57,894 nt of DNA from a virus, in IMG/VR virus record IMGVR_UViG_3300031608_001030, positions 1 through 57,894 of that record. One strand, 5' to 3'. Positions 1 through 57,894 of the stretch are shown in pieces. A program made the position numbers and the translations under genes. Numbering within the stretch: the stretch's first letter is position 1; every line of letters starts with the position of its first letter. The notes below the pieces were generated by a model. The model had not been told where the DNA came from and searched no databases. It saw nothing but the letters and a program-made list of their open reading frames with translations.

Positions 1-77
1 TAACAGTTATTGCTTTCATCCAATTCCCATATATGGAAATCGTGTGGTCTTACTAAATATTGTGTTGGCTGTTCCAT
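1..77 (-). CDS. Hypothetical protein, C-terminus beyond window edge
   Basis: An ATG at 77 opens a frame that stays open to base 1, giving 25 residues that begin MEQPTQYLVRPHDF and continue with IWELDES. The stop lies outside the window. The composition looks protein-like and it is the last gene in the direction of transcription here. I recognise no family. The start has no Shine-Dalgarno, as for most genes in the window. Confidence 0.5.
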   Translation of the reverse strand, partial: MEQPTQYLVRPHDFHIWELDESNNC

Positions 78-133
78 AATCTATTATTTTAAATTATACC
101 CTTACGGTACTTATTATACTCAATTTTGTTAGT

Positions 134-153
134 TTATACCTTTACGGGTATAA
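134..153 (-). other. Short hairpin in the first intergenic gap
   Basis: TTATACC and GGTATAA form a 7-bp stem around a 6-nt loop. A near copy of the same sequence (TTATACCCTTACGGTA) occurs about 40 nt to the left, so the gap 78-172 holds two related hairpin-forming stretches. On the minus strand it lies just after the 83-residue gene. No clear T-tract follows, so a terminator role is only possible. Confidence 0.35.
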
Positions 154-172
154 GTTAGTATCACCATCCAAC

Positions 173-424
173 TTAATTAACTGTGTTACGTTTCAATACT
201 TCAATTAGTATCTTTAGTTCATTAGGGTCTGTAAATTTAACTGATGAATCATCGAATATTTCAACTTCCCACCCTCTCACTACATCATCACTTGCTTGCG
301 TAATTAAACATAGAGTTCCTATATCTAATGTATAGTAATGCCAATCATTCTCACTACCTGAGTTTTCTGCTGTTTCGATTTGTTTTTCAAATCCTAAATG
401 TGTAAGTGTTGCTTCTAATATCAT
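173..424 (-). CDS. Hypothetical acidic protein, 83 aa
   Basis: This is a small acidic protein with alternating hydrophobic strands (YYTLDIGTLCLI, GWEVEIF) and a C-terminal helix, suggesting a compact alpha/beta domain. Its ATG overlaps the stop of the upstream GIY-YIG gene as ATGA, so the two are probably translationally coupled. I recognise no family and see no signal peptide or membrane segment. Confidence 0.7.
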   Translation of the reverse strand: MILEATLTHLGFEKQIETAENSGSENDWHYYTLDIGTLCLITQASDDVVRGWEVEIFDDSSVKFTDPNELKILIEVLKRNTVN

Positions 425-669
425 CCTATCAATTTTAATTTATCTATTCTATTTAATTTCTTTATATAGTACTCCCGCTTTGATGCGTTAGACCTATCTG
501 AATGTGGTTCTGAATATACTAAATTAACAGGCCGTCTTGTCTTAGTGTATTTAGCTCCTTTCTTAGAATCATTATGTTCTAATACTCGTCTATCTCTATC
601 TGTAGTGATTCCTGTGTATAGTGTATTATCCGAACACTTTACTATATATACCCACCAATCTTTAGCCAT
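421..669 (-). CDS. GIY-YIG domain protein (YhbQ/UPF0213-like)
   Basis: This 82-residue protein is a stand-alone GIY-YIG nuclease-fold domain. The motif appears as VYIVKCSDNTLYTGIT, followed by the conserved region with R and H (RRVLEHN), the KKGAKYT segment typical of the YhbQ/UPF0213 group, and a late E in SKREYYIKKL. Family members cut or process branched or single-stranded DNA, but single-domain ones are poorly characterised. The length matches the family. It sits among small unknown genes, so it may be a free-standing homing-type or repair nuclease. Confidence 0.85.
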   Translation of the reverse strand: MAKDWWVYIVKCSDNTLYTGITTDRDRRVLEHNDSKKGAKYTKTRRPVNLVYSEPHSDRSNASKREYYIKKLNRIDKLKLIG

Positions 670-684
670 TTCTATTTTTCCGTT

Positions 685-870
685 CTAGTCAATATTATAG
701 TTATTTAAAGTTAACTGACTTTCGTTGAATATATGTAGTAATCCGAACTCATCCATTTCTGCTACAACCCTAACGTTCCCTTCTTTAGTTTTAAATACTG
801 ATACTATTGTACAAGGAAACTTATATCCTTTTTCTTTTGTGGCTTTATCACCTATTTTGAATTTATTCAT
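685..870 (-). CDS. Hypothetical small beta-rich protein, 61 aa
   Basis: The protein starts MNKFKIGDKATKEKGYKFPC and continues with alternating strands (TIVSVF, VRVVAEM, LLHIF), a pattern like KOW/SH3-type small barrels. No catalytic motif is visible. Its ATG overlaps the stop of the upstream gene as ATGA, placing it inside the same early operon. Function unknown. Confidence 0.65.
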   Translation of the reverse strand: MNKFKIGDKATKEKGYKFPCTIVSVFKTKEGNVRVVAEMDEFGLLHIFNESQLTLNNYNID

Positions 871-1169
871 AGTTGTTGGTTCTTTATCTTTTTCATCATC
901 TTACGATACCTCTTCTGTAGTGTACCCACTTCAAGTAACTGAATATTTGATAATGGTCTAGTGTTAAATCTTAGTAGATTAACTAAAAGTGTTACCTCAT
1001 TTGGATATAGTATCAATTTACTATTTAATAGCTTTTTGATTCCATTACGGTCCTTTAACTTCTTTATACGGATACTAGCTTCCATACGTTTTATTTGGTC
1101 AACAGTCTTACCCTCTATACTACCCTCTTCGTGTAGTATTCGATTTGTATTGTATTTATTATTTATCAT
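867..1169 (-). CDS. Hypothetical basic protein, about 100 aa
   Basis: A Lys/Arg-rich, mostly helical protein with two stretches of basic heptads (IRIKKLKDRNGIKKLL; QKRYRKMMKKIKNQQ). The reading frame opens at 1205, but the ATG at 1169 gives only an 11-nt overlap with the upstream stop and is preferred. No family recognised. The charge suggests nucleic-acid or ribosome binding, which is inference only. Confidence 0.6.
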   Translation of the reverse strand: MINNKYNTNRILHEEGSIEGKTVDQIKRMEASIRIKKLKDRNGIKKLLNSKLILYPNEVTLLVNLLRFNTRPLSNIQLLEVGTLQKRYRKMMKKIKNQQL

Positions 1170-1344
1170 CCGTATCCTTTTTCTTTGCTTTTGGCGCTCT
1201 TCCACGTTTTTTAGCTACTACATGTGTATCTTTCTTTACATTTTCTAAAATCTTTTGTAGATTGGCAATACAATTACGGTTACCACCATTTTCGATGGTA
1301 CGTTCAAGATTAGCTATAATCTCTGCTTTTTTCTTCTCACTCAT
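1159..1344 (-). CDS. Hypothetical protein with basic AT-hook-like tail, 61 aa
   Basis: The N-terminal half is a predicted helix (AEIIANLERTIENGG); the C-terminal half is very basic, with KKRGRAPKAKKK resembling an AT-hook core (RGR flanked by P and K). It may bind AT-rich DNA, which would suit this genome. Its 3' end overlaps the next gene. No database family is claimed. Confidence 0.6.
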   Translation of the reverse strand: MSEKKKAEIIANLERTIENGGNRNCIANLQKILENVKKDTHVVAKKRGRAPKAKKKDTDDK

Positions 1345-1362
1345 ATCTTTTATTTTGTTTTA

Positions 1363-1647
1363 TTAACGAACACGATTACACTCTATTTCTTTCACCGTAA
1401 CTCTGAATGTATTATCAGTTTTAATACCAACACATAATACATCTTTGATGAAGGTCTCTGCCATTTCTTCTGATTTAAAACAAATCGGTGATGTATAACA
1501 ATCCATACTTCCACAATTGGTTTCACTAGCGAATTTCTTATAAGATATTAATCCTAAGAATTTTCTCATATGATATACTCTATAGTAGGTATCAGATGCT
1601 TTTCCCATTTCATTGGTGTATTGGTTATGTTCTATGTAATATTTCAT
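1363..1647 (-). CDS. Hypothetical protein, 94 aa
   Basis: This protein has several cysteines (NCGSMDCYTSPIC) in a tight cluster that could bind metal, flanked by beta-strand-like segments. The ATG lies only 4 nt after the -7 box of promoter 1652-1683, so its mRNA is probably leaderless or nearly so. It heads a run of small genes continuing to the left edge. No family recognised. Confidence 0.65.
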   Translation of the reverse strand: MKYYIEHNQYTNEMGKASDTYYRVYHMRKFLGLISYKKFASETNCGSMDCYTSPICFKSEEMAETFIKDVLCVGIKTDNTFRVTVKEIECNRVR

Positions 1648-1651
1648 ATTG

Positions 1652-1683
1652 TAAATATACGAATTAATAATTGATTATCCTAA
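1652..1683 (-). promoter_or_regulatory. Promoter P1 (TTAGG-N19-TATATTTA)
   Basis: On the minus strand TTAGG (1683-1679) is followed after exactly 19 nt by TATATTTA (1659-1652). This matches the Bacteroidota -33/-7 layout. The downstream ATG at 1647 is 4 nt past the -7 box. Confidence 0.8.
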
Positions 1684-1986
1684 TTTATTTCGATGTATTT
1701 TAGGAATTAATTCACTTAATCGATGTAAGTTTATAGCCATACTGAGTTTTATATCTAATAATTCAGCCATTGGACCATCACCCTTCTTACATCTAAATTC
1801 AGACCACGGTAGTTGAATATATTTATGCTGTCTTAATACCACAAAACAAACGGTATTAACCTCATACACCCTATAACACCCGTCCCACTTATGAATATGA
1901 ATATAATCACCAGGTAAGCATGGCTTCTCCTTTTTGATTAATTCCTTATTTAAAAAGTAATACCATTTATTAAATGTGGCGTTCAT
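1675..1986 (-). CDS. Hypothetical protein, 103 aa
   Basis: Starts MNATFNKWYYFLNKELIK and contains a central beta-rich part with GDYIHIHKWDGCYRVYEV, which resembles a small SH3-like barrel, then a C-terminal helix. The start overlaps the upstream stop by one base (TAATG), suggesting coupled translation with the membrane protein gene. Function unknown. Confidence 0.65.
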   Translation of the reverse strand: MNATFNKWYYFLNKELIKKEKPCLPGDYIHIHKWDGCYRVYEVNTVCFVVLRQHKYIQLPWSEFRCKKGDGPMAELLDIKLSMAINLHRLSELIPKIHRNKLG

Positions 1987-2291
1987 TATAGTAGGATTTC
2001 TATTAAAAGTGGTGCTAATTTATATCCCACAAATGCCCCAATTGATGTTGGGATTGGGAATACTATGAATTTACCTAATGATGTTACATATTTAGGTCGA
2101 TTTACCACCTTACCTAAGTAGAAGTAATATATTAGATATGCAAATAACACAGCCATATCAATACCTGATGTTATTGTTACAATTACCATACTCCCTAATA
2201 GACCATAGATGAAGTTTGATAACACCCCATCAATCCATATTTCTCTCTTTGTTGAATCTTTATACTCTTCAATTAATTTATTCGGTTTCAT
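1986..2291 (-). CDS. Small integral membrane protein, 101 aa
   Basis: Three hydrophobic segments are visible (around residues 25-45, 46-62 and 75-100), with a charged N-terminus (KLIEEYKDSTKREIW). Probably an inner-membrane protein with three helices. The context of small early-type genes suggests host takeover or superinfection functions, but nothing in the sequence shows which. Confidence 0.65.
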   Translation of the reverse strand: MKPNKLIEEYKDSTKREIWIDGVLSNFIYGLLGSMVIVTITSGIDMAVLFAYLIYYFYLGKVVNRPKYVTSLGKFIVFPIPTSIGAFVGYKLAPLLIEILL

Positions 2292-2322
2292 TTTTATTAT
2301 ATTTACTATTTCTTAATTTCAA

Positions 2323-2643
2323 TTATACTTCCCAATTGAACCACTTATGCGTTTCCTTCTTTGGCGGTTCTACTACCTCAACCTCAAACTCAGTAAAAGC
2401 CACAGGTGGCTTATAATCAGCCGATGGCGCCCATTCTGTTTCGAAATCTAAATTTGGTTGTATTTTGTACCGAACATCCACATCAGGTGGTTCTATACGT
2501 TTCCCCTTTATCTTTGGTTTTGGTGAAGCCCTATCCTTTAACATCTCAGGTCTATTTATCTTTATCCAATTAATATACCATGGTGCTATTATCCGTACTT
2601 GTTCTAACGTATATCCGGCGTATTTACCTGACCTGAATTTCAT
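2323..2643 (-). CDS. DUF3820-like small protein
   Basis: The N-terminus (FRSGKYAGYTLEQV, then PWYINWIK) fits the pattern FGKYKGxTLxEV...YLxWL of the DUF3820/exonuclease-associated domain often found beside or fused to DnaQ-type exonucleases. The remaining two thirds are proline- and glutamate-rich and probably disordered. No catalytic residues are evident, so it may be a binding module. Its ATG overlaps the upstream stop (ATGA). Confidence 0.55.
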   Translation of the reverse strand: MKFRSGKYAGYTLEQVRIIAPWYINWIKINRPEMLKDRASPKPKIKGKRIEPPDVDVRYKIQPNLDFETEWAPSADYKPPVAFTEFEVEVVEPPKKETHKWFNWEV

Positions 2644-2846
2644 ATAGTACGTCTAACTCCGTTCACTACTACAACTTCATATCTACAATCACTCTTGCGA
2701 TTTGAATTCATTACTACACATATCTGTGATGCCTCTTCGAATGTATTGAATTCTAATATAGAACCCAAGCTATCGTTTAATACTACGGAAAAGTTCCTCT
2801 TTAGTGAGGTTTTTCTTATTTGATACGCTGATGTATGCTTACTCAT
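2640..2846 (-). CDS. Hypothetical protein, 68 aa
   Basis: A small mixed alpha/beta protein with a basic N-terminus (AYQIRKTSLKRNF). A helix that includes FEEASQICVVMN is followed by a final strand (YEVVVVNG). Coupled by ATGA overlap to the DUF3820-like gene downstream. No family recognised. Confidence 0.6.
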   Translation of the reverse strand: MSKHTSAYQIRKTSLKRNFSVVLNDSLGSILEFNTFEEASQICVVMNSNRKSDCRYEVVVVNGVRRTI

Positions 2847-2853
2847 AACTTAT

Positions 2854-3036
2854 TTATTTTTTAATTTCTATTGCCCACCCATATTTGATTCCATTAATCA
2901 TTCTATGCGTTATTGTGGTGTAATCACCTATCTTAGCACAGTATTCAAAATCACGAACTATCTGCTCTGCTCTAAATTCACCCTCTTCTTCTGATGTTAT
3001 TTGATATAGAGTTCCTTTGTATGTATAGGTAATCAT
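2854..3036 (-). CDS. Hypothetical protein, 60 aa
   Basis: A short protein with beta-strands at both ends (ITYTYKGTLYQIT; KYGWAIEIKK). Its start overlaps the upstream stop as ATGA. No recognisable domain; expressed with its neighbours downstream of the Acb1-like gene. Confidence 0.6.
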   Translation of the reverse strand: MITYTYKGTLYQITSEEEGEFRAEQIVRDFEYCAKIGDYTTITHRMINGIKYGWAIEIKK

Positions 3037-3260
3037 ATATTAAATGTGATACTATTATCATCCAATACTTCGTGTAGTTGGTCTCTTACAGTTTGGAGGA
3101 GCTCCTCTTCGGTTTCTGTAAATTCCTCGTTATTGTATTTAATTTTACCCCTCAACCACTGGTCTAACTCATACATAGCATCATGCCAATTATTACCATT
3201 AACTGCTAAGTTAAACTCTTCCCTATCTTCGGGTAATTCAAATTCTAATTTTGCTTTCAT
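3033..3260 (-). CDS. Hypothetical acidic protein, 75 aa
   Basis: Mostly helical and acidic (FTETEEELLQTVRDQLHEVL). It follows the Acb1-like gene directly and overlaps the next gene by ATGA. Small acidic proteins in phage early regions often inhibit host DNA-binding enzymes, but there is no direct evidence here. Confidence 0.65.
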   Translation of the reverse strand: MKAKLEFELPEDREEFNLAVNGNNWHDAMYELDQWLRGKIKYNNEEFTETEEELLQTVRDQLHEVLDDNSITFNI

Positions 3261-3262
3261 AA

Positions 3263-3808
3263 CTATTTTATTTTAATATCCAATTTGTATTTTCTACCAC
3301 TTTGCTTAGTATATTCTATGTGCTTTGGTTTTAATGAATATTCAGTTCTCGCCAAACGTTTAACGTACCTATCACCTAACCCTTGTTTAAGATATGCGAT
3401 TGTTAAATGTGGGTGGTATATTGGAAAATCAGTAGTATGTGGTAGTGTTCTCAGTGCTGTATTACTTTCACTTAGATTCTTACCATCTACATCGAATTTT
3501 AGTACATCATACTTCTGTTTGAATAGTGATACATTATTAAGTTTACAATTTGAATATGAAAAGTTACCTAATTTAGATTCAATATCATTTTCAGTAACAT
3601 TTCCATGTAATCCGTATAATAATGTAATATGTGCATCTTGTTTAAGTCCAAATTTACCATTGTCGCCTGAGAATGAGTAAATATGTGATGGTGTTATTGC
3701 CGCGTGTATGTTGGTTAGTTCAAAGAAAGAGAAGTGTAGCATTACACATCCAAAGTCGTATCTTTTTGGGTTCGCTTCATAGAATGCAGGTATTATCTCT
3801 GATATCAT
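3263..3808 (-). CDS. acb1: Anti-CBASS 2H phosphoesterase, Acb1-like
   Basis: The 181-residue protein has the two HxT motifs of a 2H phosphoesterase: H60-I-T62 in HITLLYGLHG and H134-L-T136 in YHPHLTIAYLK. The segments CVMLHFSF, KYDVLKFDVDG and LPHTTDFPIYHPH match my memory of the Acb1 family (T4 gene 57B), which hydrolyses cyclic di- and trinucleotide signals made by CBASS immunity and so blocks abortive infection. The length is close to T4 Acb1 with a short N-terminal extension. It has its own promoter (3833-3864) directly after a terminator, so it is expressed as a separate unit ahead of small early genes. An alternative is a related 2',5'-RNA ligase-like enzyme. Confidence 0.82.
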   Translation of the reverse strand: MISEIIPAFYEANPKRYDFGCVMLHFSFFELTNIHAAITPSHIYSFSGDNGKFGLKQDAHITLLYGLHGNVTENDIESKLGNFSYSNCKLNNVSLFKQKYDVLKFDVDGKNLSESNTALRTLPHTTDFPIYHPHLTIAYLKQGLGDRYVKRLARTEYSLKPKHIEYTKQSGRKYKLDIKIK

Positions 3809-3832
3809 AACTGTTTAGTTGTTTTGTTTATA

Positions 3833-3864
3833 CAAATATACGACAATTATTCCACAAAACCTAA
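3833..3864 (-). promoter_or_regulatory. Promoter P2 (TTAGG-N19-TATATTTG) for the Acb1-like gene
   Basis: TTAGG (3864-3860), 19 nt, then TATATTTG (3840-3833) on the minus strand, a full match to the Bacteroidota TAnnTTTG box. The Acb1-like ATG at 3808 is 24 nt downstream. Confidence 0.85.
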
Positions 3865-3875
3865 TTTATTAACAC

Positions 3876-3903
3876 AAAAAAGCCCATATTTCTATGAGCT
3901 TTT
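3876..3903 (-). terminator. Rho-independent terminator after the 176-aa gene
   Basis: On the minus strand an 11-bp stem (AAAAGCTCATA with TATGGGCTTTT, one G-T pair) closes a GAAA tetraloop and runs into a T-tract. It sits between the stop of the 176-residue gene and promoter P2, and so marks the end of one transcription unit. Confidence 0.88.
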
Positions 3904-3915
3904 AAGGGTTAAAAG

Positions 3916-3956
3916 ACCTACCCTGGGACGCTGTTCAAATGGGTAGCGTAGTAGGT
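3916..3956 (-). other. Nested hairpin in a 3' untranslated region
   Basis: ACCTAC/GTAGGT forms an outer 6-bp stem and ACGCT/AGCGT an inner 5-bp stem; CTACCC/GGGTAG is an alternative pairing. It lies between the stop at 3976 and the terminator, so it would be transcribed as the 3' end of the upstream mRNA. It may protect that end or be a small RNA; the function is unknown. Confidence 0.45.
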
Positions 3957-3975
3957 ACTGTTATACTTTTATAAT

Positions 3976-4506
3976 TTAGTTATTAAATCCACCGAATCCA
4001 CCGAATCCACGGTTGGTAAATCTACTAAACCAAGAACCGGGTGTTTGTTTTTGTAATGATGAAAACTTAACCGCTGGGGAAACCTTTACTGTTGGTTGTG
4101 CTATCGGCGTTGCAATAGCTGGTTTTACCTTTATAGGACTTGTTGGGAATTGTGGTTTAATATTCTTCACCAAATCATCTCTTAATATTGGTCTAGGACC
4201 TCCACCTTTTTGTGGAATATCTTTAATTGGAGTAGGTTTAATTGGAGTAGGAGTTGCCGCTACTGTAATACCCAATACACCATTATATGCGTTCGTTGCC
4301 TCATTCATAACATTTCCAGCCTTTTTACCAGCCGAACCACCTGCACTCATTGGTACATTTTCTATAACGTAATCAGCCAATTTCTTACTAAGAACGTAAG
4401 TATTTTCGAATAACGGTTGTCCTAAATACCCTTGAGTTTTTAGTAATTGTTCCGCTTCAACAAATACGTCTGCTTGATAATCTGTAAATATAATTTCTTC
4501 TGCCAT
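3976..4506 (-). CDS. Hypothetical proline-rich protein, 176 aa
   Basis: The first 70 residues form a predicted folded helical part (EEIIFTDYQADVFVEAEQLL). The rest is low complexity, rich in P, T, K and V (TPTPIKPTPIK; SPIKVKPAIATP), ending in a G/F-rich tail (RGFGGFGGFNN). No catalytic motif is visible. It ends the unit that starts at promoter P3 and is followed by a strong terminator. A structural or linker role is possible. Confidence 0.6.
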   Translation of the reverse strand: MAEEIIFTDYQADVFVEAEQLLKTQGYLGQPLFENTYVLSKKLADYVIENVPMSAGGSAGKKAGNVMNEATNAYNGVLGITVAATPTPIKPTPIKDIPQKGGGPRPILRDDLVKNIKPQFPTSPIKVKPAIATPIAQPTVKVSPAVKFSSLQKQTPGSWFSRFTNRGFGGFGGFNN

Positions 4507-4566
4507 AATGGTTTCCTTTTAATCTTTTTGTTGTTATATATAAATATGAGAATATTTCTTTTTACA

Positions 4567-5694
4567 CTAATTTTTAGTGTATTCTCTTAAAAATGTGTTT
4601 TGGTATGTTGTATTATTCAAAATTAACCAATCCATACACTGTCTAATTGCCTTATTATCGGCTTTCAAGCATTGGTTAAATCTACTAATTCTGGGTGTTA
4701 ATTTCTCTTCTATCAATGTATCTGTAGATATGATATGTGATGCTGATTGTAACCAACTCATAAGAGTTCCAGTAAATATCACATCATTTATACGGTCGTT
4801 TTTATCTTTTGATAGTTGGGATACTATATCAAATAAAGCTGTACTTAAATTACCTGCGATAATTGGTGCATTGGATTGAATTTGGAAAACAGTTTGATTA
4901 TTTACGGTGTATTCCTGTACATCAAATAGCGATTTAAGTTTAGATTGCATATCGATATTACCAATGTTTAAGTAAATTCTCTGTAATATATTTACCGTAT
5001 GTATATCAGAGCTATCGAAGAAATTGTAATTTATACAATATTTCATTGAATCTTTAACATTATATGAAACGTATATTTCATCACCAATGTTATATTCCCT
5101 AGCTGATAGGAATTTGTATGATGGGTACTCACCCTCGTTTGCTATGTACATCGGATTACCATTACGTGCATTATGATTGAATAAATCGAATCCCGGCATA
5201 AATCCAAATTCCCATGCTCTGGACTCTTTCATTAGAATCATCATTTCAACTGTATCCTTAGAGCAATTATATTCCGATACGATTCTATCCCTCACTACGG
5301 TTGTACTTTTTATATAATCAATCACATTAGAATGTACTAATGGGGATAAAGTGAACAGCGTTTCCAATTCTGCTGGGGATGAATGATATGTAGCATTACA
5401 CTTCAATCCATCAATATCCGGCTGTATGGTGTTGAACCATGGCGTTAGTGTTGAATCAACACCCTTTTCATATTCAACTGCGTACTTACCAATCATTTCA
5501 TCAATACTACCATATATCAGTGTCGATGGAAGGTTACTACTAATTAGAACCTCACTACTGTTAATCTTACCAGTAGCGAACATCCCCCACCGACCATCTA
5601 CACATTTACGGTCAATATTAGGATTAATCTGTAGATTCCAAGAAGAACCCATTGAAATTAGAGATGTTAAATCATATGCCTCACTTTCCTTCAT
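4567..5694 (-). CDS. SET-domain protein lysine methyltransferase (SETD6/LSMT-like)
   Basis: This 375-residue protein has the split SET signature: GRWGMFA (34-40) matches the G-x-G/GxFA entry strand, PGFDLFNHN (167-175) matches the PxxDxxNHx AdoMet-binding motif, and GDEIYVSYN (204-212) followed by YCINYNFF matches the GExxxxSYG...LLxxYGF end of the domain. Residues 70-150 are the insertion typical of the SETD3/SETD6/Rubisco-LSMT class, and 230-375 form a helical C-terminal domain like the LSMT substrate-binding domain. Such enzymes methylate lysine (or histidine) side chains using S-adenosylmethionine. The last Tyr of the motif is preserved as Y211. It lies 12 nt after a 34-residue basic peptide gene. 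The substrate is unknown; phage histone-like proteins or host ribosome or RNA polymerase subunits are candidates. Confidence 0.85.
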   Translation of the reverse strand: MKESEAYDLTSLISMGSSWNLQINPNIDRKCVDGRWGMFATGKINSSEVLISSNLPSTLIYGSIDEMIGKYAVEYEKGVDSTLTPWFNTIQPDIDGLKCNATYHSSPAELETLFTLSPLVHSNVIDYIKSTTVVRDRIVSEYNCSKDTVEMMILMKESRAWEFGFMPGFDLFNHNARNGNPMYIANEGEYPSYKFLSAREYNIGDEIYVSYNVKDSMKYCINYNFFDSSDIHTVNILQRIYLNIGNIDMQSKLKSLFDVQEYTVNNQTVFQIQSNAPIIAGNLSTALFDIVSQLSKDKNDRINDVIFTGTLMSWLQSASHIISTDTLIEEKLTPRISRFNQCLKADNKAIRQCMDWLILNNTTYQNTFLREYTKN

Positions 5695-5706
5695 ATCGGA
5701 TTTAAT

Positions 5707-5811
5707 TTAAGTAGTTCTTCGTAATCTCAAGTATTGACCCAATGTTGTATAGGGCCGTTTAGCCAATGAGTGTTTTCTTTTTCCTAGTCTTGTTTCTGTT
5801 TTTGTAATCAT
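5707..5811 (-). CDS. Very basic 34-aa peptide
   Basis: An ATG at 5811 gives 34 residues starting MITKTETRLGKRKHSLAKRP and ending LRLRRTT, with about a third K/R. It sits in a gap that would otherwise be empty, 3 nt downstream of the previous stop and 12 nt before the SET gene. The tight spacing and composition support a real gene. It could bind nucleic acid or be a partner or substrate of the methyltransferase; both are inference. Confidence 0.5.
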   Translation of the reverse strand: MITKTETRLGKRKHSLAKRPYTTLGQYLRLRRTT

Positions 5812-5814
5812 AAT

Positions 5815-6081
5815 CTATAAGTCTATTTCGAAATCAAATAAATCTAAATCACCCAGTCCATCGGATACAGTTGTATCCCAATCAGATAAATTATCATTTT
5901 TGAATTCATTTTCTTTTATTTCTGTTGCAAGTGATGTAGCACATGCTATTATATTATCAACCCACGCAGACTGTGCTGTCGTTAGATTTTTATCAATTGA
6001 TACAATATGTTGTCCTCCTGATGAGTTCACTAATATCAATGAGTTACTGTTAATTATTATGTTCTGTATTATTACCTTCAT
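5815..6081 (-). CDS. Hypothetical acidic protein, 88 aa
   Basis: The frame opens at 6117, but the ATG at 6081 (MKVIIQNIIINSNSLILV) gives a protein-like start and less overlap with the upstream gene. The C-terminus is strongly acidic with repeated L-D (GLGDLDLFDFEIDL), similar to acidic tails of DNA mimics. No family recognised. Confidence 0.55.
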   Translation of the reverse strand: MKVIIQNIIINSNSLILVNSSGGQHIVSIDKNLTTAQSAWVDNIIACATSLATEIKENEFKNDNLSDWDTTVSDGLGDLDLFDFEIDL

Positions 6082-6319
6082 CCTGCTGTTTTTCTTTTTT
6101 ATATAACTCGTACACATCCCACAATTCCCATAACATTGTTAAATCCTTAGATGATAACCTAATTTCATCCTTTGGTATATCAACTAACCATACATACAAT
6201 GCGTAATAACTTTTCACATCGTACACAGACCACATTTCATGTAACCATAACTTTAATTCAATAACTGAATTTTGTTGTGTTGGGGACATATCACCGTACT
6301 TTATTCCTACTTCTTTCAT
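6050..6319 (-). CDS. Hypothetical protein, 89 aa
   Basis: A helical protein rich in aromatic residues (ELKLWLHEMWSVYDV; LTMLWELWDVYELYKKE), ending in a polar tail. No domain is recognised. It lies 12 nt after the Nudix gene in the same operon. Confidence 0.6.
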   Translation of the reverse strand: MKEVGIKYGDMSPTQQNSVIELKLWLHEMWSVYDVKSYYALYVWLVDIPKDEIRLSSKDLTMLWELWDVYELYKKEKQQDEGNNTEHNN

Positions 6320-6331
6320 TTATGTTATTTT

Positions 6332-6727
6332 TTAATCGGGTTTTAAAAATATACTATATGAATCAAAAAACATTCTACCTGCCTCTTTACTCAATTTAGT
6401 TAAATCCATCTTAAAGAATTCCTTCTTTTCTACGAATCGTAATTCATCATGCTCAAGCATCTTAGCCTTACCACCTAATAATTGTAATATAAATGGTGTA
6501 AACTCAATATCAGATTTGGTTATAGTTCTGAGTTGATGAAATGGGTTTATATCTATATTCAACTCCTCTTGCCATTCACGTTTACACGCAGTCCACTCAT
6601 CCTCACCTTCATCAATTTTCCCTCCAGGGAATTCCCATTTAGATGGATATGAGTTATTATTTGATTTTCGTTTTCCTATTAATACAGTATTACCTCTAAT
6701 CAATATCCCACATACTACCTTTATCAT
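6332..6727 (-). CDS. Nudix hydrolase (MutT-like)
   Basis: The Nudix box is complete: G36 starts GGKIDEGE, followed by seven residues and REWQEELNI, matching Gx5Ex7REUxEExGU. The 131-residue length and N-terminal VVCGILIRGNTVLIGKR resemble MutT, which hydrolyses 8-oxo-dGTP and other nucleoside triphosphates. In phages these enzymes clean or adjust nucleotide pools. Its start overlaps the preceding 56-residue gene by 32 nt. Confidence 0.9.
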   Translation of the reverse strand: MIKVVCGILIRGNTVLIGKRKSNNNSYPSKWEFPGGKIDEGEDEWTACKREWQEELNIDINPFHQLRTITKSDIEFTPFILQLLGGKAKMLEHDELRFVEKKEFFKMDLTKLSKEAGRMFFDSYSIFLKPD

Positions 6728-6866
6728 TCATCAAATTATTTAACTTACTATATAGTCCTATGGTTAACTCCGTTTGATTATTCAACGGCCATAGGATACC
6801 CAAATACTCAAATGAGTATTGTTGTGTTATTGGTTCGGTGTTATTGAATATACTATTATCAAACAT
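6696..6866 (-). CDS. Hypothetical protein, 56 aa
   Basis: An ATG at 6866 opens a 56-residue frame beginning MFDNSIFNNTEPITQQ and including YLGILWPLNN. It is the first gene after promoter P3, fills an otherwise empty stretch, and overlaps the Nudix start. No family recognised. Confidence 0.5.
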   Translation of the reverse strand: MFDNSIFNNTEPITQQYSFEYLGILWPLNNQTELTIGLYSKLNNLMNDKGSMWDID

Positions 6867-6889
6867 ATTTCTTTTTTGTTATTACTATG

Positions 6890-6921
6890 TAAATATACAA
6901 CTTATTTTGTATAAAACCTAA
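6890..6921 (-). promoter_or_regulatory. Promoter P3 (TTAGG-N19-TATATTTA)
   Basis: TTAGG (6921-6917) and TATATTTA (6897-6890) with 19 nt between. It starts the unit 56-aa gene, Nudix, two unknowns, basic peptide, SET protein, 176-aa protein, ending at the 3876-3903 terminator. Confidence 0.82.
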
Positions 6922-6950
6922 TTAATCTACTATTATTTTATAATACCATA

Positions 6951-9710
<2,760 letters not shown>

Positions 9711-9711
9711 A

Positions 9712-9924
9712 TTACTTACTATTTGTAGTTGGAGTAGGTAGTATGAATCTAATCATTAACATTGTCCAAAATGTATCCCAAAATGTTAATTGTGGTAATT
9801 CGAATTTAATTGCTACTATATGATTCCATATGTACCAAGTCGGTCCGGCGAATAATAACGCCACTAATAATGCAACACCAATTGCTGATATTGCTCCTAA
9901 TAATATTTTCATAACTGTTTTCAT
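9712..9924 (-). CDS. Small membrane protein, 70 aa
   Basis: Two hydrophobic helices are visible (residues 5-34 and 46-60), the first rich in G/A/L. The size and topology are compatible with a holin-like or host membrane-modifying protein, but it is far from the lysis genes. No family recognised. Confidence 0.6.
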   Translation of the reverse strand: MKTVMKILLGAISAIGVALLVALLFAGPTWYIWNHIVAIKFELPQLTFWDTFWTMLMIRFILPTPTTNSK

Positions 9925-9937
9925 TTACATATAAGTA

Positions 9938-10162
9938 TTAAAGTTTATATTTTAAAATCAATCTTTCCAAAAATTGGAAGTCTTTTTTTACTAAAAGATA
10001 CCCAAACTCCATAGAGCGGGTGGTTATTTTGTGTAATTTACTTCTATCCCGCCATTGTGGAATCCCATTTAGATTACCACTTTTTAGGATAACACCCTTC
10101 ACATACATTAACACATGCATCTGTTGAGTAAGTATTGAATCGTATATGTTTTCTATTTCCAT
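9938..10162 (-). CDS. Hypothetical protein, 74 aa
   Basis: A small soluble protein with a basic middle (PQWRDRSKLHKITTRSM) and a C-terminal helix (LVKKDFQFLERLILKYKL). It overlaps the end of the upstream membrane protein gene by 10 nt. No family recognised. Confidence 0.55.
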   Translation of the reverse strand: MEIENIYDSILTQQMHVLMYVKGVILKSGNLNGIPQWRDRSKLHKITTRSMEFGYLLVKKDFQFLERLILKYKL

Positions 10163-10497
10163 AAAATTTGTATTAACACTAACGATAATGCCAAGATTAA
10201 CGATACTGTTGTTTTTGTTGTAATACCCTCACCTAAAAAATACCAAGTGAAAAAGGTAAATGAGATGATACCCATACCAAATCCTAATAATCGGTTTTCC
10301 CAAACAGTTCCACCGAAATAGGCTACTGTATAACCTGTACCTGTAATGAATAAATATGATACTAATGTACCACCAACTAACGATATAATGAACGGATTAT
10401 TTTTAAACCATGGTATAAAGAATTGACCATTGGTTTGAAAGAATATTAGTATCTGTCCTATAAAGGTTAGGGATAGTCCTATTAGTAATCCTCTCAT
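10153..10497 (-). CDS. Integral membrane protein, 114 aa
   Basis: Four hydrophobic segments span almost the whole length (about 1-20, 32-52, 64-88 and 95-112), with few charges. Probably a four-helix inner-membrane protein. It sits in the P4 transcription unit together with another small membrane protein. Function unknown. Confidence 0.6.
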   Translation of the reverse strand: MRGLLIGLSLTFIGQILIFFQTNGQFFIPWFKNNPFIISLVGGTLVSYLFITGTGYTVAYFGGTVWENRLLGFGMGIISFTFFTWYFLGEGITTKTTVSLILALSLVLIQILWK

Positions 10498-10724
10498 ATA
10501 TCTAAATATTCATCTATTTCATCTGATATTATGCGTAACATTGTATTTCTCTGTGCTACCTTGATATCAGCTGTATATCTTCTTCTTAATTCATCGTAGT
10601 ATTCAATATACTTTACTACTTCCCCTTTCTTTGAGCCATGATATCCTTCATACTCAACATTTCTACTTATTAAAGAGATGCTCTTAGCTAAATCCTCAAT
10701 CTTTTCTTTGTTTGTTATCTTCAT
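10494..10724 (-). CDS. Hypothetical protein, 76 aa
   Basis: Helical and charged (KEKIEDLAKSISLIS; YYDELRRRYTADIKVA). Starts and ends with ATGA overlaps, so it is embedded in the P4 operon. No family recognised. Confidence 0.6.
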   Translation of the reverse strand: MKITNKEKIEDLAKSISLISRNVEYEGYHGSKKGEVVKYIEYYDELRRRYTADIKVAQRNTMLRIISDEIDEYLDI

Positions 10725-10894
10725 TCGTTTTCTGTATAATCCACATATCCATCATCGTATATATGGGGTTCATTATTATCTATAGATGAGGATAAGTATT
10801 GCTCATACTCATAATCTACATCTATCTCCGTGTCGTTTAATGGGTCTCTACCCGCCATCCGTTCTTCTTCAATCCATCTCTTAGTTAAACTCAT
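10721..10894 (-). CDS. Hypothetical acidic protein, 57 aa
   Basis: The reading frame could open at a GTG at 10909, but that lies inside promoter P4. The ATG at 10894 (MSLTKRWIEEERMAGRDPL) is the better start and lies 4 nt after the -7 box, implying a leaderless mRNA. The C-terminus is very acidic (YDDGYVDYTENE). First gene of the unit that leads to groEL. Confidence 0.62.
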   Translation of the reverse strand: MSLTKRWIEEERMAGRDPLNDTEIDVDYEYEQYLSSSIDNNEPHIYDDGYVDYTENE

Positions 10895-10898
10895 ACTA

Positions 10899-10930
10899 CA
10901 AATATACACATTTTTATTGGAACTACCAAA
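10899..10930 (-). promoter_or_regulatory. Promoter P4 (TTTGG-N19-TATATTTG)
   Basis: TTTGG (10930-10926), 19 nt, TATATTTG (10906-10899). This copy is nearest to the canonical Bacteroidota TTTG/TAnnTTTG. It overlaps the 3' end of the upstream gene and starts the unit ending with groEL and the J-domain gene. Confidence 0.8.
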
Positions 10931-11486
10931 AGTTTTTATCGATTTCTCCGTTTATAAATTCTTTTTGTTTCTTAATTGCGGCTTTTAACTCAGTTTTATT
11001 GATTGAAGTTGGGTTTGGTTTTACCACTTTCTTTTTTACTACCTTCTTTTTTACTACCTTCTTTTTTACTACCTTCTTTTTTACTACCTTCTTTTTTACT
11101 ACAATTGGGCTAGCCTTTTTCTTAATAATCACAGATTTAGGTGGTATCGGAGGTGGGTTGGTAATTAAATATTTACCCTCACGATGGTCTGATACTTTTT
11201 TCTTTTCGTTTGCTGTAATTGATTTTGTTAGTACAGATGAAATGTAACAATACGGGTCATCAGGATCATCTAATTCCATTGTATGGTATATACACCCAAT
11301 CCTACCAGTCGATTTTATAGAATATTGTGCATTCTTAGTTACCTTTTCAAAGGTTAATGCTGATATAAATCCACAATCACGCTCACCGTACCATTTGAAT
11401 ACAATGGGTGTACCAACTTTGAATTGGTGTTTCTTTTTGTGTCTTTTACCTTTATTTACATTCTTTACATTTGGTAGTCTATACAT
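10923..11486 (-). CDS. Lysine-rich repeat protein, 187 aa
   Basis: The first 110 residues form a beta-rich domain (FKVGTPIVFKWYGERDCGF...) followed by five tandem VVKKK units and a basic C-terminal helix. The repeat is encoded by a 15-bp DNA repeat (11026-11100) and its number may vary between strains. Such VVKKK arrays resemble H1-like nucleic-acid binding tails. It follows the nucleotidase gene by 1 nt. Confidence 0.6.
   Translation of the reverse strand: MYRLPNVKNVNKGKRHKKKHQFKVGTPIVFKWYGERDCGFISALTFEKVTKNAQYSIKSTGRIGCIYHTMELDDPDDPYCYISSVLTKSITANEKKKVSDHREGKYLITNPPPIPPKSVIIKKKASPIVVKKKVVKKKVVKKKVVKKKVVKKKVVKPNPTSINKTELKAAIKKQKEFINGEIDKNFW
11026..11100. repeat. Five 15-bp tandem repeats inside a coding region
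   Basis: The unit ACCTTCTTTTTTACT is present four times perfectly and once with one mismatch. It is in frame and encodes VVKKK on the minus strand. It is likely to expand or contract by slippage. Confidence 0.9.
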
Positions 11487-11487
11487 A

Positions 11488-11952
11488 CTATACGTTTAAG
11501 TAAGTTTTAATACTCTCTGCAGTTGGGAATTTATCAGTACCATACTGAATCAACTCTCCGGTGAACTCTCCCGCTCCATTAGCAGTTCTATCATCAATTA
11601 AGTAATCACCTATGTTTAAATGTTTGTTATGTGATAATATCAATCGTTTGTATCCATATAGTGGGAGGTGTTTTTGAACCCATGCTACTTTATCAGAAGC
11701 TGCGGTTGGATTATCCCAAGGAGAAGTAGATAGAATATACACATCATATCTCACATCTTCTGCCATCTGATTGTATAAATCAATCATTTCTGGAATCGGT
11801 TTCATCGTAGAGAAGATGCTTGGAACATTATCCAACTCATCATCATACTCAGCTTTAGTTCCATCTGATAGTTGGTTAATACCACTCTCAAAATTCACAA
11901 GCGTATTATCCATATCGAAGTAAACTATTTTCTTTTTAATTTGTTCTGTCAT
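11488..11952 (-). CDS. 5'(3')-deoxyribonucleotidase, HAD family
   Basis: HAD motif I is YFDMDNTLVNF (D13, D15). ILSTSPWDNPTAASDK carries motif II and the substrate loop typical of the 5'-nucleotidase NT5C group. RLILSHNKHLNIGDYLIDDR carries the motif III lysine and the motif IV acidic pair. The enzyme removes the 5' phosphate from deoxynucleoside monophosphates. In phages this can tune pools or remove a normal base before incorporation of a modified one. It follows promoter P5 and is 154 aa long, normal for phage members. Confidence 0.88.
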   Translation of the reverse strand: MTEQIKKKIVYFDMDNTLVNFESGINQLSDGTKAEYDDELDNVPSIFSTMKPIPEMIDLYNQMAEDVRYDVYILSTSPWDNPTAASDKVAWVQKHLPLYGYKRLILSHNKHLNIGDYLIDDRTANGAGEFTGELIQYGTDKFPTAESIKTYLNV

Positions 11953-11972
11953 ATCGGTCTCTTTTACTAATG

Positions 11973-12004
11973 TAAATATACGAAATATATTTGGATTAGC
12001 CTAA
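11973..12004 (-). promoter_or_regulatory. Promoter P5 (TTAGG-N19-TATATTTA)
   Basis: TTAGG (12004-12000), 19 nt, TATATTTA (11980-11973), 21 nt before the nucleotidase ATG. A TTATTAAATTGTTA inverted element lies directly upstream of the -33 box. Confidence 0.82.
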
Positions 12005-12015
12005 TTTTAATGTTA

Positions 12016-12606
12016 TTAAATTGTTATTAATTTCAATGCTTTACTAATGTTATTATCAGTTGCTCCCCAACTCTTAACTTGCTTAATTGCTTTCTCAACA
12101 CTAAGCTTTCCGAAGGTGTATCTCTCTGTGGTAGTGATATCGATTAACATTCTAGCAACATCAGGTAGAGAACAGAACTGAGCTTTATTAACCACAGATA
12201 GGAACTTAGTACCCGCTTTGATTGTTGTTTTGTTATCAGTTGATACATCAGATGAACTCATTTCATACATATCTTCCATACTGTTGAAGTATCCGTAAAC
12301 GAATGGAGAACCGAATGATTGAACATCATTAATGATTTCTTCATCAACTGATTGTCCGATTTCATCTGAAATGTAAATATCAGTTGAACATCCCATTGAG
12401 AAACTTCGGGACTTAGCCGATACTGTTACCTGAGGATAAACCTTCTTTACATACTGTTTGATTACACTAGCCGAAGCAACCTGATTCATATCAATGTGTG
12501 GTGTTGGGAGTGAGTTACCATTCCAATCGGTTCTTTTTAAGAATTTGATTGGTAATTCAAACATCATTCCTTTGTATTCGAAGTTAAATTTCTTTGGATT
12601 TTTCAT
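12016..12606 (-). CDS. Hypothetical protein with LPD29-like domain, 196 aa
   Basis: The region VIKQYVKKVYPQVTVSAKS followed by a G-C/S segment and IYISDEIG resembles the LPD29 (large polyvalent protein-associated) domain pattern of a helix, FPxVxFSV strand and a GGSSIDV-like strand, found in phage and plasmid accessory proteins. The C-terminal 60 residues are helical. The biochemical role of LPD29 is unknown. The gene has its own weak promoter (12665-12696) and an operator-like palindrome upstream. Confidence 0.5.
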   Translation of the reverse strand: MKNPKKFNFEYKGMMFELPIKFLKRTDWNGNSLPTPHIDMNQVASASVIKQYVKKVYPQVTVSAKSRSFSMGCSTDIYISDEIGQSVDEEIINDVQSFGSPFVYGYFNSMEDMYEMSSSDVSTDNKTTIKAGTKFLSVVNKAQFCSLPDVARMLIDITTTERYTFGKLSVEKAIKQVKSWGATDNNISKALKLITI

Positions 12607-12664
12607 AATTTATATTTTTTAATTCTTAATGGATGGTGGTTTCTCCCCCATCTCAACTACACTA

Positions 12665-12696
12665 CTAATATACGAACTTTTGCCGAGATGACCTAA
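12665..12696 (-). promoter_or_regulatory. Promoter P6, weak variant (TTAGG-N19-TATATTAG)
   Basis: TTAGG (12696-12692) and TATATTAG (12672-12665) with the usual 19-nt spacing; the -7 box deviates at one base. The perfect palindrome at 12706-12720 lies 10 nt upstream. Confidence 0.65.
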
Positions 12697-12705
12697 TTTC
12701 TAATG

Positions 12706-12720
12706 TTAACAAATTGTTAA
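12706..12720. promoter_or_regulatory. Operator-like palindrome TTAACAAATTGTTAA
   Basis: A perfect inverted repeat of 7-bp arms around one base. It is just upstream of the -33 box of P6. Near copies stand at the same place before P10 and P11 (and looser ones before P5, P7 and P15), pointing to a shared activator or repressor site. Confidence 0.6.
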
Positions 12721-12728
12721 GGTTTCAT

Positions 12729-13073
12729 TTAGTAAAATGTTGATAATAATAACTGTGTATCAGCCTCAGTTGCCACTCTGAATGAGTTCATATCAGGAAC
12801 ACAATTCTTTGAACCTTTATACTCCTTAATAGCCATCTTAATTGATTCCTCTTTCGTTTTAGCGTAGTTACTATTCCAACCACCACCAATGAATCCGAAG
12901 TTCCATGCCTTCACTTTACTGATGTAATCAAGTAGTACTACTTTCTCATCTATAATAGGAATTAACGATTCATGCCCATCTCCATTCTTAACTACTTTTT
13001 TTAGAGCCTTAACTTGTCTCTTTAATAATTGAACTGAATCTTTGTACGATACTTTTGTTTCAAATGCTTTCAT
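12729..13073 (-). CDS. Hypothetical protein, 114 aa
   Basis: The N-terminal 45 residues are a basic helix (LLKRQVKALKKVVKNG), followed by a compact domain with a glycine-rich turn (FGFIGGGWNSNYAKTKEES). No family recognised. It is preceded by the conserved leader block and promoter P7, the same set-up as two distant genes (72 aa and 437 aa). Confidence 0.6.
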   Translation of the reverse strand: MKAFETKVSYKDSVQLLKRQVKALKKVVKNGDGHESLIPIIDEKVVLLDYISKVKAWNFGFIGGGWNSNYAKTKEESIKMAIKEYKGSKNCVPDMNSFRVATEADTQLLLSTFY

Positions 13074-13102
13074 ATTTTATTGTTTATTATTTAATTGTTA
13101 AT

Positions 13103-13145
13103 GGACTCAACTCCGTCCCTTTCTTATTACATAATAAAGATACGA
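13103..13145 (-). promoter_or_regulatory. Conserved 5' leader block, copy 1
   Basis: The block reads CCTTTCTTATTACATAATAA on the plus strand with flanking identity, shared nearly base for base with 32527-32560 and 44536-44579. It covers the -7 box and the start of the transcript and contains the inverted repeat TTATTA-CA-TAATAA. Confidence 0.75.
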
Positions 13146-13166
13146 CAATTATTTGGATTTTCCAAG
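13135..13166 (-). promoter_or_regulatory. Promoter P7 (CTTGG-N19-TATCTTTA)
   Basis: CTTGG (13166-13162), 19 nt, TATCTTTA (13142-13135). This is the variant subclass with TATCTTTA in the -7 box, found only with the conserved leader block. Confidence 0.75.
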
Positions 13167-13225
13167 GGATTTGTACTTTATTTTGAAAAGTTATTAACAA
13201 TTTTATGTTGATAACTGTTATAGAC

Positions 13226-13260
13226 GTAAAAATGGGGAACTTAATTAAAAGCCCCCCATA
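13226..13260 (-). terminator. Rho-independent terminator after the 680-aa gene
   Basis: On the minus strand ATGGGG pairs with CCCCAT around an A/T-rich loop that contains a further CTTTTAATTAAG palindrome; the stem is followed by TTTTTA. It lies 23 nt after the stop at 13283 and before promoter P7. Confidence 0.75.
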
Positions 13261-13282
13261 TATAAAATTTATTAAGTGTTAT

Positions 13283-15325
13283 CTAGCTTTTTAAATCTTT
13301 AGCTAAATCTGTAGTTTTAGGAGCGTTCTTCTCAATCCAACTGAATAGAGTTTTCTTCCATACACCCTCTGGAGTTATACCACCACCCTGTTTCTTAACA
13401 GAAAGTGATAAGAAATCAGCTACAAACTTAACTTTTTCAAGCTTTCGTTTTGTTACAGTCTTACCGTTATCATCTTTACTCTGAGTTGTTATAGTTTGTG
13501 TTCGTACTACATCACTACGTTTATCAATACCACCATCTTTTTTAGCTTTTTTGTTAGCCGAGCCATCTTTATTGTAAAATATTGTATTTTCTCTATTATT
13601 CAATATAACATCGATTCTACCATTTACTCCCTTTGGTAATGCCTTAGTTAACATTTGCCATAAAGTCTGTGATGCACCCTCATGTGTTGATAACATAGTA
13701 TCATCTGGAACCATACGGTCACGTGTTGCGTTATTATTAACTGCTATACTGTAATTAGTTAATACCCAAATTAAGTGAATGTTCTTAGAATCGTATCCAG
13801 CCTTTAGTAATGGTTTTAACACATCCGTAATTGATGCTACTTTTTTAGCTGTAATATCAAATAGTAAATTAGGTAGTACTTCTTTATTAGTTTTACCCAT
13901 TAACATATTAGTTACCCACTTATCCTTTAATCCCATTGCATCTACAATAAAATGAAGTGCTGATACGTTGTTTGGATTTTTTAGATTTGATGCTAATTGA
14001 GCTAATGTTAATTTTCTATCCTTAACGTATGTATCAACATGCGCTAGTTCCTTTTCTTTTAGATTCTTTGAGTATTTTTTATACCATTTTTCGATAGAAA
14101 GTTTTCCCAATTTATCTAAATTACCTACGGCCGTTTTCATCTCATCTACATCTCTCACTTTGAACCCAGCAGCGTCTATAAAACTATCAACTGCGAATCC
14201 TTTACCACTACCAGCACCACCTGCCATAAATACAACCTGACCGTATGCTGCTCTGTTACTGAATGTGATTAGTTTTTCTTCTAATTTCCCCTCAGTCACT
14301 ACTGATTCATTAGCCATATTATACTCTACATCTTCAATAAAGTCATCTTCTGTAAAATCACCATAATCAGCAAAGAATTGCTTTGAATTCTTTTTTACCA
14401 TTTGTTCTAATGATTTCACATAACTCTTAGCATAACTCATTGGAACTTTAGCTTTTTTAATTGCCTTACCAATAACCCCTACGATACTATTCCAATCAGA
14501 ACCTTCATTAACCGATTCAGAGAATGCTTCGATATCCCATTGAATTCGTTGCATCGTATCTTCACCTCTAAATTCCTTCTTAGCCCAATCGATAAGTCCC
14601 GGTTCGTTCTTAGCATTCTGTGCCATATCATAAGCGTTGTTTGCTCCACCATTTGATGCAACATCCCTTAACCACTTATCGTACATACGTTTGTTGTACT
14701 TAACTACTTTATATTTATTCCAATTTGGATTAAGTTTTCTAACTACTTTAGGTTTCTTATCAATACCTGGATTTGATTTTACTATCTTATCAAGTTTGAA
14801 TGTTGTTTTATTTTGTCTACTATCTTTTACATCAACAAATCCATCAGTATCTACATTTAATATAGTATAATCTTTATTGTTAATCTTAGCAGGTAACCCT
14901 CTCATAAAATCGTACTTACCTTCGTTAACTACAGATTCATTAGTAGCCTGAGTGTATATATCAGTTAACCATTCTAAACTTGCCTTATTACGGTCTAATG
15001 TTTTGAATTCCTTATATGCATCTTTAGCGAATTCTTTGAAATCTTTAGCATCCTGAGCCATTATATCCAAATCACTCATTGCACCTTCGTTAACTACTGA
15101 TTCACTAATCGACTGTTTATATAAATCATCTAACCATATAATAGTTTCTCTATTCTTTGGTAAGTTTTTATATTCTTTATAAACATCTTTAAGGAATGAT
15201 TTTAAATCTTTAGCTTCTTGAGCCATCAAATCTAAATCACTCATTGCTGATTCTGTTATATTAGTTGTACCAGATTCACTTAATTGTGATTTAATTTCTG
15301 ATTGTATGTGTTGTTTTAAATTCAT
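13283..15325 (-). CDS. Multi-repeat P-loop protein, probably packaged in the head
   Basis: This 680-residue protein starts with two 55-residue tandem helical repeats (26-80 and 81-135; shared core MSDLDxMAQ and a KD-rich helix), has two further helical modules, then a P-loop domain with GGAGSGKG (369-376) resembling zeta-toxin or phage kinases. Modules are separated by near-identical ends: VNE|G at 80, 135 and 274 and VTE|G at 345, with ITE|S at 25. These match the T4 prohead protease consensus (I/L)xE|(G/A/S) with V at the first position. I infer that the precursor is cut during head maturation, releasing small helical peptides and the kinase-like part. It overlaps the preceding 55-aa gene as TAATG and is followed by a terminator. 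Confidence 0.65.
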   Translation of the reverse strand: MNLKQHIQSEIKSQLSESGTTNITESAMSDLDLMAQEAKDLKSFLKDVYKEYKNLPKNRETIIWLDDLYKQSISESVVNEGAMSDLDIMAQDAKDFKEFAKDAYKEFKTLDRNKASLEWLTDIYTQATNESVVNEGKYDFMRGLPAKINNKDYTILNVDTDGFVDVKDSRQNKTTFKLDKIVKSNPGIDKKPKVVRKLNPNWNKYKVVKYNKRMYDKWLRDVASNGGANNAYDMAQNAKNEPGLIDWAKKEFRGEDTMQRIQWDIEAFSESVNEGSDWNSIVGVIGKAIKKAKVPMSYAKSYVKSLEQMVKKNSKQFFADYGDFTEDDFIEDVEYNMANESVVTEGKLEEKLITFSNRAAYGQVVFMAGGAGSGKGFAVDSFIDAAGFKVRDVDEMKTAVGNLDKLGKLSIEKWYKKYSKNLKEKELAHVDTYVKDRKLTLAQLASNLKNPNNVSALHFIVDAMGLKDKWVTNMLMGKTNKEVLPNLLFDITAKKVASITDVLKPLLKAGYDSKNIHLIWVLTNYSIAVNNNATRDRMVPDDTMLSTHEGASQTLWQMLTKALPKGVNGRIDVILNNRENTIFYNKDGSANKKAKKDGGIDKRSDVVRTQTITTQSKDDNGKTVTKRKLEKVKFVADFLSLSVKKQGGGITPEGVWKKTLFSWIEKNAPKTTDLAKDLKS

Positions 15326-15492
15326 TATTTTCCTTTATTATATGGTACTTTCTTATTTAACCATTCCTGCTTCCCAGCACAACCACAGTCGGCTTTACCT
15401 AATCCCTTTGCAATCTGTGTTGCTAGTTTATCTAAGCGAGTGATTGATGTAATCTTTGCTACAGTATCCCCTAACCCTTTTGATTTTGTCAT
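15325..15492 (-). CDS. Small cysteine-containing protein, 55 aa
   Basis: Read from a gap between annotated-size frames: an ATG at 15492 gives 55 residues starting MTKSKGLGDTVAKITSI and ending CGCAGKQEWLNKKVPYNKGK. The stop overlaps the next ATG (TAATG). The C-terminal C-G-C-AGKQEWLN pattern followed by P-Y is like small conserved proteins seen in other T4-like marine phages. Function unknown. Confidence 0.7.
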   Translation of the reverse strand: MTKSKGLGDTVAKITSITRLDKLATQIAKGLGKADCGCAGKQEWLNKKVPYNKGK

Positions 15493-15493
15493 A

Positions 15494-15715
15494 TTATTTA
15501 TCCATTCTTAAATTTAAACCAGCTGATTTCATTTCTTTGAACATCTCTACCATTAATTCAGAATCATCTGATTCTTTAATACAACACTCACCATTACTAT
15601 GAACTATCGATGCTATCGATTGCCCTTGCATAACTGGGTAATTACAGTATTTCTGAATTGTTGTTACAACGTATTCAAATGAGTTTTCATCATCATTTAG
15701 TATAAATAGTTTCAT
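15494..15715 (-). CDS. clpS: ClpS-like adaptor protein
   Basis: The 73 residues match the ClpS core: LFILNDDENSFEYVV (the NDD...F/M.YVV segment of the N-degron pocket and ClpA docking), QGQSIASIVHSNGEC (family H with x-x-G-x-A/C), and a final helix with AGLNLRM. ClpS delivers proteins with destabilising N-termini to the ClpAP protease. The disordered N-terminal extension of bacterial ClpS, which is needed for substrate hand-over, is missing, so it may act as a competitor or as a modified adaptor. The ATG overlaps the upstream stop (ATGA), and the gene sits in the same unit as proteins with putative prohead-protease sites. Confidence 0.82.
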   Translation of the reverse strand: MKLFILNDDENSFEYVVTTIQKYCNYPVMQGQSIASIVHSNGECCIKESDDSELMVEMFKEMKSAGLNLRMDK

Positions 15716-15873
15716 ATTTTATATTTCAGTTCAAAGTCAGTTATAGTCTTAACCAAATTATCAATATCACATACTGATGCTTCTATTGATTGATTCGTTT
15801 CACTAAGAACATATACTAACCATCCTTTAACGCTTTTCACTTCCGGTGATAATGCTTTCACTAATATTTTCAT
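15712..15873 (-). CDS. Hypothetical protein, 53 aa
   Basis: An ATG at 15873 opens a 53-residue frame beginning MKILVKALSPEVKSVKGWLVYV and ending FELKYKI, with its stop overlapping the clpS ATG. It overlaps the end of the 79-aa gene by 47 nt. The coupling to clpS and the alpha/beta-like composition support it. No family recognised. Confidence 0.55.
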   Translation of the reverse strand: MKILVKALSPEVKSVKGWLVYVLSETNQSIEASVCDIDNLVKTITDFELKYKI

Positions 15874-16066
15874 TTTTATTCTCCAATTCGTTTACGAGCT
15901 TATGAAGATGTGCACACTTTTCGTAGTGTTCAATATCGGTAAAATAATCTAATAGTAGATTAAGTAACTGATTTTTCATCTTTTCTTTAAACTCTGAACT
16001 CCATGCAAAATCCTCTTTCATAAGAATTTCATATGCGTTCTCCATTACTTTCTTTTCGTAATTCAT
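15827..16066 (-). CDS. Hypothetical protein, 79 aa
   Basis: Helical throughout (KVMENAYEILMKEDF; QLLNLLLDYFTDIEHYEKC), with a charged C-terminus that overlaps the next gene. No family recognised. Lies 24 nt after the HAD phosphatase gene. Confidence 0.6.
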   Translation of the reverse strand: MNYEKKVMENAYEILMKEDFAWSSEFKEKMKNQLLNLLLDYFTDIEHYEKCAHLHKLVNELENKNENISESIITGSEKR

Positions 16067-16090
16067 TTGGTAATAAATATGGTTTTAAAT

Positions 16091-16693
16091 TTAGTGAACT
16101 ATCTTATTTACATATTTTTGAATATCTTCTTCAATATGTTCCTTAACTAAGTGGGTTTTTATCTCCACATTCGGGTATTTACTCTTTAATCTATCAACTG
16201 CATCGATGTTTTTCTTAGAATCATCCATAAATGCTATAGAGGTGTATCCCTTCTTTATATGCTTCTCAATCCAGTCGGATTTATCTTTAGGGTTATTACT
16301 ACCCAATGCAACTACATACACATCCATACCGAACGTATCCTTTAGATATTTTCTTACTGGAAATGCTAACTTACGAGCCGTTAATATAGTTACTTTCTTT
16401 TGTGGATTCTTTAACATCCTCTGAAGTAAATCGAAATTACGTTTTATAATCTGTGGATTCTTTAATAACCTATTGAAATCTCTGAAATCGTAACTATCTC
16501 CGGACTTCTCTTTATACACTGCGTATTCAGATGGGTCTAACTTAGTTTGCTTACCATCCTTATGATTAACATAAATATATGATGTGGATGTAGCTAATGT
16601 ATCATCCCAATCAAATACACGAAGAGTTTTACCTTCGTTTAACATTCTCTCCTCATCTTTGAATACTTCTGATATAAATTGTGTTTTCTTCAT
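16091..16693 (-). CDS. HAD-family phosphatase with possible prohead-protease site
   Basis: Residues 22-200 are a HAD domain: motif I DWDDT (28-32), motif II TILTAR, a lysine before the acidic motif IV IAFMDDSKKN. The cap is small, similar to the 3'-phosphatase part of T4 polynucleotide kinase and related phage enzymes. The first 20 residues end in MLNE followed by G21, which fits a T4 gp21-type cleavage, so a leader peptide may be removed on packaging. It follows the HEXXH gene by 1 nt. Substrate unknown. Confidence 0.75.
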   Translation of the reverse strand: MKKTQFISEVFKDEERMLNEGKTLRVFDWDDTLATSTSYIYVNHKDGKQTKLDPSEYAVYKEKSGDSYDFRDFNRLLKNPQIIKRNFDLLQRMLKNPQKKVTILTARKLAFPVRKYLKDTFGMDVYVVALGSNNPKDKSDWIEKHIKKGYTSIAFMDDSKKNIDAVDRLKSKYPNVEIKTHLVKEHIEEDIQKYVNKIVH

Positions 16694-16694
16694 A

Positions 16695-17453
16695 TTATTT
16701 TAATTTAGGTAGTCCACCAATTTTAGGTATCCTAACTTTCCATTTACTATATATTTGCTTTCTGTTCTTAGCATTAATAATACCATCATCTACTAATGAA
16801 TCTAAATAATCATCAACCACACGTTGGTATGGTAGTTTCATCGTTTTTGCTTTAGAGTATAATCCATGTATATTAGCATCCACTTCCTTTGGTAGTAAAA
16901 AATACTTATAATACATCGATGGGTCACCTTTAATCTTTACCCTCATTGCCAAATCACCCCTCATTGCTTTGGATGGTTTTAGTGATGATGATTTGTTACC
17001 ATGTGTTATGTGCTCTATCTCATGTCTAACCAAATCCCTAAGAACTGGTTGAATCTTTGAGAATATCTTAGTACCATCTAATGGATGTATTGCAATCTGA
17101 ACCTCTATTGATGGGAAATCCTCATCAGCTTCAGCTGAGCCATCTATAAAAAACTTACCAGGCTTAACACCATCATCAGTTACTGCGAATTTAAGATACA
17201 CATCCACCTCAACTCCAGAAGTTCCTCCGGAATACTCACCTACATCTAAGTGGTTATTTTCCGAATTCAATAAATCACCAATTTGATGTGTTGGCATCGG
17301 GTCTTTTCTTACCTCATACCCTTTGAACTTCTTTGGCTTCTCTTGCGAACCACTACCATTCATTGCAGACTTCATCTTACTGAAAATATCTTTGTTTATT
17401 TTCCCAACAAGCTTGTCATACCGACCTTCCATTAATAAATCTTTTAACTTCAT
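16695..17453 (-). CDS. HEXXH zinc metallopeptidase-like protein
   Basis: The motif LVRHEIEHITHG places H144-E145-x-x-H148 as a zinc-binding HEXXH helix; E in LPKEVDANI may be the third ligand. The N-terminus MKLKDLLMEGRYDKL contains LME|G, another possible prohead-protease site. The rest shows no known domain. It may be a packaged, injected protease. The ATG is only 2 nt past the -7 box of P8, so the mRNA is probably leaderless. First gene of the unit that includes clpS and the 680-aa protein. Confidence 0.7.
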   Translation of the reverse strand: MKLKDLLMEGRYDKLVGKINKDIFSKMKSAMNGSGSQEKPKKFKGYEVRKDPMPTHQIGDLLNSENNHLDVGEYSGGTSGVEVDVYLKFAVTDDGVKPGKFFIDGSAEADEDFPSIEVQIAIHPLDGTKIFSKIQPVLRDLVRHEIEHITHGNKSSSLKPSKAMRGDLAMRVKIKGDPSMYYKYFLLPKEVDANIHGLYSKAKTMKLPYQRVVDDYLDSLVDDGIINAKNRKQIYSKWKVRIPKIGGLPKLK

Positions 17454-17455
17454 AA

Positions 17456-17487
17456 CAAATATACGTTTTTTTATTTAAATATCCAAG
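17456..17487 (-). promoter_or_regulatory. Promoter P8 (CTTGG-N19-TATATTTG)
   Basis: CTTGG (17487-17483), 19 nt, TATATTTG (17463-17456), immediately before the ATG at 17453. The -33 box lies inside the 3' end of the ParB-like gene. Confidence 0.82.
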
Positions 17488-18365
17488 GATTTATCAGAAC
17501 TTTTAAAATCAGATTTCCTCATTATCGTTTTAGCAATTGCTTTATTCGATTGTTTCATAAACGGTATGTTTAGATTAGTTCTATCATCCTTTGCTATTAC
17601 TGAATTGTAAGTATTAAGGAATTTAACAAATACCTTTCTCTTTTTTGATAGTCGTTTAAAAAATCCAATTAATTCTGATATATTTATTGCTTTCCCATTT
17701 CTAGGGTCATTCAATCTATCAAAGAAATGCTTACCCGTAAGAACGATATCCAATGGTTTTAATTTCTTATCAGCAAAAGCATCAAGCATTTTAAGGTCAT
17801 CCATTGGGATTTCATTTATTGTACTTTCATTTTTAGCATCAAATATATTAACTTTTGGTAATAATCTGAATTTCATAAATGGTTTACCGTTAATTGTGAT
17901 ATCACCCTTCTCATTCGTTTCGATGGATTTCACCACAATTCGTTTGTTTTTGAATTTCCCACCTAAAACAGTATCACCCACATTAATTGGGATATTAATA
18001 TCTTCATTTATTGATTGAGCAACTGCGTTATATACGTCAATTGCTTTAAGTATCGGTAAGTTAATTTTGATAACTGGTACTTTTACACCATCACCCCACT
18101 TCTCAATGGCAGCTGCCCATCTATGATGTCCATCTACTATATGATTATCATTAGATATGATTAATGGTTTAAGTTTGCTTGGTGTTGTGAATTTTGCGGC
18201 GATTCCGGTTACTTTGTCTTTATAAAGTTCTTTTTGAGCTCTCTTGAGTTTACCCACCACTATATTACCTTTGGTAATCTTTACCTTAGTAGATATCAAT
18301 TTAATCGCCTTACTCAAATTTTGAGTAGATACCTGTGGCATGTTCTTCCTACTAATGTTTGGCAT
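17475..18365 (-). CDS. ParB/sulfiredoxin-like domain protein
   Basis: Residues 20-110 show the ParB N-terminal fold, with IVDGHHRWAAA (G79-H-H-R) matching the GxHRxxA nucleotide-binding motif and an upstream strand PLIISND. The C-terminal part (about 190-296) is basic and resembles no family I know. T4-like phages encode similar ParB-fold proteins near their head genes; roles in DNA binding or NTP hydrolysis are suggested only by fold. It also carries a TINE|I sequence of uncertain meaning. Confidence 0.7.
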   Translation of the reverse strand: MPNISRKNMPQVSTQNLSKAIKLISTKVKITKGNIVVGKLKRAQKELYKDKVTGIAAKFTTPSKLKPLIISNDNHIVDGHHRWAAAIEKWGDGVKVPVIKINLPILKAIDVYNAVAQSINEDINIPINVGDTVLGGKFKNKRIVVKSIETNEKGDITINGKPFMKFRLLPKVNIFDAKNESTINEIPMDDLKMLDAFADKKLKPLDIVLTGKHFFDRLNDPRNGKAINISELIGFFKRLSKKRKVFVKFLNTYNSVIAKDDRTNLNIPFMKQSNKAIAKTIMRKSDFKSSDKSLDI

Positions 18366-18375
18366 AATGTTCCGT

Positions 18376-18762
18376 TTACTTTTTCTTTAATCTACTCTTT
18401 TCCTTTCGGCCTCTGTTCTTAGCTTCTGATTCGAATCCTACGATTTTACCACCTTTATGTGATGCATCTTTACCATCACCATTACCATAAGTACCTTTAT
18501 CTCTATTGTACTTATTTAATTCGGCTCTGTATTTCTTAGATTTTGTAGATGATTGGAATTTCTTATATTCATCTTTGTAATCACGCTTAGCTTCTTCTTC
18601 GATATCTTCGATATCTCCACCATTAAGCATATTGCTAATTTTCTCTATCTCTTCCTTTACAATCTGCACTATCTGAGATTTATAAGTTTCACCCATTACA
18701 TTCTTAGCTTTATGCTTAATGTATAAGGTTGCAAGTAATTCTGTTAATTTGTTCTTTTTCAT
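18376..18762 (-). CDS. Hypothetical basic protein with conserved C-terminal motif, 128 aa
   Basis: An N-terminal helical half (LTELLATLYIKHKAKN; VQIVKEEIEKISNML) is followed by a basic region including RAELNKYNRDKGTYGNGDG, DASHKGG and KNRGRKEKSRLKKK. The NGDGKDASH...NRGR pattern recurs in my memory of marine phage proteins, but without a known function. Starts at an ATGA overlap. Confidence 0.6.
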   Translation of the reverse strand: MKKNKLTELLATLYIKHKAKNVMGETYKSQIVQIVKEEIEKISNMLNGGDIEDIEEEAKRDYKDEYKKFQSSTKSKKYRAELNKYNRDKGTYGNGDGKDASHKGGKIVGFESEAKNRGRKEKSRLKKK

Positions 18763-18926
18763 ACATTACCCTTAATAGTGAAAACAGCAGCCTGTGCTAT
18801 TTTGTTTCTACGTTGCTGTTCTAATGTGAATTGTCGCATACCTTCTTTTGCATCCGAATTATATAAGGCTTTATTTGTTGGGATGTTAATCCAATCTTGC
18901 CAACTGTATTGTCGTATCATACTCAT
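18759..18926 (-). CDS. Hypothetical protein, 55 aa
   Basis: Read from a gap: an ATG at 18926 gives 55 residues beginning MSMIRQYSWQDWINIPTN, with a helical C-terminal half (MRQFTLEQQRRNKIAQAAV). Its stop overlaps the next ATG (ATGA). The composition and coupling support a real gene of unknown function. Confidence 0.65.
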   Translation of the reverse strand: MSMIRQYSWQDWINIPTNKALYNSDAKEGMRQFTLEQQRRNKIAQAAVFTIKGNV

Positions 18927-19024
18927 AACTATAAATATATTAATTTATTTTAAAAATTGTGGTTTTTGATAACTAATCATTATCATCTCTAATATAAGTA
19001 TTAAAGTAAAGTTACTAAAACCGA

Positions 19025-19645
19025 TTACTTATGTAAATATGATGATAGGTATCCTGAAATTCTACCTGCTTTAATTTGGAAGTGTTCCCAATCATCTTTA
19101 GATAATTTCTTCTTCCTATTAACATAATCCATACCTATACCACCTAAGAATTTTCCATCAAATGTGAATAATGGTATAATATATACAGATTTCGTTCCTA
19201 CAGATGCTGCAGCTGATTTTAATCCGAATGTAGGGATTTTAGGATTATTGTAATCTGGTATGTATATACCATCCCCATTCCCTAAATGGTCAAATGTCTT
19301 TGGGTATAACGAACATGGTATATTGTTGAATGTACTAGCTATTTTAGAAACACCAGTTTTGTCCACTTCATAAAATATTGAGAACTTTTGAATTGATTTA
19401 CCGGTTGGGTAGAAACTACCACCATTATGGAATTGAGCAATCCACACTCTATCACTTTTGAATTCTTCACGAATATCTTCCAATTCATTATCAATGGTTG
19501 ATATATCTAGTAACGACTCTCTTACCTTATCACGCTTATTATCGTTTCGTTTTAGTATGACTTTGTTTACTATTAAGTATAACACAGGACCAACTACGCC
19601 TGTTAAAAATGCTCCAATTAATTCCATAAAGTGTATGTGTTTCAT
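19025..19645 (-). CDS. Membrane-anchored GAF-like domain protein
   Basis: One transmembrane helix (about 8-28, GAFLTGVVGPVLYLIVNKVIL) is followed by a charged coiled linker and a domain of about 150 residues with DRVWIAQFHNGG, FSIFYEV, YIIPLFTFDGKFLGGIGMDYV, which resembles a GAF sensor fold. It is the last gene of the envelope block. It could monitor membrane or cytoplasmic state for lysis timing, as T4 RI/RIII do functionally, but that is inference. Confidence 0.6.
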   Translation of the reverse strand: MKHIHFMELIGAFLTGVVGPVLYLIVNKVILKRNDNKRDKVRESLLDISTIDNELEDIREEFKSDRVWIAQFHNGGSFYPTGKSIQKFSIFYEVDKTGVSKIASTFNNIPCSLYPKTFDHLGNGDGIYIPDYNNPKIPTFGLKSAAASVGTKSVYIIPLFTFDGKFLGGIGMDYVNRKKKLSKDDWEHFQIKAGRISGYLSSYLHK

Positions 19646-19660
19646 CTGATTAATAGATTG

Positions 19661-20077
19661 TTAGAATTTAGAAGCTATCTTCAGCTCATCTATTGTGGTT
19701 TGTAATTCTGTTAATGTGACTGGACATGTTAAATCTAATCCAGCTTTGTATGATTCTTCTAATACACCATTTCTAAATACTAATAACGTTGGTGCCATTC
19801 GTATTCTATATTTCTTTTTAAGTTCCGGAGCTGATGCTATATCACATCTGTAATAGTGGGTAATTCCTTTCAACTTTTCCCAATCTTTAAATGCGTTAGC
19901 TTTGTTAAAATCTGCCCAAATCTCCACAATTACTATTGAAAACTCATCATCTCCAAAGTTATTAGTTTTTTCAATTGAGTTTATTACTCTTACTAAATCA
20001 ACACCACGGATGTAATCTTGTGCTACTGCTACATTGGTTGTAATTATAAATAACAATAATATTATCAGATTTTTCAT
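19661..20077 (-). CDS. Secreted thioredoxin-fold protein lacking CxxC
   Basis: An N-terminal signal peptide (hydrophobic 3-15, then AVAQ, cleavage likely after A19) precedes a thioredoxin-like domain. The WCxxC active site is replaced by WADFNKANAF, while the cis-proline segment is kept as RMAPTLLVF. Without cysteines it cannot act as an oxidoreductase; it may bind proteins in the periplasm. It lies 3 nt after the coiled-coil membrane gene in the envelope operon. Confidence 0.7.
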   Translation of the reverse strand: MKNLIILLLFIITTNVAVAQDYIRGVDLVRVINSIEKTNNFGDDEFSIVIVEIWADFNKANAFKDWEKLKGITHYYRCDIASAPELKKKYRIRMAPTLLVFRNGVLEESYKAGLDLTCPVTLTELQTTIDELKIASKF

Positions 20078-20080
20078 AAC

Positions 20081-20362
20081 CTACCTTTTACTCATTTCGT
20101 ACAACCGTTCCTCAAGCTTGTCCATCTTCTCTAAGATTACTTCGACATCTTTCTGAGTATCCATTATGGTTTGCCTAACCAACTCATCCTTTAAATCATA
20201 TTCAATTCGTTCTATAACGGGAGCTGGTAATAACCTAGCCTCTTCTATATCAGCTTGTAGTGCGAACCACATACCTACTACGGTAGCTATCCCAAATATG
20301 AGAATTCCGATTGTTTTAATATCTAATGTTACTTTTGTTTGTTCACCTATCTGATTAGCCAT
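20081..20362 (-). CDS. Single-pass membrane protein with coiled coil, 93 aa
   Basis: A transmembrane helix (about 15-37, IKTIGILIFGIATVVGMWFAL) is followed by a periplasmic helix with heptads (DVEVILEKMDKLEERLYEM). The topology resembles i-spanins or holin accessory proteins that span the periplasm during lysis. The neighbours (endolysin, holin candidate, outer-membrane barrel) support a lysis or envelope role. Confidence 0.6.
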   Translation of the reverse strand: MANQIGEQTKVTLDIKTIGILIFGIATVVGMWFALQADIEEARLLPAPVIERIEYDLKDELVRQTIMDTQKDVEVILEKMDKLEERLYEMSKR

Positions 20363-20376
20363 AGTTAAAACACCTC

Positions 20377-21582
20377 TTATTTAAATGTGTAATTTATACC
20401 AAATGATGATTGGAATATTTCCCTATCCCATAGTTGTGCGTATTCACCTTCAGCAAACATACCAATATGCTTACCAATCTTTGTACCTAATACCAATCCA
20501 AATTGTACATCAGTCCATTGTTCAAACTCACTACCTTTCAGTAATCCACCCTTTCCCCAGTTGTTCCTATCACCATATGTAAAATCACCACCACCTAAAA
20601 CGTATTGATGAAATGGTAATATAATGTTAGCGTATGCGTGAATCCAAAAGTTTTTACTATAATGATAGAAATCCGCGCCAATGATTGGGGCAACTTCACC
20701 AAACTTAGATAATTGACTATATATCTCATTATTGTAGTTATTCATTAAGGTTGGGTATATATTTTCTCTGAATTGTAAATCAGTATATGCAACTATAACC
20801 CCATCAGGATCTTGCCATATCCAATCCTGAGTTACTACACCCATATTATCAGTATAAGTTATAATTTGGTCTTGATACCCATTATCATACCCCAAGGTGT
20901 ACCAAGGATTATTATAGTTACCATTTTCATCCATTTCGTTTAACCATATCTCAATTGGATTGTAACCAAATGCTTGCTTATGTGTTCTCAATATACCACC
21001 CGCTGAGAATGAGAATTTACTTCCAATTGGTAATCTAACTCTAGCTTCTACAGACTGATATGCAAAATCAATATTACCCATTTTACGAGCTTCTGCTTTA
21101 ACGATGTGATATTTACCAGTATGTCGTAGGAAGAATCTGTGATTGGTGAATACATCACCACGCTGTCTTTGCTTCTCCCAATGGAATAGGTATTCAAATC
21201 CATCAATTGCAGCAGTTGGAGCGGATAGTGCTTTATTATTCTCTGCATCGGTTGCTCCTGTATAGAAATTAGCACCCTTCACTTCATAATCAAATCTAGC
21301 TAATTTTCTAATACCAAAGCCGAATCTGTAATCAAATGGGTGATATTCCGTACCATCCGTTACATCAGGTACTGAGTATAAACTACCATCAGGGTTAGTT
21401 CTAAGAAAGTATGTTTTTTCGGTTGTTTCGTATGAGTTATTAATATCACCAGCAGCATAAATAGTACCATACTTTAGGAAGTCTGTATAAACTCCCTTTA
21501 AGAATGAATCCTTCTTAGTAGTTTGAGCGTTAATACCCCATACGTTTAGTATAGTTAATATTATAATTAGTGTATGCCTCAT
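20377..21582 (-). CDS. Outer-membrane beta-barrel protein
   Basis: A signal peptide (1-19, ending INA before QTT) and a 380-residue mature part with regularly alternating amphipathic strands and aromatic belts (e.g. YRFGFGIRKLARFDYEV, KFSFSAGGILR, FGLVLGTKIG). The last strand ends SSFGINYTFK, typical of Bacteroidota outer-membrane barrels with an aromatic near the C-terminus. A phage-encoded outer-membrane protein could block receptors against superinfection or complete outer-membrane disruption. It lies directly after the holin candidate. The gene looks host-derived in style. Confidence 0.72.
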   Translation of the reverse strand: MRHTLIIILTILNVWGINAQTTKKDSFLKGVYTDFLKYGTIYAAGDINNSYETTEKTYFLRTNPDGSLYSVPDVTDGTEYHPFDYRFGFGIRKLARFDYEVKGANFYTGATDAENNKALSAPTAAIDGFEYLFHWEKQRQRGDVFTNHRFFLRHTGKYHIVKAEARKMGNIDFAYQSVEARVRLPIGSKFSFSAGGILRTHKQAFGYNPIEIWLNEMDENGNYNNPWYTLGYDNGYQDQIITYTDNMGVVTQDWIWQDPDGVIVAYTDLQFRENIYPTLMNNYNNEIYSQLSKFGEVAPIIGADFYHYSKNFWIHAYANIILPFHQYVLGGGDFTYGDRNNWGKGGLLKGSEFEQWTDVQFGLVLGTKIGKHIGMFAEGEYAQLWDREIFQSSFGINYTFK

Positions 21583-21616
21583 AGTAGTAGTTATGTTAAA
21601 TATATTATTGTCAATT

Positions 21617-21838
21617 CTATTTTTTAGCGAACTTCTCTAATCCAGCAATACCAAAACTACCTAAAGTTACAATAACGAATGAATTATAAATGAACTCTTG
21701 TACTACTAAGTCTTTTCCGAAATACCCAGTCACTAAATCAGTCAATGCGAATACAACCATTACTGCGAATGACATGAATCCAATTACGGTCTTTTCGTTG
21801 ATGCTATTATCATCATTAAATATGTTTTTAAATGACAT
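21617..21838 (-). CDS. Holin candidate, 73 aa
   Basis: The frame opens at 21865, but MSFKNIFNDDNSINEKT at 21838 is the likelier start. Two hydrophobic helices (about 18-38 and 48-66, TVIGFMSFAVMVVFALTDL; FVIVTLGSFGIAGL) with short charged ends fit a small holin. It stands between the endolysin and the barrel protein genes. No sequence family is assigned. Confidence 0.6.
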   Translation of the reverse strand: MSFKNIFNDDNSINEKTVIGFMSFAVMVVFALTDLVTGYFGKDLVVQEFIYNSFVIVTLGSFGIAGLEKFAKK

Positions 21839-21966
21839 TATGTGTCTCCAAATTCGTTTTACCATATGCTAACTTCTTTTATGACTGTGTTTATGATTAT
21901 AAATAGGTAGGTTTTACAGAAACTGCTGTATATTACACCAACTAATTTACTTTTTAATGTAGTAAT

Positions 21967-22896
21967 TTATAAACTCACTAACATATCTAATAGTTCCGGC
22001 TGTGGGAACATATCCGATTTATCTTTTCTAGTGTTAGTATGTGTCCATAATCCCTTTACTTTACCGTAGTATGCATCTGTGTTAAATTCAAAAGCGTCTG
22101 CTCCAATTTCTTTAACTAATGCTGGTAATCCTGCTCTTATATCTATATTATCTCGCTCTCCGATGAATAATATTAGATTTTTTAATGATTCAATTTGTAT
22201 ATCAGAATATCTGTGCCAAACTGAATGTCCTCTGAATGGGGTATCTAATGTAACCATCTGTAATTCATCTGCTAAAACTCCAGCATATGTATAATATGAA
22301 TTTGGATTTTTAGCTACCCAAATACCACGGTTAGTATAACCACCCTTTGTTAAATACGCAAAGTTATTTACTTCAATACCTACTGAATTTTTATGCATAC
22401 TCTGAGAACCATTCTTCCCTAAATGCCATCCGTAATTTCCTTCTGGAAATGCTTGAACTACTTCCCCATCATAACTAACATCATTACCTGCCACAGATTG
22501 ACCACCTAGAACGAATTCGGTTGCAACAGCACCCCGCTTATCCCTACCCCAAGAATCAATTGTTTTATATGGATTTTGTCGACCTGCTGTATGATGTATG
22601 AACACATACTCTGCTTTAATTGGTCCGTTCTTATATTCACCCTCTGGTAGAAAGTGTTTATTTATGATTAGTCCGTTTTTTGTTGTGTAACTTTGCTCCG
22701 ATACATCAGTAGTAGCCATACCCATAGCATCCCAAGTGGCAGGGCCAACAATACCATCAACAGTAAGACCGTTGTAGGCTTGCCATTCTTTAAGAGATTT
22801 CTCTGTTCCTCTACCAAAGATGCCATCTGCACCCACGCCCAAGAACTTCTGTAATTCTTTAACTTCAATCCCCTTACTACCATTTTTTAATAACAT
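21967..22896 (-). CDS. Endolysin: peptidoglycan-binding domain plus amidase
   Basis: Residues 1-62 are a PG_binding_1 domain (GSKGIEVKELQKFLGV, ADGIFGRGTEKSLKEWQ, VDGIVGPATW). Residues about 95-260 are an N-acetylmuramoyl-L-alanine amidase (Amidase_2): YVFIHHTAG with the first zinc histidine, HLGKNG and NSVGIEVNN in the middle, and a final HTNTRKDKSDMFP carrying the later histidine and the K/D catalytic region. It cuts the bond between N-acetylmuramate and the stem peptide. There is no signal peptide, so it needs a holin. The 309-aa length is typical. Confidence 0.92.
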   Translation of the reverse strand: MLLKNGSKGIEVKELQKFLGVGADGIFGRGTEKSLKEWQAYNGLTVDGIVGPATWDAMGMATTDVSEQSYTTKNGLIINKHFLPEGEYKNGPIKAEYVFIHHTAGRQNPYKTIDSWGRDKRGAVATEFVLGGQSVAGNDVSYDGEVVQAFPEGNYGWHLGKNGSQSMHKNSVGIEVNNFAYLTKGGYTNRGIWVAKNPNSYYTYAGVLADELQMVTLDTPFRGHSVWHRYSDIQIESLKNLILFIGERDNIDIRAGLPALVKEIGADAFEFNTDAYYGKVKGLWTHTNTRKDKSDMFPQPELLDMLVSL

Positions 22897-22943
22897 AATA
22901 CCTAAGTTTAAAAAGCCTGTGTTAGCCTCTTATACATAAATAG

Positions 22944-23099
22944 TTAATAATCTAAGTTAACGTATGATTTGGGTATAACCCAATCAGTCCCAAATGGGTC
23001 AGTTACTATAATTTCTTGCTTTTTTTCGTAATCCGATATGACTATCACCCTCTCGCCAACCGGGAGGCAACCCTTGTGGTTCGTGAAAGTCCGTATCAT
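22944..23099 (-). CDS. Small protein overlapping the 69-aa gene, 51 aa
   Basis: In a second frame an ATG at 23099 gives 51 residues: MIRTFTNHKGCLPVGERVIV, then ISDYEKKQEIIVTDPFG and WVIPKSYVNLDY. The alternating strands and the VTDPFGTDWVIPKSYV pattern are clearly protein-like and resemble small KOW/SH3 barrels. It overlaps the 3' part of the 69-aa gene by about 100 nt and extends past its stop. Function unknown. Confidence 0.65.
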   Translation of the reverse strand: MIRTFTNHKGCLPVGERVIVISDYEKKQEIIVTDPFGTDWVIPKSYVNLDY

Positions 23100-23208
23100 C
23101 CTCGTTCTTATTGTGTTTTTCATGCTTTCTGTTTATTTTTTGGGTGCCACCATACAATTCATCTAAATCATCGTAATCATCGAGATTGGAAATTTGAATT
23201 TTGCTCAT
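22999..23208 (-). CDS. Hypothetical protein, 69 aa
   Basis: The N-terminus is acidic (ISNLDDYDDLDELYGG), the middle is basic and polar, and the C-terminal third is overprinted by the 51-aa frame. It follows the 80-aa gene by 3 nt. No family recognised; the N-terminal half is the more convincing part. Confidence 0.55.
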   Translation of the reverse strand: MSKIQISNLDDYDDLDELYGGTQKINRKHEKHNKNEDDTDFHEPQGLPPGWREGDSHIGLRKKARNYSN

Positions 23209-23211
23209 CTG

Positions 23212-23454
23212 CTACTGTCGTATTAAATTTAATTTAGATGTCATCTGTAAGAACTCCTCAATTGAGTATTCTTTAGATTGCTCATCTTTAATTTTTACTG
23301 TATTTAATGTATCTGGATACTTTTCGATTAAACGTACTAATATCTCAAACCCTTGGTCTGTCCAAAAGTTTTTAAATGCGGATTCACCCAACACATTAGT
23401 TGAATACTGAGTCCCCTCTTCCGTATCATTTGGTAATAAAATGTAGTATATCAT
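23212..23454 (-). CDS. Conserved hypothetical T4-like phage protein, 80 aa
   Basis: The sequence MIYYILLPNDTEEGTQYST followed by VLGESAFKNFW and, near the end, YSIEEFL matches my memory of a small protein common in T4-like marine phages, starting with a strand and LLPxDTE and ending with IEEFL. Its function is not known. It closes the glycosyltransferase operon. Confidence 0.7.
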   Translation of the reverse strand: MIYYILLPNDTEEGTQYSTNVLGESAFKNFWTDQGFEILVRLIEKYPDTLNTVKIKDEQSKEYSIEEFLQMTSKLNLIRQ

Positions 23455-23470
23455 AGTACAAATAACTATA

Positions 23471-24664
23471 TCAATTTAAACGAATCAATGAATTTTCGTA
23501 TGTTTTTATCTTTCTGATGTTAAACTTAAAGATATCCAATTCGAATTCTCCTAATGAAAGTTCTGATGATTCTAGTATACTAGCAAACTCAGTTATTAAA
23601 TTAAATGAGCTTTGGGTTAATTTGTTTGCATCAAATGTTACTGTAATATCTGCTTCGATATTATCATTTATTCTATTTGATAGAACGTACATAGTGTTCG
23701 GCTGCTCTAACTTAATATAATCATCAATTACCTCAGTTGATAAATCAACATTTATTTTACTACACCACGGTTCCAGCATATTCAGAATTACCTCATTTGA
23801 ATTGGTAATATTGAATCCAAATTCATATTTTGGTGGTACGATTGGTTTCATAAACGTATCGTGCTTTACAAAATGTCCCCACTTTCTGATGAAGTTACGA
23901 GTTGAACGGATGTTCTGTGTTAACCACTCATCCGATTCAGTCCCAACAGTTGTAATAGTAGGATTAAACCTACTTCCTCTACAAGTCAAATGAAATACTG
24001 CCCCATCCCAAGTCTGAACGAACTTATACCCATTCAGTAAGAATCGATTAAAGATATCAGAATCTTCTTTTGATTGTGGTGCGTATAATGGGTCATGCCC
24101 ACCGATTGATTGGAAATCTTCTTTGAATAAGAACCAAGGAGCAAATATACCTTCGGTCGTTTTACCTTTGTACTTAGTTAGATACTCATTTTTGAAATGA
24201 TTTAAGAACCAACCTTCATCAAAATCAGTAGGTTCTTGTGGTGCATCTTTAATCAATGCCTTCTCTGGACCCGGTGGGTGTAAATCTGGCTCAATTCTCG
24301 TTAAAGATACAACCGTCTGTGGTTTTAAGTGTTCTATCACAGATTCTAATGAACCTGGACACAAATACATATCAGCATGGTATATACCAACTATTATAGT
24401 CGGTGCTACTTCATTAACTAATTTATCATATAAGATAGTATGCCCCAATCGAGTTGGTCCTTCATTACGAATTGCATGAAAGTTCTTATCCTTCTTCATC
24501 ATTTCAGTACACCATTCCCATGTCCCATCACTACTGAAATCATCTGCTACACATATATGTGGTTCAACTCCCCCATTCTTTCTGATTGAATCGTATGACC
24601 ACTTTAGGTAAACTAAATTGTCCCTACTGGGTTGTATAAAACTTATATCTTTTTTACTTATCAT
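23471..24664 (-). CDS. Glycosyltransferase family 2 with C-terminal extension
   Basis: Residues 1-250 form a GT-A domain: FIQPSRDNLVYLKWSYDS, the nucleotide-binding VADDFSSDGTWEW, a metal-binding YHADMYLCPG region and KEDSDIFNRF with the acidic pair of the catalytic base. Residues 290-397 are an additional alpha/beta domain of unknown function. It would transfer a sugar from a nucleotide-sugar. Start overlaps the upstream stop (ATGA). Confidence 0.85.
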   Translation of the reverse strand: MISKKDISFIQPSRDNLVYLKWSYDSIRKNGGVEPHICVADDFSSDGTWEWCTEMMKKDKNFHAIRNEGPTRLGHTILYDKLVNEVAPTIIVGIYHADMYLCPGSLESVIEHLKPQTVVSLTRIEPDLHPPGPEKALIKDAPQEPTDFDEGWFLNHFKNEYLTKYKGKTTEGIFAPWFLFKEDFQSIGGHDPLYAPQSKEDSDIFNRFLLNGYKFVQTWDGAVFHLTCRGSRFNPTITTVGTESDEWLTQNIRSTRNFIRKWGHFVKHDTFMKPIVPPKYEFGFNITNSNEVILNMLEPWCSKINVDLSTEVIDDYIKLEQPNTMYVLSNRINDNIEADITVTFDANKLTQSSFNLITEFASILESSELSLGEFELDIFKFNIRKIKTYENSLIRLN

Positions 24665-25575
24665 AACTTCATTTTTTCTTTAAATATATCTTCACTATAA
24701 TGTTCGGTGTATAATTCTTTTGTTAATATACGATTTTCTTCGTAGAAATCCAAATCATTCCATAGTTTATTTACTAATTTTCTTGCAGTTTCCATATCAC
24801 CATCTCTAACTGATAGATTTGGGTGTAGTATTCTCTGTGTATCCAATGTATCATAACCAACACAAGGAATCCCTAAGAAACTACAGTTCAATGCGAATGT
24901 ACCAGCTGCATGAGTTCTCATCATATGAATACCCAATTTTCTCTTTGATAATTCAGTAATCCAATCTTGCCATACTAAATATGGTAATTGGTTAATACCC
25001 AATGATGTTTCGTTTTCTTCACGTCTACCCATCTTAGGTTGGTATATATCCTCAGTAACACTACTAGCTAACATAAACGAATCAAACCCACCGTACCACG
25101 ATTTCATATTACCACCTATCATAATACCACTACGTTCATCAGACCCCACTATATCATCTGATACAGCCTCTTCTATCATAAGTGATTGTAATACCCTTAC
25201 ATCTTTATGATTAGTTAACCCTTTATAATATTCTCTATCGTGTTGATTATGAGTGTATATGATATCTGCTGATGTTAGATTGTTAAAGTAATGTATTTGA
25301 TTTTCCAATGGGTAATCTTGGTAATACCAAAATGGTCCTTCTTGCATTACTGCAACCTTTGTACAGTATTGCTTTAACTTTTCAACATCAACCCATTCAG
25401 GGTGATTTTTGGAGTTTATTGCGATTCCCAAATCATACGTTTCAGTTGGTGTATCGTTTAGATTATAATGGTCTGCGTTCATAGCAACCATCCAAGCAAA
25501 CTCAGTTCTCATATTAGTATGGGTGCGTGGTAGCTTACCATTGAACCCCATCTCACTAAAAAATGCTACTTTCAT
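24661..25575 (-). CDS. Glycosyltransferase, GT-B-like
   Basis: The N-terminal half begins MKVAFFSEMGFNGKLPRTHT. The C-terminal half has the donor-site pattern LGIHMMRTHAAGTFALNCS, then LGIPCVGYDTLDTQRILHP and a final helix, typical of GT-B enzymes where a GxP and acidic residues contact the nucleotide-sugar. 304 aa is short for a GT-B enzyme. ATGA-coupled at both ends inside the glycosyltransferase operon. Confidence 0.75.
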   Translation of the reverse strand: MKVAFFSEMGFNGKLPRTHTNMRTEFAWMVAMNADHYNLNDTPTETYDLGIAINSKNHPEWVDVEKLKQYCTKVAVMQEGPFWYYQDYPLENQIHYFNNLTSADIIYTHNQHDREYYKGLTNHKDVRVLQSLMIEEAVSDDIVGSDERSGIMIGGNMKSWYGGFDSFMLASSVTEDIYQPKMGRREENETSLGINQLPYLVWQDWITELSKRKLGIHMMRTHAAGTFALNCSFLGIPCVGYDTLDTQRILHPNLSVRDGDMETARKLVNKLWNDLDFYEENRILTKELYTEHYSEDIFKEKMKL

Positions 25576-26441
25576 ATATTACTTATAGATTTCCTATACA
25601 TATAATTTTGGGATTTTATAATATTGGATTTTAGTTTGTTTTTAGCTACAGAAAATGTGGATGTGTAGTTTGCGATTGTATCGTTTACACCACATTGACT
25701 ACCCACATTAAACACAGCTTTTGATTTTATATACAACTGTACTCTAATATCGATGTGTCGTAAATCTAATACACCATTATATTTAAAGTTGCGATTTTGC
25801 TCACATACCCAATAGAATATTGGTAAATCATATTCATCTAACTTCTGCTGAATTAATTCATCTGCATCAAATTTATACCCATTTGGGATTAATAGAGTTC
25901 CGAACTTACCATCAGAATACTGCTTTATTATATTATCACCCTCATCCATTTCAGACTTACTCCAATACATCTCAGGTTCAATATTATCAATATCATCGAA
26001 CTGCCAGAATTTTAACATCTGCTCTAATAGAGGTACATCCCCATCACACGTATCATATACCCTATAATGGTCGTTAAATACATCACCGGTGAAATCATCA
26101 ATATACCCATCAATATATGGATTATTATCAAATATAGAATGAACCACATTAAACGGGTCACCCCATGAACTCCAATTTTGCTCTGAACCACCAAACATAT
26201 TCTTTAAAAGTTTGGGTGATGGTATCCACACTTTACAATCTGGGTATTTCTCTTTAAGTTTTCTAGGGAATGCTGATATGATACCCCAATCACCGATTCC
26301 GAAGCAAGTTCGTAAAATTATAAACTCACCGATATCCAAATACTCATCCGGTATTACTAACTTCTCATTAGAATTGAATCCAAGATTGGTTACATCACCA
26401 ATGATTAAAACACGACCATTTACTGTTCTATAAAATTTCAT
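25572..26441 (-). CDS. Glycosyltransferase, GT9/heptosyltransferase-like
   Basis: FIILRTCFGIGDWGIISAFP matches the GxGDxxxxxP entry of ADP-heptose-type (GT9) transferases, followed by KVWIPSPKLLKNMFGG. The C-terminal VFNVGSQCGVNDTIANYT matches the donor-site G-x-x-S/Q-G-x-x-x-x-x-x segment. Such enzymes usually build LPS cores. The 289-residue length is somewhat short for a GT9 enzyme. Confidence 0.72.
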   Translation of the reverse strand: MKFYRTVNGRVLIIGDVTNLGFNSNEKLVIPDEYLDIGEFIILRTCFGIGDWGIISAFPRKLKEKYPDCKVWIPSPKLLKNMFGGSEQNWSSWGDPFNVVHSIFDNNPYIDGYIDDFTGDVFNDHYRVYDTCDGDVPLLEQMLKFWQFDDIDNIEPEMYWSKSEMDEGDNIIKQYSDGKFGTLLIPNGYKFDADELIQQKLDEYDLPIFYWVCEQNRNFKYNGVLDLRHIDIRVQLYIKSKAVFNVGSQCGVNDTIANYTSTFSVAKNKLKSNIIKSQNYMYRKSISNI

Positions 26442-26444
26442 TCA

Positions 26445-27080
26445 TTATAATGTATTGTAATATGCGTTTTGTATCACCTGCTTATCTATACTCTTTGGGT
26501 GATATAATACAAACTCTTCTAATTCAGGTAAATTGGATATGGTACTGAATCCTGTTAGTCGTTCATGAACCTTATTCTCCCATTTGATTTTATCTATATT
26601 CTTATAAATTCTCATTTGGTAATCCGGCCAATTAACCCAACCTTTTTCATTAACATTCCATCTCCATTTCTGAATATGTGTTTCTGTTAACCCATCTACT
26701 GTATTCACTCTAGGTACTACTACAACCTCAACATCGTTTTCTTCAAGTATCCAATGAATATTCTCCATTAATTTTTCATTTGGAATTTCATCTGCATCTA
26801 TATTGAAAATATAATCACCATCACATAATGATGTAAGTTTATTTTTCATATTAGCGAAGTGTCCATCAAATTCATAGGGTAGCCATAAAAACTCACCATT
26901 AATTGATTTAGCTCGTAGGAATTCCTCAACTGCAGTTGAACCGTTCTTAGAATCAAACAAAACCACAATGGTGTCTTGTAGTTGTTTGTTCTTTAGTAAG
27001 AATGATATTAATCTCTGTATCTCAGTATGTTCATTACATACCGATATTGCGTATGTAATTTGTATTTTCTTATTTTTCAT
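26445..27080 (-). CDS. Glycosyltransferase family 2, short
   Basis: The GT-A core is visible: ISVCNEHTEIQRLISFLL, a strand-turn with FDSKNGST, and DGDYIFNIDADEIP containing the DxD metal site. VNWPDYQMRIYKN and WENKVHERL match the late part of WaaE/KdtX-like GT2 enzymes. 211 aa is near the minimum for this fold. It overlaps the upstream 164-aa gene by 11 nt. Confidence 0.82.
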   Translation of the reverse strand: MKNKKIQITYAISVCNEHTEIQRLISFLLKNKQLQDTIVVLFDSKNGSTAVEEFLRAKSINGEFLWLPYEFDGHFANMKNKLTSLCDGDYIFNIDADEIPNEKLMENIHWILEENDVEVVVVPRVNTVDGLTETHIQKWRWNVNEKGWVNWPDYQMRIYKNIDKIKWENKVHERLTGFSTISNLPELEEFVLYHPKSIDKQVIQNAYYNTL

Positions 27081-27564
27081 TATCCCTCTGTTGTTGTTCT
27101 AATAACTCCTTACGTTCAGCTACCGATGGTATCTTATCATATTGACCCCAATTGTAGTTAACTGCCTTAATCGATACGATTTTCTTTAAATCAAACGTTC
27201 GATATCCAGCTTTAAATTTCTTATCATTTTTAATCTCATCGGTGTAAAATACCTTTGATGATGATGTAATTTGTACTTTTGCTAATTCCAATTTCCGAAC
27301 CTTAGTTGATTCTGCTAAGACCTCTTTATAATACTCACCCATTTCTTGTACCTTTCCGGGTGCAATTGCGTTTAATGATAAAGCGTGAACCTTTCCATCA
27401 GCGGAGTTGGGCCATTTGGGTTGTAAAATTAATATAATATAATTCGCTGCACCAGAATCCTTCTTATATCGTAATTTTACAACCATACCACGCTCCAACT
27501 TCTCCTTTGAGATTACAGTTGGGTCGGTGGTTTTTCTTAGATGAGTATTATAATAGTCAGCCAT
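27070..27564 (-). CDS. Conserved hypothetical protein in the glycosyltransferase operon, 164 aa
   Basis: A beta-rich domain (MVVKLRYKKDSGAANYIILI, PKWPNSADGKVHALSLN) followed by a helix and an alternating segment ending FDLKKIVSIKAVNY. The pattern of a strand, a tryptophan turn and HALSLN resembles small phage structural proteins I have seen without assigned function. It starts by a one-base overlap (TAATG) with the upstream glycosyltransferase stop. Confidence 0.6.
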   Translation of the reverse strand: MADYYNTHLRKTTDPTVISKEKLERGMVVKLRYKKDSGAANYIILILQPKWPNSADGKVHALSLNAIAPGKVQEMGEYYKEVLAESTKVRKLELAKVQITSSSKVFYTDEIKNDKKFKAGYRTFDLKKIVSIKAVNYNWGQYDKIPSVAERKELLEQQQRDNEK

Positions 27565-28847
27565 TATTTAATCTTTTTTAATGTAGGTAATTTTAATCCT
27601 ACCGATTTCGGTGTAATTGGAATTTTCGTTTCATCTATAAGAGTACCTATTAATTCTACCATCTTCTGATATGAAAAGGTATCTTTAGAATATTTACGAT
27701 GCTTTCTGGACTTCTCCAAATAAGGTTTATAGTTCTTATACATATCACTCATAACACCTGCAGCTGCTTTATAATCAATCGTAAACCACTTCGCGTCTTT
27801 AATTAAAAACTTATCTGCAGCTGAAGTATGTACTCCGGTTAACTCACCTGGAATCACACTAACAAAGTCAGAGTTTATGAAATCCAGTTGGCCGCTCCAA
27901 CCACTAACAATCATCGGCTTTCCACTAACGGTTGCTTCTAACAAAGGCCTACCGAACCCCTCACCTCTCGTAAATGAAACATGAGCCTTAACTTTCGGAT
28001 GATTGTATAATGCGTTTATTTCAGCATCAGTCAAATCAGCATGTAGTAAGTATATAGGTGGTAATTTCGTTGAATCCACTTGTGTTTTAATATTCTCTAT
28101 CAACTTTTTTATTCTAACTCTATCAACTAATGAAGTTGAACCCATTGATGTTTTTAGAATTAACGCCGGTTGCTTACTTTTGTTCTTAAATGTGTTTAAG
28201 AATGTCCATATCAAACCACTTACATTTTTTCTATCCTGAAAGAATTCACCTTTTAGCCAATGCCCTACGAATAGGAACGCAAAATCTTCTTTAATATCTT
28301 TAAGAGTATTATCAATTCCAGCTTCAGATGGTGCTTTTTCATTGTAGATATCTAAATCGATACCCTCAAATAAAACCTCTACCGGCTTTTCAAGTCTAAG
28401 TTGACCTATTGAATTACCACTATCTTTATCCTTCTTATCAAATACTGATGATTGGATAACTTCTTTGGTAAATTTTGATGATACTAATGTTAAGTCCATT
28501 CTATTAATACCCTCCAAACATTCAGGTGGCATTACCGTTGTTTCTACTCCGGCAGTTACACCGATGTTGAAATCACCCACAGGTGTAAATTCATTTGGTA
28601 CTGTAATCTGAATCCATACATTAGGCTTCTTCTCCATCTTTTCAGTAACCACTCTGCTTAATAAATCATCATCATTACCTTCTTTTAATACATCCATTGC
28701 TGTCTGCCCCCATCTCTGAGAAATGATATGAATATCCCAATCTGGTTTAGATTTAATAAGGCCTCTTACGAAATCTCTACTTCTTGCCCCATAACCACTT
28801 CGGGTTGCGATGGGGCAACTTACTACACATAACTTTTTTATAATTTC
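27564..28847 (-). CDS. Glycosyltransferase family 4-like
   Basis: The reading frame opens at 28877, but MEIIKKLCVVSCPIATRSGY at 28847 begins the GT-B domain and leaves only a 10-nt overlap. The C-terminal donor domain has the expected YLLHADLTDAEINALYNHP, VSFTRGEGFGRPLLEA (the GEGFGxPxxEA signature of GT4) and GKPMIVSGWSGQLDF. It would transfer a sugar with retention. Part of the 30.2-23.5 kb glycan operon. Confidence 0.88.
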   Translation of the reverse strand, partial: EIIKKLCVVSCPIATRSGYGARSRDFVRGLIKSKPDWDIHIISQRWGQTAMDVLKEGNDDDLLSRVVTEKMEKKPNVWIQITVPNEFTPVGDFNIGVTAGVETTVMPPECLEGINRMDLTLVSSKFTKEVIQSSVFDKKDKDSGNSIGQLRLEKPVEVLFEGIDLDIYNEKAPSEAGIDNTLKDIKEDFAFLFVGHWLKGEFFQDRKNVSGLIWTFLNTFKNKSKQPALILKTSMGSTSLVDRVRIKKLIENIKTQVDSTKLPPIYLLHADLTDAEINALYNHPKVKAHVSFTRGEGFGRPLLEATVSGKPMIVSGWSGQLDFINSDFVSVIPGELTGVHTSAADKFLIKDAKWFTIDYKAAAGVMSDMYKNYKPYLEKSRKHRKYSKDTFSYQKMVELIGTLIDETKIPITPKSVGLKLPTLKKIK

Positions 28848-30226
28848 CATAATACTATTTCGTTTCTTGGTTTCCAATTATTAAGTGCAGTTCCCATAGA
28901 GTCTATAAATCTAGCTCCCATATTTTCTGCACTCATTCCACTTTCATCTGATTCTACAAATACTGAACCCTCTAACCCACATTCTTTACGAGTCGGTTCA
29001 TCCATATCATACCACTGCCTTAATACCTTACCTACATCTTCAAATGAACACCTATCATCAAAGATATATGGTGTTGCGATTGAACCTTGTAATGAGCGAT
29101 TAGTTGGCCATACTGGTTTTACCCATCTACCCCATCCTAAATTCTCAGGTAATTCTTTGTGATTATGAAGTGAGCCTAATTTGATGTAATCATCTGCTGT
29201 TATGAACTTACCATCTTTGGTAAATCTACAATGGTCTTGCATACCACCTGTAACATTAACTATAATTGGTGTTCCGGCTCTCATTGATTCACAAGTTGCC
29301 AAACCAAAGCCTTCGTTAGATGCAATGTTAAGTGTTACATCTGCCACATTATATAATACATTCAAATCATCAGTTGAAAACTGAGAATGAGTAAATACTA
29401 CATCGTAATCTGGACACAACTCATCGATAACGGCTGGGATATCTGTTCCATTCGGGTCAGATGGTGCTGTATGTAATAACAATACACATTCATTAGCTTC
29501 TTCCTTCGTCATACCATCACACATTTCTTTATATGATAATATCACATCACCTGGATTCTTTCTACGAATGTTTCTGTTATTCCAAAGAACAACAAACTTC
29601 TTATCTGAAATACCTAACTTCTCTTTTAATTCAGTAACCTGCTTAAATTCAGCTGATTCAGTTGGGATTGGTTTGAACTTTTTAGATACACCATGTGGTA
29701 CATACTTTATCTGCCAATCTTCATACTTTTCACCAAACTTCTCTAATACCCTCTGATTGATACCGTATGTTTGTTTTGAAATACCCATTAGTAAATCACA
29801 ACTTGCATAGAATGGAGCGTTCCATTGTGGGTCTGGCAAATCATCCCATATATTATAATAGAATATAGGAACGTGTCTACGAACCTCATCTTCCATCGCA
29901 TACAACCAATCCCAAAATCTAGGGTCGGTAAAGTGTAATATAGCATCAGGTTGTTCTGTTGTAATTAACTGTCTAAGTAGTTCTTGATTACCATACCCAC
30001 TAAATGGGATAATCTTTACACTAGCATCAGCAACTCCACTTTCTTCTGCGACTGAATCGGATACATCGAAGAACTTTCCTGCATCAGGATGTTTAACGGC
30101 TGCTCCTACTTGAACCCAATCATATTTATGTACGGTATTTAGAACTATCTCCTTTGACATTGTTGCGATTCCACTATGTAATCTCATGTCATCCGAAAGT
30201 AATAAAATCTTTTTCTTCTTACTCAT
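28838..30226 (-). CDS. Glycosyltransferase family 4-like, first gene of the operon
   Basis: A GT-B protein of 462 residues: the N-terminal ILLLSDDMRLHSGIATMSK, central KYVPHGVSKKFKP (donor-site entry with H-G-V), VVLWNNRNIRRKNPGD and LNIASNEGFGLATCESMRAG carrying the EGFGLxxxE signature. The start ATG is followed by K-rich MSKKKK. A TATAAATA sequence directly upstream is probably chance. Same operon as five other glycosyltransferases. Confidence 0.88.
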   Translation of the reverse strand: MSKKKKILLLSDDMRLHSGIATMSKEIVLNTVHKYDWVQVGAAVKHPDAGKFFDVSDSVAEESGVADASVKIIPFSGYGNQELLRQLITTEQPDAILHFTDPRFWDWLYAMEDEVRRHVPIFYYNIWDDLPDPQWNAPFYASCDLLMGISKQTYGINQRVLEKFGEKYEDWQIKYVPHGVSKKFKPIPTESAEFKQVTELKEKLGISDKKFVVLWNNRNIRRKNPGDVILSYKEMCDGMTKEEANECVLLLHTAPSDPNGTDIPAVIDELCPDYDVVFTHSQFSTDDLNVLYNVADVTLNIASNEGFGLATCESMRAGTPIIVNVTGGMQDHCRFTKDGKFITADDYIKLGSLHNHKELPENLGWGRWVKPVWPTNRSLQGSIATPYIFDDRCSFEDVGKVLRQWYDMDEPTRKECGLEGSVFVESDESGMSAENMGARFIDSMGTALNNWKPRNEIVLWKL

Positions 30227-30290
30227 ATTATTTATAACTTTTTGTTTATAACTTATTCTTTGTTTAATATAACTATGTAATTGAAATTAA

Positions 30291-30686
30291 TCAATCCAAA
30301 TACAACACTTTTTTATTGTATCGCTTTAATAATCGTTCTAAGTGTTTTTGTTCTGATGGCTTTATACCACCAAAGTAAAACATCTTATCAGCGTGCTTCA
30401 CAACACAATCATACTGATGTAATGTCTGTGTAGGGTGAAATGGTTTACTATAATAATCATCAGTCATACCACTATATAGATTCCGAGTTGTGCTTGCTGG
30501 ATTATATTCGGTGTATCTAAATCCGAATTCAATCGCATATTTCCGTATGTGTTTTTCACATCCATCCTTTACACCTCTAGTAATGATACTTACATCAGTA
30601 CCAAAGTTCTGCTTTATAGTAAACAGAAAATCTCTGAGCTTCCTAACATTTTCATAGTTGGGCGAGCCAATCATAGCTATATTCAT
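30291..30686 (-). CDS. SLOG/YspA-like (DUF2493-type) protein
   Basis: The longest frame opens at 30797, but MNIAMIGSPNYENVRKLRDF at 30686 starts the domain. A Rossmann-like fold is visible: a first strand with IGSPNY, DVSIITRGVKDGCEKHIRKY (the GxxxGx-D/E-x-x-A segment of SLOG proteins) and KMFYFGGIKPSE. SLOG domains bind or process nucleotide-derived ligands. Overlaps the end of the transglycosylase gene by 35 nt. Confidence 0.65.
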   Translation of the reverse strand: MNIAMIGSPNYENVRKLRDFLFTIKQNFGTDVSIITRGVKDGCEKHIRKYAIEFGFRYTEYNPASTTRNLYSGMTDDYYSKPFHPTQTLHQYDCVVKHADKMFYFGGIKPSEQKHLERLLKRYNKKVLYLD

Positions 30687-31206
30687 CTTCTTTAACGAGT
30701 TTTTTGATTTGACGTTTAACTTTTCTCCAATACCTTTTTGTATTACTTTTTTTAGCCCACTTCGGACCACCATTCCACGACCTTGCGATTGCCTCATATG
30801 TACCTATTTTATTATGATGTTGATTTACTATATGAAATATTTCAATAGATTTTACCCTATCCCACCTGTCAACTAAAGTGTATCGTTTACTTGACTTTTT
30901 TAACTTTAATATACGATTACATTCCCTTAACATAATGGGTCGTATCTGTAAACACCCAACGGCCTCTTCACTTTTACAGTATGCTGAATCGTTACCTCCA
31001 CTTTCTACTAAAATCATCGCAGATATTAATGGATTAATATCCAATATATACGCAGGTGAGGATTCGATTGAGAGTGTATCGGCTATAATAACCACTTCCT
31101 CTTCTATTACCACTTCAGTAACTAATATTGGCGATTCCACTGGTAATTCAGCGTTATCACATGATGTGGTGATTCCTAATGATAATATAATTAATAATAA
31201 TTTCAT
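30652..31206 (-). CDS. Lipoprotein lytic transglycosylase (SLT/lysozyme-like)
   Basis: The start at 31206 gives a lipoprotein signal: MKLLLIILSLGITTSC with C16 as the lipidated cysteine. The catalytic domain begins INPLISAMILVESGG, with E68 in the ES-G motif of soluble lytic transglycosylases, then AVGCLQIRPI (the GLxQI equivalent) and IARSWNGGP (the A/AYNxGx motif). It cleaves the glycan strand of peptidoglycan. A membrane-anchored form is unusual for a phage lysis enzyme and may act during entry or as a host-modifying protein. Confidence 0.8.
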   Translation of the reverse strand: MKLLLIILSLGITTSCDNAELPVESPILVTEVVIEEEVVIIADTLSIESSPAYILDINPLISAMILVESGGNDSAYCKSEEAVGCLQIRPIMLRECNRILKLKKSSKRYTLVDRWDRVKSIEIFHIVNQHHNKIGTYEAIARSWNGGPKWAKKSNTKRYWRKVKRQIKKLVKEDEYSYDWLAQL

Positions 31207-31210
31207 ATGT

Positions 31211-32158
31211 TTATATTTTATGTCTATTTTCTTTCGGGCATTTATCCAAATCAGTTTTGAAGGGGCAATATTTACAGTTCTTATTGTTCTTACCGGCGGT
31301 TGCTGGGAACTCTGAATCTGTTTTATATGTACCATCTATGTTGAATGAATTTCTAATAAATGAATCAAAACTCTTTTCAACTTGCTTAACTGATATACTA
31401 CCATGTGCTGGTACGAATACTTGCACTCTCTTTTGAGCGTACATCATACCCTCATTAAGTTTACGTTTTACGATAAAGTACTTAACACCAATTCTATCGA
31501 TATCATATCCATATTGCTCTGATAGGAATTTCTTATAAAGAATCAACTGTGCTGTTTTGGTTTTATCAGCTTTCTGCCATTTGTTCCAACCCATTGTTGA
31601 GGTCTTTATATCCCAAATTTCTAATTTGTTGGTGTAACTATCTTCGAATACTAAATCCAAATAACCCCTCATATAAATATTATGAGTTTTATTCACCTTT
31701 GTATAAATCGGTAACTCTATACCAACTAATGTTAATTGACGAGTGTTGAAATAATCAACTCTATTCTTTGTAACATAATTGAGTATCTCCAATCCATCCT
31801 CTAAGAATTCTTCCATTTGGTCGGGAGTACTGAACTCTACACCAGTTTCCTCTCTCATTTTCTTATACTCAGTAATCATTGCAGTATATAACATCTTACC
31901 CAAATCCAACTCAGTTGCTTCAGGTAGTGATTTATTATATAGAACATCTAACCACGATTGTAGTGTTTCATGCATTGCTGTACCGAATACTAAATGTATC
32001 GATGGGTCAAACTTCTTCTGACCTTCCATATATGTTAACTTCCACTTATGTGGACAATTAGCATACATTGTGTATTGAGAATACGATACCTTAGCATCCC
32101 CTTCTTCGGGTTCCTTCACCCCAAATGTAAATATGTTACTTATCTTAGTATCTTTCAT
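31211..32158 (-). CDS. PD-(D/E)XK nuclease, Cas4/RecB-like with Fe-S cysteines
   Basis: VSYSQYTMYANCPHKWKL starts the RecB-like fold. H63 in FGTAMHE, D168 in GYLDLVF, D183 and K185 in WDIKT form the PD-(D/E)XK active site. C35 together with C295, C298 and C307 near the end match the four-cysteine iron-sulfur cluster of Cas4 and AddB. Such enzymes are 5'-3' or flap exonucleases in recombination. The ATG is 4 nt past the -7 box of P9, so a leaderless mRNA is likely. Confidence 0.85.
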   Translation of the reverse strand: MKDTKISNIFTFGVKEPEEGDAKVSYSQYTMYANCPHKWKLTYMEGQKKFDPSIHLVFGTAMHETLQSWLDVLYNKSLPEATELDLGKMLYTAMITEYKKMREETGVEFSTPDQMEEFLEDGLEILNYVTKNRVDYFNTRQLTLVGIELPIYTKVNKTHNIYMRGYLDLVFEDSYTNKLEIWDIKTSTMGWNKWQKADKTKTAQLILYKKFLSEQYGYDIDRIGVKYFIVKRKLNEGMMYAQKRVQVFVPAHGSISVKQVEKSFDSFIRNSFNIDGTYKTDSEFPATAGKNNKNCKYCPFKTDLDKCPKENRHKI

Positions 32159-32162
32159 AGTG

Positions 32163-32194
32163 TAAATATACGAATTAATTATGTGTTTTCCTAA
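32163..32194 (-). promoter_or_regulatory. Promoter P9 (TTAGG-N19-TATATTTA)
   Basis: TTAGG (32194-32190), 19 nt, TATATTTA (32170-32163), 4 nt before the nuclease ATG at 32158. Confidence 0.82.
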
Positions 32195-32211
32195 TTTATT
32201 TAGCTTTTATT

Positions 32212-32264
32212 ATGTTTTGTATCATCATAGTGAGGTTTGAACTCACCTCCATACTATAAAACAT
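32212..32264 (-). terminator. Imperfect hairpin, possible terminator, with T-arm-like tip
   Basis: ATGTTTT and AAAACAT form the base and GTGAG/CTCAC the tip of a long imperfect hairpin just after the stop of the 72-aa gene and before P9. The tip loop TTCAAAC has the shape of a tRNA T-arm. No T-tract follows closely, so the terminator call is tentative. Confidence 0.4.
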
Positions 32265-32266
32265 AA

Positions 32267-32485
32267 TTAGTGGTGTAAATCTTCCCAACCATCAGCTGCT
32301 CCATGTGGTACTGTTCTATACTCACGTTCCGGTGTAGGTTCTGGCTGTGGATGTACTTCGTACTGTTCACCTTCAAAACACGATTCCAATTCTGTTACTA
32401 ACTCTACCGCCTCAGTATGGCTTAAATCGGTTGTATGCTCTTCATACCCCTCAGTTGTTCTAATTACTTGATATAATTCACTCAT
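32267..32485 (-). CDS. Hypothetical protein, 72 aa
   Basis: An acidic, partly helical protein (HTEAVELVTELESCFEGEQY) with a proline-rich middle (VHPQPEPTPERE). It is alone in its unit, driven by P10 and its conserved leader block. The isolation and special promoter suggest a regulator or early gene. No family recognised. Confidence 0.6.
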   Translation of the reverse strand: MSELYQVIRTTEGYEEHTTDLSHTEAVELVTELESCFEGEQYEVHPQPEPTPEREYRTVPHGAADGWEDLHH

Positions 32486-32526
32486 AATTTTTATTTTTTA
32501 TTTTTTATTATTAATACTATTCATTT

Positions 32527-32560
32527 CTGTCCCTTTCTTATTACATAATAAAGATACGAA
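32527..32560 (-). promoter_or_regulatory. Conserved 5' leader block, copy 2
   Basis: Same block as 13103-13145 and 44536-44579, with TTATTACATAATAAAGATACGA identical over its core; the GGACTCAACT part of the other copies is missing here. Confidence 0.7.
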
Positions 32561-32580
32561 AAATGATTGGTATAACCAAG
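32549..32580 (-). promoter_or_regulatory. Promoter P10 (CTTGG-N19-TATCTTTA)
   Basis: CTTGG (32580-32576), 19 nt, TATCTTTA (32556-32549). Same -7 variant as P7 and P15. Confidence 0.75.
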
Positions 32581-32589
32581 CGTTTAATG

Positions 32590-32604
32590 TTAAGAAATTG
32601 TTAA
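32590..32604. promoter_or_regulatory. Operator-like site TTAAGAAATTGTTAA
   Basis: One base away from the perfect palindrome at 12706-12720, and at the same distance upstream of the -33 box of P10. Confidence 0.5.
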
Positions 32605-32671
32605 ATCTTTTTGATGTACCATCTGATTAGTCCCACCACCCAAGAATATTATCTTTTTCTGGTTCCATAAT

Positions 32672-33667
32672 TTATAATCTTTTATATTCTGGTTTAATAA
32701 GTCTCCAAATGGTATCTGAATAATCTGTGTTATCCAACATTTTAAATAATACAGCTGAATACTTATTCCATTGTACCGATTCTGCAAATTCCTTTCTATT
32801 AAGATGTGTATGCATATTAAAAGTTGCTATTGATTTTGCTTCTATTAGTAGATATTCTGATTTAAGTTCTTCAATATACACATCAACCCCCTTAAAGAAC
32901 TCATCCGGTACATCTTTCAACATTTCGTAAATATCATCACCCTTACTTAAACATTCCCATACCGATTTTGTAGAGATTTCAGTCATTATTTTATGTAACC
33001 TAAGATAATCCTCAAATTTGATTTTACATCTATCGCCATTTCCAAACTTAACCACAAATCCTTCTTTATTTTCCCAGTTCAATGTTTTTAAATGTTCATA
33101 GTTTTTAATAGTATGATATTTTTTAACGACATCATATCCATTTTCTCTGAAAGTATCTAATGAATACTCTTCACCAGAAATAGTTCCGATTCTACCTAAT
33201 AAAACCAGTCTATTTTCTCCCGCATAATCTACTACAATTCTATTTGTAGGATAAATGATTTCATACATATAAGTTGAGTTAGTGTCAAAATCAGATTGTT
33301 GAAACTTATCTCTAAACATCTCACCGCCTTTAATCGATTGCTCTGAAGTGAATGAGCCTCTACTAGCAAATACCCACTTACCATTATAGTAAAATGCGAT
33401 ACCTAATGAACCATCCATCTTTTCATAGATATCGAATTCTTTAGTTGATGTATGTTGTGCTTCTTCAATGTTAAAGAATTTCCTAAATGGTCTAGCAACT
33501 ATGTTACCATCATTATCAGTAACTAATCCCCTACATTGTAATGTGATACTATCCCACTTTTTCTCAAATTGTGTTTTCTGAGAATAATTCCAAATAGTTA
33601 ATGGAAGTGTTGGGTGTGTTTGTTTGATTAACCAACCCGCTTCATAATATTCTTCTAATAGTATCAT
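32672..33667 (-). CDS. rnlA: T4 Rnl1-like RNA ligase
   Basis: A nucleotidyltransferase of 331 residues. Motif I is FDIYEKMDGSLGI with K83 as the AMP-accepting lysine; TLQCRGLVTDNDGNIVARPF precedes it as in T4 RnlA; EGFVVKF is motif IV and CKIKFEDYLRLHK motif V. T4 Rnl1 (374 aa) repairs tRNA anticodon breaks together with polynucleotide kinase-phosphatase. The next gene upstream in the unit is a P-loop kinase, which supports the same role here. Confidence 0.9.
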   Translation of the reverse strand: MILLEEYYEAGWLIKQTHPTLPLTIWNYSQKTQFEKKWDSITLQCRGLVTDNDGNIVARPFRKFFNIEEAQHTSTKEFDIYEKMDGSLGIAFYYNGKWVFASRGSFTSEQSIKGGEMFRDKFQQSDFDTNSTYMYEIIYPTNRIVVDYAGENRLVLLGRIGTISGEEYSLDTFRENGYDVVKKYHTIKNYEHLKTLNWENKEGFVVKFGNGDRCKIKFEDYLRLHKIMTEISTKSVWECLSKGDDIYEMLKDVPDEFFKGVDVYIEELKSEYLLIEAKSIATFNMHTHLNRKEFAESVQWNKYSAVLFKMLDNTDYSDTIWRLIKPEYKRL

Positions 33668-33678
33668 ATGTGTTTTTA

Positions 33679-34080
33679 TTATCTTAATTTAACTTCAAAT
33701 CTAGCTCCCATTTTATCTAAGGATTCAATTGGTACATTGTGGATACTCTCACCATCGTGTCTGTTCTCAACAATTAATGAATAAACTTTATACCCATATT
33801 CTTTTGCCATATCATAATATGCTTTCATTTCCCATTCTTGTGTAAATGTATTTGAAACAACAATCTTATCAACATTAACTTGCTCACCATCTGTTTTCAT
33901 CCATGCCATAGTTTGATTTTGGCAGTAATTATGTGCTAACTTTAATTTGGTTGCATCAAAATTATATACACCATCTTCCATAAAATATTGGTCAGCCTCT
34001 ACGTTAATACCACCAACCGATTTGGCTAATGTACTTTTACCCGCTCCCGGCAAACCTCTTAGTAAATATAATTCTTTCAT
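33679..34080 (-). CDS. P-loop polynucleotide kinase-like protein
   Basis: Walker A GLPGAGKS (9-16) follows a short strand (LYLLR). The rest of the AAA_33/zeta-toxin-type kinase fold includes NVEADQYF (acidic catalytic region) and KIVVSNTFTQEW. It matches the kinase half of T4 Pnkp in size but has no phosphatase half. Found 11 nt upstream of the RNA ligase under promoter P11, so a 5'-kinase for RNA repair is likely. The separate HAD phosphatase at 16.1 kb could provide the 3' activity. Confidence 0.8.
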   Translation of the reverse strand: MKELYLLRGLPGAGKSTLAKSVGGINVEADQYFMEDGVYNFDATKLKLAHNYCQNQTMAWMKTDGEQVNVDKIVVSNTFTQEWEMKAYYDMAKEYGYKVYSLIVENRHDGESIHNVPIESLDKMGARFEVKLR

Positions 34081-34126
34081 AATATTGATTTTAATGTATG
34101 GGTACTCTCTAACCCACTTACAAATG

Positions 34127-34158
34127 TAAATATACGAAAAAAGCCTGGCATAACCAAG
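34127..34158 (-). promoter_or_regulatory. Promoter P11 (CTTGG-N19-TATATTTA)
   Basis: CTTGG (34158-34154), 19 nt, TATATTTA (34134-34127), upstream of the kinase and ligase genes. Confidence 0.82.
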
Positions 34159-34167
34159 CTTTTAATG

Positions 34168-34182
34168 TTAATAAATTGTTAA
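34168..34182. promoter_or_regulatory. Operator-like site TTAATAAATTGTTAA
   Basis: One mismatch from the 12706-12720 palindrome, located 10 nt upstream of the -33 box of P11, between the stop of the nuclease gene and the promoter. Confidence 0.5.
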
Positions 34183-34186
34183 GGTT

Positions 34187-34771
34187 TTAGTTTGTTCTAA
34201 ACGATTCCCATTCTTTACCTGATACATCCTTATTTGGAAAATAGAAATGATATACAGTTGTATCATTAATGAATATCATCTTTGTAAACCCAGTTGGAAT
34301 TCTTGCTCCGGTTGGTAATAACCCCCACTCTTTATCAAAATGGATTAAGATATATACAATAACAATCGGATTTGTTTTTGCTAACTCACGTTCAAACTTT
34401 TCTAGCTCCTTCCAAGGACCTCTATTTAGCCCCTGATGTTGTAGAGCGCAGTTTAAGTAACTGAATGTTTTTTTTAATGTTTCCTTATCACAATTAAATG
34501 ATGCGGCTGGTGCCATATGACCTTTATCCCATACATTACTTTTATAATCATTGTTATCAGAAGTCGATACCGAATCAACTCCATAAAAATCCATACCCTT
34601 ACGGCTTGCATCTCCATTTGGACATTGAACGCTATACTCTACGAATAACGGTTGCTGATATTCCTCTGAATATACTATTTTGAATATACTATTATGTACG
34701 GACTTAACTTCTTGCCCATATGTGGTAAATGTAAACATTACATATACCAACACCACCATCAACCTACTCAT
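34187..34771 (-). CDS. Secreted DNA/RNA non-specific endonuclease (NUC1 family)
   Basis: A signal peptide (about 1-19, MVVLVYVMFTFTTYG before QEV) precedes a beta-beta-alpha-metal nuclease. The DRGH catalytic motif appears as DKGHMAPAASF (H85 as base), and N116 in LNRGPWKELE matches the metal-binding asparagine of Serratia-type nucleases. It would cut DNA and RNA in the periplasm or outside. The R to K change is tolerated in some family members. Start overlaps the upstream stop by one base. Confidence 0.85.
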   Translation of the reverse strand: MSRLMVVLVYVMFTFTTYGQEVKSVHNSIFKIVYSEEYQQPLFVEYSVQCPNGDASRKGMDFYGVDSVSTSDNNDYKSNVWDKGHMAPAASFNCDKETLKKTFSYLNCALQHQGLNRGPWKELEKFERELAKTNPIVIVYILIHFDKEWGLLPTGARIPTGFTKMIFINDTTVYHFYFPNKDVSGKEWESFRTN

Positions 34772-35184
34772 TACTTAGCCCACTTTTGTCGTTGTACTAT
34801 TTGTGCTATTACCCCATATACACTTAAATCTTCGTATGTATCTTGTACAGGCTCACCTACTTCATCAGGCTGACCCAATACTACTAATTGCTTTAATCTT
34901 TGAATTTTATCATTCATTCTGAACCACAGTCCAACTAATGATAATTTAACATCAGATTCAGTTGCTAATTGTGTACCTACTGATATATTATCAGGTCCGT
35001 AGTTTCTTTGCTTTTTACAGAAAGTTCCATACATCTCATCCAATATGTTTTTAAACTCTTCGGTTGTTTCCGGATACAATCTCTCACAATAATCAATTGC
35101 GTTTTCTTCGGTTTCAAGTACAGTTTCAACACGTCGTTCGCCTTTATGTACTACTTTTGATGTTGCTTCTTTTATATTATCCAT
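34771..35184 (-). CDS. Nucleotide modification associated domain 1 (Nmad1, DUF1599) protein
   Basis: The 137 residues match DUF1599: FCKKQRNYGPDNI, SLVGLWFRMNDKIQRLKQLV and DTYEDLSVYGVIAQIVQRQKW. The family was named from its association with phage genes for hypermodified nucleotides. It is compact and mostly helical with conserved D, N and R residues that could bind nucleotides. It sits 3 kb from clamp loader genes, and a Mom-like enzyme lies 10 kb away, so a link to base modification is plausible. Confidence 0.85.
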   Translation of the reverse strand: MDNIKEATSKVVHKGERRVETVLETEENAIDYCERLYPETTEEFKNILDEMYGTFCKKQRNYGPDNISVGTQLATESDVKLSLVGLWFRMNDKIQRLKQLVVLGQPDEVGEPVQDTYEDLSVYGVIAQIVQRQKWAK

Positions 35185-35446
35185 TCATTTGTTTTTTTGG
35201 TGGTTTAACAGCCGGAGTCGTTGGGACTGGGTTGGTTGGAACTGGGATGAAGTACTTTTGTAATGCTGCTAGCCTATCATCGGCATCCACTAACATTAAC
35301 AGTGCTTCTTCAGCGTTTTTATAGAAATCACCAGTTGAATGGTCACCTATCCCAACTGAACGGGTTTCTAATAACTCCAATGATAGGAGTGCTTTTGCTT
35401 TATCAGCCATTGCTGATGTTCTCAGCATATCTACTAATTTACTCAT
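35177..35446 (-). CDS. Hypothetical protein, 89 aa
   Basis: A helical protein (LVDMLRTSAMADKAKALLSL; FYKNAEEALLMLVDADDR) with a proline-rich C-terminal tail (VPTNPVPTTPAVKPPKK). Overlaps its neighbours at both ends. No family recognised; the coupling to the gp62-like gene suggests co-expression with replication proteins. Confidence 0.6.
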   Translation of the reverse strand: MSKLVDMLRTSAMADKAKALLSLELLETRSVGIGDHSTGDFYKNAEEALLMLVDADDRLAALQKYFIPVPTNPVPTTPAVKPPKKQMNG

Positions 35447-35907
35447 TTCTTTTTATTTTTTAATAATGCTTTCGCTTGTTTATCAGTTAACCCATATTTC
35501 ATTAATATCCCCAATACATCTTCCTTTGGTAAAAGTTCCATATAATCGATTACCTCTCTCTGAGAAACACCGTACCAAGTAGATAGATACTTTAACATAT
35601 CTTTGTTATACTTACCATCAGCCTTACCTTTGACATATTTGTCAAATGTTCTTTGCTTTGGTAAATAATCCGTATATACTTTGTATGTATCTCTAGCAGA
35701 GAGAAGTCCGATTGTATATTTTTGAAGAATATTAACAATGGGTAATAAGTCCATATTCATACTTAACCATCGATTGATAATAAAGGGGCTGAATGATTTC
35801 TTATCCATATCCGATAGAGATTTCCAAGATGTTTTCTTTTCCTTTATACCCGATAAGTGTTCGAATATTGATTTTGCTTTTACGCCTGTGCTTACTTTCT
35901 TCGCCAT
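35443..35907 (-). CDS. Probable clamp-loader small subunit (gp62-like)
   Basis: The 154 residues show the pattern of T4-like gp62: FIINRWLSMN near residue 47, a helical middle with YTDYLPKQRTFDKYVKGK, then YLSTWYGVSQREVIDYMELL and a helical end. Gp62 forms a complex with gp44 to load the clamp. Similarity is by motif and position: it is in the same neighbourhood as gp44-like (36.4 kb), clamp and polymerase genes. Divergence is high, so the call is moderate. Confidence 0.6.
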   Translation of the reverse strand: MAKKVSTGVKAKSIFEHLSGIKEKKTSWKSLSDMDKKSFSPFIINRWLSMNMDLLPIVNILQKYTIGLLSARDTYKVYTDYLPKQRTFDKYVKGKADGKYNKDMLKYLSTWYGVSQREVIDYMELLPKEDVLGILMKYGLTDKQAKALLKNKKK

Positions 35908-35909
35908 AT

Positions 35910-36173
35910 TTATGGTAATAGTTCTTTTGGTAAAAATTGTTCTGATACATTACCACAATCTGCACATCTTTGTACTGGGATTGGTAACATTGATTTCTTA
36001 CCATTCGGTGATTGTACCGATGGTACTACTTTGTACATCGTTACCTCTTCAAAAAAGATACCTTCACATTCCTCACACCTAATAGTATCCAACTTAGTTG
36101 GGTCTAATTGCATGTTCGGTGCCGCTGGAGCGGGGTTTTTATTGTTCATGCCAATTACTTTTCCTTTGCTCAT
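35910..36173 (-). CDS. Zinc-ribbon protein, 87 aa
   Basis: Two CxxC pairs (CEEC near residue 37; CADC near residue 74) separated by a beta-rich region give a four-cysteine zinc ribbon. The N-terminus is proline-rich (NNKNPAPAAPNM). Such small zinc ribbons often bind nucleic acid or RNA polymerase. It follows the Hc1-like gene by 2 nt. Confidence 0.65.
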   Translation of the reverse strand: MSKGKVIGMNNKNPAPAAPNMQLDPTKLDTIRCEECEGIFFEEVTMYKVVPSVQSPNGKKSMLPIPVQRCADCGNVSEQFLPKELLP

Positions 36174-36175
36174 AA

Positions 36176-36346
36176 TTATTTGTTTTCTTCTACAGATACC
36201 TTTCTGTATTCAGTTACTAATTTTTTGATTTCTCCAATCGCCTTTCTAGCTCTACTTTTAGATGCCTTAGTTGTACCATTGTGTTCTGCTTCGAATTCTG
36301 TATATAATTCTTTAATTGATTCGAAAATTTCATTTGAATTTGCCAT
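36176..36346 (-). CDS. Hc1-like (histone H1-type) small protein
   Basis: Read from a gap: an ATG at 36346 gives 56 residues starting MANSNEIFESIKELYTEFEA, with TKASKSRARKAIGEIKKLV and YRKVSVEENK. This matches the N-terminal domain of Hc1/histone H1-like proteins of Bacteroidota and Chlamydia (helix, K/R-rich turn with RARKA, helix ending FRKxSxEE). It would bind and compact DNA. Phage copies may shape phage or host chromosomes. First gene after promoter P12. Confidence 0.78.
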   Translation of the reverse strand: MANSNEIFESIKELYTEFEAEHNGTTKASKSRARKAIGEIKKLVTEYRKVSVEENK

Positions 36347-36386
36347 AACTTTACTTTGTTTTTATTTAATTTACTTATTGTTTATA

Positions 36387-36418
36387 CAAATATACGAATT
36401 GTTTTCCGTATATCCTAA
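36387..36418 (-). promoter_or_regulatory. Promoter P12 (TTAGG-N19-TATATTTG)
   Basis: TTAGG (36418-36414), 19 nt, TATATTTG (36394-36387), between the clamp-loader gene and the Hc1-like gene. The whole region is nearly identical to P13. Confidence 0.85.
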
Positions 36419-36422
36419 TTTA

Positions 36423-37358
36423 TTAACCTTTAATATCGATTAGAATTTCTAATAACATTGCCATTATATTGATTTCCTTATCAACTACTGCTGAATCTTT
36501 GTACTGTGCATCTGCAATCTTTAGGATTGTATTACCTAATTTACCATTTGCGTAGTTATCCACTTCATCATACATAAATCTGTAGAATGGGGTGAAATCT
36601 CTTACCTTAGAATCAGCAATAATCTGCCTCACTTTAGTAAATGAATCCTTAACACCACCATCCGATTTTAATATAGCGAGCACCTCTTCCATATAGTTAG
36701 CCTGAATTGTTGATGTTTTATCAATTTTCAATTCATTACCCACAACCTGTCGTTGTGCTGCGTTTAACACTCTACGAATATCAGGATACCCACTATTCAC
36801 TAATACTGCTAAGTCGGTCATTTCATACTTCACCTCTTCAGTATCTAAGATTTGCTTCAATCTCATAGCTACATCCTTTTTAGATGGTGGTGTAATTCCA
36901 AATGTCTGACATCTACTTTGAATCGGGTCGATTATCTTCTCTACATAATTACAAGTCAAAATGAATCTTGTAGTTCGGGAGAATGTTTCCATCAAATTCC
37001 TAAGTGCTGCTTGAGCATTTGGTGTTAAGTAATCAGCCTCATCTAATATTACGATTTTCCAATCTTTAAATCCCATTGATGATGCGAATCCACGAATCTT
37101 ATCACGAACTGCATCAACTGAATTCTCATCAGATGCGTTGATATACATTAAATCACAATCAATTTGATTAGTAATGATTTTAGCTAATGTCGTTTTACCT
37201 GTCCCAGCTTGTCCATATAGTAACAAATGTGGTACATCGTTATTCTCTATATAAATCTTTACCTTTTCAATGATGTGTTCATTACCAACGTAACCTTCCA
37301 TTGAATCGGGTCTGTATGCCTCCACCCATAATGAGTGTTTTTCTTCTTTATTTACCAT
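36423..37358 (-). CDS. Sliding-clamp loader large subunit (gp44-like)
   Basis: An AAA+ ATPase of 311 residues: WVEAYRPDSMEGYVG (RFC box II), Walker A GQAGTGKTT (49-57), Walker B ILDEADYLT, then ALRNLMETFSRTTRFILTCNY and PIQSRCQTF (SRC motif of clamp loaders). With a gp62-like partner it would open the ring clamp and place it on primed DNA. The length matches T4 gp44 (319 aa). Third gene of the clamp-led unit. Confidence 0.93.
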   Translation of the reverse strand: MVNKEEKHSLWVEAYRPDSMEGYVGNEHIIEKVKIYIENNDVPHLLLYGQAGTGKTTLAKIITNQIDCDLMYINASDENSVDAVRDKIRGFASSMGFKDWKIVILDEADYLTPNAQAALRNLMETFSRTTRFILTCNYVEKIIDPIQSRCQTFGITPPSKKDVAMRLKQILDTEEVKYEMTDLAVLVNSGYPDIRRVLNAAQRQVVGNELKIDKTSTIQANYMEEVLAILKSDGGVKDSFTKVRQIIADSKVRDFTPFYRFMYDEVDNYANGKLGNTILKIADAQYKDSAVVDKEINIMAMLLEILIDIKG

Positions 37359-37385
37359 TTATGTATTATTTTCTTTTTAAATATA

Positions 37386-38603
37386 TTATCTTCCGATTTC
37401 TTTTAAGTAGGTCTTTTTCATTTCTTCCCAACTCATTCCAATTGCCTCTAAATAAAATAAATGCTCTGGCTTTAACCTACCCTCTGAGTGTAATTTAGTA
37501 TAACGTTTGATAGCTTTCTTCTTCCACCAATTGTTAATATAAGGAATTCCATCAACAAACTTCTTCTTCATTACCAATTCAGATTCTTCAATCTCATCAC
37601 GTAAAAATGCCTGCCCATTATCGTACATCATTGCAAGATATACACCACGTTTGAATCCATGATGGTATGCTGATTGTTTGATACCACATTCTTTGAAAAT
37701 CTTCCCAAGAATCTTTTGTTTGATACCACTCACAGGACCACTAGCTCCTTCACCAGCCCCCATATTAGCACCATTACGAATTCGTTCGTTAGTGATTGCA
37801 GTTTTGTACCATTCTGCTTCATTTTCCTTCAACCATTGATGCCACGGGTCATAAAACTTATCATCAGGTTTCAGAGAAATCTTTCCTGCTGATTCACCTA
37901 ATGTTTTAAAGTGAGGTATTCCATTGTATTGAGAATGAATCCCATATAATGAAGTTGTACCTACACCTATCAAAGTTTGACCGTATTTCTTTTTCCAAAA
38001 TTCCCTTACTTCAGGAACTGTAGTCATCATAGCAACGAGTTTCCCACCTAAAAAGTTGTAACCCAATGGTTGTGTACAGACAATTGTTGATGCAATTGTA
38101 GTATGGTTTAATTTCCCCTTCTTAAACTTATCGTCCTTAGTCCAACCAATGTAGTTATCTCTAACTGCCATTGATGTTACATCAGATGCTAATGATATTT
38201 GTCCTAAGAGTTTACCACTCTTTTTATCTTTAACATTGATTTTAACATTACGACCAGGATTAGCAGTAAAATCCATCGAATGAATCATACGCCTAGCATA
38301 TGTCCATTTAGTGGCATCTTTAGGGTCATCAAGGATTTCAACATATGGTTCTAACTCTTCAATTTCTTTAATAGTTTGTTCCAAATTGTTAATATCAGCA
38401 GGAGCCCATTGAGTATCATACATTGCTGCGATTTGAGATTTATCCCGAATCATTTTTACATCTTGTAATTCTACCCACTTCTTATATAAAACTTGCTCTT
38501 GCACAGTCATTGTTGCGAGATAATCCATATTCTCTATCAACTCACGCTTCTGTGTTTCGAAGTCAAACTTCGGCTTTGCTGGCTCTGTATCCCAAAAACT
38601 CAT
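37386..38603 (-). CDS. DruA-like DUF4338 protein
   Basis: Residues 130-260 match DUF4338: LLGQISLASDV (131-142), AVRDNYIGW (146-154), VCTQPLGYNFLGGKLVAMM (175-193), EVREFWKKKYG (198-208) and TTSLYGIHSQYN (216-227). The N-terminal 120 residues are helical, the C-terminal 140 include basic helices. DUF4338 is the DruA component of the Druantia defence system, but phage copies exist without the helicase DruE; none is visible here. Its place between clamp and clamp loader suggests a role at the replication fork or in nucleotide or DNA modification. Confidence 0.82.
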   Translation of the reverse strand: MSFWDTEPAKPKFDFETQKRELIENMDYLATMTVQEQVLYKKWVELQDVKMIRDKSQIAAMYDTQWAPADINNLEQTIKEIEELEPYVEILDDPKDATKWTYARRMIHSMDFTANPGRNVKINVKDKKSGKLLGQISLASDVTSMAVRDNYIGWTKDDKFKKGKLNHTTIASTIVCTQPLGYNFLGGKLVAMMTTVPEVREFWKKKYGQTLIGVGTTSLYGIHSQYNGIPHFKTLGESAGKISLKPDDKFYDPWHQWLKENEAEWYKTAITNERIRNGANMGAGEGASGPVSGIKQKILGKIFKECGIKQSAYHHGFKRGVYLAMMYDNGQAFLRDEIEESELVMKKKFVDGIPYINNWWKKKAIKRYTKLHSEGRLKPEHLFYLEAIGMSWEEMKKTYLKEIGR

Positions 38604-38731
38604 ACTTATTTATTTATTTATTGATTATTATTTAAAATATATTAGGAGAGGTATTGCCTACTCGATTATCCCTATTGTAACACTGCGTATATATAGTAGT
38701 CCGAGTGTTCCTTTTATATTTATAACACCTT

Positions 38732-39427
38732 CTACTTAATTTCCACTAAATAATAGTTCGAAACTAAACCATCTCTTTCGAATTTAACATGTGCTAATCC
38801 AGCTGATGCTATTTTCAACGTTGCTGATTTAGAACCTTTGTTAGCGTTTAATATCTCCTTTAGATACTTTGCCGAAAATGAAATTGGTTTGATATCCTTC
38901 TCACATTTACATTCCACATTCATAGAAATTCTATTTGTGTTAATAGTTGAGTAACCTAATACAACTTCACCCTTTCCACCTTTACAAGTAAATGTAAATG
39001 TATCCGATTCGTTAAGTGCTCCTTTAGATTTAATAAATCTACTCGTAAACTCATCATCTAATGTAATTTCAGAATCAAATGGTGGTACTTGCTTTAAATC
39101 CGGTACTACTGGTATTACTGATAAATCAGCCAACATATAGTTTACCGATGTCCCTTTATCTGAGAATGTAAGATGTGATTGATGAGCTGCAACTTCTAAG
39201 TTGGATTCAACTACACCTAATAACGCCTTCATCTGAGATGTTGTATAGATACCGAATTCACCATTTGGAAAATCCTTCTCTGCCGATTCTACTGTACCCA
39301 ATAGCGTTTTATCATCTGATATAAAACTTACCTTCAATGAATCATCAGTTGATTCAATTTTTACTGATTCTACTTCGCCACCTAAATTGTAACGATTGAT
39401 GAACTGTTCAATACTTGCTTTTTTCAT
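38732..39427 (-). CDS. DNA polymerase sliding clamp (gp45-like)
   Basis: A 231-residue protein (T4 gp45 is 228) with two beta-alpha-beta repeats: the N-terminal half ends near VIPVVPDLK, and the second half contains FTFTCKGGKGEVVLGYS and ISFSAKYLKEIL. The final stretch (GLAHVKFERDGLVSNYYLVE) matches the C-terminal strand of trimeric clamps. It tethers the polymerase to DNA and in T4 also activates late transcription. Driven by promoter P13. Confidence 0.88.
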   Translation of the reverse strand: MKKASIEQFINRYNLGGEVESVKIESTDDSLKVSFISDDKTLLGTVESAEKDFPNGEFGIYTTSQMKALLGVVESNLEVAAHQSHLTFSDKGTSVNYMLADLSVIPVVPDLKQVPPFDSEITLDDEFTSRFIKSKGALNESDTFTFTCKGGKGEVVLGYSTINTNRISMNVECKCEKDIKPISFSAKYLKEILNANKGSKSATLKIASAGLAHVKFERDGLVSNYYLVEIK

Positions 39428-39457
39428 GCTTTAAAATTATTATTTATTATTGTTTAA

Positions 39458-39489
39458 CAAATATACGAATTCTTTTCCGTATATCCTAA
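39458..39489 (-). promoter_or_regulatory. Promoter P13 (TTAGG-N19-TATATTTG)
   Basis: TTAGG (39489-39485), 19 nt, TATATTTG (39465-39458), in front of the clamp gene. Confidence 0.85.
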
Positions 39490-39518
39490 TTTATTTACTG
39501 TTTTTTTCAGGTCTCTTA

Positions 39519-42035
39519 TTAAAATGAAAAGAATTGTCCGATTTTCTCTAAGTTTGGATTTGGGTTCTCCCAATCCATGGCGGCGTAGAAATCATCTAAC
39601 TTATTCTTTAATTCACGTTCCCATAACTTATCATAGTCGATGTATTGTTCTACCAAATCTAATATCTCTTTCGGGTCATTATATCCAGTCATACCTACAG
39701 TTTCCAATCCTAATGGATTATTCTTCAAATACACATACTTTATCTTATCACCATCTTTCATTGGTTCATATTTAAATGCTGCCTTATAATACTTCAATAA
39801 CTGATTGTAAGTAAGTGCTGCTTTAACATGCGCTGGTGTACCTTTCATAAACTCACCTAATACTTGCGTTTTAGTAGAATACTTACTCATACCCTTTACT
39901 GCTGAATTCTTAGCAATATCGATGTAATTTCGATTCGGCATATCATCCTTATAATCTAAAATCTTCTGGTCCAATAACATCTTATCTTCATCCTTTAGAA
40001 TATCCCATAATACAGTTGACATCACCTCTTTAAAGTATGTTGGAAATGAACTACGTTTTACATCTAGCCCCTTTACATCCAACTTATCACAATCTACGGA
40101 GTTATCATTGATAATCCATTGTGCGTATCGTTTCTTTGATACCCAAAAACCACCTTTTGCGATAGTCTCTTGCTTTATATCGAATCGATGATTAGTTACA
40201 TTGAATAACTTCTTTGACATCATGTCATACGTTCCATTGATGTGAGCCTCAACCTCTTGTGCTACTTGCAATATAGCAGGTATCATTTGTGCATCATCAT
40301 TCTCATCAATTTCAGGGTTTCTAGCTTTCACTAATGGAGCTGCCTGATAAAATACAGAATCCGTATCTGTATATACATTGTAATCAGCCTCTTTACCAAT
40401 ATGCTTAACATAATAACTGTTAGCTATCATCTCAGTAGTTTTAATTACAGTCTGACCTGTAAGTGTAACTGCTTCTGCGTTATCCACATCATAGAATCTA
40501 AAGGCTGGTAGCCCTAATACACCATAAAGTGAATTTAACATAATTTTCTGAACTAACTGTCTTTGATGATAGAATTTATATAAATCATCATTTCCAGCCT
40601 TTCCATGCTTTTTCATTTCATCTTTATACTGAACCCTCTTATCAAACCATACATTAAGAATCTCAGGTATTACACCTACTTTTTCTAAAGAGTATAAAAC
40701 ACCATTAGATGCTATCGATACATTCATCTTCTTAGTGAAATCCTCAAACTTACCTTTATCCATAGTAGGATATTCATTACCATCATCATCTACAATGATA
40801 TATTCATCAATTTTAGATTTCATATGGTCCTCTGCTGTATAACCTTTAACCTTACCAATCTTCGTTTCGGGTGAAATGTTAATTGTCATAATAATAGATG
40901 GATATAGTGATGTTAAATCTAAATCATATACCCACTTATAAAGACCTGGTTTAGGTTCTTTTACATATGCTCCGGTAAACTTACCTTCTGCATCTGAGCC
41001 ATCGGAGTTTTTATTTCTTCTTAAAGGTCTATCTGGAGCTACACGCCCACTTCTTCGTAGGAATGTTAATATTGCCCCCTCTAACCACTTTGATGAGAAT
41101 ATGAAATCCTCATAGAATACGTGACCTGCATGACAGATTGCTCTGGCTAATTCAATGAATTGTAATTTCTTATCCATATCAACTACCAATTCAACATCCA
41201 CTAAGTTATACTCAATGAACTTTTCAATATCATCTCTGAATAGTTGGTCTAAGTTCCCCTCATACTCAATCTTACCTCTACCCAATTCCATTCTAGCGAT
41301 AGTATCTAATCGATAATTTGGATATTCAGTATATGTAAAGTTTTTGAATAGAGCGATGTAATCTAATGCAGATACACCAGCTATGATATAACGCTGTCTG
41401 TATTTATTCCAATGAACTTTTTGAATTGGTGAGAGTCTATCTGCGTTCTTCTTACCAACCATTCGCTTCATTCGGTTGTACATATAAGTTACATCAAAGA
41501 AATCAATATTCCATCCTGTAATAATAGTAGGTGCAATCTCTTCCCATTTGTTTAAGAATGCCATTAACATATCTTCTTCATTTTCAAACGAACGAACCAT
41601 AGCACCTTTGATAGTTTTGTTTATCTCTTCACCTGGGGTGATAACATATACATAATAATCATTTGTTGCTGAATCATGGAATGCTACTGAAGTCATTGCG
41701 TTTTTAGCTTCTGATATATCCGGTAGACCTGAATTCATTTCTACCTCAATATCAAATGTTAATACGATGTTACCTTCTGATACTTCATCCGAATCACCAT
41801 ACTCATCAATTAGGAAACGAGTTACCTCATTTACATCAGATTCATATAATTTCAGATTATCTTCTCTATTCCAATAATTGATTTTCTTTAAACGCTCACC
41901 ATAAATTGATTGATGTGAGCCATTCCCATCCTCAATATACGCATAATTTCGGTGCTTCTTTGTGAAGTACCCCTTCTTGTCATCCCAGCAATGTAGGATG
42001 CCTCCTTCTTTTTCCCAATATACATTTTGATACAT
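39519..42035 (-). CDS. Family B DNA polymerase (gp43-like)
   Basis: 838 residues, near T4 gp43 (898). The 3'-5' exonuclease shows Exo I FDIEVE (D95, E97), Exo II WNIDFFD (D178) and Exo III YNLVDVELV (D280). The polymerase domain shows motif A DLTSLYPS (373-380), motif B KIMLNSLYG (497-505), motif C YTDTDS (555-560) and KKRYA. It ends LEKIGQFFSF, an aromatic tail suited to clamp binding as in gp43. No intein is present. Its promoter P14 lies in the end of the upstream glycosyltransferase gene. Confidence 0.97.
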   Translation of the reverse strand: MYQNVYWEKEGGILHCWDDKKGYFTKKHRNYAYIEDGNGSHQSIYGERLKKINYWNREDNLKLYESDVNEVTRFLIDEYGDSDEVSEGNIVLTFDIEVEMNSGLPDISEAKNAMTSVAFHDSATNDYYVYVITPGEEINKTIKGAMVRSFENEEDMLMAFLNKWEEIAPTIITGWNIDFFDVTYMYNRMKRMVGKKNADRLSPIQKVHWNKYRQRYIIAGVSALDYIALFKNFTYTEYPNYRLDTIARMELGRGKIEYEGNLDQLFRDDIEKFIEYNLVDVELVVDMDKKLQFIELARAICHAGHVFYEDFIFSSKWLEGAILTFLRRSGRVAPDRPLRRNKNSDGSDAEGKFTGAYVKEPKPGLYKWVYDLDLTSLYPSIIMTINISPETKIGKVKGYTAEDHMKSKIDEYIIVDDDGNEYPTMDKGKFEDFTKKMNVSIASNGVLYSLEKVGVIPEILNVWFDKRVQYKDEMKKHGKAGNDDLYKFYHQRQLVQKIMLNSLYGVLGLPAFRFYDVDNAEAVTLTGQTVIKTTEMIANSYYVKHIGKEADYNVYTDTDSVFYQAAPLVKARNPEIDENDDAQMIPAILQVAQEVEAHINGTYDMMSKKLFNVTNHRFDIKQETIAKGGFWVSKKRYAQWIINDNSVDCDKLDVKGLDVKRSSFPTYFKEVMSTVLWDILKDEDKMLLDQKILDYKDDMPNRNYIDIAKNSAVKGMSKYSTKTQVLGEFMKGTPAHVKAALTYNQLLKYYKAAFKYEPMKDGDKIKYVYLKNNPLGLETVGMTGYNDPKEILDLVEQYIDYDKLWERELKNKLDDFYAAMDWENPNPNLEKIGQFFSF

Positions 42036-42049
42036 AACTTAATTTTATT

Positions 42050-43189
42050 TTAACAAATATACAACTTTTTATGGAGATTACCAAGCATTTCCCCTTCATT
42101 TTTTGAAAGTTCTTTTGCTCTCTCTATAGCAAGTGTGTCTTTTTCCTTTCTTACTTCATCATTATCCAACAATGTATCTAACATCGAAAAGAAATCCTTT
42201 TTGAATTTAAAGAACATCCCATTCGGGTCTATTTCGTGATAACACTCTGAATCGTGCCATATCATTGGTGTACCATTCATCATACAGTCAGTACCACTTA
42301 CAGACCAACCGTAGTTAGTTTGCTTCATCTGAACACCTACCTTACAATTTTGTAATCTAGCATAGTATTCGTGCTTTGGTACTTTTGAATTATCAATCCA
42401 ACTATGTGGTGGTGTACCATTCAACTGAGGAATCCATACTTTGAAATCCTGTCGTTTAGTTCTATACTCTTCCATTAGTTCTATAAACTTAGGATATCCT
42501 TTATATGCTGCTGCTCTGTGATTAAATACAATAACATTTTCTTTAGTATCTTTAATAGTATCCACAATCTTTTCAGATTGTACACCTAAATTCCATACAT
42601 TAAGAATATTATCTAATTTATCAACGAACTCATCATTGAAGGTTTCCTTTGCTTCTGCTAATACCCTATTCTTTTGGTCTTGTGTATTTAAATAACAAGT
42701 ATCCATCTGAGATACACCTAATAATTCAATTGGTAACCATAACCACTTTGCTTTACCGGGTCTACGGTCAATTCCATTAGATGATTTCATTTCCCACCAA
42801 TGACAATATCCTATTATCTTAGTATCGATTGAATTCTTATACCTACCAACTTGCGGCCAATCTGGTAAATGTGAATATATTACATCATAATCAACATCCC
42901 TTAATATAGCGATTAACTTATCAGGTGGATATGCCCTCTGATTCATCATATCACCGGGAATGTCAGCCTGATGTTGTTTTACATTTGGTAAGTTAAGTTT
43001 CTTACTTACTTTACCAGTCGGCATTACGATGTGCCAAAAGTATTCACCATATTTATCTAACCCTTTGATGTGGTTATGTATTACATCTACAAAAGAGTCT
43101 TTCTCTATGTTTGAGGAGTTAGTGATATTTGGTATCACTAACACTTTCCTCGCTTTACTATAATCTATACTTTCCCAAAATTCCATCAT
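42050..43189 (-). CDS. GT-B glycosyltransferase beside the modification genes
   Basis: A 379-residue protein with a typical GT4-type layout: the C-terminal half has NVIVFNHRAAAYKGYPKFIE (entry of the donor domain), DFKVWIPQ, YYARLQNCKVGVQ and SGTDCMMNGTPMIW, with an acidic donor loop after it. It starts by ATGA overlap with the GIY-YIG/ParB-like gene, not in the six-gene glycan operon. The neighbours raise the possibility that it glycosylates DNA, like T4 alpha- or beta-glucosyltransferase, though its sequence is closer to protein or lipid sugar transferases. Confidence 0.78.
   Translation of the reverse strand: MMEFWESIDYSKARKVLVIPNITNSSNIEKDSFVDVIHNHIKGLDKYGEYFWHIVMPTGKVSKKLNLPNVKQHQADIPGDMMNQRAYPPDKLIAILRDVDYDVIYSHLPDWPQVGRYKNSIDTKIIGYCHWWEMKSSNGIDRRPGKAKWLWLPIELLGVSQMDTCYLNTQDQKNRVLAEAKETFNDEFVDKLDNILNVWNLGVQSEKIVDTIKDTKENVIVFNHRAAAYKGYPKFIELMEEYRTKRQDFKVWIPQLNGTPPHSWIDNSKVPKHEYYARLQNCKVGVQMKQTNYGWSVSGTDCMMNGTPMIWHDSECYHEIDPNGMFFKFKKDFFSMLDTLLDNDEVRKEKDTLAIERAKELSKNEGEMLGNLHKKLYIC
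42054..42085 (-). promoter_or_regulatory. Promoter P14 (CTTGG-N19-TATATTTG) for polymerase B
   Basis: CTTGG (42085-42081), 19 nt, TATATTTG (42061-42054). Embedded in the last codons of the glycosyltransferase gene; 19 nt lead to the polymerase ATG. Confidence 0.82.
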
Positions 43190-44499
43190 AATATTACTTT
43201 TTCACGTTTGTAAGTCATTTCTATTATTTCGTAAGTGTATCCCTTTGATGTTAACCAATAATCCAATCTCTCTCTTAATTTCATCTCTTCATCTACCCAT
43301 AACTCTTCAGCTGCAATAAATGATGAATGATAAACGTAATAAGCAAGGTGTTTTCTACCCTGCTTATCATCTTGCATTTTCTCACATGCTCTATCCCAAC
43401 GAAGTGAAGATGATGATTGGGATATAGCTAAAGTTTTATCGGTTGTACTTTCGGTTACAGCTTTAGTAAGAACTCCCTTATCTGCTTCTTGATAATCAAT
43501 CAATACTACATTCTGAAGAGTTTCATACAAATATGATTTTTTAAGTTCTTCAGCTTTTTTAAAGATATCTCTTCTTTCAGCTGAATCTTTACCAGAATCT
43601 TTTAGAATACCAATATTCATATCTGAATCTATTTCCAGTCGATTTCTTAACCAAAATCCGAATATCGTTTTTGCTAAAGTTTCTTTACTATTTGGTTCTT
43701 TTCTAATTTCTTTATCTTTATTAAGCCCAGTCGCAATCAACTCAATCTCACTAGTCGATAAATCAGCATGTATCTCTTTAGGTATTCTGATTACTTTTAT
43801 TGTAAGTGAGCCACAACTATGAGCGGCTTTTAATGTATGTGCTCCATCAATTCTTAAATCAGTTTCTCTATATAGTTTTTTATTTAATCTATCTTCTAAT
43901 ATAACAATTGGATTACAATTTTTAGTACTACCACTAACTTCGTTGATTTTAGATTTTATATATTTAAGTAAACTAGGAACATACTCCCCCAATCTAACTT
44001 GCCAAGTTGATATTTTCACCAAATTAGATACACTTTCAGTTGTAATGGGATATACACCATTCTCTATATTAGATACAATCTCTTTAACTAATGAAGGTCT
44101 CATTTTTTCTTTGTGATATGAACCATACATCTGATTCCAAAATTCGGGAGACCGAACAGCGTCATGCTTATCTATTTCATCAGATTCTTTGTTTTTCATA
44201 GTAGAATACTCACCATATTCTAATATTTTATATTGAATACGCTTTTCATCACCTTGAAGAATTGCTTTTCCTTCCAAATGCTTCATAGAAGTCCAATATA
44301 ATTTATCATTAAGTTTGTGTACCCCTAAGTACATACTACCAGATATCAAATCTTTAATATAATAAAGATATGCCTCATATGCCATTGGCTGATTTCCTAA
44401 ATCAACTTCTTTCATTGATGGTATCTTATAAAAATCAGATTCAGATAACCTAAACTGATTTTTAATACCATTACCACTACTTACTACTAATTCTGCCAT
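43186..44499 (-). CDS. Degenerate GIY-YIG domain fused to a ParB-like domain
   Basis: Residues 40-110 look like a GIY-YIG domain (AYLYYIKDLISGSMYLGVHK, then KAILQG), though the usual second G-Y is poor and the catalytic R and E are not clear. Residues 150-260 have the ParB/DGQHR layout, with DLRIDGAHTLKAA (DGAHT at 218-222) replacing GxHR, followed by SLTIKVIRIPKE. The last 170 residues are helical. The combination suggests a DNA-binding or nicking enzyme linked to modification, as DndB-type DGQHR proteins are. Driven by P15 with the conserved leader block. Confidence 0.6.
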   Translation of the reverse strand: MAELVVSSGNGIKNQFRLSESDFYKIPSMKEVDLGNQPMAYEAYLYYIKDLISGSMYLGVHKLNDKLYWTSMKHLEGKAILQGDEKRIQYKILEYGEYSTMKNKESDEIDKHDAVRSPEFWNQMYGSYHKEKMRPSLVKEIVSNIENGVYPITTESVSNLVKISTWQVRLGEYVPSLLKYIKSKINEVSGSTKNCNPIVILEDRLNKKLYRETDLRIDGAHTLKAAHSCGSLTIKVIRIPKEIHADLSTSEIELIATGLNKDKEIRKEPNSKETLAKTIFGFWLRNRLEIDSDMNIGILKDSGKDSAERRDIFKKAEELKKSYLYETLQNVVLIDYQEADKGVLTKAVTESTTDKTLAISQSSSSLRWDRACEKMQDDKQGRKHLAYYVYHSSFIAAEELWVDEEMKLRERLDYWLTSKGYTYEIIEMTYKREKVIL

Positions 44500-44535
44500 A
44501 ATTTTTATTATTTATTTATTTATTTATTTATTATA

Positions 44536-44579
44536 GGACTCAACTCTGTCCCTTTCTTATTACATAATAAAGATACGAA
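44536..44579 (-). promoter_or_regulatory. Conserved 5' leader block, copy 3
   Basis: Almost identical to 13103-13145 over 43 bases (GGACTCAACT, then TCCCTTTCTTATTACATAAT on the plus strand), including the TTATTA-CA-TAATAA inverted repeat. Confidence 0.75.
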
Positions 44580-44599
44580 TAATATATTGAAATTCCTAG
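44568..44599 (-). promoter_or_regulatory. Promoter P15 (CTAGG-N19-TATCTTTA)
   Basis: CTAGG (44599-44595), 19 nt, TATCTTTA (44575-44568). Third member of the TATCTTTA subclass; starts the GIY-YIG/ParB-like and glycosyltransferase genes. Confidence 0.75.
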
Positions 44600-44639
44600 C
44601 CTTTTATGATTTATTTTAAAAAGTTATTAACAATTTAAT

Positions 44640-44666
44640 GTTTACAGTAGATTGTTTACTGTAAAC
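44640..44666. terminator. 10-bp hairpin after the Mom-like gene
   Basis: GTTTACAGTA and TACTGTAAAC form a perfect 10-bp inverted repeat around a 7-nt loop, 3 nt after the Mom-like stop. No strong T-tract follows directly, so it may be a terminator, an RNA-end protector or an operator. Confidence 0.6.
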
Positions 44667-44669
44667 TCA

Positions 44670-45473
44670 CTACCAAAAGTTTATTGCGTTCGATTCCTCA
44701 GGCGCATAAGTGGTATGTGTTACAACTTCGGTGTTGTATTCAGATGCATCCTTCGGATACGGTCTGATTGGGTGTTTTAAACTACCCATTAAATGTTTCT
44801 TTTCTTTTTTACTTTGAGGTAACAACTGAATGTACCTATGCTTTGGTGGTTCTTCACGTCTCCAAAATTCAGTATGTCCTTCTTTACCGATTTCTTTACG
44901 AAGATGCTCTAAGTTACCACTACCCCATAATGAATATACAGTTCTACTATGAATCCAATTGTATGGGTCTTTGGTTAAAGATATACCCCAATTCGGCATA
45001 AGTGCTATATCAGTATTTAATCCCTGATACACCCAATTGGTTGCTTTGTAAATTCCACCAACATGCCCTTCACCGTTATTTGCATAACTAAGTAAACATT
45101 TGATGTTTTTATCGTTTTCTTTTAACCACTTAAATGTTTGTGACATTGCAAAAGATTCTATATTAGAACCATACCCGTCATCTATATATAAACGAGTAAG
45201 TTCTAATACATTGTCTTTTGTTAATTCTTCAGATATTGAAGTTGCTGCTCTAGCCCCAACTGGGAAACCATATACTGCAACACCGATTAACTTATCTTCA
45301 CCAAATTGAAATGAACTATCATCTGCTTTGTAGTAAACACCTAATGCGTATCTACAAGCAGTCCAAGCATGCGTATAATGCTTTTTGATAATCATATCTT
45401 TGGCAATAGATTTTGCTATTGGCGCTATATGTACCTTAGATACATCACAGTAATCCTTTCCCTCTTCTTTCAT
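44670..45473 (-). CDS. Mom-like DNA modification protein (GNAT fold)
   Basis: 267 residues. The acyltransferase-like fold shows IIKKHYTHAWTACRYALGVYY (29-49), KLIGVAVYGFPVG (61-73), LELTRLYIDDGYGSNIESF (90-108) and the long conserved LLSYANNGEGHVGGIYKAT (127-145) with NW after it, as in Mu Mom and its phage relatives. Mom adds a carbamoylmethyl group to adenine N6 and shields DNA from restriction. The mechanism needs co-substrates unknown here. It is ATG-spaced 6 nt after the HTH gene in the P16 unit and next to a glycosyltransferase and ParB-like gene. Confidence 0.82.
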   Translation of the reverse strand: MKEEGKDYCDVSKVHIAPIAKSIAKDMIIKKHYTHAWTACRYALGVYYKADDSSFQFGEDKLIGVAVYGFPVGARAATSISEELTKDNVLELTRLYIDDGYGSNIESFAMSQTFKWLKENDKNIKCLLSYANNGEGHVGGIYKATNWVYQGLNTDIALMPNWGISLTKDPYNWIHSRTVYSLWGSGNLEHLRKEIGKEGHTEFWRREEPPKHRYIQLLPQSKKEKKHLMGSLKHPIRPYPKDASEYNTEVVTHTTYAPEESNAINFW

Positions 45474-45479
45474 AACTGA

Positions 45480-45683
45480 TTATTGATAATTGTTAAATTC
45501 CCCAAACAACAAGTGTTTCCAAGTCTCACCTTTCACTATCCTACGGATATTAGCTGACGATACTCCATTATTCCTCGCCAAAACCTTTATGTTTCGATGT
45601 CCTATTTTATATAGGGTTCTAATAGATTTCACTTGCTCTTCGGTAAGTTTATGTGCTGGGTGTGATTCTCCTCTTAATGCCAT
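45480..45683 (-). CDS. Small HTH DNA-binding protein, 67 aa
   Basis: The start at 45683 (MALRGESHPAHKLTEEQVK) follows promoter P16; a longer frame from 45755 would run through the promoter. The rest, IRTLYKIGHRNIKVLARN then VSSANIRRIVKGETWKHL, is a helix-turn-helix of the type found at the ends of HNH/homing endonucleases. No nuclease part is present, so it may be a repressor, or a remnant of an endonuclease. Shares the unit with the Mom-like gene. Confidence 0.72.
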   Translation of the reverse strand: MALRGESHPAHKLTEEQVKSIRTLYKIGHRNIKVLARNNGVSSANIRRIVKGETWKHLLFGEFNNYQ

Positions 45684-45708
45684 TGTTCTTCGTAACTTTT
45701 TATTATTG

Positions 45709-45740
45709 TAAATATACAAAACTTTTTTGGATTTTCCTAA
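45709..45740 (-). promoter_or_regulatory. Promoter P16 (TTAGG-N19-TATATTTA)
   Basis: TTAGG (45740-45736), 19 nt, TATATTTA (45716-45709), in the intergenic gap after thioredoxin and before the HTH and Mom-like genes. Confidence 0.82.
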
Positions 45741-45741
45741 T

Positions 45742-45981
45742 TTATTTTGCTGCATTTATATAAGTAGATGCTTGCTGCACTCCTATGAACCGGTGTACTA
45801 CCACACCATCATTTATTAATATCACAGTTGGTATATTTTTAACATTATATTGTGTAGCTACATCCGGTTGGGAATCTACATCGATTTTTTGAACAGTAAC
45901 CGATTGTCCTACTTGAGCCATAATCGGGCTTAGTGTTTTACATGGGCCACACCATTCGGCCGAAAAGTATAAATATTTCAT
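45742..45981 (-). CDS. Thioredoxin
   Basis: A compact 79-residue thioredoxin: FSAEWCGPCKTLSP with the redox WCGPC (10-14), VQKIDVDSQPDV, and the cis-Pro NIPTVILIN. It is at the short end of the family (usually about 105 aa) and similar to glutaredoxin-size phage thioredoxins. It probably supplies electrons to the ribonucleotide reductase encoded just upstream. Confidence 0.92.
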   Translation of the reverse strand: MKYLYFSAEWCGPCKTLSPIMAQVGQSVTVQKIDVDSQPDVATQYNVKNIPTVILINDGVVVHRFIGVQQASTYINAAK

Positions 45982-46014
45982 ATTATTGTTGTTTTAAATG
46001 TTATTAAAAATGAA

Positions 46015-46036
46015 ATGGGGGTAGCGAACCCCCCAT
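46015..46036 (-). terminator. Terminator after nrdA
   Basis: ATGGGGG and CCCCCAT form a 7-bp GC-rich stem around an 8-nt loop. On the minus strand the stem is followed by TTTCATTTTT. It lies after two smaller hairpins behind the nrdA stop and before thioredoxin. Confidence 0.75.
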
Positions 46037-46040
46037 CTCT

Positions 46041-46080
46041 CCGTTACGAATAACGGTCCTAAAGGTGGTCGTTAGACCAC
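46041..46080 (-). other. Two tetraloop hairpins downstream of nrdA
   Basis: On the minus strand GTGGTC-TAAC-GACCAC (46080-46065) and CCGTTA-TTCG-TAACGG (46056-46041) are perfect 6-bp stems with 4-nt loops. With the terminator they form three hairpins in a row. Confidence 0.6.
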
Positions 46081-46087
46081 ATTATCG

Positions 46088-47860
46088 TTACCCATCACAG
46101 GATAAACAATCCGGGTCCATTGCTCTTTCAGCAATATCACCTCTTAATACTGATTCAGTTCGTGTATAGTAAAGTGTTTTTACACCTTGCTTCCACGCCT
46201 CCATATGTACAGTATTCATCCATTTTGGTGTTGCTACTGATGGGAATGCCAAATTAAGCGATACCGATTGGTCTATATACTGCTGTCTAATTCCAGCCTG
46301 TCTAACTAATTCCAGCTGATTGATTTCTTTGAATGTTTTAAATACATCCTTAATTTCATCAGTTACAGATAATTCTTTAACATCATCTCTACTAATAATC
46401 TTACCATCACAGAAAACCCAATTATCCAATTCAGTTAATCCTTGAACACTACCTTCATCTGCAAGAATCGTATCCCAAGTATCTTTATTATTCATACCAA
46501 TCTTACGAAGAACTTTTTCTAATTCTTTGTTTTTTCTGATGAACGTTCCTTTTGATGTTTGTTCGGTGAATACATTTGCAGCCCAAGGTTCAATACCCGG
46601 AGAAACATTACCACTCAGTTTAGAATTAGATACAGTTGGAGCGATTGCTCTTAAATGAGTATTTCTCATTGATTGACCAACACACCATAATGGTTCACCC
46701 ATTTCCTCTGCCATATCTCTACTCGCTCTTTCAGATTCGATTTTCATTTGAGAAAATATCTTACGAGTTTCAAATTGAGAAGTTAATGAATCAAACGGAA
46801 TACCTCTTTGTTGTAAGTAAGTATGCCACCCTAATACACCTAATCCTAATGCTCTACCTTTTTGTGCTGAACGTACAGAGTTTTCAAATCCTCTCATATT
46901 CTTAGCCTTTTGTATAAATTCCTCAAGTACACCATCTAAAAACCATGTAGCGGTATATACTAAATCAGTATCTTTCCACTCATCATATTTAGATAAGTTT
47001 AGTGATGATAAACAGCAAACAAATGAGTGATTTTCATCTGTATGTAAAGTAATTTCAGAACAAATGTTCGTCATATGTACTTTTAATCCATTTTTCTTAT
47101 ATGCTTCTGGGTTTTGTTTATTAACATTACCTTTATACATAATATAAGGTTCACCTGTTGCTTTACGCTTTGCGATTACCTTACCCCACTTTCTACGAGC
47201 CTCTTCATCGCCATCTTCTAACTTTCTCATAAACTTATCACCAACAACTACACATTGGTGTAGATTTAAACACTGTCGGTTCACATCACCCTTTGGTTCA
47301 CGGATATCAATCCATTCATCAAAATCAGAATGCTCTATGTTTAAGTTTACAGATGCTGCACCACGTCTTACAGAACCTTGATTGGTTGCTATAACAGTAG
47401 AGTCGTATATCTTACAAAATGGAACTACACCATCGGATGTACCATTCTGTGTAATTTTAGCTCCGGCTGGTCTGATTTGATTAATACCAATACCAACACC
47501 ACCTCCATGTTTAGCTAACAACATCATTTCTAAATTCTTAGTTCCAATATCTTGTATTGAATCTGCTACATCTACACCGAAGCAACTAATAGGTAATCCC
47601 CTATCAGTACCAGTATTTGATAATACAGGTGATGCTAAGTTCAACCAACCCTTCCAAACGTAATCAAAAAACTTAGATGCCATCTGTGGTTTATTTAATC
47701 TACGTGCTACTGTGGTACAAACTCGCCAATACGCATCCTTTGGTGTTTCTCCCGCTAAGAGATACCCATTACTGATGGTTTTGACGTATATTTCTGTGTT
47801 TGCCCATTCTGGGAAATCTACACCGAGCTCCCATCCTAAATCTTCTGCTAAATTCTTCAT
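46088..47860 (-). CDS. nrdA: Ribonucleotide reductase large subunit, class I
   Basis: 590 residues. Visible class I features are NLASPVLSNTGT and ISCFGVDV near the N-terminus (first redox Cys), HGGGVGIGI, VRRGAASVNLNIEHSD, ICSEITLH with CCLSSLNLS (active-site cysteine and asparagine), and LRAIAPTVSNSKLSGNVSPGIEP. The C-terminal CLSCDG provides the swinging CxxC. It reduces ribonucleotides to deoxyribonucleotides together with the R2 protein encoded upstream. No ATP-cone is obvious at the N-terminus, so allosteric activity control may be reduced. Confidence 0.95.
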   Translation of the reverse strand: MKNLAEDLGWELGVDFPEWANTEIYVKTISNGYLLAGETPKDAYWRVCTTVARRLNKPQMASKFFDYVWKGWLNLASPVLSNTGTDRGLPISCFGVDVADSIQDIGTKNLEMMLLAKHGGGVGIGINQIRPAGAKITQNGTSDGVVPFCKIYDSTVIATNQGSVRRGAASVNLNIEHSDFDEWIDIREPKGDVNRQCLNLHQCVVVGDKFMRKLEDGDEEARRKWGKVIAKRKATGEPYIMYKGNVNKQNPEAYKKNGLKVHMTNICSEITLHTDENHSFVCCLSSLNLSKYDEWKDTDLVYTATWFLDGVLEEFIQKAKNMRGFENSVRSAQKGRALGLGVLGWHTYLQQRGIPFDSLTSQFETRKIFSQMKIESERASRDMAEEMGEPLWCVGQSMRNTHLRAIAPTVSNSKLSGNVSPGIEPWAANVFTEQTSKGTFIRKNKELEKVLRKIGMNNKDTWDTILADEGSVQGLTELDNWVFCDGKIISRDDVKELSVTDEIKDVFKTFKEINQLELVRQAGIRQQYIDQSVSLNLAFPSVATPKWMNTVHMEAWKQGVKTLYYTRTESVLRGDIAERAMDPDCLSCDG

Positions 47861-48156
47861 GCTTTTATAAATACCCCATTTGTTGTTACTCCCTTACGGT
47901 CCTTTATCTCATCCCATGCAGCAGTCAAACATTCTTCCGGTGTAAACCCACATTGTTTTGCTAAAATGATTAGAGTTACAAATGAATCCCCAATACCATC
48001 TTTTAATTCATGCTGGTCGTTCTTCGCAAGAGCTCCGGCGGTCTCACCAACCTCTTCCATCACTTTTAACATCTGCTTAGTTGCGTTCTCTGGTTTAAGA
48101 ATTGATTTATCATCAGCCCATTCGAGTACATTATCAATTAATACATTAAATTTCAT
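47857..48156 (-). CDS. MazG-like nucleotide pyrophosphohydrolase
   Basis: The start at 48156 is preferred, since the region above it is an AT-only repeat. The motif MLKVMEEVGETAGAL gives ExxE, and DGIGDSFVTLIIL gives the ExxD-type pair of the all-alpha NTP pyrophosphatase fold. MazG-type phage enzymes hydrolyse dNTPs or affect alarmone levels. It overlaps nrdA by 4 nt, so it is expressed with ribonucleotide reductase. Confidence 0.82.
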   Translation of the reverse strand: MKFNVLIDNVLEWADDKSILKPENATKQMLKVMEEVGETAGALAKNDQHELKDGIGDSFVTLIILAKQCGFTPEECLTAAWDEIKDRKGVTTNGVFIKA

Positions 48157-48197
48157 AACTGTTTGTTTTTTTATATTATTATTATTATTACTATTAC

Positions 48198-49190
48198 TTA
48201 CCACATATCACTAAAATCATCGCCTTCGTTAGGTTTACTATAATCAGTAGGTCTAACTGCGAAGAAATCGGTATGTGTTGCCCCACCTGTAAGATGGTAA
48301 AACCAATCCAATTCATCGGCTTTCTTTTCATCGTATTCGAATATACCACCATATCCAAGTTCTTTTAATTTCTCATTACCTCTTTTTGAGATGAAATGCT
48401 TTAAATCATCCTTCTTTAGGTTTTCTAAATCACCCATTTCAAATATCTTATCAATAAACTCATGTTCCATTCCTATCATTAATCGGGCAGCCTCTTCTAT
48501 TGATGATTTGGAAGCCTCTTTTAATTCAGGGTATTCTGAACACAGTTGATTGAATAACTGACATCCCATTTTACTATGTAATGATTCATCCCTTACAGAC
48601 CATTTCATTTGCTGTCCAATACCTTTTAATAAATTTCTCATTTGGAAACTATATAAAACTGCAAATGAACTATATAAACTCACACCTTCTGCGAATGCTG
48701 AGAATATTGCTAATGAACGGGCTACATCCTCTCTAGCCTCACTACTCTTTGCTAAATCCTTATAAGTGTATTTACCACCAGTACCCATTAGGTATTCGAA
48801 TTTGTTAGCCATAGTCGGTTCATGTAGGAATCCATCAAAATCATCTAATCCCAATGATTCATTAAGGTAAGAGTATGCAGTTGCATGTATCGTTTCCTGC
48901 GAACCAAACATTATAGCCATCTGCTTAATTTCCCACTTTGGAAACCAATCAGTTACCATTGTAGTCCAATAATCAGAAACAGCACATTCCGTTTGTGCAA
49001 ATCCCAATAGGATATTCCCTACTAAATTCTTCTCAGATTCACTAAGATTTTCGTTCCAATCCTTTATATCACCCTGCATTGCGATTTCAGTATGTAACCA
49101 AAACGCTTGTGCTTGCTTTAACCAACCTTCAGTATAATACTCAGGGTATTCGAATGGTTTATATGCTACTCTTTCTTTAAATATTGACAT
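48198..49190 (-). CDS. nrdB: Ribonucleotide reductase small subunit R2
   Basis: 330 residues. The metal and radical site is intact: SQETIHATAY gives E99, H102 and Y106 (spacing as in E. coli E115, H118, Y122), with FAEGVSLYSSF and RDESLHSKMG providing the later acidic and histidine ligands. The C-terminus ends NEGDDFSDMW, typical for docking to R1. It generates the tyrosyl radical for NrdA. Follows the helicase gene. Confidence 0.94.
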   Translation of the reverse strand: MSIFKERVAYKPFEYPEYYTEGWLKQAQAFWLHTEIAMQGDIKDWNENLSESEKNLVGNILLGFAQTECAVSDYWTTMVTDWFPKWEIKQMAIMFGSQETIHATAYSYLNESLGLDDFDGFLHEPTMANKFEYLMGTGGKYTYKDLAKSSEAREDVARSLAIFSAFAEGVSLYSSFAVLYSFQMRNLLKGIGQQMKWSVRDESLHSKMGCQLFNQLCSEYPELKEASKSSIEEAARLMIGMEHEFIDKIFEMGDLENLKKDDLKHFISKRGNEKLKELGYGGIFEYDEKKADELDWFYHLTGGATHTDFFAVRPTDYSKPNEGDDFSDMW

Positions 49191-49244
49191 AGATTTCTTT
49201 TTATTTTTAGTGTAATTTATTTATTGGGTGATTATAAGTATGGA

Positions 49245-50603
49245 TTAAAAATCAATATCATTATTCAATTCATTGTATTTTTGTAACAAATTCTTTCGTA
49301 CCATACTCTCCCCTTTGTTCATCTCCGTTTTGGTATTTTGACCATCAATGGAATCATCTGAATAAATACTCATCCTACCGTTACTCATATTTGCTTTAGA
49401 AGGTAGAGTCATTCCATCCGGTCCGAATCTATTTTTAATAACGTGCCATCGACCCGTTCCTGCTAATTTATCTTCGATTTTTCTACTCAATGAAACTACG
49501 AAATCAGCGGTCATTAACTTAGAGAATGAACCTGCGATTGATGTACCTGTAATAACATCTTGGTCTGCTCCACTTCTATTAATCTGTGATGCTGTATATA
49601 ACGGACATTCATATTCACCAGCAATTCCTCTTAAACCTTCCACCAATTCCTCTAACTCTTCATGTCGTTCCTTTCTACTATTCCCTTTCAGTAAATCAGC
49701 GTAATCACAAATTATTACATCAGGTTTCTTACCTTGTAGTATTAGTTTATCCAAACTAGCCCTCATTGCGTTCAATCCTGCCGATTTAGTTGGCCAATAT
49801 TTTACTATCAACTCACCTTCTAAATTAGCAACCTGTCGTTCAACATCTTCAATGTTAAATTTAAGGTTTTGTACTGCAGTACCTGTTAGTATTGCATCAT
49901 ACCTCTGACCTACATACCCTTCATTTAACTCCAATGTATAATGAACTACAGTTTTACCAGCTTTTACAGCGGCCATTCCAACATTAATTAATGCCCACGA
50001 TTTACCAATACCCGGAGGTGCAGCAAATAGTATAAGTTCACCTTTTCCAAACCCACCATCAACTAATTCATCAACAACATCCCATCCAGTCGGAATTACA
50101 TTTCTGATATTCTCCTCATAACGGGCTTTTACATCAGCCTTATACTCATGACCGATATCAGTATCCTGCCCCTGCTTCATAGCGTTATCAATCTTCTCTT
50201 TGATAACATCAAATTTACCTTCTTCAAGTAATTGAACAGATTCTAAAATAACACCCTTAAAGTTTTGATTTTTACAAAACTCTAACGTTTGCTCTTTAAC
50301 GTAATCCAAATCATCGGATTCAATTTGCTTCCAAACTTGCTTTAAGTTGTCTAAAACCGATTGTTTTAATACATCCCTCTGTACCTTATCTATCTCAACT
50401 TTAAACACATCTAAGGTTGGTAGTTCATTATATTCATCAAAATGTTTTAGTATAGTCTTTACCAACCACTCATTTGCATCCGAGTCGAATGCATCTGGTG
50501 ATAATATATCATATACCGTTTGAAGGAATACCCTGTCAGATAGTAGCGCTGAGATTATTTTGATTTGAAAGCTCGTTCCAAATTTATTTCCGAATTTATC
50601 CAT
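49245..50603 (-). CDS. Replicative DNA helicase (gp41/DnaB-like)
   Basis: A 452-residue RecA-fold helicase: N-terminal helical domain (1-150), FGKGELILFAAPPGIGKSW with Walker A PPGIGKS (196-202), VVHYTLELNEGYVGQRYDAI (motif H1a), PDVIICDYADLL (Walker B) and TASQINRSG and SKLMTADFVVSLSR. The order and motifs match T4 gp41/DnaB. It unwinds DNA ahead of the fork and would work with an outside-window primase. The ATG is 6 nt past the -7 box of P17. Confidence 0.92.
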   Translation of the reverse strand: MDKFGNKFGTSFQIKIISALLSDRVFLQTVYDILSPDAFDSDANEWLVKTILKHFDEYNELPTLDVFKVEIDKVQRDVLKQSVLDNLKQVWKQIESDDLDYVKEQTLEFCKNQNFKGVILESVQLLEEGKFDVIKEKIDNAMKQGQDTDIGHEYKADVKARYEENIRNVIPTGWDVVDELVDGGFGKGELILFAAPPGIGKSWALINVGMAAVKAGKTVVHYTLELNEGYVGQRYDAILTGTAVQNLKFNIEDVERQVANLEGELIVKYWPTKSAGLNAMRASLDKLILQGKKPDVIICDYADLLKGNSRKERHEELEELVEGLRGIAGEYECPLYTASQINRSGADQDVITGTSIAGSFSKLMTADFVVSLSRKIEDKLAGTGRWHVIKNRFGPDGMTLPSKANMSNGRMSIYSDDSIDGQNTKTEMNKGESMVRKNLLQKYNELNNDIDF

Positions 50604-50609
50604 AGGATG

Positions 50610-50641
50610 TAAATATACAAATTTTATTTTAAACTAACAAG
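50610..50641 (-). promoter_or_regulatory. Promoter P17, weak -33 (CTTGT-N19-TATATTTA)
   Basis: The -33 box is CTTGT (50641-50637), one base off; TATATTTA is at 50617-50610, 19 nt away. Short leader of 6 nt to the helicase ATG. Confidence 0.7.
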
Positions 50642-51679
50642 CTATTTCTTAGTTTGTTTTGAATAGGTGTCTAATTCAGTCCAAGTATTAGCTAACCACA
50701 CCTCAATATTCTTAAAGGCTGTATATAGTTTGTCAACCATAAAGTCTTTTTTGAACTGAAATGAGTTTAACCCTTCTATTGGCGAATCTATCATACTACG
50801 AACAGTTGATGTTATTGCTGAACTCAACATATCAGGTTCTTCTAACTGCATTAAGTCATAGTTCAATGTTAATACATCTTTACTATCCATTATCTTTGCC
50901 TTTAGCTTTTCATCATCTAACTTTAACACATTTTCAAACAATTTATCCATACTCATATTATCTTCTTGTAAGAATGGTAATTTGTTAATAATGGTTTTAG
51001 GTCCTACCCCTTTAACACCGGGGATATTATCTGATTTATCTCCATCGAATATTCTGAAATACACTAAGTTCTTTGATGGAACTCCATATAAATCTAAAAC
51101 ATCATCAGGATGCATCCATTTCTTTTTGGTTGGTTGATACACAGAGATTCTATCATCAACTAATTGTAAGAAATCCTTATCAGATGAGATTATCATAACT
51201 TCCTTTTTGAATACATGCCTCGCAGCATATGCCATAATATCATCAGCTTCAACATAATCTACAAAACACACATCAAGTGGAAGTAAATCTAAGTACCTCA
51301 TCAACGTATTGAATTGGTTCTTCATAGATTCTTTCTGGTCCTCTAAATCTTCGTATCCAGCTAATCTGTTTACTTTAGTCATCCCAGTTCTACCTTCCTT
51401 ATAACCTTTATACATTTTCTTTCTACGAGTTGAACCACCCTTTCCATCAAATACCATAAAAACTCTAGTAGGTTTATTATTTCGGATAAGAGCGCCGAGG
51501 GATAACAGAAAACCTGTTACCCCGCCGACGTGATTCCCATCGTCATTTAATGTCGGAACTGCTCCAAAACATCTGATAAACATATTAAGACCATCAACAA
51601 TCATTACTTTATCATTAACATCGCCATGCTTTGTCTCTGATAGATTGCTGAATATTTCTTTATATTTCGTGTCCATCAT
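50642..51679 (-). CDS. FEN-type 5'-3' exonuclease (T4 RNase H-like)
   Basis: 345 residues of a PIN/FEN fold: VDGLNMFIRCFGA (first acidic D), RVFMVFDGKGG, YVEADDIMAYAAR, VMIISSDKDFLQLV, and GDKSDNIPGVKGVGPKT (helix-hairpin-helix H3TH with the acidic pair). In T4 this enzyme removes RNA primers and flaps. It overlaps uvsX by 20 nt. Confidence 0.9.
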   Translation of the reverse strand: MMDTKYKEIFSNLSETKHGDVNDKVMIVDGLNMFIRCFGAVPTLNDDGNHVGGVTGFLLSLGALIRNNKPTRVFMVFDGKGGSTRRKKMYKGYKEGRTGMTKVNRLAGYEDLEDQKESMKNQFNTLMRYLDLLPLDVCFVDYVEADDIMAYAARHVFKKEVMIISSDKDFLQLVDDRISVYQPTKKKWMHPDDVLDLYGVPSKNLVYFRIFDGDKSDNIPGVKGVGPKTIINKLPFLQEDNMSMDKLFENVLKLDDEKLKAKIMDSKDVLTLNYDLMQLEEPDMLSSAITSTVRSMIDSPIEGLNSFQFKKDFMVDKLYTAFKNIEVWLANTWTELDTYSKQTKK

Positions 51680-52781
51680 CTAATTGAGTTGTATCTGTGT
51701 TTGCGTTTCGGGATGCTTCTTTGTACCCCAAAATGTATGCATCACAGATTTGTTTATATATTTCCTCTTTAATTGCTGGATTCTCATCCAATTTCTTTTC
51801 GAAATCCTTTGCTTGAAATTTAATAATCTCACCAGTATCTTTAGAAGTCCATGTGTACCATGCACCACCTTGTTCTAGTAACTTATATGTTTTCATAGTG
51901 TTAAGCCATGAAGCATATCTATCAATTCCCCTATCAAAGTATATTTCAAAATCTATTGAACGTAATGGTGGGCCCATTCGGTTTTTAATAACCTGAACTC
52001 TTGTCTTAATTCCAACTGCCTGTTCAACTCCACCAATTTTAGCGTTAAGTTTACCCATCTGTTTCATTCTCAATCTACAAGATGCGTGAAACCCTAATGC
52101 TTTACCACCTGAGGTTGTGTATGGGTCTCCAAAGGATACACCCAACCTAACTCTCAGTTGATTTGTAAATACCACTAAGATTCTCTCTCTTCCAATAAGG
52201 TTAGTAATCTTTCTCATTGCTTTTGAAATGATTATAGCCTTTTGGGTTGCGTAACCCGCTTGGTCATAATCAGCTGCAAGTTCCACTTTAGTGGTTGCTG
52301 CAGCGACTGAATCAACTACAATTGTTACTAATCTTTTCTTATCTGATTTTCTTACTGATTCAATAATAGAATCCATAGCTGCAAATATATCTTCCACCGT
52401 TTCCATAGGTACATAAAGTAACTTGGCGGTATCAATACCTAATGCTTCTAAAAACTCTTGATTGATTGCGTTCTCTGTATCAATGTACACTGCTAACCCA
52501 CCCTTCTTCTGGCAGTTTGCTAATGTATGTGCTGATAGTAGAGATTTTCCACTTGCTTCTAAACCCGTAACTTCAACTATTCGTCCGACAGGAAATCCAC
52601 CGTTAGGTCGATTCGATATTGCTAAGTCTAGCATATCATCCCCAGTAGACACCCACTCCGTTAAGTCGGTGGGTGTCTGTTCTGAGCCATCTAAGAAATA
52701 AGCAGCCTGTGCTTGTCCTTTGAACTTTTTATTAAGATTATCGGCGAGAAGTGAGGATAATTCATCACGATTCGTTGCCAT
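51660..52781 (-). CDS. uvsX: UvsX/RecA-like recombinase
   Basis: 373 residues. Walker A is GLEASGKS (73-80) with a preceding GRIVEVT strand, YIDTENAIN, IVVDSVAAATTK (Walker B region), ILVVFTNQLRVRLG and FGDPYTTSGGKALGFH (L2 loop region). It promotes strand exchange for recombination-dependent replication and repair. It is longer than RecA core only in the C-terminal tail. Follows ssb by 12 nt. Confidence 0.93.
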   Translation of the reverse strand: MATNRDELSSLLADNLNKKFKGQAQAAYFLDGSEQTPTDLTEWVSTGDDMLDLAISNRPNGGFPVGRIVEVTGLEASGKSLLSAHTLANCQKKGGLAVYIDTENAINQEFLEALGIDTAKLLYVPMETVEDIFAAMDSIIESVRKSDKKRLVTIVVDSVAAATTKVELAADYDQAGYATQKAIIISKAMRKITNLIGRERILVVFTNQLRVRLGVSFGDPYTTSGGKALGFHASCRLRMKQMGKLNAKIGGVEQAVGIKTRVQVIKNRMGPPLRSIDFEIYFDRGIDRYASWLNTMKTYKLLEQGGAWYTWTSKDTGEIIKFQAKDFEKKLDENPAIKEEIYKQICDAYILGYKEASRNANTDTTQLDDGHEI

Positions 52782-52793
52782 ATATCTTAATTT

Positions 52794-53591
52794 TTAGTTG
52801 TTAAATAAATCATCAAATGCGTCCTTTACATCAGCAGTCTTACCAGAAGGTACAGATGCTTTAGGTGCGTTTGTGTTGTTTGAAGTTGATTGTGGTTGTT
52901 GAGCCGGAGTAGATTCAGCTTCTGCTGTATCACCTACTTGCCCAGTTTCCATCCAAGTTTCCAATAAACCTTTCATCTCATCATAATCATATTTTTTGAA
53001 CATTGAAGGTAACTCAATTTGGTCTTTCAACATTGTTAAAATATTCTTATCTTCTGAGATAGATGTTTGATTTGGTTTTACTCTGATGTAAGTTTCTGGG
53101 TAGTTTTTCCCTAACTCTTTTGCTGTTTTGAATTCTACGGTGATATCTCTCCCACTCATTGGGTCAGTTAAATCTCCATAATCAGGATCTGCGAAGAACG
53201 CAAGTAGTTCCTGATAAACTGTTTTACCGAATCCCCAAAATTTAACTCCTTCAGATTCTTCACCACGAACCAATACTGGAACGTATGTTCTCATCTTAGG
53301 TGTTAATTGTTTTGATAAATTCCAATCGTTTCTATCACCGGTTGCCTTCAATTGTTGAGCGAACTCTACTAATGGGTCAGCCTCACCATGTGTTTGAGGT
53401 GAAAGGATATTCTTACCACCAAATCCGTAGTGGAAGAACAATTCAATAAACGGGTTGGATTCGTTGTGGATGTAAGGTACTATTCTTACTTGTTGTTTAC
53501 CTGGTTTCGGTTTCCAAAGGTTATCTGTTTTTGTTACCTTCGTTTGTAGACTGTCTAGTCTGTTTCTAATTGCATTTAAATCAATTGCCAT
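52794..53591 (-). CDS. Single-stranded DNA-binding protein (gp32-like)
   Basis: 265 residues. The N-terminus DLNAIRNRLDSLQTK is a self-interaction helix, the core has WKPKPGKQQVRIVPY, FFHYGFGGKNIL, KMRTYVPVLVRGEE (strands of the OB-fold) and YIRVKPN, then a flexible linker rich in Q, S, N and T. The tail VKDAFDDLFNN is acidic and amphipathic as in gp32 and SSB, which use it to dock partner proteins. No clear zinc site. The gene is fed by three tandem promoters with structured leaders. Confidence 0.88.
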   Translation of the reverse strand: MAIDLNAIRNRLDSLQTKVTKTDNLWKPKPGKQQVRIVPYIHNESNPFIELFFHYGFGGKNILSPQTHGEADPLVEFAQQLKATGDRNDWNLSKQLTPKMRTYVPVLVRGEESEGVKFWGFGKTVYQELLAFFADPDYGDLTDPMSGRDITVEFKTAKELGKNYPETYIRVKPNQTSISEDKNILTMLKDQIELPSMFKKYDYDEMKGLLETWMETGQVGDTAEAESTPAQQPQSTSNNTNAPKASVPSGKTADVKDAFDDLFNN

Positions 53592-53631
53592 AATTTACTC
53601 TGTTTTTGTTATTAATTAATTATTATTTATG

Positions 53632-53663
53632 TAAATATACGAAATATTTCTCAACATTCCTAA
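53632..53663 (-). promoter_or_regulatory. Promoter P18 (TTAGG-N19-TATATTTA), proximal to ssb
   Basis: TTAGG (53663-53659), 19 nt, TATATTTA (53639-53632). Closest of three promoters before the SSB gene. Confidence 0.82.
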
Positions 53664-53682
53664 TTATATTTCAGTTTTTATT

Positions 53683-53710
53683 TCAACACCTATTTAACCC
53701 CATGTGTTGA
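53683..53710 (-). other. Leader hairpin A before ssb
   Basis: TCAACAC/GTGTTGA forms a 7-bp stem with a loop of 14 nt at the very start of the RNA from P19. Paired with hairpin B it shows a compensatory base change. Confidence 0.7.
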
Positions 53711-53718
53711 TATGGTTA

Positions 53719-53750
53719 CAAATATACGAAATATTATTTAATATTCCTAA
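53719..53750 (-). promoter_or_regulatory. Promoter P19 (TTAGG-N19-TATATTTG)
   Basis: TTAGG (53750-53746), 19 nt, TATATTTG (53726-53719). Middle promoter; its RNA begins with hairpin A. Confidence 0.82.
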
Positions 53751-53768
53751 TTATATTTAGTTTTTATT

Positions 53769-53796
53769 TCAACGCCTATTTAACCCCATGCGTTGA
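53769..53796 (-). other. Leader hairpin B before ssb
   Basis: TCAACGC/GCGTTGA, same stem as hairpin A with A-T changed to G-C on both sides. It starts the RNA from P20. Confidence 0.7.
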
Positions 53797-53804
53797 TATG
53801 GTTA

Positions 53805-53836
53805 CAAATATACGAAAAGAATTTGAATTAACCAAG
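53805..53836 (-). promoter_or_regulatory. Promoter P20 (CTTGG-N19-TATATTTG)
   Basis: CTTGG (53836-53832), 19 nt, TATATTTG (53812-53805). Distal promoter in front of the duplication. Confidence 0.82.
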
Positions 53837-53867
53837 CCTTTTCGTATATATTTTGTAATTTCTTTAT

Positions 53868-54500
53868 TTAGTAAGCGAATGCACCTTTGTGCTTTTTAGC
53901 CATTTTTAAAGCGGCTTTAATTGCAGTTGCTTCATCTTTGATATCACTAAATCCAAAGTCGAATTCGTTAGCCCAGATTTTCATACCTTTCTTAGCCTTT
54001 AATGTTACAACCCAGTAACCATCCATATCTTCTTCAACATCTAATTTGTTTTTTCCACCAGGAACACTAAATGATGTGATAACTGATACACTACCGTTCT
54101 TTCTAGTAGTATGCTCAATTTCCTTATCTAGGATATTTTCTAAACCTTTCATTAGGAAATTGTTTTTACCGGGAGTCATTCCCATCCCTTCACTAAGGTT
54201 TTCAGTTAATGCGTTAGTTAACTCCAATTGTAAATCTTCTACTGCTACATCATAATCATCTTGGTCTGCATCACCTTGTTCTAAATCGAAATCTAAAAGT
54301 TCAAGTGATTTATACTCTTCCATAATATCTTTATAATCTTTTTTAGATATTTTTGATTTCATCTTCTTAATGAATTTTTCAAACTCTTTTGGTGTCTCAA
54401 GTCGTTTGATATCTCTATCGTGATTACCTGATTCATTTAAGCTTTTGAAGGATTTAATTTGCTCCATCATTAACTTTCTATTTTCTTCTAAATTTGCCAT
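53868..54500 (-). CDS. Hypothetical protein, 210 aa
   Basis: The first 100 residues are helical and acidic (KKMKSKISKKDYKDIMEEYK; DLEQGDADQDDYDVAVEDL), ending in NLSE followed by G, another possible prohead-protease site. Residues 130-210 form a compact domain (SVSVITSFSVPGGK, GYWVVTLKAKKG). It could be a small virion or core protein. Driven by promoter P21; no family recognised. Confidence 0.6.
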   Translation of the reverse strand: MANLEENRKLMMEQIKSFKSLNESGNHDRDIKRLETPKEFEKFIKKMKSKISKKDYKDIMEEYKSLELLDFDLEQGDADQDDYDVAVEDLQLELTNALTENLSEGMGMTPGKNNFLMKGLENILDKEIEHTTRKNGSVSVITSFSVPGGKNKLDVEEDMDGYWVVTLKAKKGMKIWANEFDFGFSDIKDEATAIKAALKMAKKHKGAFAY

Positions 54501-54526
54501 AGTATGCCTCTGTTGTTATTACTGTG

Positions 54527-54558
54527 TAAATATACAACATTTAATTGTATATTCCTAA
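54527..54558 (-). promoter_or_regulatory. Promoter P21 (TTAGG-N19-TATATTTA)
   Basis: TTAGG (54558-54554), 19 nt, TATATTTA (54534-54527), before the 210-aa gene. Confidence 0.82.
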
Positions 54559-54597
54559 TTATATTCTTATTTTTCTTTTAATAAATATTAAGTTGTT

Positions 54598-54987
54598 TTA
54601 ATTAACATCAACTATACTGAATAATTTAGTAGTTACTACCTTATATCCATCGCCATCTGTAAGTACCATTGAGTTTTTATACTCACTCCAATCAACTTGA
54701 TATTGATTATCCACAACACCCCCATTTAAATCTAATATCAATCGATTCAATGCGTTAATAGTGTAGATAGTATTACTTTCCTTCTTACGATGTACCATTA
54801 TTGTATTTGGTACAAAGCTTGCGTTTCGGTCTGGTACGATGTTATAACTTATTACCAATTCTTTAGTTGGGTTAAGTTTTAATATAAATATCTTTCTACT
54901 GAATACCTCATGTCGTTTCAAAATGTTTGCTAACATCTCTTCGAATGTGGGTTCAGTTGTAAATGTACATAATAATTGTGTTCTCAC
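54598..54987 (-). CDS. Conserved hypothetical T4-like phage protein, 129 aa
   Basis: Starts MRTQLLCTFTTEPTFEEML and includes KIFILKLNPTKELVISYNI, TIMVHRKKESNTIYTINALN and the end YKVVTTKLFSIVDVN. The pattern is familiar from T4-like cyanophage and marine phage proteins without assigned function. It is a small alpha/beta protein. It lies downstream of the 736-aa gene, separated by 14 nt. Confidence 0.65.
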   Translation of the reverse strand: MRTQLLCTFTTEPTFEEMLANILKRHEVFSRKIFILKLNPTKELVISYNIVPDRNASFVPNTIMVHRKKESNTIYTINALNRLILDLNGGVVDNQYQVDWSEYKNSMVLTDGDGYKVVTTKLFSIVDVN

Positions 54988-55001
54988 TCATCTCTCCGAT
55001 A

Positions 55002-57212
55002 TTATAATATATTTTTCCTAATATAGTTCATATTTACAACTTTTGAACCTTCAATTACAAATGTAGTTGAAGTTTTACTATTAGTTCTAAATGTTACCAT
55101 ATTGTACATAGGTGATTGTGTTTTTTTATTCAAATGACTTAACATAAGAGTTGAAACCGCCATATACCCATCAGCTTGTGCTGCTGAGTTAACTATAAGT
55201 ACATTTTCAGGCATATCACTAAATGCTGATATACGTTCTTCTACGAATTCCTTTCCTGTTTTTAAGAATGTCCACGCAGTACCACCACCATTTGGCTTTA
55301 ACCCATATACTTTTACTAATGGTAATGATGTTCGTCCGAAGTACATTTCCTTTTCTAATGTCAGCATATCTTTAAATAATTGGTCCACTTCCTTTTGTTG
55401 ACCACTAGCACCCGATAATATCCTCTCAATAGAATCGTATGCTTTGGCGTTTGCCATTAACTTTCTAACTATATCAGCTGATGGTTTGGATGCCTTTGGG
55501 ATTACGGTGTTACCTACTGATTTTAACCCAGGCTTTTTCGTTTTCTTTAATACTAATAGAAATTTATTTGAGGTGTATGTGTATAGTTTACCAAATGCAT
55601 CTGCGTCTTGTGCAATTGCTTCAACTTTATCTTCTATTGAGATTTTTCCCTTTTTTTCTAATATCAAGGATTCATCTAAATACTTCTTATCTACTGATAG
55701 ATTCATTATGAAATCATCGGTTTTCTTTTCAGATTTCTTTTTAGCTGATTGTAGTGCTTTTAAATTAGCTTTAAAGAATGAACCAAACATAGTACTCATT
55801 TGAGAAATCTTATCAATGATAGCCTTTCCTACACTTTTTACAAACTTCAATCCCTTATCAAATAAATCTTTTAATCCTTCATCTAACTGAACACCTTCAT
55901 GTATAAACATATTAGCTAAATCATCATTTGACATCATTCCGAACTTTTTAGCGAAATCACTTGTGATTTTTCCTAATTGAGCCTCACCTTCTGCCTGTTT
56001 TAATGATATTTGGAAAAACTTCTCACCTGATGTTAATGTACATAACCCATTACTATCGTATGAGATTTTTTCGGTTTTTAAATTCTCTATGAAACTAGCA
56101 ACACTACCCTTTACAATGACACAATCAGCAGTATTCTTTTTACTACCTTCGGCTTTCGTATGTGGGTTTTTACTTTCGGCTGTATAATAATCTTCGATTC
56201 TTCCGTGAATAATACTCCAACCCTTTGTTCCTTTAATCTTACAGAATCTATCCATTCCGGCCGCAATTGTACATACTTGAATAATATTTACAATAGAGGC
56301 TTTACTCAACATAGATACTATATCATTACTGGCCCAATCCTGTCCCGTCAACGTTGATGTTACTGTATTTTTAAAGGTAGTAACTAATTTTGGAAGTGTT
56401 TCATCGGTTGCGTTATTGAAATCACTAAGGAATTTCTCTGCATTAATATAAACACCTAACAGAGCGGCAGTTTCCTTATCACCTGTATCTAATTTAAATG
56501 AGGTATTATCCTTATAATGTTTGAACATATTACCAACTGATGTACCTTTACCTTTTATATGGTAAACTTTTCCGTTAGCCCCTTTTAGATAAACCTCAAT
56601 TCCAGTATCATCACCGACTTGGATTGCATCAGCAGTTGGTTTAACTTTCGTAGCCGGCATTGTCATCATCGGTGCACCATCTTCAATTCTTGCGGCAAAT
56701 GATTTTTGACCACTTGAACTCCACATCACTTTGTGTCCTAATCCATAATCATCGGAATAAACACTAGCCTCACTTAATATAGCCCCTAATTCAATTAATA
56801 TATTTTCTTTTAACTTATCTTTTTCATAATCAGTAAGTCCATTAAGTTTAATATCTTTAACTGCATCATCCTTATCATCAATTTCTTCATCAGGCTCTTC
56901 ACCTTCGATTTCTTCAACTTCTTCATCTTCTGTAATTTCTTCATCATCAGACCAACTAGCTATTTGTGCTGAAACTGATGTTTGTGTTTTATTTACCTTA
57001 GTACCAGAATCAATATTACCTTTAGGTATAAAATTTGTAGGTGAGTTTGTAACACTCTCTACTATATAATCTATAAAGTCATCATCCAATTCTAAATCTT
57101 CCCTTAAAATTGTTTTAAGTGCTTTAATGGATGCTTCACTTTTTGGGTCTTTTAAAGCAACTCCTGCTTCAACCCACCATAACGTCATAATCTCTTTAAG
57201 AAAATTCTTCAT
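55002..57212 (-). CDS. Large probable virion protein with endonuclease-like segment, 736 aa
   Basis: Residues 1-95 are helical, followed by a very acidic stretch (EEITEDEEVEEIEGEE). ILSE|ASV near residue 148 could be a prohead-protease site. Residues 330-430 contain KKNTADCVIVKGS and FFQISLKQAEGEAQLGK, where D...(Q)xSxK resembles the core of restriction-endonuclease folds. LDEG near 465 and further helical modules follow, with an amphipathic segment DLFDKGLKFVKSVGKAII. It may be a packaged multi-domain protein that acts at injection. It follows the family A polymerase stop by one base. Confidence 0.5.
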   Translation of the reverse strand: MKNFLKEIMTLWWVEAGVALKDPKSEASIKALKTILREDLELDDDFIDYIVESVTNSPTNFIPKGNIDSGTKVNKTQTSVSAQIASWSDDEEITEDEEVEEIEGEEPDEEIDDKDDAVKDIKLNGLTDYEKDKLKENILIELGAILSEASVYSDDYGLGHKVMWSSSGQKSFAARIEDGAPMMTMPATKVKPTADAIQVGDDTGIEVYLKGANGKVYHIKGKGTSVGNMFKHYKDNTSFKLDTGDKETAALLGVYINAEKFLSDFNNATDETLPKLVTTFKNTVTSTLTGQDWASNDIVSMLSKASIVNIIQVCTIAAGMDRFCKIKGTKGWSIIHGRIEDYYTAESKNPHTKAEGSKKNTADCVIVKGSVASFIENLKTEKISYDSNGLCTLTSGEKFFQISLKQAEGEAQLGKITSDFAKKFGMMSNDDLANMFIHEGVQLDEGLKDLFDKGLKFVKSVGKAIIDKISQMSTMFGSFFKANLKALQSAKKKSEKKTDDFIMNLSVDKKYLDESLILEKKGKISIEDKVEAIAQDADAFGKLYTYTSNKFLLVLKKTKKPGLKSVGNTVIPKASKPSADIVRKLMANAKAYDSIERILSGASGQQKEVDQLFKDMLTLEKEMYFGRTSLPLVKVYGLKPNGGGTAWTFLKTGKEFVEERISAFSDMPENVLIVNSAAQADGYMAVSTLMLSHLNKKTQSPMYNMVTFRTNSKTSTTFVIEGSKVVNMNYIRKNIL

Positions 57213-57213
57213 A

Positions 57214-57894
57214 TTATTTACCTGTTTCTTTTATATTAATCGACTTCATTTCTGAGTAACGATTACCCTTCTCTAATTTGGTAGGGAATCCATTTACTTC
57301 TATAAGTATCTTTAAATCTTTAATTAACTCAATTTCCGAAGGATGCATATCCAATAAATATGAATCATAAGTGTATAACACCATTTTTGACTTCATATCT
57401 TTCATCTTATCCATTAATTTAGAAAGTATAACCATATTTAACTCTGTTTCGGTTGACTGTAATACATAATTAAACAGTTTATTAGCGTTCATCTCATTTA
57501 GGTTACTTCTAACGAGCTTTCTCCCCATTGGAGTTCTAATATACCCATTACGTGTGAACTCAACCCACATCTTATCTATCTTATGTGAAACCTTCTTAAA
57601 TAACGGAATATGTAAGTACTCATCTTGTACACCACCATATAATTGTCGGAACGTTATCGGTTTTGATTCACTATAGGAAACTCCATACATATCGGCTAAT
57701 GCTTGGTGACCGGAAATATCTAATGGAATTGGCTCATCCACCATTTTACCAATGATACGAGGATGATAGGCATCATAATCAAATTGTATTAATGTACCCC
57801 CATCAAATCTACTCACAAATCTATCTCTACTACCATTCTCTTTATTAAGTGCAGCATAGTTGATACCCCCAAAGTTGTTTGAAGGTCTTGATGT
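57214..57894 (-). CDS. Family A DNA polymerase, C-terminal part, runs off the window
   Basis: The frame is open from the stop at 57214 to the right edge; the earlier part of the gene lies outside. Near the edge it reads TSRPSNNFGGINYAALNKE, matching the family A segment TGRLSS...NLQ/NIP. Then come motif A IQFDYDAYHPRIIG, motif B ITFRQLYGG (K/R...YG) and motif C VLYTYDSYLLDM with the catalytic D. The polymerase has 226 visible residues. A GTG at 57816 could be mistaken for a start. This is a second polymerase beside the family B enzyme at 39.5-42 kb, possibly for repair or replication of modified DNA. Confidence 0.85.
   Translation of the reverse strand, partial: TSRPSNNFGGINYAALNKENGSRDRFVSRFDGGTLIQFDYDAYHPRIIGKMVDEPIPLDISGHQALADMYGVSYSESKPITFRQLYGGVQDEYLHIPLFKKVSHKIDKMWVEFTRNGYIRTPMGRKLVRSNLNEMNANKLFNYVLQSTETELNMVILSKLMDKMKDMKSKMVLYTYDSYLLDMHPSEIELIKDLKILIEVNGFPTKLEKGNRYSEMKSINIKETGK

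Follow-up and report, generated by a model that had tools for sequence, protein, structure and literature searches.

A candidate restriction-modification-like island with an exchangeable nuclease slot beside the polymerase gene of uncultured T4-like phages

The window, i.e., the whole stretch of DNA analysed here, is a 57.9-kb viral record with T4-like replication genes, on the minus strand of which thioredoxin, HTH, Mom, GIY-YIG/ParB, glycosyltransferase (GT), family B polymerase (PolB), clamp and DruA genes follow one another (Table 1). The first-pass annotation had grouped a Mom-like enzyme, a small HTH protein, a GIY-YIG/ParB-like fusion and a GT-B glycosyltransferase as a candidate DNA-modification island; all four open reading frames are present on this strand, and the same set recurs in relatives. 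The closest cultured polymerase, that of Microcystis phage Mel-JY01, is 48.7% identical to that of the window, with no similar Mom or GT found near it, and a DNA-level search of cultured phages with the window gave no match. Among viral contigs, at least 137 relatives were found for the GT and at least 63 for Mom, together with at least 74 GIY-YIG/ParB loci. The gene order in these relatives is RNR-Trx-HTH-Mom-[Mom]-[slot]-GT-PolB-clamp-DruA, in which the slot lies between Mom and GT. The portion HTH-Mom(-Mom)-[slot]-GT-PolB is kept across 88 related loci among the matches listed, a count affected by the relatedness of the loci; the search for the gene set in other phages, which had been suggested earlier, thus returns co-occurrence far above chance. 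The island is carried by a large, uncultured group of T4-like phages.

Table 1. Position and basis of the features of the locus in the window
Feature	Coordinates	Strand	Basis
Thioredoxin (context gene)	45742-45981	minus	
Small HTH protein, 91 aa, upstream of Mom	45480-45755	minus	weak PHROG 517/59/20467 matches
Mom-family DNA adenine modification enzyme (predicted)	44670-45473	minus	PF25680, PHROG 1384, 8bv8
Mom-slot gap	44500-44669	minus	10-bp inverted repeat GTTTACAGTA..TACTGTAAAC; -7-like TATCTTTA; TAAA tandem repeat
Slot gene, GIY-YIG + ParB/Srx + C-terminal region	43186-44499	minus	alignment, model, fold matches, PHROG matches of relatives, invariant residues
GIY-YIG domain of slot protein (residues ~38-126)	about 44122-44388	minus	
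ParB/Srx domain of slot protein (residues ~165-262)	about 43714-44007	minus	
Glycosyltransferase of GT-B fold, type A, immediately upstream of PolB	42050-43189	minus	model and Foldseek
PolB, downstream of GT	39519-42035	minus	PHROG 262, E 6e-188
Clamp (context gene)	38732-39427	minus	
DruA-family (PF14236/DUF4338) protein	37386-38603	minus	PF14236, E 2e-21
Further glycosyltransferase genes	27564-28877 and 28838-30226		glycosyltransferase PHROG

The Mom-like assignment is borne out by a Pfam match over the whole domain (E 1e-43, 149.9 bits against a cut-off of 27.1), by the PHROG match (E 5e-45) and by the structure of Mu Mom (E 1.4e-5), with which the KHY and YxATN/YxASN regions align. The product certainly belongs to the Mom family, and an adenine-modifying activity is predicted for it. 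The window has one copy, 16 of 20 large contigs have two or three, and tandem copies are typically 44-51% identical to each other. Mom is present in 19 of the 20 large relatives examined and in only 258 of 50,697 phage records, its best cultured relative belonging to a Polaribacter phage; neither Mom nor DruA was found in the 14 control genomes checked. The small HTH protein claimed beside Mom gains credence from PHROG, where it weakly matches HTH proteins and the C-termini of HNH endonucleases, and from its position directly before Mom, kept in 46 loci; relatives of 67-72 aa suggest that its true start may be an internal ATG at 45683. A homologue of Com, a Com-type zinc finger, was ruled out, as the 91-aa protein contains no cysteine. 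The com-mom pair of phage Mu likewise places a small regulator-like gene directly before mom, and Mom itself matches in profile and structure; the present locus differs in its cysteine-free HTH gene, its often duplicated Mom, its GT and its nuclease slot.

The DruA gene, overlooked by the first-pass annotation, extends the island, of which it is probably a further member, beyond the polymerase. It is present in all 20 large relatives checked, while DruA-like genes occur in only 31 of 50,697 phage records, and in contigs without Mom it adjoins GIY-YIG/ParB genes. A single superfamily of Mom and DruA was considered and rejected on a weak profile comparison (4% probability); only one small DruA-like relative weakly matched the Mom PHROG (E 0.011). 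In some relatives, genes for a GT2, a UDP-galactopyranose mutase (E 1.5e-75) and a 2OG-Fe(II) oxygenase lie closely packed upstream of HTH-Mom, joined in one relative by a carbamoyltransferase gene; this row could possibly be a pathway for a larger mark.

The GT-B fold is confirmed by a structural model (pLDDT 86.6), for which Foldseek returns retaining GT-B enzymes, the best being MshA (E 6e-12, TM up to 0.72), as well as the glycosyltransferase of phage HY126 (E 1e-9); against the Pfam GT families the sequence reaches 18.6 bits, below the cut-off of 26.4. The enzyme is not the lone glycosyltransferase that had been described, since two further window genes, far from Mom, match a glycosyltransferase PHROG. 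A hydroxymethylated base as its acceptor was discarded, with no hydroxymethylase found in the window and canonical-looking thymidylate synthases, bearing the usual LGLPFN motif, in the larger relatives, although dUMP hydroxymethylases may yet occur.

The slot protein of the window, taken alone, gives no significant family match in Pfam or PHROG and is not recognised by PADLOC; it has no PF03235 (DUF262) match, so that by Pfam it is not of the GmrSD type. The proposed GIY-YIG/ParB-like fusion is nevertheless upheld by its relatives, which match the homing endonucleases of PHROG 314 (best E 7e-11, 6 of 17 members) and the ParB-like PHROG 1033 (best E 0.007, 2 of 17), and by its model, which matches ParB and sulfiredoxin structures (7bnr, 6sdk, sulfiredoxins) with a probability of 1.00 and a best E of only 3e-3, and viral ParB/Srx and GIY-YIG proteins with E down to 1e-14; a pTM of 0.47 makes the arrangement of the domains in this model uncertain. 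In Pfam, SegE_GIY-YIG was matched by one relative only (E 0.024, short of the cut-off), and a Polbeta match (E 0.003, 1 of 17 members) is taken as chance. Sequence profile searches of the PDB with GIY-ParB and with the GT gave no meaningful match, and a pattern scan of genome contigs, of limited sensitivity, found no cellular GIY-ParB homologues.

The GIY-YIG domain had been called degenerate; its core is in fact intact. Y46, Y57, G59, Y68, S71, E105 and N122 are invariant in 45 of 45 non-redundant GIY-YIG/ParB relatives, and since these seven positions never change, the nuclease core is under strong constraint. The GIY-YIG nuclease I-TevI carries an Arg after the YIG motif; no invariant Arg follows it here, and Y68 and S71 are invariant, as in the SegE-like GSG region. 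Regarding the DGQHR/ParB-like domain, the ParB/Srx fold stands, whereas the DGQHR motif is absent from the window protein, which reads IDGAHT; in this nucleotide-pocket region (GxxR/DGQHR/GCHR), G219 is kept in 45 of 45 sequences and H221 in 40, and the Arg is replaced by Thr (T222, 38 of 45). DGQHR itself occurs in an alternative slot gene, that of family N5.

A fixed position between Mom and GT, the slot, can be taken by many interchangeable genes, the GIY-YIG/ParB gene being one of them; its occupants are mutually exclusive and mostly unrelated, and in some loci it is empty. Besides the window's own family, the occupants include C14, which combines GmrSD_N (E 6e-8) with HNH/endo VII (E 7e-7) and matches PF03235 at 33.4 bits against a cut-off of 33.2, giving a DUF262 + HNH architecture; C20, a GHKL ATPase (E 9e-10) with a weak PD-(D/E)XK; C18/C19/C30, of about 600 aa and without a known domain; and C22, C27, N9 and N11. 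C10 joins ParB to an invariant PD..EIK motif (ParB/PD-(D/E)XK) and keeps GHTR, and N5 joins DGQHR to HNH-like DHI..N motifs, the motifs of C10, N5 and C27 having been read by eye from alignments or single sequences; the ParB part of C10 matches GIY-ParB by profile (E 9e-5). Exchange is evident in the loci L109 and L110. Their identity is 99.2% as far as the first ~10 nt of the slot gene and 97.2% onwards from the GT start, each breakpoint lying no more than ~10 nt from an end of the gene, while no BLAST match is obtained between their slot genes (C18 and C19); with more members, C18, C19 and C30 merge into one very diverse family. In L069 and L079, a ParB-PD-(D/E)XK gene is swapped for a GmrSD-HNH gene, and of 70 unaligned stretches of at least 300 bp in 54 close pairs, 45 fall between Mom and GT/PolB. 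Direct evidence of lateral movement comes from L005/L007, in which the GIY-YIG/ParB protein is 91% identical to that of the window, against 71% for the GT and 55% for PolB.

The slot gene and the GT gene are tightly coupled. In the window, the end of the slot gene and the start of the GT gene share 4 nt; in relatives, the overlap is mostly one of a single base (TAATG type), across dissimilar families (21 of 28 GIY-ParB, 9 of 11 C10, 4 of 8 C14, 3 of 3 C22 and 1 of 1 C27). Among relatives, Mom and the slot gene are separated by 27-190 nt, and the motif TTTG-N17-23-TAnnTTT, which we take to be the primary-sigma consensus of Bacteroidota, occurs in 25 of 44 homologous gaps against 0.6 in mononucleotide shuffles. 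This promoter was not found in the window's own gap, where the -7-like TATCTTTA lacks a clear -33 and the TAAA tandem repeat immediately precedes the slot start codon. The promoter type, together with the Polaribacter phage as the source of the best cultured Mom relative, suggests Bacteroidota hosts.

Two GT types, A (that of the window) and B, are about 30% identical and follow the occupant of the slot. Slot class 1 (GIY-YIG/ParB, C10, C14, C20, C22, C27 and others) is accompanied by type A in 39 of 39 loci and class 2 (C18/C19/C30 and N5) by type B in 22 of 22 (Fisher 4.5e-17, a statistic that ignores kinship). The GT type differs in 25 close pairs, and one backbone group of 11 loci contains both slot-GT combinations (6 and 2) and none mixed, for which p is only 0.036. 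A different layout is seen in L117, L133 and L162, where the GIY-YIG/ParB gene comes after the GT, with a longer type-B GT.

Similar associations are found outside the clade, where Mom, DruA and/or GT lie no more than 4 kb from 21 of the 29 GIY-ParB genes whose flanks are long enough. The GIY-YIG/ParB gene adjoins DruA and GT in L164, L173, L187 and L194; elsewhere it lies between DruA, a gene of 327-330 aa and, in L185, a GT4 gene, and in L216 it follows a DNA-methylase-like + GNAT pair. C10 has as neighbours in L151-L153 a protein with a DNA methylase domain, a PLP enzyme and two genes that probably encode glycosyltransferases, and an overlap between the Mom gene and a ParB-like gene is seen in cultured Microbacterium phages.

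We propose, with a probability of roughly one half, that this is a restriction-modification-like island carried by a phage. The sequences themselves show the identities and order of the genes, their coupling, the swapping of cassettes, the matching of slot and GT and the intact nuclease motifs, and modification and nuclease genes are linked and exchanged as a matched set; the slot families also join nuclease domains with ParB/Srx-type or ATPase domains, as such an island would lead one to expect. Mom would acylate adenines of the phage DNA, and the GT, if it acts on DNA, would add or complete a sugar-bearing mark, to which DruA possibly contributes. The slot protein and the GT would be made together from their overlapping genes. 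The ParB/Srx domain of the slot nuclease, with a putative nucleotide pocket as in GmrS/SspE-type enzymes, would tell phage-marked from other DNA, and the nuclease would cut host or competing phage DNA, its cutting being either prevented or triggered by the mark. That the nuclease is often replaced and Mom and GT are kept is what would be expected of an arms-race effector under a common protective mark. Such an island would account for the linkage, the matching of reader and writer, the rapid nuclease exchange and the loci with writers only. The earlier suggestion of a modification island with writing, sensing and protecting roles agrees in general with the presence of Mom, with the kept gene order and with the way in which slot and GT are coupled, though not in the details of degenerate domain, lone GT and DGQHR motif. 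Several observations weigh against the restriction-modification-like reading: no hydroxymethylase was found in the window to provide an acceptor for a GT on DNA, at least 10 loci have Mom and GT around an empty slot, some GIY-ParB genes have no Mom or GT nearby, and the slot counts are not phylogenetically independent. In a more specific version, offered only tentatively, the acyl group made by Mom would be further glycosylated by the GT, giving a combined adenine hypermodification to which, in some relatives, the UDP-galactopyranose mutase, 2OG-Fe oxygenase and carbamoyltransferase genes of the same row might contribute; interchangeable nuclease cassettes, required to match the sugar-adding enzyme in class, would read this mark. 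Lytic-type phages would then have a restriction-modification system whose restriction subunits can be swapped.

The diversity and mobility of the nucleases would equally be explained if the slot genes were homing endonucleases settled near the polymerase gene, with Mom and GT as bystanders. T4-like phages commonly carry homing genes of the GIY-YIG and HNH kinds, there is a resemblance between the GIY-YIG part and homing proteins of SegE type and of PHROG 314, the GIY-YIG/ParB gene jumps between backbones, and true small HNH genes lie nearby (L013). We nonetheless regard this explanation as unlikely, since it does not account for the coupling and matching to the GT: a single site, with the same overlap of 1 nt with the GT, is used by unrelated families of 400-670 aa, slot class tracks GT type without exception, and GIY-ParB accompanies Mom, DruA and GT at other genome positions. 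In addition, GmrSD_N, GHKL-ATPase and ParB/PD-(D/E)XK are defence-like architectures. Tight coupling to the GT is also compatible with ParB/Srx slot proteins being accessory to the writing or regulation of the modification, like DndB or DpdB, their nuclease domains being vestigial or regulatory; the ParB-superfamily protein DndB has been described as a regulator with possible nuclease activity (PMC10853773). This appears improbable when the slot can be empty while Mom and GT are intact, when the GIY-YIG and PD-(D/E)XK core residues are invariant, and when the diversity of occupants is too great for one biosynthetic step.

The GT and the sugar genes of the relatives might instead alter host surface glycans or virion proteins, leaving only Mom to act on DNA. 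Surface glycans are frequent targets of phage GTs (PMC7824862), and the other GT genes of the window lie far from Mom; however, in many contexts the GT occurs coupled with genes for nucleases, DruA or Mom, and its type is matched to slot class, which makes this alternative rather doubtful.

The combination had been thought undescribed, which appears to hold for the slot arrangement and does not hold for its general kind. Jumbo phages have been reported to carry Mom domains joined to REase domains, for which an attack on the DNA of the host or of superinfecting phages is predicted (PMC7824862); these fusions likewise unite a Mom-family enzyme with a nuclease and were read as phage self-marking plus attack, but the nuclease is fused there, whereas here it is encoded separately, in an exchangeable slot that takes several nuclease/sensor architectures, is coupled to a GT and lies near DruA. 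Within a kind known from predicted Mom-REase fusions, what appears to be new is a hypervariable slot whose occupant is matched to the type of GT. GmrSD (PMC4619093) and SspE (PMC13251355) are DUF262/HNH enzymes that read modifications and serve as the model for the proposed mechanism. C14 shares their architecture, and all combine a ParB/Srx-type NTPase and a nuclease for reading modifications; the present genes are, in contrast, phage-encoded beside modification genes, and the window's occupant has GIY-YIG instead of HNH. With SegE-type GIY-YIG homing endonucleases, the window protein has in common the core Tyr, Tyr-x-Gly, Glu and Asn and the order of strands and helices, but it is fused to ParB/Srx and fixed to modification genes, with no known homing site. 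Dnd loci also have interchangeable downstream nucleases, including URI/GIY-YIG, plus a ParB-family protein (PMC10853773), although they are bacterial and use phosphorothioate chemistry, unlike the Mom/GT genes of these lytic-type phages.

If the restriction-modification-like reading is true, lytic-type phages would possess a modular system of self-marking and attack, with a recombination hotspot for nucleases, as a phage counterpart of bacterial defence islands. The slot families add new candidates for nucleases that sense modifications, and the nearly identical phages that differ in their nucleases, along with the two GT types and their matched nucleases, would offer a natural experiment on the specificity between mark and reader.

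Between mom and the gene at the exchangeable position that follows it, the window holds a perfect 10-bp inverted repeat directly 3' of mom and a TAAA tandem repeat abutting the start codon of the slot gene, both of which are the same in four near-identical contigs. A strong terminator-like hairpin of 10 pairs lies between the RNR gene and thioredoxin and sets the island's likely transcript apart from RNR.

Among the relatives, a second tandem Mom gene, and sometimes a third, is encoded (the ORF tabulated and 53 others), with a mutual identity that is usually 44–51%; the window, which has a single copy, either lost the second Mom or never contained it. One relative carries a RimK-like ATP-grasp ligase (PF08443, E 1e-48) sited between both Mom genes, and in some, genes for a GT2 enzyme, UDP-galactopyranose mutase, a 2OG-Fe oxygenase and a carbamoyltransferase are closely packed 5' of HTH-Mom.

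Genes of the slot type also occur in other settings. In locus L216, a DNA-methylase-like gene, a GNAT gene and a GIY-YIG/ParB gene are consecutive, and ORFs that correspond in length sit at the equivalent place in L215, L218 and L222. Another locus displays a row encoding a DNA methylase domain protein, a PLP enzyme, a glycosyltransferase (GT), a likely second GT, a ParB-PD-(D/E)XK protein (slot family C10) and an HD protein. Two more GT genes (PHROG 2170) are located in the window, distant from the island.

Coordinates of the features in the window and in loci of its relatives
Feature	Sequence	Positions
Inverted and TAAA repeats	window	44500-44669
Hairpin	window	46012-46039
Tandem Mom gene	L035	7171-7932
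RimK-like ligase	L119	8675-9559
Packed gene region	L022	4244-6443
Packed gene region	L029	3220-5986
Packed gene region	L038	4368-6524
Methylase-like/GNAT/GIY-YIG/ParB genes	L216	4440-7430
Row with C10	L151	1402-7949
Additional GT genes	window	27564-30226
DruA-family gene	window	37386-38603

The phage-encoded DruA-family (Druantia) protein is found throughout the clade and is present in Pelagibacter phages and cyanophages as well. In four loci (L164, L085, L086 and L121), its gene is relocated and adjoins Mom, GT or GIY-YIG/ParB, its end sometimes falling no more than about one base from the GT start. The DruA-family protein of the window is possibly a second modification enzyme.
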